Assembly: GCF_000233695.2 (NCBI RefSeq)
Contig: NZ_CM001488.1
Coordinates: 1,928,203-1,992,202, forward strand
From: Desulfobacter postgatei 2ac9
GTDB lineage: Bacteria > Desulfobacterota > Desulfobacteria > Desulfobacterales > Desulfobacteraceae
DNA length: 64,000 nucleotides
Reading direction: 5' to 3'
How positions within the stretch are numbered: the stretch's first letter is position 1; each line of letters opens with the position of its first letter. A model generated the notes under the pieces. The model was not told the DNA's origin, did not search any database, and worked only from the letters and a program-made list of their open reading frames with translations. A program made the translations under genes and the position numbers. Positions 1 to 64,000 of the stretch are shown here, in pieces.

Positions 1-211
1 ATTTGGTCAATACCATCTGTATCCAAAATTTATCCAATTTATGTGAGGAGTATGAATTTTTAATTTTTTCCTGCAACTCAGCCAAATGTGCTTGATTCAG
101 GGAAATGGCAGGATATTTAAAAATTTCCTTCAAATTGGACTTGACTGGATACCGGCCAGATGGTGAAATACCATGTATAAAAGATGGTCTATCGTAGGCT
201 GTAAAAAACGA
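1..211 (-). other. Open minus-strand frame running off the window edge, no clear start
   Basis: A minus-strand frame is open from a TGA at 214-212 to the window edge (about 70 codons) and has a protein-like composition (it contains AYDRPSFIHGISPSGRYPV). It has no ATG; a TTG at 133 is the only plausible start and lacks a ribosome binding site. It could be the end of a gene that has lost its start, a remnant, or chance. I do not recognise it, and sequence to the left is needed to judge it. Confidence 0.2.
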
Positions 212-255
212 TCAAAATCGGAACCCAAAGCCTGTCCAAATTTAAAGGTGTTTTT

Positions 256-813
256 ATGAGTGAAAATTCCCATCACCTGATTCTGGGTGAGTTTGTTGAT
301 TTTTTAAGTGGCAAAACCATTACGGATACACACGATGAACGGTACCGCCAACAAATTGCCCGGCATCTGGTAAACGGTCTGGGATTTGATAAATCTGATA
401 TTGAGGCAGGGCGGCAAATAACCATTCATACCGCTTCACGCAGTGCGGTTGTGAATGTTGATTTTCTGGTTTACAGAAATCAACGCGCTGTCATGATGAT
501 CAATTATGCCCCAGGCTCCCTTGTGACCCGGCGTTTATCGACCCTGGCATTGTCGCGGTTGATTTTTGATTACCAGATCCCTATTGTGGTGGTCACCAAT
601 GGCCAGGATGCTGAATTGATTTCAGGAAAAACCGGAAAGGTCGAAGGGGAGGGGATCTTTGCCATTCCCGGCCCCGATCATTCTATTATCACATCGTTAC
701 CAGAAACATTTGAAACCGTGTCCGCCAAAATGGCCGGTCAGGCAGAAAAAATCGTTTTTGCCTGCATGGTGGACGGGGCCTGTATGATGGACGATGCATG
801 TGACGAATGTTAA
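256..813 (+). CDS. HsdR N-terminal-domain-like protein of unknown function
   Basis: This 185-residue protein resembles the stand-alone 'type I restriction enzyme R protein N-terminal' (HSDR_N_2) proteins common in deltaproteobacteria. The core at residues 20-135 has the look of a PD-(D/E)XK nuclease-like fold: a strand with VNVDFLVY near residue 69, then alternating strands such as IPIVVVTNGQDAEL. There is no helicase or specificity subunit nearby, so it is not a complete restriction system. The C-terminus is Cys/Met-rich (Cys near residues 171, 177, 182 and 185), possibly a metal site. ATG follows an AAGGTG ribosome binding site. The stop overlaps the convergent uvrA stop by 4 bases. Family assignment is from memory of the pattern; function is unknown. 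Confidence 0.7.
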   Translation: MSENSHHLILGEFVDFLSGKTITDTHDERYRQQIARHLVNGLGFDKSDIEAGRQITIHTASRSAVVNVDFLVYRNQRAVMMINYAPGSLVTRRLSTLALSRLIFDYQIPIVVVTNGQDAELISGKTGKVEGEGIFAIPGPDHSIITSLPETFETVSAKMAGQAEKIVFACMVDGACMMDDACDEC

Positions 814-3647
814 TCGGCTAAAACCCGGTTCAGGTAAAAACCCGTATGGGACAACGGTGTACGGGCCACTTGTTCAGGCGTGCCCTGGGCAATAATCTGT
901 CCACCCTGGTCTCCGCCGTCAGGTCCAAGATCAATGACATAATCTGCACATTTAATGACATCAAGGTGGTGTTCAATGACCACTACGGTGTTGCCTGCAT
1001 CCACAAGTTTGTCCAGAACCGCTAAAAGCCGTTTGATGTCATCGGTATGCAGGCCTGTGGTGGGTTCATCCAGAATATAAAGGGTTTTTCCGGTGCTTTT
1101 CTTGGACAGTTCCCTGGCAATCTTGATGCGCTGGGCCTCCCCGCCGGACAGTGTTGTGGCGGCCTGGCCCATTTTTATATACCCCAGCCCTGTTTCCACC
1201 AGTGTGGAAAAGGTGTGCCGAATTGATGCCATATTGTCAAAAAACTCAAAGGCCTGATTGATGGTCATGTCCAAAACCTGGGCGATGTTATTTCCTTTGT
1301 ACTTTATTTCAAGTGTTTCCCGGTTGAATTGTCTGCCTTTGCAGACATCACAGGTCACATAAACATCAGGCAGAAAATGCATTTCAATTTTGACGATGCC
1401 GTCCCCTTTGCAGGATTCGCACCTGCCGCCCTTGATATTGAAACTGAACCGCCCGGACTTGTATCCCCGGGCCTTTGCCTCAGGGGTCTTGGCAAACAAC
1501 TCCCTTATATGTGTCAGAATTCCTGTGTATGTGCCCGGATTTGATCGCGGGGTTTTGCCGATCGGGGATTGGTCAATATGGATGACCCTGTCGATATATT
1601 CCATGCCTGAAATTGCCTGATGTTTTCCAACGGGTCTTTCAGACCTGTTTATCCTGCTTGCAAGGGCCTGGTAAAGGGTTGAGAGAACCAGGGTTGATTT
1701 TCCTGATCCTGACACCCCTGTTACACAGGTTAAACATCCCAGCGGAAAGGAGACATCAATATCCTTAAGGTTGTTTTCGCTTGCCTTTTGGACAGTTAAA
1801 AATTTCCCGCTGCCGGTACGTCTGTGCTCAGGCACAGAAATTTTTCTTTTTCCGGACAGATACAGCCCGGTGAGACAGGATGCCTTGACCAGGTCTTCGG
1901 GCGGCCCTGAAAACATCACATGTCCGCCTTTAACCCCGGCCTTGGGACCCACATCAATAATGTGATCCGCAGCCAGCATGGTCTCTTCATCATGCTCCAC
2001 CACCAGCACGGTATTGCCAAGGTTCTTCAGGTGCATCAGCGTACTGAGCAGGCGCGCATTGTCCCGCTGGTGAAGACCGATGCTGGGTTCATCAAGCACA
2101 TAAAGGACACCGGAAAGTTTTGAGCCGATCTGGCTGGCCAGCCGGATGCGCTGGCTCTCTCCGCCCGAAAGGGTTGCTGCGGACCGATCAAGGGTCAGAT
2201 AATCAAGGCCCACATCTTCCATAAAGGAAAGCCGTTGAGACAGCTCTCCAAGAATGGATTCAGACACGGCTTTTTCCCTGCCGGACAAATGTAGCGAGTT
2301 AACAAAATCAGCGGCCTGTTTGACGGACATGGCGGCAATCTGCTGGATGGTTTTATCTGCCACCTGTACTGCCGAAGCGCCGGGATTCAGGCGGGAACCG
2401 TTACACTTGGAGCAGACCTTATGGCCCATGTATTTGCCAAGCTCTTGTTTGACAGAGGGTGATTTTGTATCCCGGAACCGGCGGGCAAGTTGTTCGATCA
2501 CGCCTTCAAAGGGTTTTTCATAAACGATTTTTTTCCCGGCCTGTTCAACATAAAAGGGGATTTTATGGGTGCCGGAACCAAAGAGGATAATTTTTTGAAA
2601 GTCCGTGGAAAGATCTTTAAAAGGGGTGTAGATATCTTCATTATAATGGGTTACCAGGGCATCTAAAAATTCCATATGACGCACGGAATCTTTTCCGGCC
2701 CAGGGCAGAACCGCCCCCTGGCGCAGGGACAGATGGTGGTTCGGGACAATTTTTGCCGGATGAAACTCCTTTAGATGGCCAAGTCCGTCACAATGGGTGC
2801 ATGCCCCCTGGGGGGAATTAAAGGAAAAACTGGCTGGAGAAAATTGCGGATAAAAGATACCGCAGGTGTGACAGGTGGCGGCTTCACTGAAAAGGGTCTG
2901 CTTTTTTAGATCCAGATTGTCAATGATCACCTGGCCTTCTGCCAGAGATAGTGCGGTTTCAACGGAATCAGTCAGCCTTTGTTCGATTCCTTGTTTTAAA
3001 ATCAGCCGGTCCACCACTACGTCGATGGAATGCGCTTTTTTTTTATCAAGCGCCTGTGCGTCTTCAATTAAGCAGACTTGCCCGTCAATTTTAAGCCTTG
3101 CAAACCCTTCCTTTTTCAGATGATGGATAAGCTGGCCGTGCCCGCCTTTTTTGTTTGTGACCACAGGCGCCAGCACCATAATTTTCTGTGCTTTTTCAGG
3201 CATTTGAAAAAGGATGCTTTGTATGATCTGATCAATGGATGCAGATGAAATGGGTTTGCCGCAGATATGGCAGTGGGGTTTGCCGGCCCTGGCAAAAAGA
3301 AGCCGCAGGTAGTCATATATTTCCGTGACGGTCCCAACCGTGGATCTCGGATTGTGGGAGGCGGTTTTTTGTTCAATGGCAATGGCAGGGGAGAGGCCCT
3401 CTATGGCATCCACATCCGGTTTGTCCATCTGGCCCAAAAACTGGCGGGCATAGGTGGATAAGGATTCCACATAGCGTCTCTGGCCTTCGGCATAAAGGGT
3501 GTCAAACGCCAGGGTAGATTTGCCGGAACCCGAAAGCCCGGTGACCACGGTCAGGCTGTTTTTGGGGAAGCTGACATCAATATTTTTCAGATTATGGGTC
3601 CGGGCGCCTTTAATTATGATGTGATCAATTGCCATTACGATTGCCAT
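810..3647 (-). CDS. uvrA: Excinuclease ABC subunit UvrA
   Basis: UvrA is the damage-recognition ATPase of nucleotide excision repair and loads UvrB on DNA. The 945-residue length is normal for the family. Both ABC halves are visible: Walker [10 protein letters not shown] near residue 40 and GVSGSGKST in the second half, two LSGGE signatures, and two LDEP Walker B motifs. The zinc-finger Cys pairs CHICG, CHTCG/CTHC, CSKC, and CESC with CDVC are all present. Two in-frame starts exist, ATG at 3647 and ATG at 3635 ([11 protein letters not shown]). The second matches the usual UvrA N-terminus better. The gene overlaps the end of pdxA by 11-23 bases, so the two are probably co-transcribed. Confidence 0.97.
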
Positions 3648-4659
3648 GCCGTTTTTGATTCACCGCCTGGACAGCCGCCATTTTAATGGCCTCTTTCATG
3701 CTTGTGGGGTCTGCTTTACCTGTCCAGGCAATGTCATAGGCGGTACCGTGATCCACGGATGTGCGTATGATGGGAAGCCCGATGGTGGTGTTAACCCCGT
3801 CCCTGAAATGCACCAGCTTGAAAGGAATGAGCCCCTGGTCGTGGTAGATGCAAATCACGGCGTCAAAACGACCCTCAACCGCGTGGAAAAATACGGTATC
3901 CGGGGGCAGAGGGCCTGTGATGTCAAACCCTTTTTCCCGGGCCTGCAAAACTGCCGGTAAAATGACATCCGCTTCTTCGTTACCGAACATGCCCTGTTCC
4001 CCTGCATGGGGATTCAAGCCTGCCACGGCAAGCCTGGGGTTGGGTATACCGAATCTTGTGATCAGGGTCTCCCGGGTCAGATTGATGATCCTTGTTATTT
4101 CCATGCTGCTTAGCCGTCCCGGCACCTGGGACAAGGGGATGTGAATAGTCGTTAAAACCACTTTCAGGCGCGGTCCTGCCATCATCATTGCAAAATTTTC
4201 AGTGCCTGTTTTATGTGCAATCAACTCTGTGTGACCATGAAAGGGTGATCCGGCCAGTTTCAGGCCTGTTTTGGTAATGGGGCCTGTAACCAGGGCATCA
4301 ATGGCACCGGACAGGGCAAGATCCACCCCGGTATTGATATAGGTTTCCATGGCGCGGCCGGTCTCCGGGGTGGGGTGCCCAAGTTTAGTGACATCCGGGT
4401 TCAGGCTGGAAAGTTGGAGCAGAAACCCTTTGGGAAAATTAGAAAAATCGCTGATTAAATCGTCTGTTATGACTAACTTTTGTAATATTTTATAATTAAA
4501 ATCTGCTTGTTTTAATATTTTAAAATCACCTAAGACAACAGGCGTACATAAATTTAGGATTTCAGGATCGGCAAGGCTTTTAATCACTATTTCAGGACCG
4601 ATCCCTGCCGGATCTCCCATGCTTATGCCAAGAATAGGCCGGTCTGATTGGGTATTCAT
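3625..4659 (-). CDS. pdxA: 4-hydroxythreonine-4-phosphate dehydrogenase PdxA
   Basis: This 344-residue protein is PdxA, which oxidises 4-phosphohydroxy-L-threonine in the deoxyxylulose-5-phosphate-dependent pathway to pyridoxal phosphate. Diagnostic stretches are the N-terminal GISMGDPAGIGPEI, the central PFHGHTELIA and LNPHAGEQGMFG, and CIYHDQGLIPFK with the metal-binding His/Asp residues. The C-terminus has the family's DHGTAYDIAWTGKADPTS. It overlaps the start of uvrA, suggesting a pdxA-uvrA transcript. No other pyridoxal genes are nearby. Confidence 0.95.
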   Translation of the reverse strand: MNTQSDRPILGISMGDPAGIGPEIVIKSLADPEILNLCTPVVLGDFKILKQADFNYKILQKLVITDDLISDFSNFPKGFLLQLSSLNPDVTKLGHPTPETGRAMETYINTGVDLALSGAIDALVTGPITKTGLKLAGSPFHGHTELIAHKTGTENFAMMMAGPRLKVVLTTIHIPLSQVPGRLSSMEITRIINLTRETLITRFGIPNPRLAVAGLNPHAGEQGMFGNEEADVILPAVLQAREKGFDITGPLPPDTVFFHAVEGRFDAVICIYHDQGLIPFKLVHFRDGVNTTIGLPIIRTSVDHGTAYDIAWTGKADPTSMKEAIKMAAVQAVNQKRHGNRNGN

Positions 4660-5143
4660 ACTTAGATACTGCTTTCATTTATATGTTAAAGTTTGAAATA
4701 TACTATTGACTCAACAGGGTGTAAATACAATTTAGGGACGAATTTGTGAAACCCTTATAAATTTGGGGGTTGATCGCTTTTTTAGACTTTTGTTTAATTT
4801 GAAGCAATTCAAAGGAAATCGTTAAAAATCGAAGAAAAAAAATTAAATGGTCTTTACGAATAGTTATTTTTTTAGAAAATACCTTTTGAAAATAGGGATT
4901 TGTCGAACCCATTGTAATTAGGGGGCATTCCTTTTGTTCCACAGAAAATATTATATAAAAACAAGATGTTGAAAAAATATACCACACATTATTCTAACTG
5001 TGATCTAACTATCTTTATTCCATTTGACCAATAACTCAAATTCACATAAAAAGCAGACCAACATACTACAATCATTATAACCGCTTTTAATGTCAAACCT
5101 CTTAGCCACTTTGTATTGTTTTGGAAGGCTGTGTATTGTTTAA
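4660..5143. promoter_or_regulatory. AT-rich intergenic region between divergent pdxA and dnaA
   Basis: These 484 bases are visibly AT-rich and must hold the promoters of both genes. I see no convincing coding sequence; a 94-codon minus frame at 4703-4987 has a composition typical of random AT-rich DNA. Just before dnaA, TGTATTGTTT occurs twice (5112-5121 and 5132-5141), exactly 20 bases apart. I found no good TTATCCACA box here, so I do not call an origin. The nearest one-mismatch box (TCATCCACA, about 5495-5503) lies inside dnaA. Confidence 0.4.
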
Positions 5144-6562
5144 ATGGATTCGTTTTTAAAAGAAGTCAAATTACATATTAAAGAACTAGTTCCAGACCAT
5201 TGTTACCGCATGTGGATTGAACCCGTGGTGTTGTCCACCCATGATGCTGAAACTATTGTCTTGTCAGTGCCTAATGACTTCTATGTCAAACGGCTCAAAG
5301 AAAATTATCAGGGCTATTTTGAAGAGGGATTTTTGCGTTTAGGCCAAAAAGGCCGAATTGAATTCAAGGTTGGCAAAAAAAAATTAAGATCAGGTCAAAT
5401 AAATTCAAATTTTGGCCAGACTCAAAAAAACCGGGCACAAACAACAAGCGGAGTGATGCCCGGCATCCTGTCACCTCTGAGTTTTCCATCAGACTTTCAT
5501 CCACAGTTGCCCGGCATGACACCGGCATTTCATTGCGGGCGCATGCTTAAAAAAAATTTTACATTTGACGATTTTGTTGTGGGGGACAATTCCAGTTTTG
5601 CATATACGGCCTCTTTATATCTGGCCCAGGGTAAACTTAACGGGACCGGCGTACTTTTTCTTTTGGGCAAGACAGGTCTTGGAAAAAGCCATCTGTCCCA
5701 GGCGGTCGGCCACCACATGCTCTCGCAAGACGGGGGCAAAAGGGTCTTTTATGTCACGGCCGAAGATTTCACCAATGAAATGATCTACTCCTTGAGAAAT
5801 AATAGTATTGACCAGTTTAAGGAAAAATACCGTCTTAAATGTGATGTGCTGATCCTGGAAGATGTCCATTTTCTGACAGGAAAGTCCGCCACCCAGAAAG
5901 AACTTGCCATGACCCTGGACTATCTGATTGATGCAGATAAGAAAATTATTTTTTCAGGTTGTGAACGGCCTGATGAGATCCCTAAATTAAATGACAACCT
6001 GAAATCCAGGCTGAATATGGGGGTTGTCACGGAGATCAAGGCACCGGATTTTGGAACACGGGTAAAGATTTTAAATAAGAAATCCAAGGCTATTCAGTGT
6101 GTCCTGCCCACACCTGTGACCGAATATATTGCCCAGGAAGCGTGTAATGATGTTCGTCAGCTTGAAAGTGCGCTTTTAAGCGTTGTTACCCGGGGGCAGC
6201 TGATGAACCGGAAAATTGATATTGAGCTTGCCAGGAACGTGCTTGAAAAAATGACCGGGACGCGAAAACGCATAACCATTGATCTGATTAAAAAAATGGT
6301 CTGTGAAGCGTTTGAAGTTTCCGAACAGGAACTTGTGTCTAAATCCAGGAAGCAACGTATTGTCAAACCTCGTCAGGTGGCAATCTTTCTATCAAAGAAG
6401 TATACGGATCAGCCCATAAAAACAATTGGTGCCAGTTTTAAACGGTACCATGCAACGGCCATCTATTCCATTAATGCGGTTGAAAAGGAAATGGAACAAA
6501 AAGGTCAACGTTACGAACAGATCCGGTATCTGGCCGACAAGCTTGAATCCGGTAGCTTTTAA
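5144..6562 (+). CDS. dnaA: Chromosomal replication initiator protein DnaA
   Basis: This 472-residue protein has the full DnaA layout. It has an N-terminal DnaB/DiaA-contact domain (residues 1-80, HCYRMWIEPV), a low-complexity linker (80-140), an AAA+ domain (140-345) and a C-terminal helix-turn-helix domain (380-472). Walker A is GKTGLGKSH near residue 175. Walker B is written LEDVHFL instead of the enteric IDDIQFL. The box-contacting motif reads KRYHATAIYS rather than RDHTTV, so DNA-base contacts may differ from E. coli. dnaN and recF do not follow; the next gene is on the opposite strand. ATG is preceded by a GGAAGG about 15 bases away, a rather long spacing. DnaA identity is sure; whether it is the only copy cannot be seen. 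Confidence 0.93.
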   Translation: MDSFLKEVKLHIKELVPDHCYRMWIEPVVLSTHDAETIVLSVPNDFYVKRLKENYQGYFEEGFLRLGQKGRIEFKVGKKKLRSGQINSNFGQTQKNRAQTTSGVMPGILSPLSFPSDFHPQLPGMTPAFHCGRMLKKNFTFDDFVVGDNSSFAYTASLYLAQGKLNGTGVLFLLGKTGLGKSHLSQAVGHHMLSQDGGKRVFYVTAEDFTNEMIYSLRNNSIDQFKEKYRLKCDVLILEDVHFLTGKSATQKELAMTLDYLIDADKKIIFSGCERPDEIPKLNDNLKSRLNMGVVTEIKAPDFGTRVKILNKKSKAIQCVLPTPVTEYIAQEACNDVRQLESALLSVVTRGQLMNRKIDIELARNVLEKMTGTRKRITIDLIKKMVCEAFEVSEQELVSKSRKQRIVKPRQVAIFLSKKYTDQPIKTIGASFKRYHATAIYSINAVEKEMEQKGQRYEQIRYLADKLESGSF

Positions 6563-6574
6563 ACTACACGATAA

Positions 6575-6793
6575 TCAGTTGGGTTTTGCGGCGTAATCAT
6601 TGTAGATCAAAAGTTTTTCCAAAATATCAATTTTGGGATGACGGAACTGCATAATGCAGCATTTTATAGATATCGCGCAATAATCAAAACAGAGCCGGGA
6701 GTTTTTATCAAATTCCCCAAAGCAGTCCGGAATGTCCATTGAGTCTTCTGTAATATTCGCTTTTCCTATTAACCGGTCTAAATGTATTTCCAT
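6575..6793 (-). CDS. Small Cys-rich conserved-type protein, unknown function
   Basis: This 72-residue protein starts at ATG 6793; an upstream TTG at 6805 is also possible. It has the pattern IPDCFGEFDKNSRLCFDYCAISIKCCI. That pattern of four or five Cys resembles small deltaproteobacterial proteins of the CxGxFdxxdxxCxxxCAlsxxC type, which may bind a metal or iron-sulfur cluster. It ends 13 bases from the dnaA stop, convergently. I cannot name a function. Confidence 0.5.
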   Translation of the reverse strand: MEIHLDRLIGKANITEDSMDIPDCFGEFDKNSRLCFDYCAISIKCCIMQFRHPKIDILEKLLIYNDYAAKPN

Positions 6794-6874
6794 ATGAAAT
6801 CCCAAGGCAAGTGGTTTTTATATTAGATATGTTAAAATATATATCTCTTTTTTTCAATCCGGGATTGGTAAAAA

Positions 6875-8491
6875 TTATACCATGGCTTCAAGTTTTTCCA
6901 CCAAAGGTGCAAGGCTTGCCTTTTCAAGTGCTGAAACCAGAATGCCCTGGTTTAAAAGCCAGGGTGAATCAAAATTGCTCAAATCAGCCTGATCCATTTT
7001 ATTGAATACATACAGTGTGGGGATTTTATTAAGATTCAAAGATTTCAGCAATTGGTCCACGGTCTCTTTTTGCTGCATGTACCTTGGATTTGAAATGTCA
7101 ATGACATGAAGAATCACATCTGCCTGCTCAAGTTCTTCCAATGTGGCGTGAAATGCTTCTAAAAGCTCCTTGGGCAGATTCTGGATAAAGCCTACTGTGT
7201 CCGTGATGATCACTTCCTTATCCCGGGGAAACCTCAGCCTTCGTGAGGAGGGGTCCAGGGTGGCAAACAGCCGGTTTGCTGCGATAATACTGCTCTGGGT
7301 CAGGGTGTTGAGCAATGTTGACTTGCCGGCATTGGTATATCCTACAATGGAGATGACAGGCAGATCTTTTCTTTTTCGTCTGGCTTTCTGCTGTTTTCGC
7401 TGTTTGCGGATTTTTTCGATCTCTTTTTTCAGCCGGGTGATACGCTCCCTGGCACGGCGCCGGTTGACCTCAAGCTTGGTTTCCCCGGGGCCTCTGCCGC
7501 CAATTCCGCCTGTCAGCCTCGACATGGCCGTGTTTTTGGTGATCAGGCGGGGAAGCATATATTCAAGCTGGGCCAATTCCACCTGGTATTTGCCTTCACT
7601 GGATTTGGCCTGTTTGGCAAAAATATCCAGTATCAGCTGGGTGCGGTCAATGACCTTCATCTCCACAAAATCGGTGATGGAACGTATCTGGGAGGGACTG
7701 AGCTCCTGGTCAAAGACGAGTAATGTGGCATAATTTTGGATGGCCTTAATAATCAGTTCAGATAATTTACCTTTGCCCACCACAAATTTAGGGTCAATTT
7801 TTTTTCTTTGCTGAATGGCCGATCCCACCACCTTGATTCGGCTTGTTTTGCATAATTCCTTGAGCTCATCCATTGAAATATGGGCGGAACTGATACCTTC
7901 CGTTGCCGCATTGATCAAAAAGGCGTTTTCTTGGCCGGTTTCTCCGCTGTACAGGCGGTTGTGCCGGGAAAGTTCGGATTCAAGTTCAAGAATCTGAGCC
8001 TGGCAGTCTGTATCCAGATGGTCAAGGGATGTGGCGGGCAAAATTCTGTAAGGGTCTGCTTCAGGATCGGGCAGAATATGCGCAGAGTACACAGGGCCGG
8101 GTGTTCCGTCGGCATTCAGGCAGATGGCCGTTATATAATCCAGGCGCAGAAGGGCAAGGTCGGTGAGATCATCCTGTGTCAAGGCCTCGTGGGACAGATG
8201 CGTATGAACGCAGCGCAGCCCCTTAAGTCGGCCCGGTCCGGGTCGATAATCCGGTGTGACCGGAATAACAATGCGTTGGGGTTCCCCTGCAATGACACAG
8301 ATGACTTTTCCGTTTCGATCCAGCAGAAGGCCGACCTGGCGGCGGATATCCCGGCTTATGTCAACAATTTCAATGGCGGCCTCCGGGGAAAGAATATATT
8401 CCGGCGGTGATTTGATATTGTAAAGATTTTCAATCCGGTTTATCTGGGCTTTGTTGAGCCCGTCAAGGTTGCCGTATACAATTCGTTTCAT
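6875..8491 (-). CDS. hflX: GTPase HflX, ribosome-splitting factor
   Basis: HflX is a GTPase that binds 50S/70S ribosomes and rescues stalled ribosomes under stress. I start it at ATG 8491 (MKRIVYGN), giving 538 residues, because the upstream extension overlaps dnaB in another frame and lacks family similarity. The N-terminal ~190 residues form the extra domain found in long HflX proteins. The HflX core has KFVVGKGKL, a LVFDQELSPSQ stretch, and GGIGGRGPGETKLE before a basic coiled-coil. The G domain has GYTNAGKST (near 384), DTVGFI and NKMD. It starts 2 bases before the dnaB stop codon, so it is coupled to dnaB. Confidence 0.94.
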   Translation of the reverse strand: MKRIVYGNLDGLNKAQINRIENLYNIKSPPEYILSPEAAIEIVDISRDIRRQVGLLLDRNGKVICVIAGEPQRIVIPVTPDYRPGPGRLKGLRCVHTHLSHEALTQDDLTDLALLRLDYITAICLNADGTPGPVYSAHILPDPEADPYRILPATSLDHLDTDCQAQILELESELSRHNRLYSGETGQENAFLINAATEGISSAHISMDELKELCKTSRIKVVGSAIQQRKKIDPKFVVGKGKLSELIIKAIQNYATLLVFDQELSPSQIRSITDFVEMKVIDRTQLILDIFAKQAKSSEGKYQVELAQLEYMLPRLITKNTAMSRLTGGIGGRGPGETKLEVNRRRARERITRLKKEIEKIRKQRKQQKARRKRKDLPVISIVGYTNAGKSTLLNTLTQSSIIAANRLFATLDPSSRRLRFPRDKEVIITDTVGFIQNLPKELLEAFHATLEELEQADVILHVIDISNPRYMQQKETVDQLLKSLNLNKIPTLYVFNKMDQADLSNFDSPWLLNQGILVSALEKASLAPLVEKLEAMV

Positions 8492-8492
8492 T

Positions 8493-9872
8493 TCATTTAA
8501 ACCCCTGGTATGCTTCGGGTGCCAGTTCCTCAAATCGGGTGTACTGGCCGTTAAACACCATATGTGCCGTACCAATGCTCCCGTTACGGTTTTTTGCAAC
8601 AATGATCTCTGCAGTTCCTTTTTTGGGATTGTCCGGCTCTTTATTGTAGACCTCGTCCCGGTAAATAAAGGAGATAATATCCGCATCCTGTTCGATGGCG
8701 CCTGATTCGCGTAAGTCAGACATCATGGGCCGTTTATCCGAGCGCTGTTCAAGGGCTCGGTTAAGCTGGGATAACGCGAGAACCGGAACGCTGAGTTCTT
8801 TGGCAAGGGATTTCAACGCCCTTGAAATATCGGCAATCTCAAGATCCCTTCGGTCGGAACGGATGGACGATTTCATTAACTGCAGATAATCAATGACCAC
8901 AAGGCCGATCTCTTTGTTTGCCTGGAACAGTTTTCGGACTTTGGCCCGAAGATCCATCACCGATATGGCAGGCGTATCATCAATGAAAATGGGAATCTCA
9001 TTGAGAATGCCTGCGGCATCCGTGAAATTCTGCCAGTCTTCAGGACTGAATACCCCACTGCGAAGCCGGTTGGCATCCACCCGTGCTTCGGAAGTTAACA
9101 GCCGCATGGATAATTGTTCTTTGGACATTTCAAGGGAAAACACAGCCACGGGTTTGCGGTAGTGAAACGCGACATTTCTGGCGATGTTCAGGGCAAAAGC
9201 AGTTTTTCCCATGGAGGGGCGGGCAGCCAGAATAATCAGGTCCGAACGCTGCAGTCCGGATGTGATCCTGTCCAGCCTTGGATATCCGGTTGAAAGCCCC
9301 GCAAGTCCGCCTTCCTTGCCCTGCAGCTCTTCTAACTGGTCAATATTCAGATTGATGAGCTCTGATAGGGGCTTAAAAGAACTGCCGGACTGACGGTCGG
9401 CAATTTTTAGGACTGATGCCTGGGACTCATCGAGTATATCTTTAAAGTCCCCCCTGTCCTCAAGACAGCGTTCAATGGTTGCAGAGCAGGTATTGATAAG
9501 CTGCCGCAAAGTGGATTTTTCACGGATGATCCTGGCATAATGGACGGCATTGACCGCCACCGGAGCGGCATCGGAAATTGCAGCAAGAAAAGCAGGCCCG
9601 CCAACTCCTTCCAATTCATCTTTTTCATTAAGGTGATTGGCAACGGTCACAAGGTCTGCAGGTTCCTCTTTTCTGGAAAGTTCTGTGATGGCCCTGAAGA
9701 TTTTTTTATGCGCTCCTTTGTAAAAATCATCGGGAGTGAGGATTTCAATAATGTCAAACAGGCTGTCATTATTGATAAAGATGGCAGACAGAAGCGATGC
9801 CTCTGCATCTGTATCATGGGGCGGAGTACGGTTAAGCAGGTGGTCTGATTTAACGGGTTCTTTTTTTGCCAT
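8493..9872 (-). CDS. dnaB: Replicative DNA helicase DnaB
   Basis: DnaB is the hexameric 5'-3' helicase of the replication fork. The 459-residue protein has the N-terminal primase-binding domain (residues 15-120, PPHDTDAEASLLSAI) and a RecA-like C-terminal domain with Walker A ARPSMGKTAF near residue 216. It also has VAVFSLEMS, Walker B VVIDYLQLM, the SRALKSLAKEL motif and the arginine-finger region QLNRALEQRSDKRP. I chose ATG 9872 over GTG 9875 because the AAAGGT binding site is better spaced. It sits downstream of rplI behind a strong terminator, and hflX follows directly. Confidence 0.96.
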   Translation of the reverse strand: MAKKEPVKSDHLLNRTPPHDTDAEASLLSAIFINNDSLFDIIEILTPDDFYKGAHKKIFRAITELSRKEEPADLVTVANHLNEKDELEGVGGPAFLAAISDAAPVAVNAVHYARIIREKSTLRQLINTCSATIERCLEDRGDFKDILDESQASVLKIADRQSGSSFKPLSELINLNIDQLEELQGKEGGLAGLSTGYPRLDRITSGLQRSDLIILAARPSMGKTAFALNIARNVAFHYRKPVAVFSLEMSKEQLSMRLLTSEARVDANRLRSGVFSPEDWQNFTDAAGILNEIPIFIDDTPAISVMDLRAKVRKLFQANKEIGLVVIDYLQLMKSSIRSDRRDLEIADISRALKSLAKELSVPVLALSQLNRALEQRSDKRPMMSDLRESGAIEQDADIISFIYRDEVYNKEPDNPKKGTAEIIVAKNRNGSIGTAHMVFNGQYTRFEELAPEAYQGFK

Positions 9873-9883
9873 CACGGACCTTT

Positions 9884-9940
9884 AAAAAAAATCTCTGCAG
9901 ACCCTTGGACTCCTGTTGGATTCTAAAGGTCTGCAGAGAT
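9884..9940 (-). terminator. Rho-independent terminator after rplI
   Basis: A perfect 13-bp inverted repeat (ATCTCTGCAGACC at 9891-9903 and its complement at 9928-9940) is followed on the minus strand by a run of U from the A tract at 9884-9890. It should end most rpsF-operon transcripts before dnaB. Confidence 0.85.
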
Positions 9941-9949
9941 ATATCGGAA

Positions 9950-10408
9950 CTATTTGTCCTGTTTTTCTTCTGCTACAACCGTCACGGTGATTTCCGGTTC
10001 AACATCCTTATATAAACGGATGGGTACCTTGTATTCACCAGTCTCCTTGATAGGTTCTGCAAGCAGTATGGAACGGCGTTCAACGTCAATATTCTGTGCA
10101 TCCAACGCTTCTTTTATGTCATGGGTGGTTACGGAACCGTAAAGATAAACTTCTTCGCGGACTTTGGCCTTGATGGTGATCGCAACGTCTTTAACTTTTG
10201 CTGCCATCTCTTCGGCAATCTTTCTTTCTTTGGCAATCTGAAGTTCAAGTTTAGCCCGGGCCTGTTCCATAACCTTGCGATTGGCAGGGGTGGCAAGAAC
10301 CGCTTTACCCTGGGGCAGCAGATAATTGCGTCCATAGCCTTCCGCCACCTTGCACTCGCTACCTGCGATACCCAAAGTGTCGATGGTTTCCTTTAATATT
10401 ACTTTCAT
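9950..10408 (-). CDS. rplI: 50S ribosomal protein L9
   Basis: This 152-residue protein is ribosomal protein L9, which binds 23S rRNA. The start is ATG 10408 (MKVILKETIDTLG), with GGAGG 8 bases upstream; the longer frame is not used. The N-terminal RNA-binding domain carries the family signature G-x2-V-x2-GYGRNYLLPQGKA, followed by the long connecting helix (residues 40-75) and the C-terminal domain. It is the last ribosomal gene of the operon, ahead of a strong terminator. Confidence 0.97.
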   Translation of the reverse strand: MKVILKETIDTLGIAGSECKVAEGYGRNYLLPQGKAVLATPANRKVMEQARAKLELQIAKERKIAEEMAAKVKDVAITIKAKVREEVYLYGSVTTHDIKEALDAQNIDVERRSILLAEPIKETGEYKVPIRLYKDVEPEITVTVVAEEKQDK

Positions 10409-10454
10409 TGTAAACCTCCAATCCGGCCGTTGTTTTTTACGGTCCGGCATAGTT

Positions 10455-11387
10455 TTATTTTGGTGATGCAGAAAGTTTCCTGAAATCAATCCAGTTGTCA
10501 AAAAAACCAAGGCCAATGACAAGGATTAAAACATACACTTGCACGGCAATGAGAAAATAACAAAATCCTCTCAGCGCCATGGGTGTATTTTTTTGCTGAA
10601 AAAAAAAGGAGACAACTGCAATTCCTTGAAAAAAATAAACAAGCATTAAAACAATCAGGCAGTTGATGCCAACGATTTTCACAGGACTTGCGGGAATCAT
10701 CAAAGCGATTGCGCAGCCGATAAATGCCCATACCAGTATGTACGGTGCTTTGTAAAGATTAAGGTGCTCAATGCTTTTGATAGTGATGCCCTTGAGTCTT
10801 AAAAGCTTTCTGATAATCAGGATGTTCAACCACAGGGTTGTCATAAAAGAAATCATGAACATGCCCGGCATGACAATCATCATGGATGATATCAGCTTTT
10901 GGGTCATGTCCGGATCCATTCCGATTTCAGGAGAGAGTTGCTTGGCAATACTCAAAGACTGATTCATGTAATCGGTCATTATTGCGGATAATGTCCGTCC
11001 CTGGCTGGTGGTGTAGGCCATAATCGCTGCACAGACAAGGCCTGCAGCTATTAGAGAGGTCAATCCCATGGCTTTTTGAATACTCATATGCCGCTCAAGG
11101 CATTCCCCTAAAATCATACCCGTTGCCAGGAGCAGTCCAACGTAAAGTGTGTCAAAAGCGACGCCTTTGGCCATGAGTACAAGTATAAAGAAGCTTGTGG
11201 CTGCAATCAGAGCCCCACTGTTTCTGCCGAGTTTAAGGCGATAAAAAAGCACCGGTATAGGCAGAAACAGAAGAACAAATACACCAAGCAGGGGGAATGT
11301 CAACATCACACCATAAATCAACAGACAGAAAATAATGCCTGTCAAAGTATCCCTGATGAAAACGGGGTGTGTGATGGATAATGGCAT
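10455..11387 (-). CDS. DUF2232 (YybS-type) multi-pass membrane protein
   Basis: This 310-residue hydrophobic protein has about eight predicted membrane segments, for example IIFCLLIYGVMLTFPLLGVF near the N-terminus and SFFILVLMAKGVAFDTLY. It fits DUF2232/YybS, a family of unknown function often encoded between rpsR and rplI in deltaproteobacteria and near these genes in Firmicutes. It lies in the same position here, with short gaps to both neighbours. The conserved position suggests co-expression with ribosomal proteins; its molecular job is unknown. Confidence 0.8.
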   Translation of the reverse strand: MPLSITHPVFIRDTLTGIIFCLLIYGVMLTFPLLGVFVLLFLPIPVLFYRLKLGRNSGALIAATSFFILVLMAKGVAFDTLYVGLLLATGMILGECLERHMSIQKAMGLTSLIAAGLVCAAIMAYTTSQGRTLSAIMTDYMNQSLSIAKQLSPEIGMDPDMTQKLISSMMIVMPGMFMISFMTTLWLNILIIRKLLRLKGITIKSIEHLNLYKAPYILVWAFIGCAIALMIPASPVKIVGINCLIVLMLVYFFQGIAVVSFFFQQKNTPMALRGFCYFLIAVQVYVLILVIGLGFFDNWIDFRKLSASPK

Positions 11388-11418
11388 ATTCCAAGAACCT
11401 GTGAAAATCTTTTTTGTT

Positions 11419-11676
11419 TTAATTTAAGGGGCGTCCCACAAACGGCAGAAGAGCAATCTGCCGGGCCTGCTTGATGGCGATTGTCAGCTTGCGCTGATGT
11501 TTCGCACAGGTTCCTGTGATACGGCGGGGGATGATTTTGCCCCGTTCAGTAATGAACTGTTTGAGTGCTTTGGGATTTTTATAGTCAATTTCCATGGAGC
11601 TGTCCACGCAGAACCTGCATATTTTCCGGCGCTGATAGAACCTGTTTTTTCCGCCGCCTCTATGACCTTTAAACAT
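11419..11676 (-). CDS. rpsR: 30S ribosomal protein S18
   Basis: This 85-residue protein is S18, the partner of S6 on the 30S platform. The family signature is clear: [19 protein letters not shown], then [15 protein letters not shown]. The N-terminal CRFC pair suggests a zinc-binding (C+) form. AGGAG precedes the ATG. It lies 23 bases downstream of rpsF. Confidence 0.97.
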
Positions 11677-11699
11677 ACTTGATCTCCTTTGTGCTTGAA

Positions 11700-12179
11700 T
11701 TATTCTTTGGATTCTTCGGCAGGTTCAGATTCGGTCTCTTCCTCATCGTCCTGATCATCTGCATTATCTTCATCCAAATCGTCTTCTTCATCCGCGCCCC
11801 CTTGATCTTCTTCCTGGGGTGTGGCTAATGCAGCTTGCTTGGCTGCTTCTTTAAACTGCTCAGCGTCTTGTTTAAGAGATTCTTCGGTGACGTGTTCCGT
11901 GATAAGGATAGTCATAAACTTCATAACAAGATCACTTAAGCGAAAGTTTCTCTCAAGCTCCGTGACAAGTTCGCCGGTGCCGCCGTAAGTCAGGCAGACA
12001 TAATACCCGCGCAATTTCTTTTTGATTTCATAGGAGAGTTTTTTTACGCCCCATTCATCAAAGTTCAGAAGAATGCCACCTTCCTTGTCAATAATATTTT
12101 TGACTTTTTCGAACAGTTCTTCACGGGCCTGATCCGACATGTCAGGATCAGCAATGAATACGGTCTCGTACTTCCTCAT
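11700..12179 (-). CDS. rpsF: 30S ribosomal protein S6 with long acidic tail
   Basis: S6 forms a heterodimer with S18 in the 30S platform. Residues 1-95 are the S6 fold ([34 protein letters not shown]). Residues 96-159 form an unusually long extension that ends in about 35 mostly Asp/Glu residues ([18 protein letters not shown]), longer than the variable Glu tail of E. coli S6. It is the first gene of the operon. AGGAGG precedes the ATG. A structured leader lies upstream. Confidence 0.96.
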
Positions 12180-12278
12180 TTTTCCTCCTCGTGGATATAA
12201 AGCCCCGGATCAACCTTGTTAATAACCCGGAGCAAGGATAAAATAGTTATGTGCATTGTCTATCATGAGACAATAAAA
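12180..12278 (-). promoter_or_regulatory. rpsF mRNA leader with two hairpins; possible S6:S18 autoregulatory element
   Basis: Between the predicted start of transcription and rpsF are two inverted repeats. The distal one is ATTGTCT/AGACAAT (12255-12274, 6-base loop). The proximal one is CCTTG/CAAGG (12214-12237), enclosing CTCCGGG on the minus strand. Bacterial rpsF leaders are known to carry a stem with a bulged CCG bound by the S6:S18 complex. The CCG inside the proximal hairpin fits that idea, but the assignment is an inference. Confidence 0.4.
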
Positions 12279-12284
12279 CCACTT

Positions 12285-12313
12285 TCTATATCATCTAAGA
12301 TATATGAGGTCAA
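12285..12313 (-). promoter_or_regulatory. Predicted sigma70-type promoter of the rpsF operon
   Basis: On the minus strand, -35 TTGACC (12308-12313) and -10 TATAGA (12285-12290) are separated by exactly 17 bases. The promoter lies downstream of brxL, so ribosomal gene expression does not depend on the BREX operon. Confidence 0.6.
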
Positions 12314-12385
12314 TATGAATGTCTGATTTTTTCCAGGAGAATTGCATGCGGCTTGATGGTTGTCACATTTTACAGGGTGGACAGC

Positions 12386-14500
12386 TTACTGTTCCCCCGG
12401 CTCTGCGTCTCGTTTAAAAATATCAATTTTGGTTTCAAGGCATTTTTTAAGGGATTGGTCATAAACACCAACGCTATACCAGGAATCTGGTTTTTGATAC
12501 AGATCCAGTCCACGGCCGATTTTAATTGTCCAGCCATTGTCGATCCTGATTTCACGGTCATGGAGATGTTCGTTTATGTTGATATCAAGTTGGATATCCA
12601 GTTCTATAAGACTTTGTTTTACATCATTGAGCCGGTCTGAAAGCTCTTTTAAATCAGTCTGATCATCGTAACCTGTGCAAAGTGAAATTTTTTGGATTGT
12701 CGGTGTTTTGACAACTGCTTCACAAAACCTGATGAAATTCTGGACCTGATGGTTTGCCCGGATGTAAGGATCTTCTATCTCTATGGTTTTAGCCCCTGTC
12801 AGATACGGGGAGAGAATGGATTCATAGCTGTAGCCTGTCGCACCATACTGGATGGTAAAATGTTGCGCGTTGGGTTCTTGGGCGTTCTCTTTTATGATGA
12901 TATCCGGACTTGGTTGTTCTTCCGGTTCCGGCAGTTTTTTATGCTCTGGTTCTGGAGCAATCTTTTTTTCTGCGGGTTTGCGCTGACTGCTTTCCTTGGC
13001 CCCTTCACCATCGTGGATATCCTTTCTGACAGGATCCTGGGTGGCTTCGGCTGTTTTTGATTCCGGGCAGTACACAACAATTTCTTCGTCTTGATTGTTA
13101 ATATACGACAAATTGATTTTTGCAAACTCATCATCTGATTTGCGTTTATTCATCTGTTCTTTAACACGCCGGCGGCATTCAATGGCATAGGTGACATATT
13201 CTTCAAATTCTTTATCTGAGACGTCTCCGGCCGGATGAAGGATCTTCAGGAAAGATGCCACCGTCTTTTTTATGCCTTTTTCATCCCGACCTTCAACGGA
13301 TTTTCCAAGACGAATGCGTTTGCTGACCTCTTCATACCGGTTGGTGTGCTTGAGCTGATGGTGAAATGCTTCGGCAAGATAGTCAGTGATAAACCCATAG
13401 TTTTTGGTTAGAAACTCACTGCTGTTTTTAGGCATCTCCCAGCCGGGCAGATAAAGTGCAAATCGATCCATTACGGCTAAATCAAATTCTTTGGGAAGGG
13501 GCTGAAAAAGGTCATAAACCTCTGAATGGACAATTTGCTGGACGGACAGGTCCAGGTTCCCGACAAAGGCCATGGATGCGTCGGCAATTACCTCGACTCC
13601 CCGGGAGAACCGGCCGTTGGCCATAAAATCCTTCATGATCTGAATGGTATCCTGGTCTTTTACCTTGATCCCTCCGACTTCGTCAAAAGCCACGGTATCC
13701 CAGAACCCGACCAGTCCTATCTTTTTTCGCTGATTGTTATAAAACAAGGTTGCCTTGGTAGCCTGGCCGCCGCTGATCAGAGTTGAATACGGAGAAAATT
13801 CACTGAAAAAGTATGATTTGCCGGTGCCGCGGGGACCCAACTCAATAAAATTAAAGTTGGGCTCCACCAGCGGAAACAACCGGGCAATGAAGTGCAGTTT
13901 CAGACGATGGGATAAAACCGTGGGTTCCAGTCCTACGGAGCGCAGAATAATATCTATCCACGCATCCCGGCTGAACGCGCTTCTTCCTTCACAATACCGG
14001 TTAAAATCGAAACGGCTGAGCTGAATCGGACGCAGGTCTTCCACATAAAACGCATAGGCATCATCTTCAATCTCATTGTAGGCAATGGTGACTTCCGCCC
14101 ACAAACCGCCCTGGAGCAACCGGTCATTCTCATCAAAATATTTATGGGCAATGGCAATCCGCCTGGAGTCGAAATTCTCAAGCGCAGCCCAATGCCGCCG
14201 GTCTTTTTCCACATAGTTGACATGGACTTTATCGATAAACCGGTATTTGCCTTTGGTAGCCACCTTGGATTGGGCTTTGTTGGCCTCGTTGGGACGCACA
14301 TAATTGTCGTTGAGCGTTTCCAGAACAGCTTCAAGCCCGGCCTGGATTTCAGCGGGTTCATCACTGGCGCAATACCGAGCCAGCAAAAACTCCAGCACAA
14401 AGGTGGGCACATTGGTGCCTTTTTTGATGCGGTGGAGCAGGTCTTTGCGAACCACTTTCCCGCCAAACTCTGAAATCAGCTTTTTATCTAATGCGTCCAT
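12386..14500 (-). CDS. brxL: BREX protein BrxL, AAA+ core with a MITD1-type C-terminal domain
   Basis: This 704-residue protein is BrxL, an AAA+ DNA-binding ATPase of phage-defence BREX systems. Residues 1-480 match the BrxL/Lon-related core: MDALDKKLISEFGGKVVRKDL at the N-terminus, Walker A GPRGTGKSY near 221, then GLVGFWDTVAFDEVGG (about 265), PGWEMPK and a CRRRVKEQM helix. The expected Lon-like C-terminal domain is absent. After a charged Pro/Glu/Lys linker (about 490-560), residues 568-700 form a clear MIT C-terminal (phospholipase-D-like) domain: TIEIEDPYIR, then HDREIRIDNGW and IKIGRGLD. In human MITD1 this fold binds membranes. The start is 4 bases after the pglZ stop, so it is last in the operon and lies downstream of the IS insertion. 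Confidence 0.88.
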   Translation of the reverse strand: MDALDKKLISEFGGKVVRKDLLHRIKKGTNVPTFVLEFLLARYCASDEPAEIQAGLEAVLETLNDNYVRPNEANKAQSKVATKGKYRFIDKVHVNYVEKDRRHWAALENFDSRRIAIAHKYFDENDRLLQGGLWAEVTIAYNEIEDDAYAFYVEDLRPIQLSRFDFNRYCEGRSAFSRDAWIDIILRSVGLEPTVLSHRLKLHFIARLFPLVEPNFNFIELGPRGTGKSYFFSEFSPYSTLISGGQATKATLFYNNQRKKIGLVGFWDTVAFDEVGGIKVKDQDTIQIMKDFMANGRFSRGVEVIADASMAFVGNLDLSVQQIVHSEVYDLFQPLPKEFDLAVMDRFALYLPGWEMPKNSSEFLTKNYGFITDYLAEAFHHQLKHTNRYEEVSKRIRLGKSVEGRDEKGIKKTVASFLKILHPAGDVSDKEFEEYVTYAIECRRRVKEQMNKRKSDDEFAKINLSYINNQDEEIVVYCPESKTAEATQDPVRKDIHDGEGAKESSQRKPAEKKIAPEPEHKKLPEPEEQPSPDIIIKENAQEPNAQHFTIQYGATGYSYESILSPYLTGAKTIEIEDPYIRANHQVQNFIRFCEAVVKTPTIQKISLCTGYDDQTDLKELSDRLNDVKQSLIELDIQLDININEHLHDREIRIDNGWTIKIGRGLDLYQKPDSWYSVGVYDQSLKKCLETKIDIFKRDAEPGEQ

Positions 14501-15896
14501 ATTTTACACCGTATAATCTGTTTCCAAATCAAGTTGGTCATAGGCTGTCATTGTTGTGGGATTAAGCGCCTTGATTTTAAATTTGCCTTCAAATTCCATG
14601 CTCATTTTAATCGCCACCTTTTCTTTTCCGCCCGCTTGAAGCGTAATGGCGCGTGTTGCCGGATTGACAGGCCCTCCGGGCTTTGCCTCCCCAACAACAT
14701 TCCCCTTTTTGTCATGGGCCTCCAGCAAAATTTCAAATTCTTTATCCGGGGAGAAAAGGCTCTGGGAAATCGCCTGAACATCTATGACCGGCAGTCGCGT
14801 TGTAATCCGTTTTGCGCCGTTTTTATAATTCAGCTCAATGGAAACCTCTTTCGCTTCAAAAGAGGTGCTTTGTTTTAACTGCAACTGGATCACCGGCACC
14901 ACACACTCCTGAAGCGAACACCCGCCATGATAATAAAGCAAACCGTCTCTATAGGATGCCATGCTCAAAGGACCGGCAAAACATTTGTAATCGCCTTGGA
15001 TGCCGGCCTTTTCAGCCTCCACACAAAAATGCATTGCATCGGCCTGGCCGTCACCCAACAAGGCACGGTCATGGATGTTCACCCAGTCACCGGGCAGTTT
15101 CTGACAGGTATCCCCCGGGCCTGCATGGGTGTTCATAAAAAAACCATGGTCTGTGGCAATGACCACCTCTTCAAATCCCGCTTCCCGAAGCTTGTGAACC
15201 GCCACGCGAATCCGCTTAAGCGCATTGGTTATTTCTGTGGGTGCCGTATCCGGATTGTTTTCAAAATGCGAATCAATTTCCACGGATCTTAATACCAGCA
15301 GATCTGTATCCGGGCTAATGTCAAACCGCTTGCGCACAAATTCCTCCAGCCGGGTTTCCTGGAAACGACTCCCGTATTTCTTTTTAATAAAATCCATCCG
15401 CTGGGTGACATTGGCCACGACAGCCCCATTGACCTGGGGTGCAAATCCGGCATCGGTTCTGATCAATTTAAAATCAGCAGATGCCCCGGGCAAAAGACCG
15501 GCCATTCCCACGGGGGTAATGCTTGGCAGCTGCACCAGTGCCGGGGTAATCCGGGCCTGTGTCTCTTCCGAGAGCTGTTTTTCCAATTCAACACCTAACT
15601 CATACCGCAAGGTATCCACCATGATAAACGCGATTTTGCGGCCGCTGATCTCGAGTTTCGGTGCCACCATTTTATCAAACACTGCGGTATTTGCCATTCT
15701 TCCGGTGACAGGCCAGCCCGTCTGTTGAAAATACCTGGTAAAAAAGGACTGAACTTTGCTGGCGAGTATGCTGTATTGCTTTCTGGCAAAGGCCTGTACC
15801 GGTTTAAAAATCCCCTGGATATCTTTCCAGGCATAGTCACTGACGGCCTGCTCAAATTCGCGGTGCCGCTGATCCACCTCCCTGAACCGGCTGATA

Positions 15897-17019
15897 AGTA
15901 GGTGGACAAATATAATTCCTGTATAATCTTGCTTTGCAACAAATCATTGTTTTTTTAAATTTGCATAGCAAGGATATCAGATGAGACGTACGGGTAAAAA
16001 ATTTATTTCTCCAATTGAGCCGTTGGCATTAAAATGGCTGTCACTTATTGAATTTTCGGATGAAGAGTCAAACCGTACTAAACTCAGGGCTCAAGCAATC
16101 CGATTGAGCAACTCTGGGTATAGTATCAGTCAGATTTCACAAATATGTTTGACCACTCAGGAAACAGTTTCGAAGTGGATTGATGGATGGGAAAAATATC
16201 AATTTGACTCTTTAATTGATAAACCACGTTCTGGAAGAACGCCGCTGATCCATAGTGAGATGCATGATGAAGTTATTGATATTGTGAAGAAAAATCCAAG
16301 ACAACTTAAAAGTGCCATTACTGAAATACAGGAAAAATTTGGTAAAAAAGTCAGCGTAAAAACCCTGAAACGGATTATAAAAAAAAACTGCGTTGGTGTC
16401 GAGGACGGAAATCTCTCAAAAGCAAACGCAATGAGAACGAGTTCAGGGAAGCGCAAAAGGAAATTGAAATCTTGAAAGATGAAGATCAGGCAAATATCAT
16501 TGACTTGTATTATTTTGATGAATCTGGCTTTACCGGCGTGCCTGAGATTCCATATGCCTGGCAAGATGAGGATGAGCAGCTTTTGCTTCCGAGTGGAAAA
16601 ACCTCAAGAATCAATGTGTTGGGATTCTTGAATAAGCAAAATGATTTCTTTCCTTGCGTTTTTGACTGCTCAGTTACTTCAGATATTGTAACCGCCTGCT
16701 TTGATGCGTTTTCACGTTACATAACAAAAAGAACCATTGTTGTTCTGGATAATGCTCCAATACATCACAGCGCCATTTTTAAATCTCAAATTGGGACATG
16801 GGAAGAAAGAGGCCTTTTTCTATACTTTATCCCCAAATATTCACCGGAGTTGAATCTGATTGAAATTTTATGGAAACATATCAAGTACTTTTGGCTATCA
16901 ACATCTGCTTATAAAGGATTTGAATTTTTGAAAACTGAGTTGAATAATATATTGGCAAGCGTCGGTAAGGAATTTACAATTTCGTTTTCTTAACCTGGAT
17001 TTATATTTGTCCATGTACT
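15897..17019 (+). mobile_element. IS630-family insertion sequence (1123 bp) inside pglZ
   Basis: The ends are imperfect terminal inverted repeats: both outer ends read AGTA-NN-TGGACAAATATAA-N-TCC. They are flanked by TA at 15895-15896 and 17020-17021, the TA target duplication typical of IS630/Tc1-mariner elements. The element carries one transposase in two overlapping frames, transcribed opposite to the BREX operon. Both ends are intact and the host frame is not decayed, so the insertion looks recent. Confidence 0.93.
15981..16993 (+). CDS. IS630-family transposase, two frames joined by a -1 shift at a poly-A tract
   Basis: The first frame (15981-16475) encodes the helix-turn-helix DNA-binding part: SNSGYSISQISQICL, then a Winged-helix-like KPRSGRTPLI region. 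The second frame (annotated from TTG 16472, but open upstream) encodes the DDE catalytic core: DLYYFDESGF, VVLDNAPIHH and SPELNLIEILWKHIK. The second frame gives family-like sequence (LRWCRGRKSLKSKRNE) right after a run of nine A at 16379-16387. A -1 slip there yields a 337-residue protein, the normal IS630 size. Programmed frameshifting at A runs is known in this family; a simple mutation is the alternative. Confidence 0.9.
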
Positions 17020-18156
17020 TATAAAAGTCGATCAGTGCATCCATGGATTTCCCATGATCCTGCAATGCCCGATCATTATCCTGGCAGCATTCTATCAGGG
17101 ATACTGCAGAACGCAAAAAATACCACTGTGCCTGACTTTCTCCTTTGCCGTTCCACACAGAGGCCGCATGGCCTGAAATAATTTCCCGGGCCTGATCAAT
17201 ATCATCGTCCAGTAAAGATGTAATCGCATTCCTTAAAAAAGTCCGCTCTTCAAAGGGAAAGGTATCTTTGATCCCAAGATCTTTTATATGACTGCATGCC
17301 TCAACCAGGTTCAGCCCTTCGGACTTGCTCTCTATGGATTCAGCCCGCAAAACGTAAACATTCTGGGTGCGCCGGTCATTGCGCAGCCGTTCACAGATAT
17401 CTTCAATCAAGGGTTTGGCCGCCCCGGGCGCATGAGGAACGTTGCTTAAGCTTTCCGGCAGGGATTCGGGCAAATCAAACATAAATTCGCTGAACAGAAG
17501 ATAACGCCACAGTTCGTCTGCAATGGTTGACCAGGTTTTCCCTTTTGTCTTCAGACTCAGGCCTATGCTCCCTTTTAAAAGGTCTTTTACCTCCCCAACC
17601 CAGGCGTCATTTCCTTTAAGCGCATCCTGCTGCCGGTCACTGGGACTGAGCAGGGCAAACAGGATATCCCGGGTGGATTCCACAGACAAAAGCGCCCTTA
17701 AATTCGGCCAGTTAAAACCGCCGCCAATGGCATCAATCACCGCAAAGCCAGGGTTTTCATCCTTTGCAAACACATCCCGTACCTGGGTCGCGTGATCCGG
17801 CTTGGCCTTGAGGCAGATGCTCAAATAGGTATCTCCGTCACCATCGGGGAAAACTGCTCCGCAGGCCAGATAGAGTGCAAAAGGATCTCTTTGCTTCTCC
17901 TCTTCTTCAACGGGTTTGGCAGCCGGCACATAAATTAGCAGCTGGTCTATTTCATGACGGCCCAGGGCTGACAGACCTTCAATGGCAGCAGCCCGGCTGG
18001 TGATACTGGAGGGGCCTGCATCCACCACCCGGCGTTTATCATCGGCCATCCCGAGACACAACTCGCCATAGCGGCAATCCGGATCATATACAGCCAGCAC
18101 CTGCGCTTTTTGCAGGCGGGGCATTAATATCTCTTCCTGAATAAACGATTTGATGC

Positions 18157-18783
18157 TCATGCAATAGCTCCTGCAACAATAGACTGTACAGCCCCGCAGA
18201 ACTTATTAAAACTTAAGGAGCGGTTTTGATGAATATCCATACACCGGGCAACCTGTCTGGCGCACTCTGCTTTGCGCAGGCCCCCTGAAAAATAACCGGC
18301 TCGTTTTAAAATTCGTTCCAAGGCTTCCCAGGTTCCGCCCTGGATGTTATCGGGATTTCGATACGGTGCTTTTTCCGGGATGGTGCCGAGTACCCTGGGA
18401 TAAGCCGTTTTAACCGCTGCCCAATCCCCGAAGTACCAGGATTCCAGCTCTTCGATCACAATACGGTTGGTCACTTTGAAATTTTCACCGGCCTGGGCGT
18501 GGCTTTTGGTTAAAAGTCCTGCGTCTTGGGCATATTGTTCCAATTGCTGTTTCAAAATCATGCAATCATCATCGTCCCGGTCCACCAAAACCAGGATCGA
18601 CCAGGTTTCGGGCATCCATGCGCTGTACCCTTTCAGCCGTGAAGGCAGCTGTTTTATCAGATCATCCTTGCACTGGAATCGGATAATCTGATAGTCGATC
18701 CCGTCCAGCATGCCGGGCAGTAAGATGTCCAATGCCGCTTCCATGGAATACTCCTCCACAAAAACGATCAGCTTCTCCAGCAT
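18157..18783 (-). CDS. DUF4276-like TOPRIM-fold protein, partner of the AAA ATPase
   Basis: This 208-residue protein resembles DUF4276 proteins, which have a TOPRIM-like fold. An acidic residue pair follows the first strand (VFVEEYSMEA, residues 7-16), and a DxD-type motif (LVLVDRDDDD) lies near residues 62-70. IVIEELESWYFGDW then follows around residue 113, a recurring DUF4276 feature. It starts within TAATG, overlapping the stop of the AAA gene, with a purine-rich AGGGGG upstream, so the pair is translationally coupled. Such AAA/TOPRIM pairs are typical of OLD- and PARIS-like defence modules. A nuclease or effector role is inferred and not demonstrated. Confidence 0.7.
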   Translation of the reverse strand: MLEKLIVFVEEYSMEAALDILLPGMLDGIDYQIIRFQCKDDLIKQLPSRLKGYSAWMPETWSILVLVDRDDDDCMILKQQLEQYAQDAGLLTKSHAQAGENFKVTNRIVIEELESWYFGDWAAVKTAYPRVLGTIPEKAPYRNPDNIQGGTWEALERILKRAGYFSGGLRKAECARQVARCMDIHQNRSLSFNKFCGAVQSIVAGAIA

Positions 18784-20024
18784 TATTTTTCCCCCTTTTT
18801 TCCGGGCCTGGGCGCGCCGAAGTTGACCAGGGGATCACCAAAACCAAAGTGCCCTTCCATCCAGAGATGTCCGATGGAACCGCCGGCTTCTATCATTTCA
18901 GGCATGCCCGGGATATCAGACACCCTGACCGCCTGGGTAAAACCGCTGTCATCCCGGTACAGGATACGCACCTCTGTATCCCGCATGGCATTGAGCAGAA
19001 ACGGAGAGTGGCTGGTAATCAACAACTGTGCGTTTTCAGACGCAGCCCGGCACTCCTCGGCCAGTTCCGGCAGCAAACGGGGGTGAAGAAAATTTTCCGG
19101 CTCTTCAATGCCGACAAAACGCGGTGGTTCCGGATCATAAAGCACCGTCAGGTACGCCAGCATTTTCATGGTCCCGTCCGAGGCAAACTTTGAGAGCACC
19201 GGTTTTTCAAAAGGCGCATCCTTAATTTGCAGCAGCAGGCGCCCGTCCGGCATGGGATCGGCATCCACACGCTCCAGCCGGGGGATTCTTCTGCGAAGGA
19301 TCTCAAATATTTTTTCCAGCCGGTCCGGATGCCGCTCCTTTAAATACTGGATCACATTGGGCAGATTGTCCCCGGTCTTGCTCAACCTCTCCTGGGGGCC
19401 TGCTTCGGGCTGGTTGCGGGTTTGATCAATGGAAAGATAGGACACATACCAGTCCGTAATAAATTCACGCAAAGCCGCAATCCTGGGGTGATCCGACAGC
19501 TGTCCCAGGGTGTTGACCGCGATCAGATCCGGGGACCGCAGGTTGGACTCGGTGCGGACATCATCCACATCCGGAACCTCTCCGCTGACGGCTTTGCCTA
19601 TGCCCCGGTGGAACTCCAGAAACCGGAAGGGCTGACCCTTGCTGCCCCTGCGCCACTGCAGCCACTCATCCACCACTTCCGGGCCTTTTTGCCCTTCGTC
19701 AATGGCCAGATGATAGGTAATAATGGGGGTTTTCGGCGCTTCCCGGTACTTGAGCTCAAACACAACCGGACCGTCAGCGCCCCTGGATTTAATCTCTTTC
19801 CCCCGGCCCCGGCGGTCCCAGGCATGGCGCAGGCCATATTGAAAACATTCGGACAAGAAATTGAACAGATCAAATATGGTGGATTTTCCGCTGCCGTTGG
19901 GGCCTAACAGCACGGTCATGGGGGTGAGTTTATCCAGGGTGACATTTTTCAGCGCCCGGTAGTTTTGTACCTTTACCGATTCAATCCTCGGAATGCCTTT
20001 TTTCTTTGAAGATATATTCTGCAT
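18783..20024 (-). CDS. AAA (RecF/OLD-like, AAA_21) ATPase embedded in the BREX operon
   Basis: This 413-residue SMC/RecF-type ATPase has Walker [12 protein letters not shown] near residue 41, preceded by [12 protein letters not shown]. Its Walker B region [13 protein letters not shown] lies near residue 305, followed by the [12 protein letters not shown] switch. I start it at ATG 20024, which has AGGAG 10 bases upstream; the longer TTG-initiated frame overlaps the end of brxC::pglX. It overlaps the DUF4276 gene by one base. The architecture matches ATPases that act with TOPRIM nucleases in phage defence. It is not a core BREX gene, so I read the pair as an embedded accessory defence module. 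Confidence 0.85.
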
Positions 20025-20040
20025 GGATTTTATCTCCTGT

Positions 20041-23000
20041 TTACCGGGATGATTGACCTGTTTCAATGATCTGTTGGATCAGATCCCGCAACTGGTTTCC
20101 CGACAGTTTTCTGGGATGCCACTCCTGTTTTGTCTCTCCCGTATCTTTGCCCCGGCGTATGACCGGCACCTTTATCTCTTCCCAGAAATCGTCTTCCACA
20201 TCATGGGCAATGGCCAGGCTTCGGTCCGTATGGCATTTTTCCAGCACCCGTTCCGGCCAGATGCTGCATGCCAGATGCGCCCAGTCATACTCGCCTTTTT
20301 CCAGGTTTTCCCAGGTCTCTTTCAATTTTTGCTGCCATTGCCTGTGCTGGAACAGTTTCCACAGGGGTGCTGCCGTGATCTGGACTCCATCGTTCAGATT
20401 GGGTTGCCAGAATTTGGCAAGCCTCAGCAGTTCATCCCTGAAATCTTTCAACTCGACTTTCATGTCGGTGAGCCTGGCCACCTCCTTTTCTTCGGTGCTG
20501 TTGCGGGTTGATTTGTTGCGAAGATCAGTCAGATCCTCTGTAAGGATTTTAAGCTTTGGGTCTACAAAATCATTTACGCAGGTGTATAGGGTTTGCGCTG
20601 TTAAGCGGTGGTAATAAACCCATATAGTATAGGAACGGGATGGGGTTTGGAGAGGCCAGTAGATGGGTGCATTTCGATTCGATGCGCTATATTCTTTATA
20701 ATGGTATTCAAAAAATTTATTGTTAGTTAAATTATTGGAGATTGATTCTCGATCATCAATCTCCAATAATTTAAAATCTTTTAAACCTTTAAATTCCATA
20801 TCAAGAAAATTGCTTAAGGTAATATCTAAAGAATTTTCAGTATCATCCCCAAGAGAAAAAATTCCTTTTGTTTCTTTATCAACCCAGACCCCTAAAGCAA
20901 GCGACAATAAGTATTGTTGAAGCCAGAATATTTTTTCTGCAGGAATACAATATTTAGACGTGAAGTTACTAAATTCAAACTTTTGTTCTGACTTCATATC
21001 AGCTAATAAGTCTGAAATCCCGAAGTTCTTCGGGATGCCCAATGCCTGCCTTTTTACGTCATTAGCGTTCTCAAAATATAAGCTTCCTTGATCTTCATAG
21101 ATTTCATTTTTAATATTTTCTGATATTGGAATGTCGGCAATCGTTAGATTTTCAATTTCCTCATTCAATGTTGCAATTTTAAGTTCTGTTTGAAAAATCC
21201 ATAAAAGCAAGGACTTGAAACTATCAAAATTTTTAATTTGGGAAATGACGGCTTCTCGATTATAAGATTTGTCAGTTTCAAATAACATATTAAACGTTTT
21301 TGTTAATTTTAATATTTCACGCCCTCTATTAGCCAATTCATTTTTTTTGGGGTCATTTAGATCTGGAAGTGGCAATCTATCCAAATAAATAGAATTTTTA
21401 TGTAATCCACTAGTGAGATTAAGATAATATGCAACAAATCGAGTGTTTAAGTAGGCCAAAATCCACATAATGTCATTATTATCTTTTGGATAAATAGCAA
21501 TTCCTTCAAAAGATGGAATGCAATTTCTCGGCATATATTGAGCATTATATCTGTCTGTTTTTTTGCCGTAAGTAATTCCTTCTCGGAAATACATGTCCTC
21601 TCGTTGGATTTTTATACCAACATTTCCTTTTAGATAAGGGTATTTCTTCCTCAAGTGTTCTTTGATAAATTCACCATTTTGTCGCCAATCTATTACGAGA
21701 TTATTACTCCGATAGTATGGTGAAAATTGCCCACCATTGGGAAGCATAGGCCATCTACCATGCACTTTTAAATCTTCTTTATCTACTTCCCAGTGCAATC
21801 TAAAAAAGAAATTATGCGGCCCAGCCCCAATCCCATTATTTTCAGTTAAATCGATTAATTTTTTTGATGTTTCTACCCATTTAAAGAAATCAGCAGGAAA
21901 ACTATAACAAAAAGGAGAACTATCTATTTTATGAAATAATTGGTGCTCAACAAAGTAGAGATATGTATTTTTGTTGCCTTTGTGAATCGCAAAAATATCC
22001 GAGAGTAGTTGCTCTTCTTTTTTTTCGATTCTCTTGTAGTCTGTAAAGATCCAATGGTTAGTATCGGATTGAGAGAGAACATAGGCTGCGGCACTTACAT
22101 AGGCATCATCCAACACTCCCCAACCAAGATCAAGAAGTTCGTCAATAAGATTTTTATTAAGTAGACATTCTCTAAAAGATGAATAATCATTGTATTTTAA
22201 AAAAGAGCTAGATGTTATTGCCCCAACATTAGAAGAGAGTGACATTTTTATACCTCTTTCTATGAAGAGGCAGTACAAATCTTGAACATGATTTGCATAT
22301 GTTTTTTTTAAATATCCCTTGGCAGAATCTGCCGGAGCCCCGAACGGCGGATTCATTAACACCACATCAAACCGCTTCCGGCAAAGATCGATAAAAGCAA
22401 ATCCTTTAGCGGTATCTTCAGCAAAAAGCCGCTTCTGCCCTTTGTCAAACTCCGCCTGATCCGCATAGTTTCCCAATGCATCCAGAATTCGTTTTTCAGC
22501 AGTCTCCCAAAAATTGGTGTTATCCGGCAATTCCGCAAAATCAAAAAGGGTGGACTGCCTTTTGGGCGCCATACCAGGAAGAAATCCTTCCTCTTCTTTA
22601 CTCCGTAAAATTTCCTGATTGAATTCATCCTTGGCTCTACTGATGGTTGAGGCGATCTCCTCTTCAATTTTCAACAAAGTCCCTGCGTCTCCAGCTAGTT
22701 CCATCTTGTCAAAAATGGTTTCAACCAATTGCCCTAACACGGGGGGATGCAGCTTTGAAGTGAACTCTTTAAGAATCTCTTTATCCCCGGGCATGGGTTC
22801 GGCACAAACGATGTTGGATTTTCTGATCATGGGACGGTCACTGGGTTTTATTCCCATCTGGTGCCAGGCCCGGTGGGCCCTCTGCCAGAGGGAAAGCCCT
22901 GCAATCTGGACGGCGCGGGGATCAATATCCACACCGTGAATATTATGCTCGAGAATCAGTTTGGGGATGGCTTTTTGGAATTCTTCAAAATTTGCAAAGG

Positions 23001-26000
23001 AATCCTGCAACGGCTTGAATTTTTTTGGCCGTTCCAATTTATTCGGCCCCAACTCCGTTTCCAGCTGCCACGCCTCTTTATAAATTTTTTCAAACAGGTC
23101 AAAGGCATAAAGTCCAAAATGCATGGAGCCGCAGGCAGGATCAAGCATGCGTATGTTCCGGGGATCTTTCAACGCCCGAAACGGAATGTAAACCGGCTGC
23201 TTGAGCAGTTCTTCCTGGGATAAACTTTCATGCGCTTCTTCGTCCGTATCCGGTGCTTCCTCACCCTTTGCCAAAAAAAATTCATTGGGCCTGCGGACCA
23301 GGTATCGGCAACTGCCCACAAGAGACGTTTTCCCCTGGGTCATCTCATACCAGATTCGGCCCAGGGTGTTGTCCGTGAGAAACTCCACGACATAGCGGGG
23401 GGTGAAAAACTGGTTGCGCACCGCCAGTTCCCGGCTGTTCCGGGGGGCCTGGGACTCGGCCCGCATTTTTTTGCGTTCTTCCTGGGAGTTGAAATACTGA
23501 TAAATCCATCCAATGGTCTCATCTTCGGCCCAGAGATGCTCAATCTCAAAATGGTTGATCTGCTCCAGCAGGGCCAGCAGGGCTGACTCCCGGGGAAATA
23601 ACCGCCCCTGGATGCTGTATCGGTCGAACAACACAGGCAACTCCCCACTGAATTCATCAAACAGGCTGAACAGATACTGGCGATAGGTATCTCCAGTTAC
23701 GGTTTGCTCGGTTTTGCCCAGGGCTGTGCCTGCCAGATTTTTATACAGTTGAAATCCTTTGGAACTGTAGCCGTTGGCAATGGATTCAATCAAAAAGCCC
23801 CGGGCTCCGGCCATGCGAAGCGCGCTCAACCGGTTCAGGACCGTAAATGCCTGCTCCCGGATGATGCGGTCCAGTGTCTGAGAGGTTCTTGTATTTTGGG
23901 ATTTGCCCGGAATGGTTGTAAGATAATGGGTCAGGGTTTCCCGCAGTATTAAGGCGGTTTGCTCTCCCTGGTTGTCCAGAAAGGTCAGGGTTTCAGGATC
24001 GGCAATGGTCCCGCTCAGCTCTGTCAGGCGGTCGGCCGCCTTTGCCAGGATTTCCATGCTCGGGCGTTCATCCCGCAGGGATATGCCCACGGATTTAAAC
24101 GTGTTATTGGTTTTCAAGGCGTCAATGGCATGCTGTCCCTTTACCGTTACTTCCCGGCCTGCCACTTTGAGTTTGATCTCTCCTGCCACCAGCATGGCCG
24201 CCACCAGGTACCGCAGGGTATCCTGGGACCAGCCAAAGGGCGCGCCGGTGAAAATTTCTATGAGCCGTTTTCCCTCTATGGCACCCTGGCGTTCAATCAT
24301 GTCCCGGATGCTTGTAACGGCTTTATGGTCGGTATTGATGGACGGTCGTCCGCCCTGGGTCTGCACCAGCCCTAACGGATCGGTCTGCGAGGTGACACCG
24401 GTGAGATTGCCCAGGCGCAGGAATTTTTCGGCCAGATCGGTTCCGCCCCTGTAAGGGGCTTCGGCATACCGGTCAAACACCTGTTCTGCCACCCCGGACA
24501 GATGTCTACGGCAGGCTTCGATCAGCTCTGGATGAATACTTTCCACCGCAGAGACCTCCCCTTTAAAGATAAAAGACCCCTGGAGCAGGCTGCGTTTAAT
24601 CAGTCGCTCCAGATCAATCATCAGGCGGTTGGCCCGGTTTGCCTGGCCGTTGCAGTACTCTTTTACCTCCTGATCCGGTTCGCTGCGGTACTTGCTGACA
24701 ATTTCCCGGCTGCGGTAAATCTGATTGATTTGTTCTTCCATTTCAGGTGTTGATTGGCCAACAAGAAAGATATGGTGTTTCGCTGAATTATGACGGCTTT
24801 CATCAGTCAGGCGTATTTTGGTGGTATCATACGCTTTGGGGTCCACAATCTCGATAAAGGTCTGGATGGTATTCCTGTCTCCTGCAATGGATACGGGCAG
24901 GCCGCTGGATGAAAGGGCTTTAAGACCGGTTTGCACAGACAGGCTTCCGGCCAGCTGTGTGCTTGGAAGCGGAGAAAAGATCTCTTTTAATGCCTCGTTT
25001 TGAATCCGTCGAAGCTCAACCGGCCGTAAGGGGACGGTGGCGCGTTCCTGTTCAATATCATTGAGTTTTTCACTGAAAAAGCAAAGCTGCCCGTCCTGTT
25101 CTCCAAATGGAACAATGGGATCGTTGATGAGATCTTCCACGGCGACTTTTACCTGATCCAGGCAGGAAACATCACTGATTCCCGAATGCATCAGGCCTGC
25201 AACGTTCTCAGCGGAAACAGGCAGATTGCCCAGGATCTGAAGGACACAGACAGTCTTGGCAATATCCTGGTGTATTATGGAGTCGTGGAAGCGATTGTTG
25301 ACCACTTTGCCCACAGATTGATGGTATGAGGCGAACTCCCTGCGGATATCCTTTTCAAGGGTGTCATAAATGGTCACGGTTGTGGCAAGCCAGCCCACCG
25401 GTTGATCGGCAACGGGTGTCCGGCTGTCAGCCCCCTCCACAAGTATATCCTGAATCACCTTAATGGCTGACCTGAGCCCGATACCTCCGGTTCTTTTTGC
25501 CAGCGCCCCTAGAAGGTGCAGGAGAATGTCAAAGTGAGCCGGTAAAAAAGGATATAGATCAATAAATGTTTTTCGGTCGAAGTCCGCGCCATATACCCGG
25601 GCGTCCACCAGCTTTGTGTTATGGCGCAGCATCTGCCCGTGTTTATCAAACAGCTCTCCCAGCTCATTTTCACCGGCCGGAGATTTCCCTAAAAGGCGGC
25701 TGTAGCAGATCTCTTTGATATCATTGGCCTCCAGATCAATTTGAATGGGAAACCGGTCCTTTAACTTGTAAAGCTCAGGTGAATTCAAAGAGGCATTGGG
25801 ATCATCCTCGGTTAATGTCTGCTGGGCGGTTCCGATAATCCATACTTTGCCGTTACCGATATTTTTCAAATTTTTAGCCAGCCCGTCGAGATTGAGAATA
25901 AGGTTCTTCTTGGATCCGACATACTGGCCGACTTCATCAATGATAAAAATGATGTGTTCTTTGCCGGTAGCTTCCCTGGCAATTTCAAGCATCTCTTCAA

Positions 26001-26727
26001 CACGGTCATTTTCAAAGCGAATCACTTCGCTTGTTTCTGTTGAAAATGAAGCCGGTGTTTTAAAAAGAGATGGGTAAATCTGGTGGGCAATTTCCGGGAT
26101 CAGGCTGTCCACTACCAGGTCGTCGTTGCGGTAATTTACCCAGGCCTGGCCATCGGTGTACGTTTTGAACAGGTCTAAAAATTCATTGTAGCGATCTTCT
26201 TTTTTAAGTTTTCGTTCAAATGCCGCGACCTTTAAATTGCGCGAATATCCGGCCCACTGGAGTACTTTATAATAAAGAACCGTGGAAACCTCTTCCATGG
26301 TGGAACCGGCCACCTGTTCGCTGGCAAGATCAAGCATCAGGACTGCAGCGGGAAACCGCCTGGCAATCGTATTGAGTAATGCCCGGGTGGTTGATTTTTT
26401 CAGGCGGTCCTGCAGGTGCTGGATAAAAGCAATGCCGTCAATGGTTACGTTCTCGTCAAAGGCCAGTCCCAGGTACTTGGTAAAAGAGCTTTTACCGGAT
26501 CCATAAAAACCGGACACCCAGACACCCACCTCGTTTTCACCACCTGCTTCCATTGCCGCCTGCATTTTCTCAAGCAGTTTTTCAAACTGCTCTTCAATGC
26601 TTTCGGTGACCACGTATTCTGAGATTTCAGCCTTGAGACGGGCTTGCTGGGAAGCACCATAGGTGATTACTTTTTCAATGGTGCGGTAAATGTCCTTATT
26701 TGTATCGAATAAATTTTTAATTTCCAT
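20041..26727 (-). CDS. brxC-pglX: BrxC-PglX fusion: BREX P-loop ATPase joined to the adenine methyltransferase
   Basis: One continuous frame encodes 2228 residues. Residues 1 to about 940 match Brx[21 protein letters not shown], Walker [11 protein letters not shown] near 73, and Walker [14 protein letters not shown] near 255. From about 950 the protein is Pgl[29 protein letters not shown] near 1068, [14 protein letters not shown] near 1106, methylase motif [11 protein letters not shown] near 1194, and motif IV MNPPFG near 1459. The C-terminus has the PglX-type APLWKLF and [13 protein letters not shown]. In other BREX loci I know, these are two separate genes of about 1200 codons each. Residues ~1473-2030 are encoded by AT-rich DNA, the presumed target-recognition part. 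AGGA lies 8 bases before the ATG; the brxB stop is 23 bases upstream. Confidence 0.93.
20640..22315 (-). other. AT-rich segment in pglX, candidate exchanged target-recognition domain
   Basis: Sampled 60-base lines in this stretch are 23% (20701) and 32% (21121) G+C, against 62% at 19801 and 42% at 22561. The change is abrupt, just after the NPPFG motif and just before the conserved C-terminal region. It covers codons ~1471-2030, where PglX-type methylases recognise their target. Recombinational replacement of the specificity region is the likely reading. Confidence 0.6.
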
Positions 26728-26750
26728 GGCAGGTTCCTAAATTTTGAGTA

Positions 26751-27323
26751 TCAACCACCAACGTGAACCGATCTGTAATTGCCGTCCTCCGGATAGAATC
26801 CTAAAAATTTCAGCTGGGTTTTGCCCGTTCGTGTTCCTGGATAAAAAAATATTGTGGGGAGCGTGAATTTGCCCTGGAGCCGGCTTTCAATGGCGCCTAT
26901 CCTCATATAAGGATGCAATGCTTCAATGTCGGTAACCAACAGGATATTCCGGGGATCTGATTCCAGGTCTTCGAGCACAGCTTCGAGTTTTTTTTGCAGC
27001 GTACCGTTGCCCAGGGCATTGGCCAGAGCTTTATTGGTTTTGTCCCACTGCAAAGGTGCTTTGGTGTCGGCTGCCAGCCAGATTTTTCGCAGCGGTGCCG
27101 CCTCAAGGATCTTGTTTATTTCAACGGCCATGGAAAAGATGTTCACCCTCCATCCTTCATTTTTAAGTTTGGCCGTCCAGGCAGGCATTTGACGTTTAAC
27201 GTCAAGGATTTGCTTTGGGGAGAACACCAGGTAAAATATGGGCTCGAAACTGGCATGCCCAAGCTCCCGTCCCGTTTTGATCCGTTTGATCAATTCATTA
27301 AAATCAGCTTTCAGTGATGACAT
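26751..27323 (-). CDS. brxB: BREX protein BrxB (DUF1788)
   Basis: This 190-residue protein is BrxB, a core BREX component of unknown biochemical role. The C-terminal signature is characteristic: TIFFYPGTRTG, then FLGFYPEDGNYRS. The internal ILLVTDIEALHPY also fits the family. I start it at ATG 27323 rather than the TTG three bases upstream, because GGAGGAGG in the end of brxA is well placed. It overlaps brxA by 20 bases and is followed by the fusion gene, so all three are coupled. Confidence 0.92.
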   Translation of the reverse strand: MSSLKADFNELIKRIKTGRELGHASFEPIFYLVFSPKQILDVKRQMPAWTAKLKNEGWRVNIFSMAVEINKILEAAPLRKIWLAADTKAPLQWDKTNKALANALGNGTLQKKLEAVLEDLESDPRNILLVTDIEALHPYMRIGAIESRLQGKFTLPTIFFYPGTRTGKTQLKFLGFYPEDGNYRSVHVGG

Positions 27324-28098
27324 CAACGACCTCCTCCAAGCTGTTAAAACGCCAGCTGATTCGTGTTACATCTGCGGCTGACTGAACAATCAGCCAATCT
27401 TTTTTTGAAATTCGTTTCAACTCCTCTCTAACATCATCCGGCGTCAATCCAAACAGCTGCCATAAATCGTGTTTGATGATGCGATTGTCACCCATCTGTT
27501 GAAAATGCAGCCAATATGAAAAAAAGAGCAGGGTATATTCCTCAAGACGGATGGATTGGATTTGCCTGACAGGGGATCGCTTGGATGACAACATACCATA
27601 ATCTGCGCAGCATCCAATCAAATAAGATGAGACTCTGCGTATGGTTGTTTCGGACCAGGGCTTTTGGGTTTTCCCTTCATTGACGGCCTGGCTGACAAAA
27701 TCTCTGGCATCATCAATTGAAAGCATGTCTCGTCCGCCGGCATACCGGTTCCAGTAAATCTCTATTATGAAGTTAAAAAGAATCTGGTTGGCCAGCGCAG
27801 TAAACACGAATAGATGCTGGTTAAAAACATGTGCCGGTGCATTTTGGCTAATCGGTTTCAGAAATCTTGCTGAGTCTGTTTTCAGATATCTGGGTGAAAA
27901 GCATTCGCCAATTATATTTTTCAACCGCCTGGCAGAAACCATGGGAAACAGTCCGGACTCTAAGGCTGCATCATAGAGTTCAGTCACTGTCATCCCGGGT
28001 TTGTAAATCGACAATAACGACTTTGTCTCTTCAATAAGGCCCAAGCCCGCCTGAAGTTGTGTCGTATATCTTATTTTTGAACCGCCGGTCATATACAT
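27304..28098 (-). CDS. brxA: BREX protein BrxA (DUF1819)
   Basis: This 264-residue protein matches BrxA, a small helical DNA-binding BREX component. Family-like features are the N-terminal TTQLQAGLGLIEETKSLLSIY, the region TETTIRRVSSYLIGCCADYGML, and a C-terminal strand-rich tail (WRFNSLEEVVDVI). It starts at ATG 28098, 10 bases inside the end of brxE; a second ATG lies at 28092. It overlaps brxB at its 3' end. Assignment rests on size, position and these motifs. Confidence 0.85.
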   Translation of the reverse strand: MYMTGGSKIRYTTQLQAGLGLIEETKSLLSIYKPGMTVTELYDAALESGLFPMVSARRLKNIIGECFSPRYLKTDSARFLKPISQNAPAHVFNQHLFVFTALANQILFNFIIEIYWNRYAGGRDMLSIDDARDFVSQAVNEGKTQKPWSETTIRRVSSYLIGCCADYGMLSSKRSPVRQIQSIRLEEYTLLFFSYWLHFQQMGDNRIIKHDLWQLFGLTPDDVREELKRISKKDWLIVQSAADVTRISWRFNSLEEVVDVITES

Positions 28099-28595
28099 CT
28101 CATGTAAGGAAACGTTTTATAATCACCTTGAAAGGCTGAGATATAGTGCGACCGGGATATTTGAATCAATGTATCCAATTTATTATCCGCGTATTGGCCC
28201 ACGGTAACAGGTCCATCTGATTCTTTGACAGTATCTTCACCCAATTCTTTAAGTCTTTCAACTGCTGTGTCGTGGCTTTTCAGGAAGTCAGACATGTTGT
28301 TAATGACTTTATGCGCCTGTATGCACTGAAACAGTGCCCGTTCGATAGAATCCGGGAGTCGATAAAGGTGATAGTGCTTACCGATGCCTATATGTTCGTC
28401 ATGGACAATCGACGCCGCCTGACAGACGCCGCTGTATTGAGCCACATCAATGGAATTGGGGTAAATCGGCCCAAGAAACGCTCTGCTTGATGGTGACAAA
28501 AAAGAAGAACCCCACCAGGATGTCTGCTGTTTTTCACCTAAAAAGCCGACCAGTATCCTGGTTTCACATATACGCTGCATTGAGTCCGGTTTCAT
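28089..28595 (-). CDS. brxE: BREX protein BrxE
   Basis: This 168-residue protein is the first gene of the BREX operon and matches the BrxE family. It has ETRILVGFLGEKQ, then SWWGSSFLSP, FLGPIYPNS, and the diagnostic HDEHIGIGKHYHLYRLP near residues 70-86. BrxE is known mainly from type 6 BREX loci, while this operon ends in a type-1-like brxL. AAGGGA lies upstream of the ATG. Its function in BREX is not known. Confidence 0.85.
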   Translation of the reverse strand: MKPDSMQRICETRILVGFLGEKQQTSWWGSSFLSPSSRAFLGPIYPNSIDVAQYSGVCQAASIVHDEHIGIGKHYHLYRLPDSIERALFQCIQAHKVINNMSDFLKSHDTAVERLKELGEDTVKESDGPVTVGQYADNKLDTLIQISRSHYISAFQGDYKTFPYMRCI

Positions 28596-28878
28596 TAATC
28601 ATCCCTTGTTAAATCAAATTTATTCATACTGTATACGACTCGACAGGCTGTTACAAAATGCTGATTTCCCCAATTTTTGCGTTGGAGAAATAAATTTGGT
28701 CCTCAAAATACTGTAAGTAGAGAGGTTCCGAGAACAATAATTCATGTAATAGAAAATAAAAAGCATCATTGTTTTATTTAAAGTTTTTGTTATAAATATC
28801 TTTGCTATTTCGCCTCTCTTGTGGCATCTAAAAAGGTTCAACTATAAATATAGATATTTTTCGAAAGGAATTAAAATA
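28596..28878. promoter_or_regulatory. Divergent intergenic region between the BREX operon and leuS
   Basis: These 283 AT-rich bases separate the divergent brxE and leuS starts. On the plus strand, TTGTTT (28769-28774) and TATAAA (28791-28796) with a 16-base spacer are a plausible leuS promoter. On the minus strand, TATACA upstream of brxE is a possible -10 with a weak, closely spaced TTGTAA. A 73-codon frame at 28620-28841 is not convincing as a gene. No attachment-site-like repeat was found at this island border. Confidence 0.4.
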
Positions 28879-31479
28879 ATGGAGGAACGGTACATCCCTT
28901 CCCAGGTCGAGCCCAAATGGCAGGAATACTGGAAAAACACTCAGCTTTTCAAAGTGGAAGAAGACTCGTCCAGGGAAAAATATTATCTGCTTGAAATGTT
29001 TCCCTACCCTTCGGGAAAGATTCATATGGGGCATGTGCGCAATTACACCATCGGAGATGTGGTGGTCCGCTACAAGCGCATGAGAGGTTTCAATGTCATT
29101 CATCCCATGGGATGGGACGCCTTTGGTATGCCCGCCGAGAATGCTGCCATTGATAACAATACCCATCCGGCAGCCTGGACCTATGACAACATCCGGGCCA
29201 TGCGCGCCCAGCTTAAGAAAATGGGGTTTTCCTATGACTGGGACAGGGAAATTGCCACCTGCCGGCCGGAATACTACCGTTGGGAACAGTGGCTGTTTTT
29301 AAAAATGCTTGAAAAGGGCATGGCCTACCGCAAGGAGTCCTATGTTAACTGGTGTGAAAAATGCCAGACGGTGCTGGCCAATGAACAGGTTGAGCAGGAC
29401 AAGTGCTGGCGCTGCTCCCAGGTGGTTCAGCAGAAAAAATTATGGCAGTGGTTTTTTAAGATAACCGATTATTCCGAAGATCTGCTTCTCCATTGTGATC
29501 AACTTCCCGGCTGGCCGGACAATGTCACCACCATGCAGAAAAACTGGATCGGCAAAAGCGTGGGTGCAGCGCTTGACTTTAAGGTGGAGGGCAGTGACGA
29601 GGTGATCAATGTGTTCACCACCCGCCCTGACACCATTTTCGGCGCCACCTTCATGTGTCTGGCGCCGGAACATCCCCTGGTGGAGACCCTGTCCCGCGGC
29701 ACGGACCAGGAAGCGGCTGTAAATAACTTTGTTGAGAAGGTGTCCAGGCAGGAGCGTTCTGCCGAAGGCATTGAAAAATACGAAAAAGAAGGGGTGTTCA
29801 CCGGCACCTATTGTATCAATCCGGCCACCGGTGAAAAGATCCCTGTCTATACGGCCAATTTTGTTTTAATGGGGTATGGTACCGGTGCCATTATGTCCGT
29901 TCCCTCAGGTGACCAGCGTGACTTTGATTTTGCCAGAAAATACGGACTTGAGATCCGGGTGGTGGTGCAGCCGGAAGGAGAGATCCTTGACGGCGCAACC
30001 ATGACCGAGGCCTATACCGGCCGCGGCATTATGATCAATTCCGGACAATTTAACGGCATGGACAGCAAGGAAGCCATTGAGAAAATGGCGGACTGGCTTG
30101 AAGCATCAGGCATCGGTAAGCGCGCGGTCTCTTTCCGTCTGCGTGACTGGGGGATTTCCCGTCAGCGGTACTGGGGCACCCCCATTCCGGTGATTCACTG
30201 CCCCTCGTGCGGGGTGGTTCCGGTGCCGGAGACGGATCTGCCCATTATCCTGCCCGAAGATGCCAACCTGCTGGCTAAGGGCCAGTCCCCTTTGCCGACC
30301 CTGGACTATTTTGCCAGGACCACCTGCCCTGCCTGCGGCAGGGAAGATGCCAAAAGGGATACCGATACCATGGACACTTTTGTTGAGTCTTCCTGGTATT
30401 ACCTGCGCTACTGCTCCCCCCGGTATGACAAGGGCATGTTTGACCCCAAGGCGGTGGAATACTGGATGCCCGTGGATCAGTATATCGGCGGGGTGGAGCA
30501 TGCCGTGCTTCACCTTCTCTATTCCCGGTATTTTCTGCGGGTTCTCAATACCCTGGGGCTTGTGCCTTTTAAAGAACCGTTTACCCGGCTTTTGACCCAG
30601 GGAATGGTATGTAAGGAGACCATGACTTGTCCAGAGCACGGATACCTCTTTCCCGAGCAAGGCGAGAAACAGGATGGCAATCTTGTCTGCACCATGTGTG
30701 GCAAGGATGTGGATGTCGGACGTGTGATCAAAATGTCCAAGTCCAAGAAAAACGTGGTCAATCCCAATGAGCTTCTGGAAAAATATGGGGCTGACGTGAC
30801 CCGGTTGTTCTGTCTGTTTGCCGCCCCCCCTGAAAGGGATTTGGAGTGGAGTGAGGATGGTGTCGAAGGCAGTAACCGTTTTGTCAATCGTGTCTGGCGT
30901 CTGGCATTGACCTGCATGGAAACCATTCAGGGTGTTGATGCATACAAAGGGCCGGCGGATTCACTGAAGGGGGATCAGGCAAAGGAATTGTATATCAAGG
31001 CCAACCAGACGATCCAGAAGGTGACCGCGGATATCGAAACCAATTTTCATTTCAATACGGCCATTGCTGCGGTCATGGAGCTGGTCAATGCCATGTACAC
31101 GATTGAACTGGAAAAGGCGGATGATGAACTCAAATCCGTGATCTGGTTCTGCCTTGAAAATGTGCTGCTTTTGCTCAGTCCCATCATTCCCCATTTCTGC
31201 GAGGAATTGTTTGCCCATATGGGGAACAAGGGTTCAATTCTCGAACAGCCCTGGCCTGAATTCAGAAAAGATTCCATGCAGACCGACGAGGTGGTTGTTG
31301 TGGTTCAGGTTAACGGAAAATTGCGGGCAAAATTTTCCATGGGTGCCGATTCAAATGAAGATGATATTAAAGCTGCCGCCCTTGGGGATTCAAGAATTGT
31401 CAAGTACATCGAAGGAAAAGAGATCCGTAAGATCATTGTGATTCGTAAAAAACAGACCCTTGTTAATATCGTGGTGTAA
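28879..31479 (+). CDS. leuS: Leucyl-tRNA synthetase
   Basis: This 866-residue class Ia synthetase charges tRNA-Leu and edits mischarged tRNA. I start it at ATG 28879 ([15 protein letters not shown]), which has AAGGA upstream. The HIGH motif is [13 protein letters not shown] near residue 45, the CP1 editing domain spans about 225-415 ([12 protein letters not shown]), and [10 protein letters not shown] lies near 617. Zinc-ribbon-like Cys pairs occur near 160-180 (CEKC, CWRC), in the 440-500 region, and in an insert near 585-605 (CPEHG, CTMC). It is followed after 3 bases by lptE. Confidence 0.97.
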
Positions 31480-31482
31480 TTT

Positions 31483-31995
31483 ATGAAAAAATGTATCGCA
31501 TGTCTGGTGCTAGTCTTATTTTTGCTAATCGGCCCGGGGTGTGGATACGGACTGGATGGCGGTGGTTTGATTGATAATGATATCACCCGGGTCTCTGTGG
31601 CTGTATTTGAAAACAAGAGCACCGAATCCAGGGCCGGGATCTCTTTTACCAACGAACTGATCCGGGAAATTACCGCAAAAACGGATACCATTGTTGTGGG
31701 GGGCGGTAATGCCACCCGAAAGATATCCGGTGCGGTTCAATCCATCACTTTTTCCACATTGTCCAGATCTTCTTCGGAAGATGTCACGGAAAGGGAAGTT
31801 AAGGCTGTGGTTGATGTGGTTCTGACCGGAGCTGAAGGAAAGGTTCTCTGGTCAGTAAAGAATTTCTCAGCCACGGAGTCTTATAAAGTATCTATCAGTT
31901 CCGTGGATGATGAGGCCAATAAACGGGAGGCGATTGATCTCATTGCCGAGCGTGTGGCCGAACGCCTGGTCAGCCGGATGACAAACGATTTTTAA
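31483..31995 (+). CDS. lptE: LPS-assembly lipoprotein LptE-like
   Basis: This 170-residue protein resembles LptE, the lipoprotein plug of the LptD outer-membrane LPS translocon. It has a signal peptide (MKKCIACLVLVLFLLIGPGC) with a Cys at position 20 in a weak lipobox, then GYGLDGGG. The VSVAVFENKSTESRAGISFTNELIREI stretch is the LptE family pattern. Its position directly after leuS is typical for lptE in proteobacteria. Confidence 0.85.
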   Translation: MKKCIACLVLVLFLLIGPGCGYGLDGGGLIDNDITRVSVAVFENKSTESRAGISFTNELIREITAKTDTIVVGGGNATRKISGAVQSITFSTLSRSSSEDVTEREVKAVVDVVLTGAEGKVLWSVKNFSATESYKVSISSVDDEANKREAIDLIAERVAERLVSRMTNDF

Positions 31996-32010
31996 CTGCA
32001 GCAGGACGAA

Positions 32011-32043
32011 CCGGCGCCTGTCCTTATAAAAGGCAGGCACCGG
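32011..32043 (+). terminator. Terminator hairpin between convergent lptE and rpsT
   Basis: A 15-bp, slightly imperfect stem (CCGGCGCCTGTCCTT pairing with AAAGGCAGGCACCGG, loop ATA) is followed by TTTATAAT on the plus strand. It lies just after the lptE stop and likely ends that transcript; its near symmetry could also serve rpsT. Confidence 0.65.
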
Positions 32044-32090
32044 TTTATAATCTGGACCGGCTGAGCTTAAATGGTGCAAAAGCGCGCAAC

Positions 32091-32342
32091 TTATGCGTTC
32101 GCAAATTTGAACAGTCTTGAGATTTTCCTTGAAGCGGTTTTTTTGTGAACAATACCTTTTTTAGCCGCCTTGTGAATGGCTGACTGGGTCTTTTTCATCA
32201 GTTCTTCGGTATTCTCACCAGCTTCTTTAGCTGCACGAAGTTTCTTTTCAAGGGTTTTAAGGGAGGTTTTTACGGATTTGTTTCTCATCCGCCTGACCTG
32301 GTTTTGTTTTGCGCGTTTTTTTGCTGATTTATGGTTCGCCAA
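32091..32342 (-). CDS. rpsT: 30S ribosomal protein S20, UUG start
   Basis: This 83-residue basic protein is S20, which binds the 5' domain of 16S rRNA (MANHKSAKKRAKQNQVRRMRNK at the N-terminus, KTASRKISRLFKFANA at the C-terminus). The start codon is TTG (32342-32340), with AAGGAG 9 bases upstream and no usable ATG. E. coli rpsT also starts with UUG, which is part of its autogenous translational control. It is monocistronic and convergent to lptE. Confidence 0.95.
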   Translation of the reverse strand: MANHKSAKKRAKQNQVRRMRNKSVKTSLKTLEKKLRAAKEAGENTEELMKKTQSAIHKAAKKGIVHKKTASRKISRLFKFANA

Positions 32343-32446
32343 CTTGGTCTAGCTCCTTCATAAAATAGAGAATTAAAAGTAAATAGTAAAACTTATATCA
32401 AATTCGGTAAGATATATAAAAGAGTTAAACATGTCAAGGAAAACCT

Positions 32447-32722
32447 GTGGCCCATTTTATTTTGCTCGCCGCATCCGGACCTTTTGGGGTCCGGGGCAGG
32501 GCTGTCCTGGTTTGCGCTTGCAGAGCGGTTTTCATGTCTGTTATAATGTTTTTTTTAGTTCGATGGATATGGGGCTTCTGGTCGGATTCCTCCCGGATAA
32601 TTCAGGCAGCAGGCATTGTTGCCAGCATCAGTATCGGGGCCGGCTGCTATCTGGTGGGAACCCGCCTTACATCGAATCCGGAAATGCTAATACTCACAAG
32701 GATTTTTTTAAAACAAAAATGA
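32447..32722 (+). CDS. Small hydrophobic membrane protein upstream of ftsB
   Basis: This frame encodes up to 91 residues with two or three hydrophobic stretches (VFMSVIMFFLVRWIWGFW, AAGIVASISIGAGCYLVG). The start is uncertain: ATG 32447 has no clear binding site, and ATG 32534 gives about 62 residues. Its stop overlaps the ftsB start in ATGA, which supports a real coupled gene. I do not recognise the family. Confidence 0.45.
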   Translation: MAHFILLAASGPFGVRGRAVLVCACRAVFMSVIMFFLVRWIWGFWSDSSRIIQAAGIVASISIGAGCYLVGTRLTSNPEMLILTRIFLKQK

Positions 32723-33006
32723 CCCGCATGGAAAAAATATGTCTCTACCTGGCCATGGGCGGAGCGGTGATTCTTTTATTTATGTTTTTCTTTTCCACAA
32801 GAGGGGTCGTGGACTATGCTCGGTTTAAATCCAGGCAGGAAAAGCTTGAAGCCCAGGCTGCCATTGCCGAGAGTCAAAATTCAAAGCTGGAAAAAGAGAT
32901 ACACAAACTTAAAACCGATATTGAATATATTAAGCACTTGGCCAAACATGAGCATGAAATGGCTGCCCAGGATGAACTGGTTTTCAAAGAGAAACCCCCA
33001 AATTAA
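32719..33006 (+). CDS. ftsB: FtsB/DivIC-like septum formation initiator protein
   Basis: This 95-residue bitopic protein has a short N-terminus, one membrane helix (LYLAMGGAVILLFMFFFS), and a coiled coil (residues 35-75, RQEKLEAQAAIAESQNSKLEKEI cut into heptads). It has the FtsB/DivIC architecture of the divisome FtsQLB complex. I start it at ATG 32719, coupled by ATGA overlap to the upstream small membrane gene; the longer frame is the wrong reading. No division gene cluster is nearby, so FtsB identity rests on architecture. Confidence 0.72.
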   Translation: MTRMEKICLYLAMGGAVILLFMFFFSTRGVVDYARFKSRQEKLEAQAAIAESQNSKLEKEIHKLKTDIEYIKHLAKHEHEMAAQDELVFKEKPPN

Positions 33007-33029
33007 GAATCGGACAAAGGAGTTGAAAA

Positions 33030-33362
33030 ATGACCCGTAATTTTGCAAGCCTTGCCCTGGCCCGCCTGTACGAGAAACAGGGATATATAGACGATGCCCT
33101 TGAAATTTACAGGGCCATTGATACAAGCCGGAACCCTGACGCTCAGAATATCCTTGACACCATTTCCCGCCTTGACGCACAAAAGAAAACCGCAAGTTCC
33201 GCAGAAAATTTAAAAGCACCAAACCATGATGTTTTAAAGCCCGATCAGCTCCAAGCCGGCACCAAAGAGGCTGGAATGGCTCGTATGCTTGAAGTCTGGC
33301 TTAAGCTTATTGTCATGCAGAAACGGGTGGATACATTCAAAGCTATTAAAGCCCGGTTATGA
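33030..33362 (+). CDS. Small TPR-like helical protein
   Basis: This 110-residue protein begins with a TPR-like helical pair (FASLALARLYEKQGYIDDALEIYRAI, cut here as residues 5-30). A polar linker and a C-terminal helix (EVWLKLIVMQKRVDTFKAIKARL region) follow. AAGGAG lies 9 bases before the ATG. It directly follows the ftsB-like gene and is probably co-transcribed. It could be a protein-interaction accessory; function unknown. Confidence 0.65.
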   Translation: MTRNFASLALARLYEKQGYIDDALEIYRAIDTSRNPDAQNILDTISRLDAQKKTASSAENLKAPNHDVLKPDQLQAGTKEAGMARMLEVWLKLIVMQKRVDTFKAIKARL

Positions 33363-33384
33363 TTCGTAAACAAGATATTTTAGG

Positions 33385-33558
33385 ATGCTCAAAGGGGGGG
33401 ACACCAAGGGTCTCTGGTCCTCAGTCTGGCTGCTTGTCAGGGATTTTGTAATGCTTGGGGCAGGGGTTTATCTTTTCAGGCTGTTCGCGCAGCCCGGAAA
33501 ACAAATTGAGAATTCAAGAAGTTCAATTTGCCGGCTCACTGCTCCCGGACGATTCTGA
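33385..33558 (+). CDS. Possible 57-residue single-pass membrane microprotein
   Basis: An ATG frame follows the TPR gene by 22 bases and encodes about 57 residues, with one hydrophobic stretch (SSVWLLVRDFVMLGAGVY) and a polar tail. Its last 23 bases overlap the convergent SUMF1 gene. The binding site is poor. I keep it as a candidate because the composition is protein-like and its position extends the ftsB cluster. Confidence 0.3.
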   Translation: MLKGGDTKGLWSSVWLLVRDFVMLGAGVYLFRLFAQPGKQIENSRSSICRLTAPGRF

Positions 33559-34399
33559 ATCCAAGGCTGTTACGCCGGGCCACCGGCTTGTAATTGGTGC
33601 GGTAAGCACATCGCTGGTATTTACTATTTTGAAACCATCCACCACCTCTGACCACCCGGTGTTCCCCTTTTGTTTCCAAAGGATCTGTAATGCCGTCAAC
33701 ATAGGTGCGGGTAATGGTTCCTGTGCCTGCACTCCACAGTGTGCGCCACTTGCAGGAATCCTGGACCCACTCCTGAACATTTCCGTGCATGTCGTAAAGC
33801 CCCCATTTATTGGGCTTAAGAAGCTTGACGGGATGGGGTTTGAAATCTCCTGCCGGTGAGAACCCGCCGGAATTATAGCAGTACCAGGCATGATCAACAA
33901 GCGCTGCTTCCGGCTCCTTGCAGGAGAAGGTGGTCACATCCCCTGTGGCAAAAGCCGTCAGACTGCCGGCCCGGCAGGCATATTCCCATTCCGCCTCTGT
34001 GGGTAAACGGTATGTATGGGTACCTTCTCTCTTATTTAAAAACCGAATAAATTCAATGGCATCATGCCATGACACGGTATCCACAGGATAGTAACTGCCC
34101 AGCTTAAAGGATGACGGGTTCGGAAATACAAGGCGGTCCCATTGACCCTGGGTTACTTCGGTTTCTGACATATAAAAGCCTTTGCTGATAATCACTTTGT
34201 GTTGTTTTTCGTCCTTTTGCCGCCCCTTTTCCGAGTCAGGGCTTCCCATTATAAAGGATCCGGCCGGAATGAGAACAAATTTCATTCCGATCTTATTGAT
34301 AAAAAAGTTTTGGGCACGTGCATCCGAAAGCACAGACGCATGAATCAGTGCGAAGATCAAAAGAAAAAACGGAATGGCGAACAAGGATTTCAACCTCAT
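33536..34399 (-). CDS. Secreted SUMF1/formylglycine-generating-enzyme-fold protein
   Basis: This 287-residue protein has a signal peptide (MRLKSLFAIPFFLLIFALIH, cleavage likely after ARA) and a SUMF1 (FGE-sulfatase) domain. It has FVLIPAGSFIMGS, YMSETEVTQGQW, YRLPTEAEWEYACRAG, WGLYDMHGNVQEW and RVVRGGGWF in order. Most bacterial proteins of this fold are not sulfatase-activating enzymes. No sulfatase is nearby, and the copper-binding Cys pair of true FGE cannot be assigned with confidence, although the internal C-x-R-C region is suggestive. Role unknown, in the periplasm or exported. Confidence 0.88.
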   Translation of the reverse strand: MRLKSLFAIPFFLLIFALIHASVLSDARAQNFFINKIGMKFVLIPAGSFIMGSPDSEKGRQKDEKQHKVIISKGFYMSETEVTQGQWDRLVFPNPSSFKLGSYYPVDTVSWHDAIEFIRFLNKREGTHTYRLPTEAEWEYACRAGSLTAFATGDVTTFSCKEPEAALVDHAWYCYNSGGFSPAGDFKPHPVKLLKPNKWGLYDMHGNVQEWVQDSCKWRTLWSAGTGTITRTYVDGITDPLETKGEHRVVRGGGWFQNSKYQRCAYRTNYKPVARRNSLGFRIVREQ

Positions 34400-34572
34400 A
34401 ACAAGTTCCTGGTTGCTTGTCTGGTTTTGAGTTATGCCCCGCGGATAATAATGTTGACATTAACATATTTAAAACCCGGGGTTCAAGGTTATATCCATTC
34501 GGATGGAAATGGTATATTGACGCCGGGTTTAATATTATATAATGTGTCGTCACTTTTTATTATTATCATTAA

Positions 34573-36295
34573 CCTGAGTTAGCGGCATAAAGATTGCTTT
34601 TTTAATTATAACATATTGAAATTTTAATATAAAATTAATACAATGGCATTAAAAAAACATTCACTTCGGAGGTGAAGACCGATGCCGACCACTATCAATG
34701 TAAAACATGGAAATGAAAACCTTGTCAGTCAAAGCGGATTGCTCCCTGTAGGTGCATTGCTTAAGTCGATTAATTTTGCCCAGCGGTTCAAAAATTTACC
34801 GGATGTACATTGTGTTGATCCTAATATTTCTCATGGAGAGATCCTTTCGTCCATGTTGGGACTTATTTGTGTTGGTAAGCCAGACTATATCGCTATTGAA
34901 ATTTTCAGGCAGGATCCATTTTTCTTTACACAATCTCTGGGAATCAGCAATTGTCCTTCTCAATCAACATTGCGTGAACGCATTGACCTGATCGGGGAAT
35001 CTGCCAATGAACTTATCAAGGAGGCTTCAGTTGAAATGATTCGAGGCAAAGCACCCGCCATTTCACCGGTTCAGACGAGTGTCGGCAATTATATTCCCTT
35101 AGATCTGGACGTTAGCCCTTTTGACAATTCAAAAACGAAAAAGAGGGAGTTTCCAGGACATACAAAGGCTGTGATGGCTATGCACCAATGTTCGGATATT
35201 TAGGAACTGAAGGATACTTAATCAATGTAGAGCTTAGAGAAGGCAGCCAGCATTGTCAAAAAAACACCCCGGAATTCATTCAAGAAATATTAAAATTAAC
35301 CAGGCAGATTACCCAGGAACCTCTTCTTATCCGTCTTGATTCAGGAAATGACAGTCAGGATAATTTTGAAGTAATAAAAACATGCGAAGGTGTTGATGTC
35401 TTGGTTAAGCGCAATTTACGTAAAGAATCTTTGGATGGTTGGCTTATCCTGGCCCAGAATACTGAAAGCGTTAGATTGATTCGCTGTGGACACAAAAGTG
35501 TGTGGGTCGGGCAAACAACTGTTGACCCAAAAGGGCGGGCATTGCCACGTCCGATTGTCTTCAAAGTGACTGAACGATATGAAGAAAAAGGGGAGCCCCT
35601 GCTTTTTCCCACAATTGAAGTCGAGACCTATTGGGTTACCATCGCCGGGCTGAGCCCCCAAGAGGTCATCAATTTATACCATGATCATGGAACCAGTGAA
35701 CAATTTCATTCAGAAATCAAAAGTGATCTTGGGTTAGAACGCTTCCCCAGTTGCCGTTTTAGCAGCAACAGCCTGATTCTCCATCTTGCTCTTTTGGCGT
35801 ATAACATTCTTAGAATCATAGGCCAAATTAGCCTTGAGGAGCAGGATGAGAACAATCTTCCGATCAACCGTAGAAAAAAAGTCTCACGAAGGAGGTTAAG
35901 AACAGTTATGCAGGATTTAATGTATATGGCTGGCCGTTTAATATATAGTGGTCGGCGGTGGAGCATTTCATTTGGTAAGATCAACCCGTTTGCCCAATTG
36001 GCTGAGAACGTATTGTACCGGTTACGTTGTTCTCCAGGATAAGCACATTATTGGGTAAAAAATCGGGATGGAGAAGTTATGCGCAGAGCGCTAATGGTGA
36101 ACTGTGCCTATCTGGCGTGATTTGACCATGGGTAATCAAGTATAGTTCAGTAAAAAAATGGATTAGCTAAGATTGCTGGCCAATAAGTCATCAAATATGA
36201 TCTTGGGTCAGGGTTTGCAGAGGCCAAGCCTCAGCAGATTTTTATGTATCAGAGCGCAAGGGTTGGCTAAGCAAATTTTATGCCGGGAATCCAGG
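34573..36295 (+). mobile_element. IS1380-family insertion sequence (1723 bp) with 5-bp target duplication
   Basis: The inverted repeats are CCTGAGTTAGCGGCATAAAG at the left end and, on the complementary strand of the right end, CCTGGATTCCCGGCATAAAA; both continue to a shared TTGCTT. The flanks are identical ATTAA at 34568-34572 and 36296-36300. The element lies in the intergenic region between the SUMF1 and Cys-cluster genes. About 250 bases after the transposase (36043-36295) carry no gene. Confidence 0.93.
34682..36042 (+). pseudogene. IS1380-family transposase, broken by a one-base deletion
   Basis: The first frame (34682-35203) carries the N-terminal part up to the catalytic-region motif DLDVSPFDNSKTKK. 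The second (annotated from 35188) carries MFGYLGTEGYLINVELREGSQHC and the C-terminal YHDHGTSEQFHSEIKSDLG with the catalytic Glu. Around 35143-35146 one G is missing compared with the family's KKEGVSRTYKG; restoring it joins the frames (GVSRTYKGCDGYAPMFGYLG reads through). AGGTG precedes the ATG. Programmed frameshifting is not usual in IS1380, so I read it as inactivation, or a sequencing error. Confidence 0.9.
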
Positions 36296-36363
36296 ATTAA
36301 GTAAGTTCAGACAGCCTTTTGGTTTGGTACAGAATCCTCTCTGTCTTACATTGGAGAGGATAT
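36043..36363. other. Right part of the IS1380 copy and the upstream region of the Cys-cluster gene
   Basis: The first 253 bases belong to the IS and hold only its right end. A short GAGG-CCAAG-CCTC repeat lies near 36215. The final 68 bases contain the GGAGAGG binding site of the next gene. No other feature is visible. Confidence 0.6.
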
Positions 36364-37554
36364 ATGAGAGCAATCATAGGCGATTCATGCCAAAATGCAT
36401 TCAAAGATATTCTGGAAGACCATTTTCGGGAAAAAATTTACAACGGTTTTATAAATGACGCGATTCTTCCCGTGTTAAAAGAGGTCATGGCATACGCCCA
36501 TGATATTGTCGACGCCCTTGAAAGTTCGAATAAAAGCCCTGATGTGGCTTGCGGGCCAGGCTGCAGTTACTGCTGTCATTCCCAGATACATGTGCTGCCC
36601 ATTGAATCCTTGCTTATTCTGTCCTTTATCAATGAATGTTTTACCGGAAAACAGACTCTGCTGCTCATGGAGAAAATCGAACTGCGGCTTCAACGGACCC
36701 GGGGAAAATCCATTGGCCTTCTTTTCTCAATCAAGGATGAGCTGCCTTGTATTTTTTTAGAAAACGGCATGTGCAGCATTTATAAGGTTCGCCCTTTTAT
36801 CTGCCGTGCATGGAACAGCATAGATTCATCGCTTTGCAGAAAAATTTTTAATTCGGGAAAATTTGATGATGAAATTGAATCTTCTTCTGCCAGAAATTTT
36901 GTATTTGAATCCTCCAGATCGCTTTTTACAGATATTGCCGGGCAGTTGAAACTTGAGACAGCTCCCTTTGAAATGACGGGGGCTCTCTTCAACTGTCTTA
37001 AAGCAACTGATCCATTACCGTTGTGGCTTTCAGGACAAGATATTTTAAATGTAAATACCCAGTTGGGACCTGCATCATCACAGGTTGATTCATTGAGTGA
37101 TTGTCGATCTTTTGACCTCCATTCGGATAGAGCTGCTCAGACATTACCGGTATCCCGAGAACAGGAATACATCAATTATTTTTACGGAAAGTACAAAAGT
37201 CGCCTTGCCGGGTATGGATATGCAGGAACTCATTCCCGGGTCCATTCGTTTGTTTTTCAAAATGTTTATGGAAAGCCCATTGGTGCCGTCGCATTGAATG
37301 AGGTTGGTACCCAAAGCAGGACCGTCCATATCCATCATCTAAAGGCTTTTGTTCTCCAAAGCGGTAACGGAACACTGATGCTTGTGGAGTTGTGCCGGAA
37401 AGCGGACTGTTTTAACGTCCGACTTAGTGCCAACCCCGCCTTCACCCCCAATGACAAATGTTCGAACAGCGATTTCAAGGTGTTGAGTGAGTGGTATGAA
37501 CAATTTGGTTTCAAAGGGGATTCAGATTTGTGCCGGATTCCCAGACAAGGATAG
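36364..37554 (+). CDS. YkgJ-type Cys-cluster protein with a C-terminal extension
   Basis: This 396-residue protein starts at ATG 36364, preceded by GGAGAGG; the longer frame is not used. Residues ~65-165 are a YkgJ-family zinc/iron-chelating Cys cluster: CGPGCSYCCHSQ, then CIFLENGMCSIYKVRPFICRAW. The C-terminal ~130 residues look like a separate alpha/beta domain with GNAT-like spacing (GKPIGAVALNEVG, then VHIHHLKAFVLQSGNGTLMLVELC), but no acetyl-CoA loop of standard form is certain. The next gene follows at 13 bases. Function unknown. Confidence 0.75.
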   Translation: MRAIIGDSCQNAFKDILEDHFREKIYNGFINDAILPVLKEVMAYAHDIVDALESSNKSPDVACGPGCSYCCHSQIHVLPIESLLILSFINECFTGKQTLLLMEKIELRLQRTRGKSIGLLFSIKDELPCIFLENGMCSIYKVRPFICRAWNSIDSSLCRKIFNSGKFDDEIESSSARNFVFESSRSLFTDIAGQLKLETAPFEMTGALFNCLKATDPLPLWLSGQDILNVNTQLGPASSQVDSLSDCRSFDLHSDRAAQTLPVSREQEYINYFYGKYKSRLAGYGYAGTHSRVHSFVFQNVYGKPIGAVALNEVGTQSRTVHIHHLKAFVLQSGNGTLMLVELCRKADCFNVRLSANPAFTPNDKCSNSDFKVLSEWYEQFGFKGDSDLCRIPRQG

Positions 37555-37567
37555 CCGGATCTTTAAA

Positions 37568-38038
37568 ATGATCACAGTAAACGCCGGGGAAAATAATTTT
37601 TTAAATCAGCAGATTCCAAGATTCAACAATCGGTTTTTACTCACCTTTTCCAGGGACGACACCTGTCTGGAATATTTTCTTTGCAGCAGACATACAGGAA
37701 AGCAGATTTCAAAAACGCTGATTGTTTCCCATGAAGTTTTTTCAGGCAGCCTCTATGTTTCCAGATTTTATCCGGAATTATACAGGCAGATAAACTGCAA
37801 GTACTTGTCAGCCGCCTGCTTTTATCTCATGGTTCATCATGCCGCAAGTGCCTTTCAATTGTTTGATAAATGCCGGGTCAATCTGGAAACCGATAAGGCC
37901 GTTTTTTTACAATTTTATGCCAGGCTCCAGGATTTCAATTTTTATATCCGGTATGCCAGACCGGTCGATAAGGTGTACTTGACAGGCAACTATCTGAAAA
38001 ATTTGCTGTATACTGATTTGGTCCGACCAAATGTATAA
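37568..38038 (+). CDS. Hypothetical protein, probable partner of the Cys-cluster gene
   Basis: I start this 156-residue protein at ATG 37568, 13 bases after the upstream stop; longer starts overlap that gene. It has no signal peptide or recognised motif. It is rich in Phe, Tyr and Cys (residues NCKYLSAACFYLMVHHAASAF, read as two helices). Spacing suggests co-transcription with the Cys-cluster protein. I do not recognise it. Confidence 0.6.
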   Translation: MITVNAGENNFLNQQIPRFNNRFLLTFSRDDTCLEYFLCSRHTGKQISKTLIVSHEVFSGSLYVSRFYPELYRQINCKYLSAACFYLMVHHAASAFQLFDKCRVNLETDKAVFLQFYARLQDFNFYIRYARPVDKVYLTGNYLKNLLYTDLVRPNV

Positions 38039-38152
38039 ACCGTATTCTTATACGATGAAATTATATAAACGTAAAATTATTGTTTGGGCTTGAAATAACA
38101 AACTGAAATGCTATTAAAAGGCATTAAAATATTTTTCTCCAGGAGCCGACAA

Positions 38153-38881
38153 ATGAAACAGAAAACCACCCCTGAATCCAACATTTATACCACAGACAAA
38201 GAGACAACCCAGGAAAAAAATGAACCCGGGGTGTTCACCATCGACCGAGGCACCTCATTGATGAAAAAAAATGAATTTAACATGATTATTATCGCCGCCC
38301 TGGTGGTTACAATCCTGGTTTTTTTCTTTTTTTTCAGGGGATCATCGACACAAAATAGCACTGAACAGGAAGCTGTTTCAGCTAAAGGGGAAGATCATAT
38401 CGCCCCGGGTTTTGAAGATCGTATCTCAGCCCTTGAGATTGCTTTGGCAAAAATAGCATCCTCTTCGGCTCAGAATGAAAACCAAGCTGCATTACGGGCC
38501 GTGTCAGGCCTTGATCAACGGATCTCTCGAATTGAAACGGCAGTCAACCTGAAGCTTGATGTTCTGATTGAACGTGTGGACAAACTTGAAGGCCGATTAA
38601 GAAAGGTGGCTGTTGTTGCCTCGACGCCTCCTCCAAAAAAGATTGTCAAATCCGAGCCTAAAGTGAAGAAGTCTGCACCCGCGTCCGAGAAAAAGGTTCA
38701 GGTGGCAAAGAAAAACGCTGACAAACCAAAGAAGACCAACCAGTTTCATACGGTTCAAAAGGGTGAAACTCTGTGGTCGATTTCCCAGAAATATAAAACC
38801 AATGTGGAAGCCGTACGCAAACTGAATAATCTGACACCTGAGGATAAGATACATATCGGCAGTAAGTTATTGGTCAGATAG
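38153..38881 (+). CDS. Membrane-anchored coiled-coil protein with C-terminal LysM domain
   Basis: This 242-residue protein begins at ATG 38153 with AGGAG upstream. It has a cytoplasmic tail, one membrane segment near residues 43-62 (IIIAALVVTILVFFFFF), and a coiled coil (about 85-150). A Lys/Pro-rich linker and one LysM domain follow at the C-terminus (FHTVQKGETLWSISQKYK, to LLVR). LysM binds peptidoglycan, so the protein likely spans from inner membrane to cell wall. Its end overlaps the convergent trpF stop by 8 bases. Confidence 0.85.
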   Translation: MKQKTTPESNIYTTDKETTQEKNEPGVFTIDRGTSLMKKNEFNMIIIAALVVTILVFFFFFRGSSTQNSTEQEAVSAKGEDHIAPGFEDRISALEIALAKIASSSAQNENQAALRAVSGLDQRISRIETAVNLKLDVLIERVDKLEGRLRKVAVVASTPPPKKIVKSEPKVKKSAPASEKKVQVAKKNADKPKKTNQFHTVQKGETLWSISQKYKTNVEAVRKLNNLTPEDKIHIGSKLLVR

Positions 38882-39551
38882 AAACAGATTTTGCAGCCCT
38901 GACAAAGGCTTTTACCTTTGCAATATCCTTAATGCCCTTTGTTTTTTCAACACCTGAAGAGACATCTACGGCATAGGGATGTATCCTCGCAACCGCATCC
39001 GCCACATTTGCCGGGTTAAGCCCTCCGGCCAGCATCAAACGCACTTTTTTTGCCATGTCAAGGGCCTGGTTGTAATCCCAGGTTTCTGCATTGCCTCCGG
39101 GAAGTATCCCTTTGCCGTACTCAGCCAGACAAAAATCAGCGGATGGATATTTTTCTGTGTCACAAAGCTTAGGAGGTTTTGCTGCAAAAAAAGCTTTGGT
39201 TACCACAAGGTTTTGGGCGGATAATCGTTCAGCAAGATCAGGTGGTTCTGCGCCGTGCAGCTGCACGATTTCAAGTCCGCAGGCAGAAACGGTCTGCATG
39301 ATCGAATTATAGGTTTCGTTGACAAACACCCCGCAGGCCGGCACGCCTTTGGGAAGGGCCCGGGCAATTTCCCGGGCTTTGGCTGTGCTGACATGCCGGG
39401 GGCTTTTTTCAAAAAAAACAAGCCCAATGATATCCGCGCCGGCTTTCACGCAGTCAAGTGCATTGTCCACAAGGGTCAGGCCGCATATTTTTACAAGCAC
39501 ACGGTGCCTTTGGGCGGGTATCTGCCATATGGGTGCGGGAATTTGAGCCAT
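38874..39551 (-). CDS. trpF: Phosphoribosylanthranilate isomerase
   Basis: TrpF converts phosphoribosylanthranilate to CdRP. The 225-residue protein has VKICGLTLVDNALDCVKAGAD with the catalytic Cys, GVFVNE, VQLHGAE, and LAGGLNPANV with VDVSSGVE near the end, all normal for the family. It starts 5 bases after the trpC stop and is the last gene of the operon; trpB and trpA do not follow. Confidence 0.95.
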   Translation of the reverse strand: MAQIPAPIWQIPAQRHRVLVKICGLTLVDNALDCVKAGADIIGLVFFEKSPRHVSTAKAREIARALPKGVPACGVFVNETYNSIMQTVSACGLEIVQLHGAEPPDLAERLSAQNLVVTKAFFAAKPPKLCDTEKYPSADFCLAEYGKGILPGGNAETWDYNQALDMAKKVRLMLAGGLNPANVADAVARIHPYAVDVSSGVEKTKGIKDIAKVKAFVRAAKSVSI

Positions 39552-39556
39552 GGCCG

Positions 39557-40360
39557 TTAATCACCCTCTTCGTTGAGGCCAAGAAGGGTTTTGATAAACC
39601 GGGCCGGATCCTTTGAACGGACAATGCTCTCTCCCACAAGGAAATTGAAAATACGGTTTTCAATGCCGGCTTCAATGCCGGGGCGACCGGAAATGCCCGA
39701 GGCCTCCACGGGGATGATTTCATCGGGAAAAATTTTTGCCACACGTTTTGCCACACTTGTGTCCACCTCAAGGGTCGCAAGGTTTCTGTTGTTAATGCCC
39801 ACCACCCGGGATTGGGCTTTGTATGCCTGTTCAAATTCAAATTCTGAATTAATCTCCACCAGCGGTTCCATGCCAAGTTCCCGGGTAAGAAGGGTCAGTT
39901 CTGCCTGCTGGGCGGGATCAAGCAGGGTGGTGATCAAAAGAACCGCAGACGCCCCTGCCTTTTTGGCTTCATAAATCTGGTATTCGGAAAAGATAAAATC
40001 CTTTCGAAGTACGGGCAGATCTGTGTTTTGACACACAAGTTCAAGATCGGACAAGGTGCCTTTAAAGTACTTTGATTCCGTAAGCACCGATATGGCCCTT
40101 GCCCCGCCCTGGGTGTAGGCCCCGGCATAGGCGGCCACGTCAAGATCAATTTTGATATCTCCCTTGGAAGGGGATGCTTTTTTGACCTCGGCAATGATAC
40201 CGATCGCTTCACGGGTTGAATCTGCCATGGCATCAGCAAAAGAAGCCGGGGTAGGGGTGTGTTCGGCATCATGGCGAATGGCGGTTAAGGGTACTTTGCT
40301 TTTGGCCTGGTTTATTTCTTCTTTTTTTACATCAACAACAGCGTTGAGAAATCCTTTCAT
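39557..40360 (-). CDS. trpC: Indole-3-glycerol phosphate synthase
   Basis: TrpC closes the indole ring from CdRP. This 267-residue TIM barrel shows IIAEVKKASPSKGDI, ISVLTESKYFKG, LPVLRKDFIFSEYQIYEAKKAGA, VGINNRNLATLEVD and EASGISGRP, covering the catalytic Lys and Glu residues of the family. It is coupled to trpF and lies 16 bases after trpD. Confidence 0.96.
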   Translation of the reverse strand: MKGFLNAVVDVKKEEINQAKSKVPLTAIRHDAEHTPTPASFADAMADSTREAIGIIAEVKKASPSKGDIKIDLDVAAYAGAYTQGGARAISVLTESKYFKGTLSDLELVCQNTDLPVLRKDFIFSEYQIYEAKKAGASAVLLITTLLDPAQQAELTLLTRELGMEPLVEINSEFEFEQAYKAQSRVVGINNRNLATLEVDTSVAKRVAKIFPDEIIPVEASGISGRPGIEAGIENRIFNFLVGESIVRSKDPARFIKTLLGLNEEGD

Positions 40361-40376
40361 TTATCTGCCTTTCCGT

Positions 40377-41396
40377 TTAAGCGTTTTCCTTGGTATAATC
40401 CGCCAGCAGCTCAAGTTTTTCCATGGCAGCCCCTGTTTCAATCGATTTTAATGCCATTTCAATCCCTTTTTCAATGGTCGGTGCGGCATCTGCGGCTACA
40501 AGGCCGGCGCCTGCATTGAGTAGGACGATATTCTGTTTCGGGCCCTTTGCCCCGGACAGAATGGCCCGGGTGATGGCGGCATTGTGTTTTGCATCGCCAC
40601 CCAAAAGATCCTTGGGGTCGGCGTATTCGTCAAAATAGGTCAAGGGATCCACATCATAGGTTTTAATCATGCCGTCATTGAGTTCCGTCACCCGGGTCAG
40701 GGTTGTGGTGGTCATTTCATCCATACCGTCATGGCCGTGAACCACAAAGGCCTTTTCCACACCCAGCAGATTTAATGCCTTTCCAAACATTTCAGTTAGT
40801 TCCGGTGCATATACCCCAAGGATTTGACATGAGGCGGCTGCCGGGTTGGTTAATGGTCCGAGCATGTTGAAAATGCTTCTGATCTTACACTCCATACGGG
40901 CTTTCATGGCGTACTTCATGGATCCGTGGTACAGGGGCGCAAACATGAAACCAATGCCGATTTCGTTGATGGCCTCTTCCACAATTTCAGGGTGCACACT
41001 TAAATTAATTCCAAGTTCTTCAAGTACATCCGCAGATCCGCATTTGCTGGTGATTGACCGGTTGCCGTGTTTTGCCACGGTTATGCCCGCGCCTGCAATG
41101 ACAAAGGCCGTTGTGGTGGAGATATTAAATGACCCGGAGGCGTCACCGCCTGTGCCGCAGGTGTCAATGACCTTTTTGGCAAGCGTTTGAACACGAACCG
41201 CCTTGGTCCTCATGGCCCGGGCTGCACCTGCCAGTTCCTCAAATGTCTCCCTCTTTGTGGCAAGGGCTCCCATGAATGCCCCGATCTGGGCTTCGGTGGC
41301 CTGTCCTGAAAAAATGATGTTCATCATGTTCGCCATCTGATCTTGGCTGAGATCCTGTCCGCGTACTATGGTATTCAGGTACGTTGTAAAATCCAC
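40377..41396 (-). CDS. trpD: Anthranilate phosphoribosyltransferase
   Basis: TrpD transfers phosphoribose from PRPP to anthranilate. The 339-residue protein has the KVIDTCGTGGDASGSFNIST glycine-rich PRPP motif, KHGNRSITSKCGSADVLEELG, FMFAPLYHGSMK, and NMLGPLTNPA. It is a stand-alone TrpD, not fused to TrpG, and starts directly after the trpG stop. Confidence 0.96.
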   Translation of the reverse strand: MDFTTYLNTIVRGQDLSQDQMANMMNIIFSGQATEAQIGAFMGALATKRETFEELAGAARAMRTKAVRVQTLAKKVIDTCGTGGDASGSFNISTTTAFVIAGAGITVAKHGNRSITSKCGSADVLEELGINLSVHPEIVEEAINEIGIGFMFAPLYHGSMKYAMKARMECKIRSIFNMLGPLTNPAAASCQILGVYAPELTEMFGKALNLLGVEKAFVVHGHDGMDEMTTTTLTRVTELNDGMIKTYDVDPLTYFDEYADPKDLLGGDAKHNAAITRAILSGAKGPKQNIVLLNAGAGLVAADAAPTIEKGIEMALKSIETGAAMEKLELLADYTKENA

Positions 41397-41397
41397 A

Positions 41398-41967
41398 TCA
41401 TGCTCCTTTGATAAAGTTTCTGATCAGCCGTTTTCCCACGGTGGTCATGAAAGATTCCGGATGGAATTGAACTCCCTGGGTGGGGTGCTCTCTATGTCTT
41501 ATACCCATGATTTCACCGTCCAGAGTTCTGGCCGTCACTTCCAGACAGTCTGGCAGGTCCGATTCCTGAACCGCCAGGGAGTGGTAACGCATCACATTAA
41601 AGGGCTTGTTGATGCCCGAAAAGATGTGTTTGCCGTCGGCTTGCACCACGGATGTTTTGCCGTGCATAATGGACTTGGCATGGATAATGGTGCCGCCAAA
41701 ACTCTGGGCAATGGCCTGATGGCCTAAACACACCCCCAGTATGGGGAGTGTCCCGGACAGTTTTTGAACAAGTTCAAGACAGATGCCTGCATCCTCAGGC
41801 CTGCCCGGCCCCGGTGAGAGGATGATTGCATCAAACCCTAAGCCGGCAAGCGCTTCCACACTGATTTTATCATTTCTGAAAACCTCTGCCTGTGCCCCTG
41901 TATGCAGCACATAATGCACCAGGTTAAAGGTAAAGGAATCATAGTTGTCTATTATTGCGGTTTTCAT
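41398..41967 (-). CDS. trpG: Anthranilate synthase glutamine amidotransferase subunit
   Basis: TrpG supplies ammonia to TrpE. The 189-residue class I amidotransferase has IDNYDSFTFNLVHY, LSPGPGRPEDAG, the catalytic Cys in LGVCLGHQAIAQ, and the His/Glu pair in VQFHPESFMT. It lies 6 bases after trpE and abuts trpD. Confidence 0.96.
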   Translation of the reverse strand: MKTAIIDNYDSFTFNLVHYVLHTGAQAEVFRNDKISVEALAGLGFDAIILSPGPGRPEDAGICLELVQKLSGTLPILGVCLGHQAIAQSFGGTIIHAKSIMHGKTSVVQADGKHIFSGINKPFNVMRYHSLAVQESDLPDCLEVTARTLDGEIMGIRHREHPTQGVQFHPESFMTTVGKRLIRNFIKGA

Positions 41968-41973
41968 ATCTTA

Positions 41974-43461
41974 CTATCCTTTTGGGCTTTGTGACAGAGC
42001 AAGTTTCAATGCCATCTCAACACTTTTGGCCTTGTTGATACATTCGTTCAATTCGGTTTCAGGGTCTGAGTCGTAGACAATGCCTGCCCCTGCCTGGACG
42101 GTTAACGTGTCGTTTTCCATGACAGCGGTGCGGATGGTAATGGCAAAATCCATGTTGCCGGTAAAGGAGATATACCCGGCAGCACCGCCATAAACACCCC
42201 TTTGTCGTTTTTCAAGCTTTGCTATGATCTCCATGGCCCTGATTTTGGGCGCACCGGACAAGGTGCCTGCCGGAAAGGTGGCCTTGAAAAGATCAAAGGC
42301 GTCACAATCCTCTTTTAAATCACAGGTGATATTAGAGACCAGGTGCATGACATGGGAATAGCGTTCAATGACCATGGTGTCCGTGACCTGGACCGTGCCG
42401 GCCTGGGCGACCCGGCCAAGATCATTTCGGCCCAGATCGATGAGCATCACATGTTCTGCCTTTTCCTTTTCATCATTGAGCAGATCATCGGCCAGGGCCC
42501 GGTCTTTTTGTTCACTGTTGCCCCTGGGCCTTGTGCCTGCAATGGGTCGAAGGGTTGCCACCCGGTTTTCAAGGCGAACCATGGTTTCAGGGGAAGATCC
42601 TGCAATGACCCGGTCCGTGAAGTTCATGAAAAACATGTATGGTGACGGGTTGATGTAGCGCTGGGCCCTGTAGATCAGTACGGGATCGACCGTTGTTTTG
42701 CATGAAAAGGGCTGGGAATATACCGCCTGGAAAATATCTCCCTCTACAATATGCGCCTTGATGGTTTTAACCCCTTCCATATACTCTTCGGCCGGTGTTT
42801 CCGGTGCAAGCTGTGTATCGACAACGTGGGCCGCCGTCCTGGGAACAAGCGGTTTTCCTAAATCCCTCACAAGCGTGTCAACGTTATTCCTGGCATTATC
42901 ATAGACCGTGGCCGGATCATCTGTTTTGGACAGGTAACAGATATTCAGGCAGGTCAGGGTCTGTTTGATATTGTCAAAGATGATCATCTGTTCGGGAATA
43001 ATAAAATGGCCGTACGGGGTGCCATCGGGCAGGGAAACATCAATATTTTCAAAAAAAGAGACCATCTCATAGGCAAAATAGCCGGTAATACCGCTCCAGA
43101 ATCGCGGTAAATCAGGGATATCGGCAGGGGTGAATCCTTTGATAACGTCCCGCATCACGTTTAAAGGATCATTGTCATGTGCGATTTTTTGGGTGTCGTG
43201 GCGGGTTGTCACAAGCACATGGGTTTGAAAAATTTTAATGTGCCCAAATGCAGACACACCAAGAAAACTGTAACGCCCCCACCGTTCACCGCCTTCCACA
43301 CTCTCTAAAAGGAAGCACGCTTTGTCCTTTTCATAGCATTTCTGTAGAATGGATACGGGTGTATCACTGTCTGCAAGTACCCTCGTGGCCACAGGTATGA
43401 CATTGGCGGATTGAGCAAGTTTGATGAATTGGTCTTTATCCGGCAGTCTGTCTAATATCAT
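41974..43461 (-). CDS. trpE: Anthranilate synthase component I
   Basis: TrpE makes anthranilate from chorismate. The 495-residue length and motifs are standard: LLESVEGGERWGRYSFLG near the N-terminus (Trp feedback region), then SPYMFFMNF, IAGTRPRG, LIDLGRNDLGRV, GTLSGAPKIRAMEII and GAGIVYDSDPETE. It is the first structural gene of trpEGDCF and lies just after an attenuator preceded by a Trp-rich leader peptide. Confidence 0.97.
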   Translation of the reverse strand: MILDRLPDKDQFIKLAQSANVIPVATRVLADSDTPVSILQKCYEKDKACFLLESVEGGERWGRYSFLGVSAFGHIKIFQTHVLVTTRHDTQKIAHDNDPLNVMRDVIKGFTPADIPDLPRFWSGITGYFAYEMVSFFENIDVSLPDGTPYGHFIIPEQMIIFDNIKQTLTCLNICYLSKTDDPATVYDNARNNVDTLVRDLGKPLVPRTAAHVVDTQLAPETPAEEYMEGVKTIKAHIVEGDIFQAVYSQPFSCKTTVDPVLIYRAQRYINPSPYMFFMNFTDRVIAGSSPETMVRLENRVATLRPIAGTRPRGNSEQKDRALADDLLNDEKEKAEHVMLIDLGRNDLGRVAQAGTVQVTDTMVIERYSHVMHLVSNITCDLKEDCDAFDLFKATFPAGTLSGAPKIRAMEIIAKLEKRQRGVYGGAAGYISFTGNMDFAITIRTAVMENDTLTVQAGAGIVYDSDPETELNECINKAKSVEMALKLALSQSPKG

Positions 43462-43487
43462 TAAAAAATCCTCACAAAATATTTAAA

Positions 43488-43522
43488 ATAAAAAAAAGGC
43501 TGACATGGGTGTTGTCAGCCTT
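43488..43522 (-). terminator. trp attenuator terminator
   Basis: On the minus strand a perfect 10-bp stem (AAGGCTGACA, 7-base loop, TGTCAGCCTT; 43496-43522) is followed by eight U from the A run at 43488-43495. It lies between the Trp-rich leader peptide and trpE, the classical position for transcription attenuation. A GGGTCC/GGACCC-containing region just upstream could form the competing antiterminator. Confidence 0.88.
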
Positions 43523-43580
43523 GGGTCCGCAACAGCCATGAAAGTTAGTGAAAGCTGCTGCAGCGATATGTCACAAGAAT

Positions 43581-43679
43581 CTAAAACATCTTTGATAACC
43601 GGTGCAACAGCCATTGCCATATTGGCCAGGAATGCCAGCGCCACAAATTTAGTTTCTGATGGGTTGCAAAAGTTTTCAT
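43581..43679 (-). CDS. trpL: trp operon leader peptide TrpL
   Basis: This 32-residue frame starts at ATG 43679 with AAGGG upstream and ends at TAG 43583-43581. It contains WRWHSWPIWQW: five Trp within eleven residues. It ends about 60 bases before the attenuator stem and about 120 bases before trpE. A ribosome stalling at the Trp codons when charged tRNA-Trp is scarce would favour the antiterminator. It is too short for usual gene finders. Confidence 0.93.
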   Translation of the reverse strand: MKTFATHQKLNLWRWHSWPIWQWLLHRLSKMF

Positions 43680-43714
43680 AGGTGCCCTTACTCTATATAC
43701 GTTTTTTAAAGGCC

Positions 43715-43743
43715 AAATTAAATGGTTTTAATAACGGTGTCAA
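43715..43743 (-). promoter_or_regulatory. Predicted trp operon promoter
   Basis: On the minus strand, -35 TTGACA (43738-43743) and -10 TAATTT (43715-43720) are spaced by 17 bases. Eight bases upstream of the -35 is a perfect inverted repeat, GTTTCTA-TTGG-TAGAAAC (43751-43768), a possible operator of an unknown regulator. Confidence 0.65.
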
Positions 43744-43911
43744 TAAAAATGTTTCTATTGGTAGAAACAAAATTTAAAACCTATAAATTAAGACCGGACA
43801 AAGATGAAAAAAAGCTGGCACTATTGGACACCGGCATTTATATATTGAATGTTTTAATTTGGATGCATCTTAAGTTTCATGATTTATGATATTGGTTCAG
43901 GACTGATTTAA

Positions 43912-45441
43912 ATGCTTTTGATTTTCCCCCCTGTGGCAAAACCTTGTGAACCCCCGGCCGGCATTGCTCTTTTGTCTTCCGCATTAAAGGAAAATGGTAT
44001 TGACTGCAAATGTGTTGATGCCAATGTGGACGGCCTTTTGTGGCTGATCAATTCTGTTGGCAAAGACAAGGCAACCGATTCCTGGACCCGTAGGGCTTTG
44101 AAAAACAGGGCAGCCGTTTTAAATGATCTTCGCAGCTCTGATCTTTACACCAATTTTGACCGATACCACCAGCGGGTCTATGACCTGAACCGGCTGGTGG
44201 CGGTATCCGTGGACCGGTCAAGATTTAGAATCAGCTTAAGTGATTATTCAGATAATCAGCTCTCTTCGGTGGACTCAAAGGCCCTGCTTGACAGTGCCGC
44301 ATTATACCAGGAAAACCCCTTTTTCCCATATTTTGAAGAAAAACTTCGCCCCGTGATAGAAGGCTGGGATCATCCCTGGATCGGTATCTCCCTTTGCTAT
44401 CTCAATCAGGCCTTGGTCAGCTTTGCCCTGGCCGGGTGGATCAGAGATAACTTCCCGGGTAAAATACTTGTCATGGGAGGAGGATTGATCTCTTCCTGGA
44501 TGAGTCGTCCTCATTTTAACAACCCGTTTTCAAGCCTGGTTGATCACCTGGTTAAAGGGGAGGGAGAATCTGCTTTGCTCGCATTACTTGGTAAGCCCGG
44601 CATTGAGAAAAAACATTATGTGCCGGATTACGGGTTTGCCGATAACCATGATTACATTGCGCCGGCAAAAATTTTGCCTTTTCGGGGTTCCATCGGGTGT
44701 TACTGGCGCAAGTGCCGGTTCTGCCCTGAAAAGGCTGAAACACGTCCCTATTCAACCCAGCGGCCCGATCGGGTGCTTGGAGACCTTGACCTAATGGCTC
44801 AAAACCACCATCCGGATGTTGTGCATTTTATAGACAATGCCATAACGCCTGCGTTTCTGCGTACACTTTCCAGACGGACGTGTGCGTTTAAGTGGTACGG
44901 CTTTGTCCGGTTTGAAAAGGATTTTGCAGATCCTCTATTTTGCCGGGCGCTTAAGCAAAGCGGATGTGAAATGCTTAAACTCGGGCTTGAATCCGGTGAT
45001 CAGAAGGTTTTGGAGGATATGGGAAAGGGGACGGATCTTGAGCTTGTGTCAGCCACCCTTGCCAATCTTAAAGCTGCAGGCATTCTTACTTTTGTTTACC
45101 TGCTCTTCGGCACCCATTATGAAGATGAGGCTGCAGCTTACCGCACTCTGGATTATATCAAGACCCATAAATCCGATATTGACTATTTGAATCTGTCCGT
45201 GTTTAATTTACCTAAGTTCAGCGAAGATGCCCAGGGGCTTGTTACCCAAGAATTTTACCATGGAGATCTCTCTTTATATCTTAATTTTGAACACCCATTG
45301 GGCTGGACCCGCCGTAATGTGAAATCGTTTATTGATAAAGAGTTTAAAAAGCAGCTGGGAGTGGGATCCAGGTTTAGAAAAAATCCGGCTTTTTTTTCAT
45401 CAAACCATGCCATGTTTTTTAATCATATAGAAGAATTTTAA
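43912..45441 (+). CDS. B12-binding-type radical SAM protein
   Basis: This 509-residue protein has an N-terminal region typical of cobalamin-binding radical SAM enzymes (LLIFPPVAKPCEPPAGIALL, then WIGISLCYLNQALVSFALAG and GGGLISSW). The radical SAM domain starts near residue 260: GSIGCYWRKCRFCPEKAE. The Cys spacing is CX4CX2C rather than CX3CX2C. GLESGDQKVLEDMGKG and a C-terminal extension follow. Substrate unknown. It is the first gene of a unit with cinA, 11 bases away. Confidence 0.85.
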   Translation: MLLIFPPVAKPCEPPAGIALLSSALKENGIDCKCVDANVDGLLWLINSVGKDKATDSWTRRALKNRAAVLNDLRSSDLYTNFDRYHQRVYDLNRLVAVSVDRSRFRISLSDYSDNQLSSVDSKALLDSAALYQENPFFPYFEEKLRPVIEGWDHPWIGISLCYLNQALVSFALAGWIRDNFPGKILVMGGGLISSWMSRPHFNNPFSSLVDHLVKGEGESALLALLGKPGIEKKHYVPDYGFADNHDYIAPAKILPFRGSIGCYWRKCRFCPEKAETRPYSTQRPDRVLGDLDLMAQNHHPDVVHFIDNAITPAFLRTLSRRTCAFKWYGFVRFEKDFADPLFCRALKQSGCEMLKLGLESGDQKVLEDMGKGTDLELVSATLANLKAAGILTFVYLLFGTHYEDEAAAYRTLDYIKTHKSDIDYLNLSVFNLPKFSEDAQGLVTQEFYHGDLSLYLNFEHPLGWTRRNVKSFIDKEFKKQLGVGSRFRKNPAFFSSNHAMFFNHIEEF

Positions 45442-45452
45442 AGGAATTTGTC

Positions 45453-46721
45453 ATGATTAATGGCCATGTTCTATCCACCGGAAACGAGGTTCTGCTTGGT
45501 GATATTGTGGATACCAACAGCGCATTTTTATGCCGGCAGCTTAAAAGTTCAGGAATAACCGTTATAAAAACAACGGCTGTGCGTGATGATATGGCAGCCA
45601 TTGTACGGGAGATTCAAAGCATCGCATCTGCCGCAGATATCTGTGTGATGACAGGTGGCCTCGGACCGACACCCGATGATTTAACGGCTGCGGCCTTGGC
45701 TGAAGCTGCGGGGGTGAAAATTGAGTTGGATACCGCAGCCCTGGAGTCCATGAAAAAGTATTTTGATAAACGCGGGTTCGATCTTACCCCCGCCAATGAA
45801 AAACAGGCCATGCTGCCCAAAGGCGCAAAGTTTCTGGAAAATCTTCATGGTACGGCTCCCGGGATTTCCATGACCATCAACAAGTGCCGTTTTTTTTGTA
45901 TGCCCGGTGTCTCCCGGGAAATGGAGCGGATGTTTGATTTGAAAGTGAGACCCAAATTGTATGAAATGACCGGTCATGCCGGTGAAATCCAAATCATCCG
46001 CCTGATGCTGTTTGGCATGCCTGAATCAAGGGTTGGACAGATCCTTTCAGGTTTTGGGCTGCAGTTTCCCGAAATTCATTTGGGTTTCAGGGTCAGATTC
46101 CCCATGATTGAGGTGAAGTTGTCCCTGCTTAAAGAGGTCGTGTCCGATTCCGAAGAGGGCATGGATGGCGCCAGGCAGATGAAGCAGGCCAAACTATGGG
46201 TGATGGAACAGCTTGGATCTATAGTCATTTCAGACCAGGGGCTGACCCTGGCCCAGGAAGTGGGGCGGCTTTTGAAAAAGTGCGGGCAGACGCTCAGTGT
46301 GGCTGAATCCTGCACCGGCGGACTTGTGGCTCACCTGATCACGGATGTGCCGGGCGCCTCTGACTATTTTTTGTTTTCAGCCACCACCTATGCCAACTCC
46401 GCCAAAGAAACAATTCTTAACGTCTCCCGGGAAACCCTGGAAAAAAATGGGGCGGTGGATGAAACCACTGCCCTTGAAATGGCGATTGGCGTCAGAACAG
46501 CCGGCGGGTCAGACTGGGCCGTGTCTACCACGGGCATTGCCGGCCCTTCCGGTGGAACCGAAGCCAAACCTGTGGGAACCGTATGCATTGGGGTGGCAGG
46601 TCCGTCGGGGTCGAATTCCCAAAGGTTTCTGCTGGATCGCGGAGACCGTGAGCGCAACAAACAACTGTTTGCCGCCATGTCCCTTGAGATGCTGCGCAGG
46701 GAACTTGTGAAAAACTATTGA
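45453..46721 (+). CDS. cinA: CinA-family protein (nicotinamide mononucleotide deamidase-type)
   Basis: This 422-residue protein has both CinA parts. The N-terminal MoaB/MogA-like COG1058 domain (residues 1-170) shows LSTGNEVLLGDIVDTNSAFL and MTGGLGPTPDD. The C-terminal deamidase domain (about 265-420) shows VAESCTGGLVAHLIT, YANSAKE and TTGIAGPSGGTEAKPVGTV. CinA hydrolyses NMN in pyridine-nucleotide recycling; many copies also have ADP-ribose pyrophosphatase activity. AAGGAA lies upstream. Spacing suggests co-transcription with the radical SAM gene. Confidence 0.94.
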   Translation: MINGHVLSTGNEVLLGDIVDTNSAFLCRQLKSSGITVIKTTAVRDDMAAIVREIQSIASAADICVMTGGLGPTPDDLTAAALAEAAGVKIELDTAALESMKKYFDKRGFDLTPANEKQAMLPKGAKFLENLHGTAPGISMTINKCRFFCMPGVSREMERMFDLKVRPKLYEMTGHAGEIQIIRLMLFGMPESRVGQILSGFGLQFPEIHLGFRVRFPMIEVKLSLLKEVVSDSEEGMDGARQMKQAKLWVMEQLGSIVISDQGLTLAQEVGRLLKKCGQTLSVAESCTGGLVAHLITDVPGASDYFLFSATTYANSAKETILNVSRETLEKNGAVDETTALEMAIGVRTAGGSDWAVSTTGIAGPSGGTEAKPVGTVCIGVAGPSGSNSQRFLLDRGDRERNKQLFAAMSLEMLRRELVKNY

Positions 46722-46776
46722 AGACTAAATATTATACCTTTTTACAAACACAACGTGCTGAAGCACTGTTTTTTTT

Positions 46777-46798
46777 CCAAGCCCGAAGGCTTGGTTTT
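46777..46798 (+). terminator. Rho-independent terminator after cinA
   Basis: CCAAGCC-CGAA-GGCTTGG forms a perfect 7-bp stem with a tetraloop, followed by TTTT. The complementary strand has a UUCG loop. A smaller GTGCT/AGCAC hairpin precedes it (about 46755-46766). Confidence 0.7.
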
Positions 46799-46819
46799 CC
46801 ACACCTTAAGGGGGGTTTT

Positions 46820-47473
46820 ATGAAAAAATTGATTGTCACGGGTGTTGTTATTGTTTTATCGGCCGCTCTTTTTTCATGCGCAACCATGCAGACGAATCAG
46901 GAGAGAGGAACGGCTGTGGGGGCAGGTACCGGCGCAGCCGTCGGCGCCATTCTAGGCCAGGTCATTGGCAGAGACACGCAATCCACACTTATCGGTGCTG
47001 GTATCGGTGCTGCCATCGGCGGGCTTACAGGTAATCAGGTCGGTAAATATATGGACCTGCAGGAGCAAGAGTTGCGACATGCAGTTGGCGCTTCCGAATC
47101 GGCAAGTATAGAGCGTGAGCAGGATATTTTAAGGGCAACCTTTAAAGAAGAAGCTTATTTTGATTATGACTCAACTCGTTTGAAACCAGGGGCATATTCA
47201 GAACTGACAAGGATTGCGGACATTTTAATCAAGTATCCCCATTCCCGCATTGAAGTAGCCGGGCATACTGACACCAAAGGTTCGGAAGAGTATAACCAAA
47301 GATTATCAGAACGAAGAGCGCAAGTTGTCGCAAACCAATTAATTGACAACGGCGTTTCAGCCCAAAGAATCATGGCCGTGGGTTATGGGGAGTCCCGGCC
47401 AATTTCTTCCAATGACGCAATGAATCGTCGCGTAGAAATCATTATTAAGCCGGTAGTGGAAGGCTCTTTTTAA
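46820..47473 (+). CDS. OmpA-family lipoprotein with glycine-zipper region
   Basis: I start this 217-residue protein at ATG 46820 with AAGGGG upstream. It has a lipoprotein signal (VVIVLSAALFSC, Cys near residue 18). A glycine-zipper segment follows (GAGTGAAVGAILGQVIGRD, then IGAGIGAAIGGLTG). The C-terminal OmpA peptidoglycan-binding domain is at about 105-215 (FDYDSTRLKPGA, VAGHTDTKGSEEYNQRLSE). It likely tethers the outer membrane to the cell wall. Confidence 0.93.
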   Translation: MKKLIVTGVVIVLSAALFSCATMQTNQERGTAVGAGTGAAVGAILGQVIGRDTQSTLIGAGIGAAIGGLTGNQVGKYMDLQEQELRHAVGASESASIEREQDILRATFKEEAYFDYDSTRLKPGAYSELTRIADILIKYPHSRIEVAGHTDTKGSEEYNQRLSERRAQVVANQLIDNGVSAQRIMAVGYGESRPISSNDAMNRRVEIIIKPVVEGSF

Positions 47474-47526
47474 CTACATAAAAAATATTTCAGATGGACA
47501 CTTTGTGGCTGATGTTATGATCAAGC

Positions 47527-48261
47527 CTATTTTTTAAATACAGATTTATACCAGGCAGTCATTTTTTTTTCAAAATCCTGCTGGTGTGCCCGGATTGTCA
47601 TCTGATGATTTCCGCCGTCATGAAGTACCATCTCTTTGGGGGGCTGCATGGCGGCGTAAATGCGTTCTGCATTTTCCACGGGGACCACCTCGTCGGCAGT
47701 GCCATGGAAAATCATGACATGGTGCAAGGCCTTTACCTGGTCTGAAAGGTCATACAAAAGGTTTTCCTTGAAAAAATCCAAAGAAAGGGCAGGGCGCTTG
47801 TTATTCCCTGCCAGGGGAATCCTTGTTATGGTCCGGGTATTCACGGGGGACGCACACAAAACAGCGCCCTGAATACTGACGCCTGAACGTTCAAGATCCT
47901 GCCAGGCGCTGATACAGGTGGCACCACCCATACTGGAGCCAAACAGGGCAACCCGATTTGATGTAACCCCCATTTTAAGAACATGATCCACTGCCGCACA
48001 AAAATCCCTTGTGCGGTTTTCAAGAGAGGTCTCCTTAAGGAAATTGCCCTGGCTGTCGCCGCATCCCCTGTGGTCAAAACGCAAAAAGGCTATCTTATTT
48101 GCAGGCAGAACCTTTGATAAAAGCACCTGTTTTGCAGAGTTTCTGCTGCCTTCAAGACCATGGGAACCGACAACAAGGGGGGGGATGGGCCTTTTGGGAA
48201 GGTGAAGGGTGCCTTTCAAGTTGAATCCATCAACTATAAAATTTATTTCTACGATTTTCAT
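47527..48261 (-). CDS. Alpha/beta hydrolase
   Basis: This 244-residue protein, started at ATG 48261 (MKIVEINF), has an alpha/beta-hydrolase fold: the oxyanion-region VVGSHGLEGSR, FDHRGCGDSQG, the nucleophile motif LFGSSMGGATC (Ser near residue 105), the acid in IFHGTADEVVP, and a His in GGNHQMT. There is no signal peptide, so it is cytoplasmic. Substrate unknown. It is divergent from rlmD. Confidence 0.85.
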   Translation of the reverse strand: MKIVEINFIVDGFNLKGTLHLPKRPIPPLVVGSHGLEGSRNSAKQVLLSKVLPANKIAFLRFDHRGCGDSQGNFLKETSLENRTRDFCAAVDHVLKMGVTSNRVALFGSSMGGATCISAWQDLERSGVSIQGAVLCASPVNTRTITRIPLAGNNKRPALSLDFFKENLLYDLSDQVKALHHVMIFHGTADEVVPVENAERIYAAMQPPKEMVLHDGGNHQMTIRAHQQDFEKKMTAWYKSVFKK

Positions 48262-48337
48262 CTTGTCTTTATATTCATATCCTTGTATATTTATCGCCTT
48301 TTTCAACAATTAATATAATCACAAAATATAGTATAAA

Positions 48338-49729
48338 ATGCCTGTTAAAAAAAGCAAAACCTACGAACTTGACATTATTGACCTTGCCTTCGGGGGAAAG
48401 GGTCTGGCTAAACCCGATGGATTTCCCGTGTTTGTGGACCGGTGTATTCCAGGAGACCGGGTTTTTGTAAAGATTTTCAAAAAAAAGAAATCCTGGGCCG
48501 AAGGACGGCTCATCAATATTGTCAATCCTTCGCCCCTGCGCCAGGAAGCAAGATGCGAGTATAACCGGTTTTGCGGGGGGTGCAAATGGCAGCAACTGCC
48601 TTACGAGCGCCAGCTTGAATACAAGAAGCGCCATGTGCTTGAGTCTCTGGCGCACATCGGACGCTTGAAAGATGTGCGGGTGATGGATGTTGTGCCCTCG
48701 GATTATATCTATGAATACCGGAATAAAATGGAGTTTTCCTGCTCTTCCATGCGTTGGCTTCTGCCGGACGAACTCTCTGATGACACCGTCAAAAAGGGCT
48801 TTGGCATTGGATTGCATGTGCCCGGCACCTTTGACAAAGTGATTGACATTCATACCTGTCATATTATGCCGGCTCTTGGTAATGAAATCTTAGAAACCAT
48901 CCGTGGCTTTGTGGCCGAATCCGGTCTTGACGCATATCATCTGCGCAACCACGAGGGCTTTTGGCGTTTTGTCATGCTAAGGCATTCCGTGGCCCGGGAC
49001 CAGTGGATGGTCAATCTTGTGACCAGTGAAAAAAAGCCTGATATCATTGAAGCCTTAAGCAGGCAACTTGTGGAAAAATTCAGTCAGATACGCTCCATTG
49101 TCAATAATATTACAGATTCCCGATCAGGGGTCTCCACGGGTAAGGAAGAGATCCTTATGCATGGAGAAGATCATCTGATCGAACAGCTTGGTGAGTATCA
49201 GTTCAAAATTTCGGCAAACTCTTTTTTCCAGACAAATACCCGGGCCTGTGAAAAATTGTATACAAAAGTCAGTGAATATGCGGGTCTTGACGGATCCCAA
49301 ACAGTCCTGGATCTGTATTCAGGTACCGGGACCATTCCCATCTGGCTTTCCGGCCAGGCAAAAAAAATATACGGTATTGAAATTGTCCACTCTGCTGTGG
49401 TTGACGCACGGGAAAATGTAAGTTTGAACGGCATCAATAACTGCACCTTTCTGGAAGGGGACATCAAGGATGTTTTTGGACAGGTCCCCGAAAAGCCGGA
49501 TGTGATCATCATTGATCCGCCCAGGGTGGGTATGCACAAGGATGTGGTGGGACATGTGCTGGCCAATTCTCCGGGCAAAATCGTCTATGTCTCCTGCAAT
49601 CCTGCAACCCTTGCCAGGGACCTTGAAATGCTCGCCTCACGTTACGCCGTAGTAGAAGTGACACCTGTGGATATGTTCCCCCATACCTATCATATTGAAT
49701 CCGTGGCGTTGCTTGTGAGAAAAAGTTAG
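48338..49729 (+). CDS. rlmD: 23S rRNA (uracil-5)-methyltransferase, RlmD/RumA-type
   Basis: This 463-residue SAM-dependent methyltransferase has an N-terminal TRAM domain (residues 1-60, LAFGGKGLAKPDGFPVFVD), an iron-sulfur Cys cluster (CEYNRFCGGCKW near 75-86), and the catalytic domain with LDLYSGTGTIPIWLS and IIIDPPRVG. The catalytic Cys is in VYVSCNPATLARD. The fold fits RlmD/RumA m5U methylation; which uridine it modifies cannot be told. A palindromic repeat starts at its stop codon. Confidence 0.88.
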   Translation: MPVKKSKTYELDIIDLAFGGKGLAKPDGFPVFVDRCIPGDRVFVKIFKKKKSWAEGRLINIVNPSPLRQEARCEYNRFCGGCKWQQLPYERQLEYKKRHVLESLAHIGRLKDVRVMDVVPSDYIYEYRNKMEFSCSSMRWLLPDELSDDTVKKGFGIGLHVPGTFDKVIDIHTCHIMPALGNEILETIRGFVAESGLDAYHLRNHEGFWRFVMLRHSVARDQWMVNLVTSEKKPDIIEALSRQLVEKFSQIRSIVNNITDSRSGVSTGKEEILMHGEDHLIEQLGEYQFKISANSFFQTNTRACEKLYTKVSEYAGLDGSQTVLDLYSGTGTIPIWLSGQAKKIYGIEIVHSAVVDARENVSLNGINNCTFLEGDIKDVFGQVPEKPDVIIIDPPRVGMHKDVVGHVLANSPGKIVYVSCNPATLARDLEMLASRYAVVEVTPVDMFPHTYHIESVALLVRKS

Positions 49730-49853
49730 TGTTTGAACGAAAAGTGACCCATCTGCGGCGTTGCATAAAAATTTCCAATCCTCACATACTTTAGTATGCT
49801 CCGGTTGTAAATTTTTATGCGCCTTGCATCTGGGCAACTTTTCGGCCAAACAC
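49729..49853. repeat. 125-bp imperfect palindrome between convergent rlmD and the CoA-transferase gene
   Basis: The outer ends GTGTTTG and CAAACAC, the inner arms (ACGAAAAGT against ACTTTTCGG, TTGCATAAAAATTT against AAATTTTTATGCG) and the centre CATACT-TT-AGTATG fold the whole segment into one long hairpin. It begins at the rlmD stop. Structure and size resemble intergenic hairpin repeats or MITE-like elements. No second copy was seen in this window. Confidence 0.75.
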
Positions 49854-49882
49854 GGGTTTCCGTTCAGGAACAAGTTAAGGAC

Positions 49883-51823
49883 TTAGGTCCCTGCGCCCAT
49901 GGATAGAATGGCCTCTCCCAGGGCTTTGCCGCCGTCGTCGTTGCCATCTTCTTTCGGCTCATTGAACAAGCAGGTTAGAATAAGCATGTCATCATTTCTT
50001 TCAGTTGTGATTTTATATGGCTGTTTGTGAAAAAGGCGGATCATGCCTTTGTTATGTGGAGAAGTATAGGCGATCAATCCTTTAATACCGTTGTCAATGG
50101 CCCCTTGATTGAGTTTTTTCTGTAAGACGTTGGCAATTCCCATGCCCTGGTATTCTTTTGATACGGAATAAGCAACTTCGGCCATGTTAATGATGGTGTT
50201 TCTAAAATACTCGCCCACAGCAATAATTTTTTCAAATCCCAGTTCACCTATGGTCGCGACAATGGTCAGGTCATTGATATAATCAATTTCATAGGTGGTT
50301 TCAATTTGGTCATAGGCAAAACTTTTTTTCTCATGAAAAAATCTAGAAACAATATCCCCGCGATTCATGGTGTAATAGTGTTCCTGGATAAACCGTTCAT
50401 CCGTCGGTTTTGCCGCTCTGAATGTAATGGGGATATCTTTTATAACAATGGTTTCCTCATATTTAAGCGGGTAGACGCCCTTAATGGCCTCTTTAAATTT
50501 GCGGTCACTGTCAATCAGGCCCATCTCCTTGCCTGCGGCAAACAGTTCATCCCTGAAATCCGGATGGGCAATGGATACCAGCGCCAGTACCCGTTCCTGA
50601 AGTGTTTTGCCAAAAAGATTCACCACCCCGTATTCTGTTGCCACAAACTGGACATCTCCTCTTGGGACCACCACAGCGTGTTCTGCTAAACGGGGAACGA
50701 TCCGGCTTTTTTGCCCGTGATCCATGGTAGAGGTCATCATAAGGATGGATTTTCCACCCTCTGACATAGCTGCTCCCCGGGTGAAGTCAAGCAGCCCATT
50801 TATTCCTGTGTAGTTGTTAAACGGCAGGGCATCGGCAGCCACCTGGCCGGTTAAATCAATGGCCATGGCCGTGTTCAGGGTAACCATTTTATTATGGCGA
50901 CCGATGATACCCGGGTTGTTGGTATAATCCGACGGGTAAAATTCAATGGAAGGGTTGTCGTCAAGGAAGTCATAGAGCAGTCTGGAGCCTACGGCTGCGC
51001 TGGCCACAAGTTTGCCGTTATTAAACCCTTTCTTCTTATTCGTGATGACCCTGATGGAAAAAAGATGCATGATTGCATCTGACAGGTATTGTGAATGAAT
51101 TCCAATATCGTTTTTATTTGATAATGCCAACATAACTGCCTCAGTGGTTAAACTAAGACTTGTTTGGATGGTTGAACCGTCTTCAATGAGACGTGAAATA
51201 TGTTTGGCAATAATATTGTTCGACTCATGTTCAGGACGCGGCTGGATGGTTAAAAGCGGATCCTCATGTTCCACAATATAGTCAACATCATTAACATGGA
51301 TAAAACTTCTGCCCAGGACCCGGGGCATTTGGGGGTTGATCTGGCATATCACAATATCAGCAGTTTCGCAGGCCGAAAGATTAATGTCCACGGAAATTCC
51401 AAGACTCATCCATCCAAAGTCATCGGGCGGAGAGGCCTGGATCAGCGCCGTATTCAACGGCATGAGCCCGGATTTGAACAGGTACGGAATCTGGGACAGG
51501 TTCGCAGGCGTAATAAATTTTTGATTTTTTTTGATAATCTTTGGTCCGCAGGATCCTAAATAAAAGGATCTGATATTGAACTGCTGGGAGTGGGGCTCAT
51601 TAGCGATAAGCGTCAGTGGGCCGTTTTCAATGCTGAGCAGGCGCACGATTTCAAGATCGGTCAATCTTGCGGAAATAGCGGATAACTCTTTGACAAGGTG
51701 CTGGGGTTCAGCACAGGATGAGCCTATAAATACGCGTTGACCAGGCCGGATATGTTTCAGGGCCTCCTGGGCGCTGCAGCGTTTATAGATGTAGGAATCC
51801 GCCCAGTAAGTGGCTTTTTTCAT
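49883..51823 (-). CDS. Acetyl-CoA hydrolase/CoA-transferase fused to a GNAT domain
   Basis: I start this 646-residue protein at ATG 51823, with GGAGG upstream. The first ~460 residues are an acetyl-CoA hydrolase/transferase (class I CoA transferase) with GQRVFIGSSCAEPQHLV, the GINGLLDFTRGA and SEGGKSI region, and VATEYGVVNLFGKTLQER with IAHPDFRDEL. The last ~160 residues (from about 480) are a GNAT acetyltransferase domain (KEYQGMGIANVLQKKL). Similar fusions occur in sulfate reducers. The GNAT part may modify or regulate the transferase; this is inference. Confidence 0.88.
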   Translation of the reverse strand: MKKATYWADSYIYKRCSAQEALKHIRPGQRVFIGSSCAEPQHLVKELSAISARLTDLEIVRLLSIENGPLTLIANEPHSQQFNIRSFYLGSCGPKIIKKNQKFITPANLSQIPYLFKSGLMPLNTALIQASPPDDFGWMSLGISVDINLSACETADIVICQINPQMPRVLGRSFIHVNDVDYIVEHEDPLLTIQPRPEHESNNIIAKHISRLIEDGSTIQTSLSLTTEAVMLALSNKNDIGIHSQYLSDAIMHLFSIRVITNKKKGFNNGKLVASAAVGSRLLYDFLDDNPSIEFYPSDYTNNPGIIGRHNKMVTLNTAMAIDLTGQVAADALPFNNYTGINGLLDFTRGAAMSEGGKSILMMTSTMDHGQKSRIVPRLAEHAVVVPRGDVQFVATEYGVVNLFGKTLQERVLALVSIAHPDFRDELFAAGKEMGLIDSDRKFKEAIKGVYPLKYEETIVIKDIPITFRAAKPTDERFIQEHYYTMNRGDIVSRFFHEKKSFAYDQIETTYEIDYINDLTIVATIGELGFEKIIAVGEYFRNTIINMAEVAYSVSKEYQGMGIANVLQKKLNQGAIDNGIKGLIAYTSPHNKGMIRLFHKQPYKITTERNDDMLILTCLFNEPKEDGNDDGGKALGEAILSMGAGT

Positions 51824-52002
51824 GCTCGCCCCCCCCCTCCAATATTTATTGCCTGCTTGAAGACGGCTTTTATCTTTCGTATTTAAAGGCAACTATGGTT
51901 TTACAAAAAAATGTAAAGACGGGGAATATCATATATAATAATTATACGATTGTGAATATTAAACTAAGCTTAAAGCCCATTTAAATAAGGACTGAATAAC
52001 GG

Positions 52003-52590
52003 CTAAATTTGTTTGCACAGCCTGTGGATGGTCTGGGCATGCCAATGCCCCCTGCCGGAAAATGTCGGAATCCCTTTATCTCTTAAGTATTCAGCAATCG
52101 TGGCAAATGTGGCGCCTTGATCTCGCATTCTGTTTATGGTGGAGATGATGTCATCCTTGGTGTAATGGGTGCCCGAGGCATAGCTGGTTGTTGCTATTGG
52201 CATCTCATCCGGGCCTTGGCTGTTTTTCATAAGCGTTTTCAAGGATTCAAAAAAATCAGCCATGGCATTTTGCTGGCGTATCTGTGATTCCATGAGCATC
52301 TCACTTACCGCTGCTATACGGCCCATTTCTTTGACCAGTTGGATGGTGCTTTCGGCAATAACCGGGATTAGGTCCTCAATATCCTCTCTCCTTGCTTTTT
52401 TTTCCGGAATGGCACTTGACCGGTTAAAGGCGGAGGCTCTCCTGTCTTTTGGCGTACGCCGTTCTCCAGGTGTAAAGTAATTACTGTCCATGTTTTTTCT
52501 AACGGACGAGATTTCCTTTTTACCGGAATTTCTCAGATTTTTTAAAAAATCGTTCAATGATGTTTCCTCCGTATGGTTAAGATCCCGCAA
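52003..52590 (-). CDS. Hypothetical protein with recombinase-type C-terminal motif
   Basis: This 195-residue protein has a charged N-terminus (GERRTPKDRRA), a helical middle (75-130) and a C-terminal segment, TKDDIISTINRMRDQGATFATIAEYL, then GIPTFSGRGHWHAQTIHRL. That segment resembles the DNA-binding 'recombinase' domain of serine recombinases and related proteins with a KGIPTxxGxxxWxxxTV pattern. No catalytic domain is present. It may be a DNA-binding adaptor. Function unknown. Confidence 0.65.
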   Translation of the reverse strand: MRDLNHTEETSLNDFLKNLRNSGKKEISSVRKNMDSNYFTPGERRTPKDRRASAFNRSSAIPEKKARREDIEDLIPVIAESTIQLVKEMGRIAAVSEMLMESQIRQQNAMADFFESLKTLMKNSQGPDEMPIATTSYASGTHYTKDDIISTINRMRDQGATFATIAEYLRDKGIPTFSGRGHWHAQTIHRLCKQI

Positions 52591-52896
52591 AAATTCGCAA
52601 TAGAAATTGCTAAGTATCTTGCTATGTGTCGGGAAATAGAACTTAACGTAAGAATACAGTTCAATAATACTGAGAGACTTGAGTAACGCTCCTGAATGTT
52701 AAATGAATGAACTTCAGCCGGATTATCGAACATTACCTATTTAAGAGCAAAACAGCACAATATTAAATTTTTTAACACATGTTTATGAATAAAGTCAAAA
52801 CTTTTTAATGAATTGACGAAAAAGGATGTGTGACGGGCGAACCAGCAATTGTTTGTCCGGCATCCGGCACGAAAGTATGCAGATGCCGGAGAAAGA
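52591..52896. other. Intergenic region between ribB and the hypothetical gene
   Basis: These 306 bases contain no supported gene; a short minus frame at 52737-52925 overlaps ribB and is not convincing. Just downstream of ribB, CCGGCATC (52857-52864) and GATGCCGG (52882-52889) form an 8-bp inverted repeat without a U tract, a possible transcript-end hairpin. Confidence 0.45.
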
Positions 52897-53553
52897 TTAT
52901 GATGCTTTAGCGCGTTGTGCCCCAAGCCTGTAATTTATAATATCTTCAACTGTGAGCATTGTAAAACTGTTGTCTATGGCAAATTGTGCTGCTTTAGGGA
53001 GCCGGATCATGGTTCCGTCGGGGTTTGTAAGTTCACACAAAACCCCGTATGGGGGTAAACCAGCCAGGGTCATAAGATCAACTGTGGCCTCGGTATGGCC
53101 CGCACGTTCAAGTACTCCGCCAGGTTTTGCCTGTAACGGAAAAATATGGCCGGGGCAATTAAGATCTTCCGGCACTGCATCATCGGCAATGGCTGCCTGT
53201 ATGGTTGCTACCCGGTCCCGGGCAGAAACCCCTGTGGTGACACCTTTGGCCGCTTCAATAGAGACTGTGAATGCAGTCTGGTAAGGACTTGTGTTGTTTT
53301 TTACCATTGGAAAAAGGTTCAGGTGCGCAACCTTTGCCCGGGGAAGACACAGGCAGACTATGCCGCTGCATTCCCTGATCAGCATAGCCATCTGCTCTAC
53401 TTTAAGGGTATGTGCCCCAAAAATGAGATCCACTTCATTTTCCCGATTTTCATCGTCAGCCACCAATACGCCTGAACCCCGGCGAAGGGATTCAAGAGCG
53501 GCCTGTAACCGCTGCCGGGAATTTCCAAATTGTTTTAAGGGATTCTGATTCAT
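52897..53553 (-). CDS. ribB: 3,4-dihydroxy-2-butanone-4-phosphate synthase
   Basis: RibB converts ribulose 5-phosphate to the four-carbon riboflavin precursor. This 218-residue protein is the single-domain form, without a RibA fusion. It has [68 protein letters not shown], and [21 protein letters not shown] precedes the ATG. It stands alone, controlled by an FMN riboswitch. Confidence 0.96.
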
Positions 53554-53704
53554 GATTCAACTCCTTGGTAATCGTTATAAATTAATACATGAATCAGGGC
53601 GTGGGAATAAAAAGGCAAAATAAGATCATCCATTGCCATACCGGTTCTTGCCGACAAAAAGTGTCAGTAAGCTGTAAGCACAATGGTCTGGTGTCTTTTG
53701 CTTA

Positions 53705-53865
53705 TTCTCTTCCATCCGGACTGTAACCGTCGGCTCTGGAGTTTCACCAGATCTGCTGACCTTTGCGCAAAAAGCTGCAAAGCGCTCGCGGGCTTTCCCG
53801 GAATTTGACCTCAAATTTCCAGGTTACCGCCGGTGGGGAATTTCACCCCGCCCTGAGAACGTTGA
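53705..53865 (-). promoter_or_regulatory. FMN riboswitch (RFN element) upstream of ribB
   Basis: The minus strand shows the RFN blocks in order: CTCAGGGCGGGGTGAAATTC, CCCCACCGGCGGT, AGCCCGCGAGCG, GGTCAGCAGATCTGGTG and GAGCCGACGGTTACAGTCC. They sit about 150 bases before ribB. The element binds FMN and should repress riboflavin synthesis; whether it works by termination or by hiding the binding site is not clear, as I see no strong U-tailed terminator. Confidence 0.95.
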
Positions 53866-53867
53866 GG

Positions 53868-53896
53868 ATACTACTCCGGTAGGGGGGTCATGTCAA
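53868..53896 (-). promoter_or_regulatory. Predicted ribB promoter
   Basis: On the minus strand, -35 TTGACA (53891-53896) and -10 TAGTAT (53868-53873) are 17 bases apart. The start of transcription would fall at the beginning of the riboswitch. Confidence 0.65.
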
Positions 53897-53991
53897 TCCC
53901 CAATACCCTGCACGGATGATATCACGATACTTTACAAGAATCCTGGGTCCATGGACTGTTTTTTGAATGTTCTGTGCTTTTAATGCGTAAA

Positions 53992-54945
53992 TCAGAATCC
54001 GTGAGTTAATCTCAGGAAAAAAGATTTATTTACCGGGTCCAACCCCGGTTCAAAGTCAAAGGTTTTGTTCAAGATTTTTATCTGGGCTGCTTTGTTGTAT
54101 TTGTGGGCTGCGGTTATGGAGCCATAAATATTGCCTGAATAAAAGCCGCTCTCCACAAAGGTAATCACACCGCCAAGGGCGGGGTTGTCATGGTCGAAGG
54201 CCGTGTATGCCGCCCATATTAAGCCTGTGTTAAAGCAAAAACTGATAAAGGCGTCTTTATACCGTTCACAATAGAGCATGCCACCTCCCGGGATAATGGC
54301 CAAAATTCCTGCAAGAACAGGACTTTTTGTCGGTGCATGTACGGCATTGTCAATGGTTTCAAGTTGCGTTGCTACGTCGTATTTTCGCTGTTTTTCAGGA
54401 CTGATCAGCATCAAATTTTTACGCGCATAGGCAAGTTCATTTTTTCCCGGGGTAACGGTGTTCCGGATATGCATACGGGCAAGTTCCAGATAAATTCGGT
54501 CTTTTGTATCGGTATCCCGGGTCAGTTTTAAATAATTTTGCAGAACAATCTGGGCATAACCTGTGTTGCCCATGGCCTCAAAGGCTTGGCTCTGCATAAA
54601 GCAGGATTGCTCGACCCATGGGCTGTCTTTATCTTTGGACTGCCGAATTATTGTATCAAATCGTTTGGCTGCCTCGTAATACTGCCCCGAGTAAAACAGG
54701 GCGACGCCTATGGTATAATCGGCGCGGTCATGCCTGGGGTCTTGGGGAAAAAAATGGATAAACCGTTTGAACTCCACCTGGGCTGCATTAAAATCTTTTT
54801 GTTCAAAAAGATTCAGGGCGTAGTCAAACTGCATATTTGCCGTAATAAAAAGGCCGGGTTGATTATTTGGTATTGCATAGGCATACGGTAGATCAAGTAT
54901 ACCAAAAAATTCAAGGACGACCAGGAATATCAGCAGATGCTTCAT
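53992..54945 (-). CDS. TPR protein with signal peptide and C-terminal hydrophobic domain
   Basis: This 317-residue protein has a signal peptide (MKHLLIFLVVLEFFGILDLP, cut near YAYA). It has TPR/Sel1-like helical repeats (about 35-190; FDYALNLFEQKDFNAAQVEFKRF, FYSGQYYEAAKRFD), typical of outer-membrane/periplasmic assembly proteins. A C-terminal part (about 205-300) contains glycine-rich hydrophobic stretches (LAGILAIIPGGGMLYC, CFNTGLIWAAYTAF) resembling the small TM2-like proteins. It starts in an ATGA overlap with the upstream gene and is last in the operon. Confidence 0.8.
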   Translation of the reverse strand: MKHLLIFLVVLEFFGILDLPYAYAIPNNQPGLFITANMQFDYALNLFEQKDFNAAQVEFKRFIHFFPQDPRHDRADYTIGVALFYSGQYYEAAKRFDTIIRQSKDKDSPWVEQSCFMQSQAFEAMGNTGYAQIVLQNYLKLTRDTDTKDRIYLELARMHIRNTVTPGKNELAYARKNLMLISPEKQRKYDVATQLETIDNAVHAPTKSPVLAGILAIIPGGGMLYCERYKDAFISFCFNTGLIWAAYTAFDHDNPALGGVITFVESGFYSGNIYGSITAAHKYNKAAQIKILNKTFDFEPGLDPVNKSFFLRLTHGF

Positions 54946-55442
54946 TTTTGGTGATCCGGATTCAAATTCGACATCCGTTCGGAACCTGAATGATACAATT
55001 TTTTCCCAGGTTGGCTGGTTTCAATTGCCAACGGTTTAGGTGAAAACCACCAGAAATCATTGGCACTGACCGGGTCAAATATTAATTCGCGCCCATTGAT
55101 CCTGACATGGGCAGACAGTTGGCGCTCGTCCCCACCGCATCTGAGGAGACGGTCGCAGGCCATGATCACGCCCAGGCCGATCCCGTGTTTCCGGATGACC
55201 TGGGCACAATACCGGGAGCAGTGCGGATACATGGCGCAACGATTTCCGTCAATGCCGGATATGTGCGTTTGATAAAATTTAATTACGGGATTGGTTGTTG
55301 TGTCGTTGTTTTTGGTTGGGTCCTGGGCCCAAAGCACCTTAGGTAGTGAACTGAAAATAAAAATGCAGAGAAACAATCGAATTATGAATATTCTCAATTG
55401 GATATTGCAAGTGATACAAGGTGCATTATCGTTGAACATCAT
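54942..55442 (-). CDS. YidD-family protein with signal peptide
   Basis: This 166-residue protein (ATG 55442 or 55439) has a hydrophobic N-terminal segment (RIFIIRLFLCIFIFSSLP) followed by a likely signal cleavage after LWAQ. A YidD-type domain follows: FYQTHISGIDGNRCAMYPHC, SRYCAQVIRKHG and LLRCGG. Ordinary YidD is a ~70-90-residue membrane-insertion factor on the cytoplasmic side; here the domain is predicted to face the periplasm and has a ~50-residue C-terminal tail. It overlaps the upstream gspC-like gene and ends in ATGA overlap with the TPR gene. Confidence 0.75.
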   Translation of the reverse strand: MMFNDNAPCITCNIQLRIFIIRLFLCIFIFSSLPKVLWAQDPTKNNDTTTNPVIKFYQTHISGIDGNRCAMYPHCSRYCAQVIRKHGIGLGVIMACDRLLRCGGDERQLSAHVRINGRELIFDPVSANDFWWFSPKPLAIETSQPGKKLYHSGSERMSNLNPDHQK

Positions 55443-56346
55443 TGATGGTATGCGCGTTATCTTGTCCGCTAAAAACCAGTTTTTTGGATTTTCCGCGTCT
55501 GAGGATGGAAATGTTAATATCTGAGCTGTCGTCAATGCTCTCATCAAAATCTTCAAGATCCTGGGGATCTTGTATCTCAATGTTGTCCACGGCCAGGATA
55601 ATGTCCCCGTTTCGGAGACCTAAACGTTGGGCCAAGGAGTCTTTCTTGATGCTGTAAATCATAACACCTGACGCTTCGCCGTTTTTGATATAGGGTCGGG
55701 TTTTGAACAATGGATTTGAGTTTGATGCCGCATTTAACATATCCTCCACTTCTTTCTGGGCCGGCCTGTGATCCTGCGGGGGCCTGGGTCTGGAGGGTCT
55801 GTCGGCAGGACTGCGGTTTCGGTCAAGAAGAGGTGACGGATCCGCATTCACTTCAAGAATCTGATCCTTGCCGTTTACGGTTAAAATAACCTTGTTGCGT
55901 AATATCGATTTAATGGTGGCACCCTGGATTTTATCATTCACCCGGTATAGATCCTGCTGTTTTGTTTCAATATCCTGTATTACAGCCCAGCCTTCTTGTT
56001 TTTTATGACCTGTTACCGTACCCCAAAGCGTCAGTTCCAGGCTGGTCTTTTCAAGATGAAGGTTCATGGGTTCAGATGCCTTATTTTTTTGACCGTCTAC
56101 CTCTACCTTGAAAAGATTTCGCTGGGTAACCTTTTCTATGACGTTATTTAATTTGACAGGTTCGAAGCGATTAGATTTGGATTGTGGCCGGGTATGGTCA
56201 CTCTTTGGATTACTTGAGGATGTTTGTACCCCTGGTGTATCAGTAATCGGACCGATCAGGGCATATACCTGAAATGCTACCAGGATGGTTAACCCTATTA
56301 AAACTGCAGAAAATATTGGCTTCATTTTTTGTAAGGGAATATTCAT
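55426..56346 (-). CDS. GspC-like inner-membrane protein with PDZ domain
   Basis: This 306-residue protein starts at ATG 56346 in an ATGA overlap. It has one N-terminal membrane segment (AVLIGLTILVAFQVYALIG), a type II secretion protein-C homology region (about 60-160; ITQRNLFKVE-like, then LTLWGTVTGHKKQEGWAVIQD), a Pro/Arg-rich linker, and a PDZ-type C-terminal domain (MIYSIKKDSLAQRLGLRNGDI, IQDPQDLEDF). It is a GspC-like protein, but no gspD or other type II secretion genes are nearby, so it may serve a different assembly. Confidence 0.82.
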   Translation of the reverse strand: MNIPLQKMKPIFSAVLIGLTILVAFQVYALIGPITDTPGVQTSSSNPKSDHTRPQSKSNRFEPVKLNNVIEKVTQRNLFKVEVDGQKNKASEPMNLHLEKTSLELTLWGTVTGHKKQEGWAVIQDIETKQQDLYRVNDKIQGATIKSILRNKVILTVNGKDQILEVNADPSPLLDRNRSPADRPSRPRPPQDHRPAQKEVEDMLNAASNSNPLFKTRPYIKNGEASGVMIYSIKKDSLAQRLGLRNGDIILAVDNIEIQDPQDLEDFDESIDDSSDINISILRRGKSKKLVFSGQDNAHTINDVQR

Positions 56347-57800
56347 CGCCGTCGTTTGACTCGTCTGACCAGCTTTTTCTTTTTTGGGGCAGGCTCTGTG
56401 GGTGCTGCATTTGCGGCCATATGCTGAGCGGGGGGCAGCAGGTTGTTCTGGGAATAGGTGCATGAAGCCCTGGGACATTTAAGTCCGGGGGTGTCGGACG
56501 GTGTGATGAATTCGGTTAAATAAGGATTTTTGCACAATGGACATTCAAAATGATAGGGTTTATCCCAGGATACAAACCGGCAATCCTTCTGATTGCAGGA
56601 GTAAAAAACCTTTCCTTTGTCCGTGGTCTTTTCTTGAACGCTGCCGTTACGGCATAAAGGGCAAGGCATGGAGAGCGTTTGCTCAAATGCGGCGATCCTG
56701 GATTCAATATCATCTTGTTTTTTTTCCTTTTCTGATTGCACAGCCGCCAGTTTTTTTGCTTCGGCTTTCTTTTTTGCCTCTTCCTCCCTGCGTTTTAATT
56801 TTTCTTCAAGTGTTATAAGTCTGGCTTCCCTTTCGGCCATTTCCTGTTCCTTTGCCACAAGGGCTTCGGCTTTTTCCTGGGCTTCAAGGGCTATGGCTTC
56901 TTCCGCAGCTTTTTGCTTTTCTTCAATAATTTTAAGCTGTTCTGCAAGCTTTTGTGCTGTAAGCTCGGCTTGTTTTATTTTTTCCTCTTTTCCCGCTAAC
57001 TCTTTTGCCAGTTCTGCCGCTTTTAAGGCTGCCTTGTCATTTTCCCTGGCTTTTTGTTTTTCAGCCTCAATCTCTTCAGGGCTCGGCTCTTTGTCAAAAA
57101 GATTTTTAATTTTGACCTTTTCATGGTACCCGTCGGTACGTTGTTTCCTGGTCTTCATGAGTTGGGACAACTTGTTGAGCTTTTCTCTCTTTAACCGGGC
57201 TGAAATTTGTTTCGACTGTACAGTGACTGCCTTGTGAATCCCTTTGACCATTTCTGTTGCCCGTTCCTGTGCGCGGTCCTTTGTGACGGAAACGCCACGG
57301 GTTTTAAGCGTTTTTTCAAAACTTTGTTTTGCAAGCTCAAGGCTTTTCCGGCCGGCATTGACCTCCTCATTCATTTGAAGGATAAAAGCAATCAGGTTAA
57401 GGCCCTGCATGCCTGGAAACATGGAGTCTAAAAAACCGACCATCATAAACGCAGGCATTTCTGATTTCAGTTCACCATTGGGAAGTGTTGTGATGTAGCC
57501 GGATCCCAGGACAGTTGATATGGCATTGTCAAGGTAATCGTCCTGGTCAAGTCCGATATCCACCAGTTCAGATGTAAAGGTTTTGCGGTTGAAACGTTCG
57601 GGAGGCGCGTCTGCATACTCCTTAATCTCACGTTCCCGATCCACGCAGATGACGATACAGGATATAGTGGCAAGATTGAAAGACATCAGCGCCATATTGG
57701 AATCTACATCAATAAAAGCGGTGATCTCCTTGGCTATAATTTCATCCAACTGTTTCCTGACAGACTCCCGCGTGGTGCTGCTGCCCTGCGGCATATTCAT
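56343..57800 (-). CDS. Coiled-coil protein with topoisomerase-type zinc ribbons
   Basis: This 485-residue protein (ATG 57800, AAGGGA upstream) has an N-terminal conserved region (1-150), a long charged coiled coil (about 165-380, rich in Ala/Glu/Lys), and a zinc-ribbon part (about 390-455). There, CPLCRNGS...CNQKDC, CPLCKNPYL and CPRASC form at least two C4 ribbons like those at the C-terminus of topoisomerase I. It ends in a Lys/Arg-rich tail (PKKKKLVRRVKRRR). The ribbons and tail suggest nucleic-acid binding. No topoisomerase domain exists. I cannot name a function. Confidence 0.75.
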   Translation of the reverse strand: MNMPQGSSTTRESVRKQLDEIIAKEITAFIDVDSNMALMSFNLATISCIVICVDREREIKEYADAPPERFNRKTFTSELVDIGLDQDDYLDNAISTVLGSGYITTLPNGELKSEMPAFMMVGFLDSMFPGMQGLNLIAFILQMNEEVNAGRKSLELAKQSFEKTLKTRGVSVTKDRAQERATEMVKGIHKAVTVQSKQISARLKREKLNKLSQLMKTRKQRTDGYHEKVKIKNLFDKEPSPEEIEAEKQKARENDKAALKAAELAKELAGKEEKIKQAELTAQKLAEQLKIIEEKQKAAEEAIALEAQEKAEALVAKEQEMAEREARLITLEEKLKRREEEAKKKAEAKKLAAVQSEKEKKQDDIESRIAAFEQTLSMPCPLCRNGSVQEKTTDKGKVFYSCNQKDCRFVSWDKPYHFECPLCKNPYLTEFITPSDTPGLKCPRASCTYSQNNLLPPAQHMAANAAPTEPAPKKKKLVRRVKRRR

Positions 57801-57806
57801 ACTCCC

Positions 57807-58235
57807 TTACGCTTTATTATTAATTTCAGAGATTAAATCAGCGATTTCAACAGCCATCCCCCGTTCTTTTTTTCTCTCCGCCTCGCCACTATGCGGTTGT
57901 TCCGTTGACGAATTTTGAATTTCCATATCGTGGTTATTTCCAAACATTTCATCTTCCCTGGCGGTTGACATGGATAAGCACTCTCCACCACGGTTAAAAA
58001 TTACCGAAAGGGGAACCTTGATTTCAAAATCAAATTTGTAAGCGATTTCGTTGTTGTAAACGATAAGAGTTCCATCCTTGTACGCGATGTCATCGTGAAC
58101 TTCAAAATTATGTTTGTCAAGCAGCAGCTGCTCGATGACATCCCAGTCAAGTTCGGCATTTATGGTGTCAATAAATTCTTTTTCACTTTTCTGGATGGAT
58201 TCTGGATTGGTCAATTTCAATGGGGGTCTCCTCAT
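57807..58235 (-). CDS. Hypothetical protein between parA-like and coiled-coil genes
   Basis: This 142-residue protein overlaps the parA-like stop (ATGA), or starts at a TTG a few codons later after AGGAG. Residues 20-90 form a mixed fold with HDDIAYKDGTLIVYNNEIAYKFDFEI, and the C-terminus is helical (AERKKERGMAVEIADLISEI). It has no recognised motif. Position makes it a likely partner of the ParA-like ATPase. Confidence 0.68.
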   Translation of the reverse strand: MRRPPLKLTNPESIQKSEKEFIDTINAELDWDVIEQLLLDKHNFEVHDDIAYKDGTLIVYNNEIAYKFDFEIKVPLSVIFNRGGECLSMSTAREDEMFGNNHDMEIQNSSTEQPHSGEAERKKERGMAVEIADLISEINNKA

Positions 58236-59002
58236 TTTAAATTGAATGCACAGATAATCTCACGGGCTATCCCAAGATAAGCCTGGGAAGCCTGTGCTTT
58301 AATGTCGTACAGAGACAAAGGTCCAAAAGAGGGCGGTTTCTTGTCAAGCATTTCATCGTCAGGGATCATGGTTTTATATATCAGGGGACGAATTTTCTCA
58401 AACACTTCGGGAGCTGCTCGATTTTCCATCTGTTTTTCACTATTGCATCTGTTGAACAGTATACCTGCAATGCCTAACGGCGTATTGTGGGATTGGCGTA
58501 TGTACCGGACAATTCTGATCAGTGAGTAAAAATCACTGACCCAGTCTTCATCCGGGATGACCACTGCGGCAAGCCAGTCTGCCGCCGTCAACGCGGCGAT
58601 ACTCAGATATCCGCAGGATGAGGGGGCATCAAGAATAACTATGTCGTAATCGTGCTTGATTTCATCAATAATCAGGCGAAGAAGCTTTTCGTTGTCTATA
58701 CGCCTGGTAAGTTTACGGGAAATGGAAAAAAGTCCGAAACCCCCCGGCAGGATATCCAATCCCTCAATATCGGTTCCGGATACGGCATCAGCAACACCTA
58801 TTCTGCCGGCCAGCACCTGTGCAAGGTTATGATCATTTTTTTTTGAATCAATCTTGCGCCACTGGGACGCACGTGCCTGGGGGTCGCAATCAACCAGCAG
58901 TACTTTTTTTCCATAAAGTGCCAGAGATGCGGATAGATTAAGGGCAGTTACGCTCTTTCCTGTGCCGCCCTTCAGCCCTGAAATAGTTAATACATTTTTC
59001 AT
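58232..59002 (-). CDS. ParA/MinD-like ATPase
   Basis: This 256-residue deviant-Walker ATPase has KGGTGKSVTALNLSASLALYG (Walker A, residues 10-30), LLVDCDPQARASQWRK, and Walker B IVILDAPSSCGYLSIAAL. It resembles ParA-type proteins that position cargo on the nucleoid or membrane. No parB or centromere-like repeats are seen. It is first in a six-gene operon with a coiled-coil zinc-ribbon protein and membrane proteins, so I infer a role in positioning rather than chromosome segregation. Confidence 0.88.
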   Translation of the reverse strand: MKNVLTISGLKGGTGKSVTALNLSASLALYGKKVLLVDCDPQARASQWRKIDSKKNDHNLAQVLAGRIGVADAVSGTDIEGLDILPGGFGLFSISRKLTRRIDNEKLLRLIIDEIKHDYDIVILDAPSSCGYLSIAALTAADWLAAVVIPDEDWVSDFYSLIRIVRYIRQSHNTPLGIAGILFNRCNSEKQMENRAAPEVFEKIRPLIYKTMIPDDEMLDKKPPSFGPLSLYDIKAQASQAYLGIAREIICAFNLK

Positions 59003-59286
59003 CTTTTTTATCTCTTTAGCACGCTCATAAAAAAAATATCAACGCCAAATGTTATAATATCAGGGCGTTCATCTGCGTTCAACAGGAGACTTGTTTTTTT
59101 ATTTTTGCCTCAAGATCAAGATTTTGTACAGTTGAAATATATAAAATCTTATATCATAATATCTGTACTAAAAGCACGTGAAACCCTGTAGTTATGCAAA
59201 AAAATATATCATTCCGGATTCGGATGCCTTTAATCCATTATCGAATTAAAGTTTTCAAGATCGTTTAAAAAGGAGCCTTTTAAGCT
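59003..59286. promoter_or_regulatory. Divergent promoter region between the parA-like and acidic SUMF1 genes
   Basis: On the plus strand, TTGAAA (59132-59137) and CATAAT (59155-59160) are 17 bases apart, a plausible promoter for the SUMF1 gene with a ~120-base leader. The parA-like operon promoter must lie on the other strand but is not clear. The region is AT-rich, with no gene. Confidence 0.5.
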
Positions 59287-61032
59287 TTGGCCAATCTATC
59301 CATCACCCTGTCCGGCATTGCCGAGGTCATAGAAAATCTTAACTACCGCCCGGGATCTGTCAAGGATAAGGCTGTTCGGGGCATCTTTGCCTATTATGTT
59401 TCCGAAGATAGTATCCAGGCGCTTTCGTCTATCGACGGAGACAGTATTATCCGTCAGATCTGGGAGGTCGGGGATGATTATGCAAAGATAAAATTCAAAA
59501 GAAGAAATTTTTCCAGTCTTAAATCCTCCATCAATGCCGACTTGAAAAAATTGTTCCAAAACGGTCTTAACCCTGAAGACATAAGGCTGACCGAGTCAAA
59601 TGTCTTTGATATGACAGAGGATGCTAAAAACAGTCTTCTGCAGTCTTTGAGTGATGCTGTAAAAACAGATGGTTTTGATCTTACCAAAACCGCCGATGTG
59701 CTTAAGGTCGTGGCTGAGTTTTTGAATAAAATTGAGTTTCCTGATGCCGACAATGAGACAACGGACATCATAGAAGAGATTAAAAAGCTGTTGACGCGGC
59801 TTGGATCCGAAATCTTTGATGACCAGGATGGGGCAAGCGGTGATGGGGCAGGCGGTGATGGTGATGTCGTCCTCGAAGATAACGTTGAAATTGAGGAAAT
59901 TGATGAAGATGTTGAAATAGAAGCGCTCGATGACGACGAACTTGAAGAAGTCGAGGAGATAGATGAAGACCAGCAGATCGAAGATATCGAACTTGATGAC
60001 GATGAAGACCTTGAAGAGTTGGAAGAGATTGACGAGGATACCCAAATAGAAGATGTTGAGCTGGATGATGATGAATCCCTTGAAGAAATAGAAGACATTG
60101 AGCTTGACGAAGATCAGGAGTTGGAAGAAGTTGATTTAGATGAGGATGAGGACTTAGAAGAGCTTGACGAACTTGATGAAGAAGAGATTAAAGTCCTTGA
60201 GGAATATAGAAATGCCCGGGAGCGTGCTGAACAGTTTGACGATTTTTTGGGAGAGCGTGAAAAAAAATTCAATGCGTATATCACTATTCCCGCAGGGACC
60301 TATACCATTGGCACGGAAAAAACATTGAAATCCAGCCTGGCATTACAGCCCTTTGACATGCCCAGGGTGTATATCGGCAAATATCCGGTGACCAATGCTT
60401 TATTTGAAATTTTTATTGAACAGACCGGATATGTCACCACAGCTGAAAGAAAAGGGATTGGAACCGTTTACCATTCCCGGTATAAAAAACAGGGCGAAAA
60501 AGTGATTTGGAGCAAACAGGCCGGATCTTCCATTGTTAAAGGGGCCTGCTGGCACCAACCCCTGGGCCCCGGCTCAACCCTTTACGGCAAAAGAAACCAT
60601 CCCGTGGTTCAAATCAGTGTGGATGATGCCTTTGCCTATGCCTCCTGGATCGGCAGGCGGCTGCCCACAGAAGCCGAGTGGGAGGCTGCTGCCCGCACGG
60701 ACATGGCTTTAAAATACCCCTGGGGCAATCAGTTTGATCCGGACGCATTGAACATTGAATCTTCAGGGCTTGCAGACACAAGCCCCGTGGATAACTATGA
60801 CCATGCTGCCAATGTGTTCGGCATGGCAGATATGCTGGGCAATGTAATGGAATGGACCGCCGACAACCAGCCGCCTCCGTTTGCTAGCAGCAAGGCTAAG
60901 TTTTTTAATGTGGCCAAAGGCGGGGCATGGAATGCCAAGGACACAGTCACCATCAGTTCCCGGGGCCTGTTTCCTTTTGAAACCACTGCCAACATCATCG
61001 GCTTTCGGTGTATTTCCGAACTATTCCAGTGA
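59287..61032 (+). CDS. SUMF1-domain protein with long acidic repeat region
   Basis: This 581-residue protein starts with TTG 59287, with AGGAG 11 bases upstream; no ATG fits. Residues 1-190 form an N-terminal domain of unknown type. Residues ~198-305 are an extremely acidic repeat: three to four copies of a ~23-residue unit based on EEIDEDxQIEDxELDDDExLEE. A SUMF1 domain (about 335-580; TIPAGTYTIGTE, RLPTEAEWEAAART, MADMLGNVMEW, AKGGAWNAKD) follows. There is no signal peptide, so it is cytoplasmic. Possible roles are cation or protein binding, but the function is unknown. Confidence 0.85.
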   Translation: MANLSITLSGIAEVIENLNYRPGSVKDKAVRGIFAYYVSEDSIQALSSIDGDSIIRQIWEVGDDYAKIKFKRRNFSSLKSSINADLKKLFQNGLNPEDIRLTESNVFDMTEDAKNSLLQSLSDAVKTDGFDLTKTADVLKVVAEFLNKIEFPDADNETTDIIEEIKKLLTRLGSEIFDDQDGASGDGAGGDGDVVLEDNVEIEEIDEDVEIEALDDDELEEVEEIDEDQQIEDIELDDDEDLEELEEIDEDTQIEDVELDDDESLEEIEDIELDEDQELEEVDLDEDEDLEELDELDEEEIKVLEEYRNARERAEQFDDFLGEREKKFNAYITIPAGTYTIGTEKTLKSSLALQPFDMPRVYIGKYPVTNALFEIFIEQTGYVTTAERKGIGTVYHSRYKKQGEKVIWSKQAGSSIVKGACWHQPLGPGSTLYGKRNHPVVQISVDDAFAYASWIGRRLPTEAEWEAAARTDMALKYPWGNQFDPDALNIESSGLADTSPVDNYDHAANVFGMADMLGNVMEWTADNQPPPFASSKAKFFNVAKGGAWNAKDTVTISSRGLFPFETTANIIGFRCISELFQ

Positions 61033-61248
61033 TACGGCAGCCATTTTAAATTTGGGAAGGGTAAGGTTAATCTCCAATATAATTGATTCTTGGCTTTTGA
61101 GAGCAGGCACAATATATGGGCCGGATAATTTCCTGAAAAGAGTTCAATTCTCACGGTACGCACTTGAAACGGATAAATGAGAATGCAAAAATTATTCACT
61201 TTGGGAATTAAAAAAGGTCAAGACTGGCAGGGTTAGGTGTTTGTCACA

Positions 61249-63936
61249 CTAATCCGCGATGAGCCGGAATTTACAATATCGTTTTCTGAGATAATCACTG
61301 CCAAAGATGAGGATAATCCCGAACCAGGCCAGAAAATAGATGGTCAACGGAACCGGCCCGGTATTAAGGATTTTCTGTAGAGGCGGAAAGTATAGGGTGG
61401 CCCAGGAAAAGACCACCTGGATAACAATACCCAAAAGCATCAGCCTGTTTTTAAAAATTCCCCCATCAAGCCCGGAGCGCCTGGCAAAACGACGTCCTAA
61501 GAGATTGCCGATCTGCATCAGGAGAATGGTGGACAGGGCAATACCCATGGCCGATTGGTAGAGGGGATCCGTTGTCGCCAGGGCCTCCCCGAACCGCCAT
61601 CCGCCACTCGTCAGGACATAGAAAAAAAGCCCCAGAGACCAGATACCTTCCAAGAGACCAAGAAAGAGATAACTGTGCATAATCAGGGGAAGGGTAAGCA
61701 GGCCCTGTTCTCGAAGCCGGGGTGGTTGGTTCATGGTTTCGGGATCCGGCGGTTCCTGACCCAGGGCCATGGAAGGGATAATGTCAGTGCCGAGATCAAT
61801 AGAGAGAATCTGAATCACATTCAGAGCCAGGGGTACTGGTAGAAGGATATAGAGAAGGTAAGGAAGGATTTCCGGGCCGTTGCTTACCAGGACATAATTG
61901 GTGAACTTCTTGATATTCCCAAACACGGTCCGCCCTTCTTCAATGCCCGCAACAATAGAAGCAAAATTATCATCAAGAAGAATGATCTGAGCCGACTCTC
62001 TGGCCACATCTGTTCCCTGGCTGCCCATGGCAATACCCACATCAGCGGCCTTAAGGGCCGGGGCATCGTTGACCCCGTCCCCGGTCATGGCCACCACTTT
62101 TTCCATAGCCTTGAGGGCCGTGACAATTTTCATCTTCTGTTCCGGAGTCGTTCGAGCAAAGACCCTGGTTCCCTGATCGAGACGCTCTATAAGCCCCGCC
62201 TCGGTCAGATGCTCCAGATCGGCACCGGTCATCAACAGGGCCGGGTCATTTTCCCGGGGAAGAATCCCTGCCTTACGGGCGATGGCCTGAGCCGTATCCG
62301 GATGATCACCGGTAATGAGCAGGACCTCAATCCCGGCGGTATGACATTTAGTAACAGCCGCCGGAACCTCTTTGCGAAGAGGATCCTCGATGCCGATAAA
62401 ACCGACAAGAACCAGCTCTTTTTCTAGAGCATCCTGGAGAGATGCGAAGTCCTCTTCCTCCCCGTGATCCAGTTCCCGGCAGGCTAAAGCAATAACCCGC
62501 AAGCCCTGAGCGGCCATTCCCCGGAGCACATCCTCTGCCTGACCCAAAACCTCTGTATCCACAACCTTAGAGTCCTTTGCACTGCGAACAGAGACAAGCA
62601 TCGGAGACACGGCCTCAAAGGCCCCTTTAACTACAAAAAACCTTTTCCCGGCAACAGTCATGATACCTGCCGATCGTCTCTTCTCCACGTCAAAGGTGAA
62701 GTAATGCTCAATCTGTTCCCTAAGCGCCTCCAGATCAGCACCCAGGATAGTTAACCGTTCGGCCACCGCCACATCCAAAGGATCCCCACTCAGGTGATCA
62801 GTACCCCTGACATCAGATGCAGCCAGGGCTAAGGCCAGAAGATCCAGTTGCTCCTGCTCGGCTAAAGACCTGCCATGCAGGGGGCTCAGTAGCTCGGTGA
62901 TGGTGAGTCTGTTCTCAGTAAGCGTTCCTGTCTTATCCGAACAGATAACATGGACTGCACCAAGCGCTTCCACCGCATTGAGACTTTTAACCAGAACGTT
63001 TTTTTTGGCCATGCGCAGACTACCCATGGCCAGAGAGAGGGTAAAGGTGGGTAAAAGCCCTTCCGGAACATTGGCCACGATGATCCCCATCATGAAGACA
63101 AGATTCACCCACAGCGGCCTGCCGGTCACCATCCCATACATAAAAAAAGCAAATCCCATGCTCACGGCGATGACGGTAAGAACTCGAACCATATGGGCCG
63201 TCTCCTGCTCCAGAGGCGAAGAGGCCCGCTTGATTTCCTGGGAGAGGTGAGCCAGTTTACCGAATTCGGTACGAAGACCGGTAGCAAAGACCACGGCCTT
63301 ACCGCTGCCCCGGATCACCGTACAGCCGGCAAAGGCAATGTTGTTACTTTCAACCAGGCGACTCGAACTTGCCCCATGAACAAGAACACAGGGATTGGCC
63401 TCACCGGTCAGAGGTGCGTTGTCGACCAGCAACCCCTCAGCCTCAACAACCCTGGCATCTGCCGTGATTTTGTCACCCTCGGCCAGGATGAGGAGATCAC
63501 CGGGTACGATCTCTTCAGCAGAAACCTTGATGACCTGACCCTGACGCTGGACCTCGACCATCTGGGGCAGGAATTTCTTCAAGGCCTCCATGGCCCGTTC
63601 AGCCCGATATTCCTGAATAAAACTGAAAAAAGCGTTGAGCAGAGCCACAACAAATAGGGCCCAGCCCAGGAAATTCATACTCTCCCCTGGATTGAGACCA
63701 TGAGCGAAAAAACAGATAATTGCCGAAACAATGAGGAGTATGGTAAAAAAATTGGTGAACTGCTTACCAAAATTGCGCAGCATTTTCCAGCGGTCAGGGA
63801 TGTCAAATGAGTTTCTGCCCACATTGAGCAACCGCTCCTCCACCTCTTCGCCATGCAGGCCTTCGGGATTCGTTTCCAGAAAAGTATAGACCCGATCCGG
63901 CGTCAAATTTTGGATTTGTTTGCCCTGGCTGCTCAT
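61249..63936 (-). CDS. P-type cation-transporting ATPase (P2-type)
   Basis: This 895-residue pump has the N-terminal cation-ATPase domain (residues 1-70), four plus six membrane segments, the TGE actuator motif (APLTGEANP), the M4 motif VANVPEGLLPT, the phosphorylated Asp in ICSDKTGTLTENRL near residue 331, and MTGDGVNDAPALKAADVGIAMG. It fits Ca2+/Na+-type P2 ATPases (PMCA/SERCA-like). Which ion it moves is not clear. It begins 64 bases from the window edge; codon use looks more G/C-rich than its neighbours, possibly from transfer. Confidence 0.92.
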   Translation of the reverse strand: MSSQGKQIQNLTPDRVYTFLETNPEGLHGEEVEERLLNVGRNSFDIPDRWKMLRNFGKQFTNFFTILLIVSAIICFFAHGLNPGESMNFLGWALFVVALLNAFFSFIQEYRAERAMEALKKFLPQMVEVQRQGQVIKVSAEEIVPGDLLILAEGDKITADARVVEAEGLLVDNAPLTGEANPCVLVHGASSSRLVESNNIAFAGCTVIRGSGKAVVFATGLRTEFGKLAHLSQEIKRASSPLEQETAHMVRVLTVIAVSMGFAFFMYGMVTGRPLWVNLVFMMGIIVANVPEGLLPTFTLSLAMGSLRMAKKNVLVKSLNAVEALGAVHVICSDKTGTLTENRLTITELLSPLHGRSLAEQEQLDLLALALAASDVRGTDHLSGDPLDVAVAERLTILGADLEALREQIEHYFTFDVEKRRSAGIMTVAGKRFFVVKGAFEAVSPMLVSVRSAKDSKVVDTEVLGQAEDVLRGMAAQGLRVIALACRELDHGEEEDFASLQDALEKELVLVGFIGIEDPLRKEVPAAVTKCHTAGIEVLLITGDHPDTAQAIARKAGILPRENDPALLMTGADLEHLTEAGLIERLDQGTRVFARTTPEQKMKIVTALKAMEKVVAMTGDGVNDAPALKAADVGIAMGSQGTDVARESAQIILLDDNFASIVAGIEEGRTVFGNIKKFTNYVLVSNGPEILPYLLYILLPVPLALNVIQILSIDLGTDIIPSMALGQEPPDPETMNQPPRLREQGLLTLPLIMHSYLFLGLLEGIWSLGLFFYVLTSGGWRFGEALATTDPLYQSAMGIALSTILLMQIGNLLGRRFARRSGLDGGIFKNRLMLLGIVIQVVFSWATLYFPPLQKILNTGPVPLTIYFLAWFGIILIFGSDYLRKRYCKFRLIAD

Positions 63937-64000
63937 ATCTTACGATAAATCCCCACATCACAAGGAGAACGCCTGAGGATCTGTTCAATTTTGTTACCGT

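Follow-up and report, generated by a model that had tools for sequence, protein, structure and literature searches.

Organisation of the trpE upstream region

The 64,000-nucleotide stretch of Desulfobacter postgatei DNA analysed here (the window, from a genome that consists of a single 3.97-Mb contig) contains a trpEGDCF operon preceded by a short, Trp-rich open reading frame (ORF), and the question raised by this locus is whether that frame is part of a device controlling the operon and, if so, of which kind. Sequence comparison and computed folds make it very probable that the region is a ribosome-mediated transcription attenuator of trpEGDCF, lying behind a promoter that would also carry a TrpR-type operator. 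Both the attenuator and the operon are on the minus strand of this Desulfobacter genome, which the first-pass annotation had not specified, and the TrpE protein is 93-96% identical to those of the Desulfobacter loci L004-L007. In the 5' to 3' direction of that strand the palindrome is followed by TTGACA, TAATTT, AAGG, the leader ORF, a U-tailed hairpin and then trpE, trpG, trpD, trpC and trpF. The positions in the window were as follows.

43751 to 43768, no strand assigned: candidate operator, palindrome GTTTCTACCAATAGAAAC (7-4-7), directly upstream of the -35 box
43738 to 43743, minus strand: -35 box TTGACA, present beside the palindrome in relatives as well
43715 to 43720, minus strand: weak -10 box TAATTT, spacer of 17, absent from the list of the consensus promoter scan
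43686 to 43689, minus strand: putative Shine-Dalgarno-like AAGG of the leader ORF, judged from sequence
43581 to 43679, minus strand: leader peptide ORF of 32 codons, Trp codons 13, 15, 18, 21 and 23
41974 to 43461, minus strand: trpE, first gene of the operon (PF00425, PF04715)
41398 to 41967, minus strand: trpG (PF00117)
40377 to 41396, minus strand: trpD (PF00591, PF02885)
39557 to 40360, minus strand: trpC (PF00218)
38874 to 39551, minus strand: trpF (PF00697)

A good promoter had been proposed upstream of the frame, and this was borne out only in part: the -35 box is a perfect TTGACA (43743-43738), found at a similar place in the relatives and followed by a 17-nt spacer, but the -10 box (TAATTT, 43720-43715) is weak and the site had no entry in the promoter scan. 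Transcription would start at about position 43708. Elsewhere, the window contains an FMN riboswitch (53700-53864, minus strand; 112.9 bits, gathering score 66.2) and, by eye, a transposase-like gene in two overlapping frames (34682-36042, plus strand), the protein start of which recurs in the genome (L155; G000 near 189718).

The leader ORF and its conservation

The leader ORF (43679..43581) encodes MKTFATHQKLNLWRWHSWPIWQWLLHRLSKMF, in which a run of eleven residues (WRWHSWPIWQW) contains five Trp. Re-reading of the minus strand at these positions returned the 32-codon frame that the first-pass annotation had described, a small leader frame whose clustered Trp codons specify the operon's own amino acid. 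When the 400 nt ahead of trpE were dinucleotide-shuffled 5,000 times, no shuffle gave five Trp in a 12-residue ORF window, the value of the real sequence; four or more were obtained in three shuffles and three or more in 83.

The alignment of trpE leaders from relatives, which had been suggested as a check on the Trp codons, was carried out. Among 13 Desulfobacter leaders there were no indels in the ORF, codons 13, 15, 21 and 23 were Trp in all 13, and codon 18 was Trp in 11. The other codons ahead of the Trp codons drifted, and the variable sites in these leaders were spread 13/15/13 over the three codon positions with no excess of silent changes, so that beyond the Trp codons no selection on the peptide was apparent. 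Kept Trp codons in an otherwise drifting peptide are the pattern expected of an attenuator leader. As RNA, the final third of the ORF is additionally constrained (segment 1, see below). By the first-pass annotation's own standard its reading would fall if relatives kept neither the Trp run nor the alternative pairings; frame, Trp codons and alternative helices were all kept.

The leader peptide had no match in Pfam or NCBIfam. At this site no Rfam match was obtained either in the window at the gathering threshold or in the region at E-values up to 10, and a riboswitch or another known RNA family was rejected on this ground. No second copy of the element was seen in the genome, where model R1 matched the trpE site only (155.6 bits; the next match had 18.1 bits). 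The Desulfobacter latus locus (L007) has a CTG start codon for the leader, lacks the operator and carries a repeat-like stretch upstream of trpE, with the remaining attenuator intact.

Terminator and predicted ribosome-dependent folds

A 10-bp stem with a U tail had been noticed ahead of trpE, and we located it at 43522..43496 (AAGGCUGACA-ACACCCA-UGUCAGCCUU plus U tail, 10 pairs), which puts an intrinsic terminator downstream of the ORF and ahead of trpE (start, 43461), the first structural gene. It was the only such hairpin site in the region, against a mean of 0.4 in shuffles. Together with it, the folds defined the following segments.

43658 to 43670, minus strand: segment A (UUUUGCAACCCAU), predicted from the full-length fold of this one sequence to pair with segment 1 in the untranslated transcript
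43604 to 43611, minus strand: segment 1 (GCUGUUGC), overlapping the last Trp codon
43554 to 43561, minus strand: segment 2 (GCAGCAGC), from folds and alignment
43529 to 43540, minus strand: segment 3 (CAUGGCUGUUGC), predicted partner of segment 2, or of segment 4 as antiterminator
43504 to 43522, minus strand: segment 4, comprising the terminator 5' arm (43522-43513) and loop, with the predicted antiterminator partner CAACACCCAUG (43514-43504)
43490 to 43505, minus strand: segment 5, comprising the terminator 3' arm (43505-43496) and U tail

For the switch calculation the transcript was ended before the terminator 3' arm, a ribosome was placed at a given codon and the probability that the terminator 5' arm was sequestered upstream was computed. 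A ribosome at Trp codon 13, 15 or 18 gave a probability of 0.68 and one at the stop codon 0.02, and the switching difference of 0.67 was matched by four of 200 shuffles. Setting the downstream edge of the ribosome to 9, 12 or 15 nt shifted the result at codons 18 to 30 and otherwise left the outcome unchanged. Folding of the leader RNA, another check that had been suggested, therefore gave opposite states for a ribosome at the first Trp codon and at the stop codon, as in the E. coli trpL control (0.62 versus 0.04); in silico, the antiterminator and terminator folds were mutually exclusive and set by the position of the ribosome. The longer hairpin chosen automatically for the window (score -0.16) was the wrong one, the value of 0.67 being obtained with the hairpin at 43522..43496.

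The folds form a relay in which helix 1:2 goes with 3:4 (read-through) or 2:3 goes with 4:5 (termination). In the equilibrium fold of the full-length leader the 2:3 helix and the terminator coexist without overlap, indicating that 2:3 is not the antiterminator, unlike in the enteric trp scheme. Once the complete terminator had been transcribed, equilibrium folding favoured it at most ribosome positions, so that the antiterminator must act kinetically, a mode of action that is accepted for E. coli. Segment 1 ends about 18 nt before the stop codon in the model, and masking by a ribosome at the stop codon would thus take place at the edge of its footprint. In the fold of the untranslated transcript an upstream stretch of the ORF covered segment 1 and the terminator dominated.

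Over an alignment of 16 sequences, the cells were paired in 98.4% for 2:3, 98.1% for the terminator, 99.2% for 1:2 and 88.1% for 3:4. Double-sided changes in these close relatives numbered zero in the terminated fold and five cells in two pairs in the alternative fold, not clearly above the shuffle control; pairing of the helices is conserved and covariation is weak in this close alignment.

The sequence shows the ORF with its Trp codons, the terminator and the palindrome, all of them conserved, and yields the alternative folds by computation; from these we infer translation of the leader, stalling, termination, TrpR binding and a response to Trp. In a shortage of charged tRNA-Trp, the first ribosome would stall at Trp codons 13-18 and leave segment 1 free to pair with segment 2; with 1:2 formed, segment 3 would pair with segment 4, the terminator would be blocked and trpE transcribed. 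When Trp is plentiful, the ribosome would reach the stop codon and keep segment 1 from pairing, the 2:3 helix and the 4:5 terminator would form, and transcription would end before trpE. If the leader is not translated, segment A would pair with segment 1 and termination would again result. A TrpR-family repressor, the gene of which lies in another part of the genome, is probably active at the palindrome (43768-43751) as well. The classical ribosome-mediated attenuator known from enterics, as which the site had been described, is thus upheld as an attenuator by the conserved Trp codons, the terminator and the opposite folds; the enteric four-segment type is not, a five-segment, his-like model giving the best fit.

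Leaders and terminators in relatives

The trpE upstream regions of relatives comprised 226 with a usable trpE start, 185 of them non-redundant; 17 loci were left out (eleven regions taken for other questions, two additional hits from the same genome, and the loci L031, L072, L074 and L079, which had no usable start). Three or more Trp per 12 residues were found in 102 of the 185 upstream regions, against five of the 185 antisense sequences and 1.8% of 9,250 shuffles, and none of these shuffles had five Trp. By group, Trp-rich leaders were present in 43/71 loci of the same family, 58/79 of other Desulfobacterales families (counting L038, from G158, with the latter) and 1/35 elsewhere. The single leader outside the order among those 35 belongs to a Krumholzibacteriia metagenome-assembled genome (L081; WRWSLWRW) and has a terminator and a high switching score, showing that such leaders reach outside the phylum. 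In a further sample of the phylum, biased in that 29 of its 69 loci were among the closest matches, six loci came from the same order, and 21 of the 63 outside it reached three Trp, against four of 69 antisense sequences.

We tested 115 leaders for terminators: to the 102 that have at least three Trp we added 13 picked by hand with two, among them that of D. latus (L007), whose deviating start codon made selection by hand necessary. Of these leaders 114 had a U-tailed hairpin, and 113 had one of -12 kcal/mol or better, against 25 of 575 shuffles. The switching score averaged 0.52 (n=114), compared with 0.15 in shuffles and 0.58 in the E. coli trpL control; it exceeded 0.3 in 88 of 114 leaders and in 25% of shuffles, the other 26 leaders scoring 0.3 or less. 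Inspection by eye of Desulfobacula-type loci (L013, L017, L020, L033, L104) revealed two tandem hairpins with T-rich tails between leader and trpE.

The candidate palindromic operator and the TrpR-family protein

The palindrome GTTTCTA-N4-TAGAAAC adjoins the trpE promoter, upstream of the -35 box, and its only perfect copy in the genome is the one at trpE. With up to two mismatches the genome had nine sites, against 42 for a reversed control pattern; three of the nine are intergenic, located at trpE, before a response-regulator gene and before the TrpB-like gene trpB2. The trpB2 palindrome (at most two mismatches) was found at 14 of the 15 loci of the genus with a usable start, often as a tandem pair over the promoter (L156:1501-1518 and the trpB2 upstream regions L274-L288), and at trpB2 only palindromes were seen, with no Trp leader. 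In L243:749-2753, trpB-trpA stands apart from the trpE operon and is immediately preceded by a gene that by eye encodes a GntR-type regulator.

One protein of the genome belongs to PF01371 (L162:1489-1755; 65.8 bits, cut-off 27). It did not reach the cut-off of the TrpR equivalog model TIGR01321 (50.4 bits, cut-off 67.25), and we therefore call it TrpR-family rather than a certified TrpR equivalog; it barely passed TIGR02531 (42.5 against 42.2 bits). Residues T44, R54, Q68, R69, T83, R84 and G85 of E. coli TrpR were kept in 30 of 30 proteins; these include T44, R54 and R84, the residues that contact Trp in E. coli TrpR. At positions 79 to 81 the TrpR-family proteins have Leu, Cys and Lys (I79L, A80C, T81K). 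These positions are listed as DNA-contacting in PMC9413887, and their change fits a changed operator.

In a table entered by hand, the palindrome was present at trpE in 51 of 54 genomes with a TrpR-family gene and in one of 77 without one (Fisher p 1.6e-31, a value that ignores shared ancestry). The exceptions were G042, with a palindrome and no TrpR, and G013, G002 and G190, with TrpR and no palindrome. The table leaves out genomes of the family that are less than 90% complete; among those without TrpR, the palindrome was present in G004, G021, G033, G068 and G076 and missing in G032 and G038, and as their completeness is 56 to 83% a trpR gene may have been missed. The locus of G190 (L215) combines a TrpR-family gene and a Trp leader with a trpE lacking the palindrome, and its repressor may use another site. 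Taken as sequence, the palindrome is probably a binding site for the TrpR-family protein and would act at trpE as a repressing site. The TrpR-like operator would add a second layer of control, which goes beyond the claim of the first-pass annotation.

Leader and operator were distributed differently among the relatives. The leader occurs without the operator in most families of the order and, within the family, at L138-L141 and L144, in genomes without a TrpR hit; both occur in Desulfobacter and Desulfobacula; and the operator occurs without the leader in Desulfotignum (L024, L027-L029, L042, L070), Desulfamplus (L036, L040) and a few others. At L019 the operator and a terminator-like hairpin are left and the leader ORF is gone, possibly through recent loss.

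Alternative explanations

The reading that competes most with the relay is an attenuator of the four-segment enteric type, in which one antiterminator blocks the terminator directly and there is no chain of 1:2 and 3:4. Desulfobacula-type relatives are indeed simpler, in that their ORF ends in a segment able to pair directly into the 5' arm of the terminator (GCUGCCG with CGGCAGC), and they switch well; in the window, however, 2:3 and the terminator coexist without overlap and 2:3 cannot serve as antiterminator, which leaves the four-segment scheme unlikely for this locus. Control by the TrpR-like repressor alone, the hairpin being a fixed partial terminator and the ORF a relic, would be consistent with retention of the operator where leaders were lost, as at the Desulfotignum and Desulfamplus loci. 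Against it, all 13 Desulfobacter leaders keep the Trp codons and the frame, and leaders are kept in genomes without a TrpR gene (L138-L141, L144 and most other families); we regard this explanation as very improbable.

Two further possibilities concern the frame itself. The Trp-rich peptide could have a function of its own, besides or instead of attenuation, and a role in trans has been reported for the trp leader peptide peTrpL of Sinorhizobium (PMC7298713); the drift of the peptide apart from its Trp codons, with no excess of silent changes (13/15/13), and the quite different leader peptides of other families speak against this, and we give it as slight a chance as the preceding one. The Trp run could otherwise be the shadow of an overlapping frame (MALAFLANMAMAVAPVIKDVLDS...), open for 53 codons in the window, that would encode a small membrane-like protein. 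Stop codons interrupt that frame in L006, L087, L091 and L094, and indels shift it in L005 and L088, whereas the Trp frame is intact in 13 of 13 leaders; being broken in several relatives it was rejected as a true gene, and of all the readings considered it is the hardest to credit. The ribosome-mediated, five-segment attenuator remains the reading that we prefer.

Comparison with known systems

Like E. coli trpL, the region has a Trp-rich leader ORF and a U-tailed terminator before trpE, with opposite folds predicted for a ribosome at the Trp codons and at the stop codon. It differs from trpL in the length of the leader (32 codons versus 14), in the spread of the Trp codons across 11 residues and in the five-segment chain. 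The his attenuator of E. coli and Salmonella is a six-segment chain, and the relay found here resembles it in that the helices exclude one another and all flip when one segment is masked; the Desulfobacter leader nevertheless has Trp instead of His codons, an unrelated sequence and a different operon. Rfam Trp_leader (RF00513) has the same biological role, but the Desulfobacter leader did not match that model.

The E. coli trp operator overlaps the promoter core, whereas the candidate operator of Desulfobacter lies upstream of the -35 box. As in E. coli, a TrpR-family repressor goes with a palindromic site of the form TGT...ACA, the Desulfobacter sequence being TGTTTCTAN4TAGAAACA and the E. 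coli TrpR motif TGTAcTnGTnnACnAgTACA, as given in the HisR study (PMC9413887), which also describes relatives of the TrpR family. Like HisR and YerC, the Desulfobacter protein belongs to PF01371 and just passes TIGR02531. HisR is described as having R69 and T83 replaced (PMC9413887), whereas the Desulfobacter protein keeps both, along with T44, R54 and R84, and its candidate sites are at trp genes; these residues and targets disfavour a HisR reading of the repressor.

Discussion

Attenuation of trp operons through translation of a leader is textbook knowledge (PMC1183508), and so is the mechanism proposed here; what the analysis contributes is a short gene and an RNA element passed over by the standard models. 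Deltaproteobacteria, Desulfo- and Geobacter are not mentioned in the main text of the attenuator survey of Naville and Gautheret (PMC2965389), nor tryptophan or trp in that of a study of delta-proteobacterial regulation (PMC545781). A screen for structured RNAs in 26 genomes reports upstream-ORF attenuators for other genes, and the searchable part of its text has no mention of Desulfo- (PMC8632094). Such leaders may already be mentioned by Lopatovskaya et al. (2010), whose comparative work on attenuation is cited in PMC4833913. In the searchable literature, a scope outside which most subscription papers fall, we found no description of trp attenuation in Desulfobacterales; the kind of system is known, and the host group, the operator and the architecture appear to be new within that literature.

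We lean, by a small degree, towards a history in which trp attenuation was ancestral throughout the order Desulfobacterales and some lineages gained a TrpR-family repressor with an altered recognition surface (I79L, A80C, T81K) and the matching operator GTTTCTAN4TAGAAAC. The two layers would then have become interchangeable, with the attenuator only in most families, both in Desulfobacter and Desulfobacula, and the repressor only in Desulfotignum and Desulfamplus, and the Desulfobacter attenuator would be a his-like five-segment relay put to the service of trp.

A comparison of 196 proteobacterial genomes reported that TrpR is conserved among gammaproteobacteria and lacking in the other classes that it covered (PMC5343134). 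The occurrence of Trp leaders in Desulfobacterales together with TrpR-family genes and an operator to match widens this gammaproteobacteria-only picture, and the natural series from attenuator only, through both, to repressor only bears on how one layer of control replaces another.
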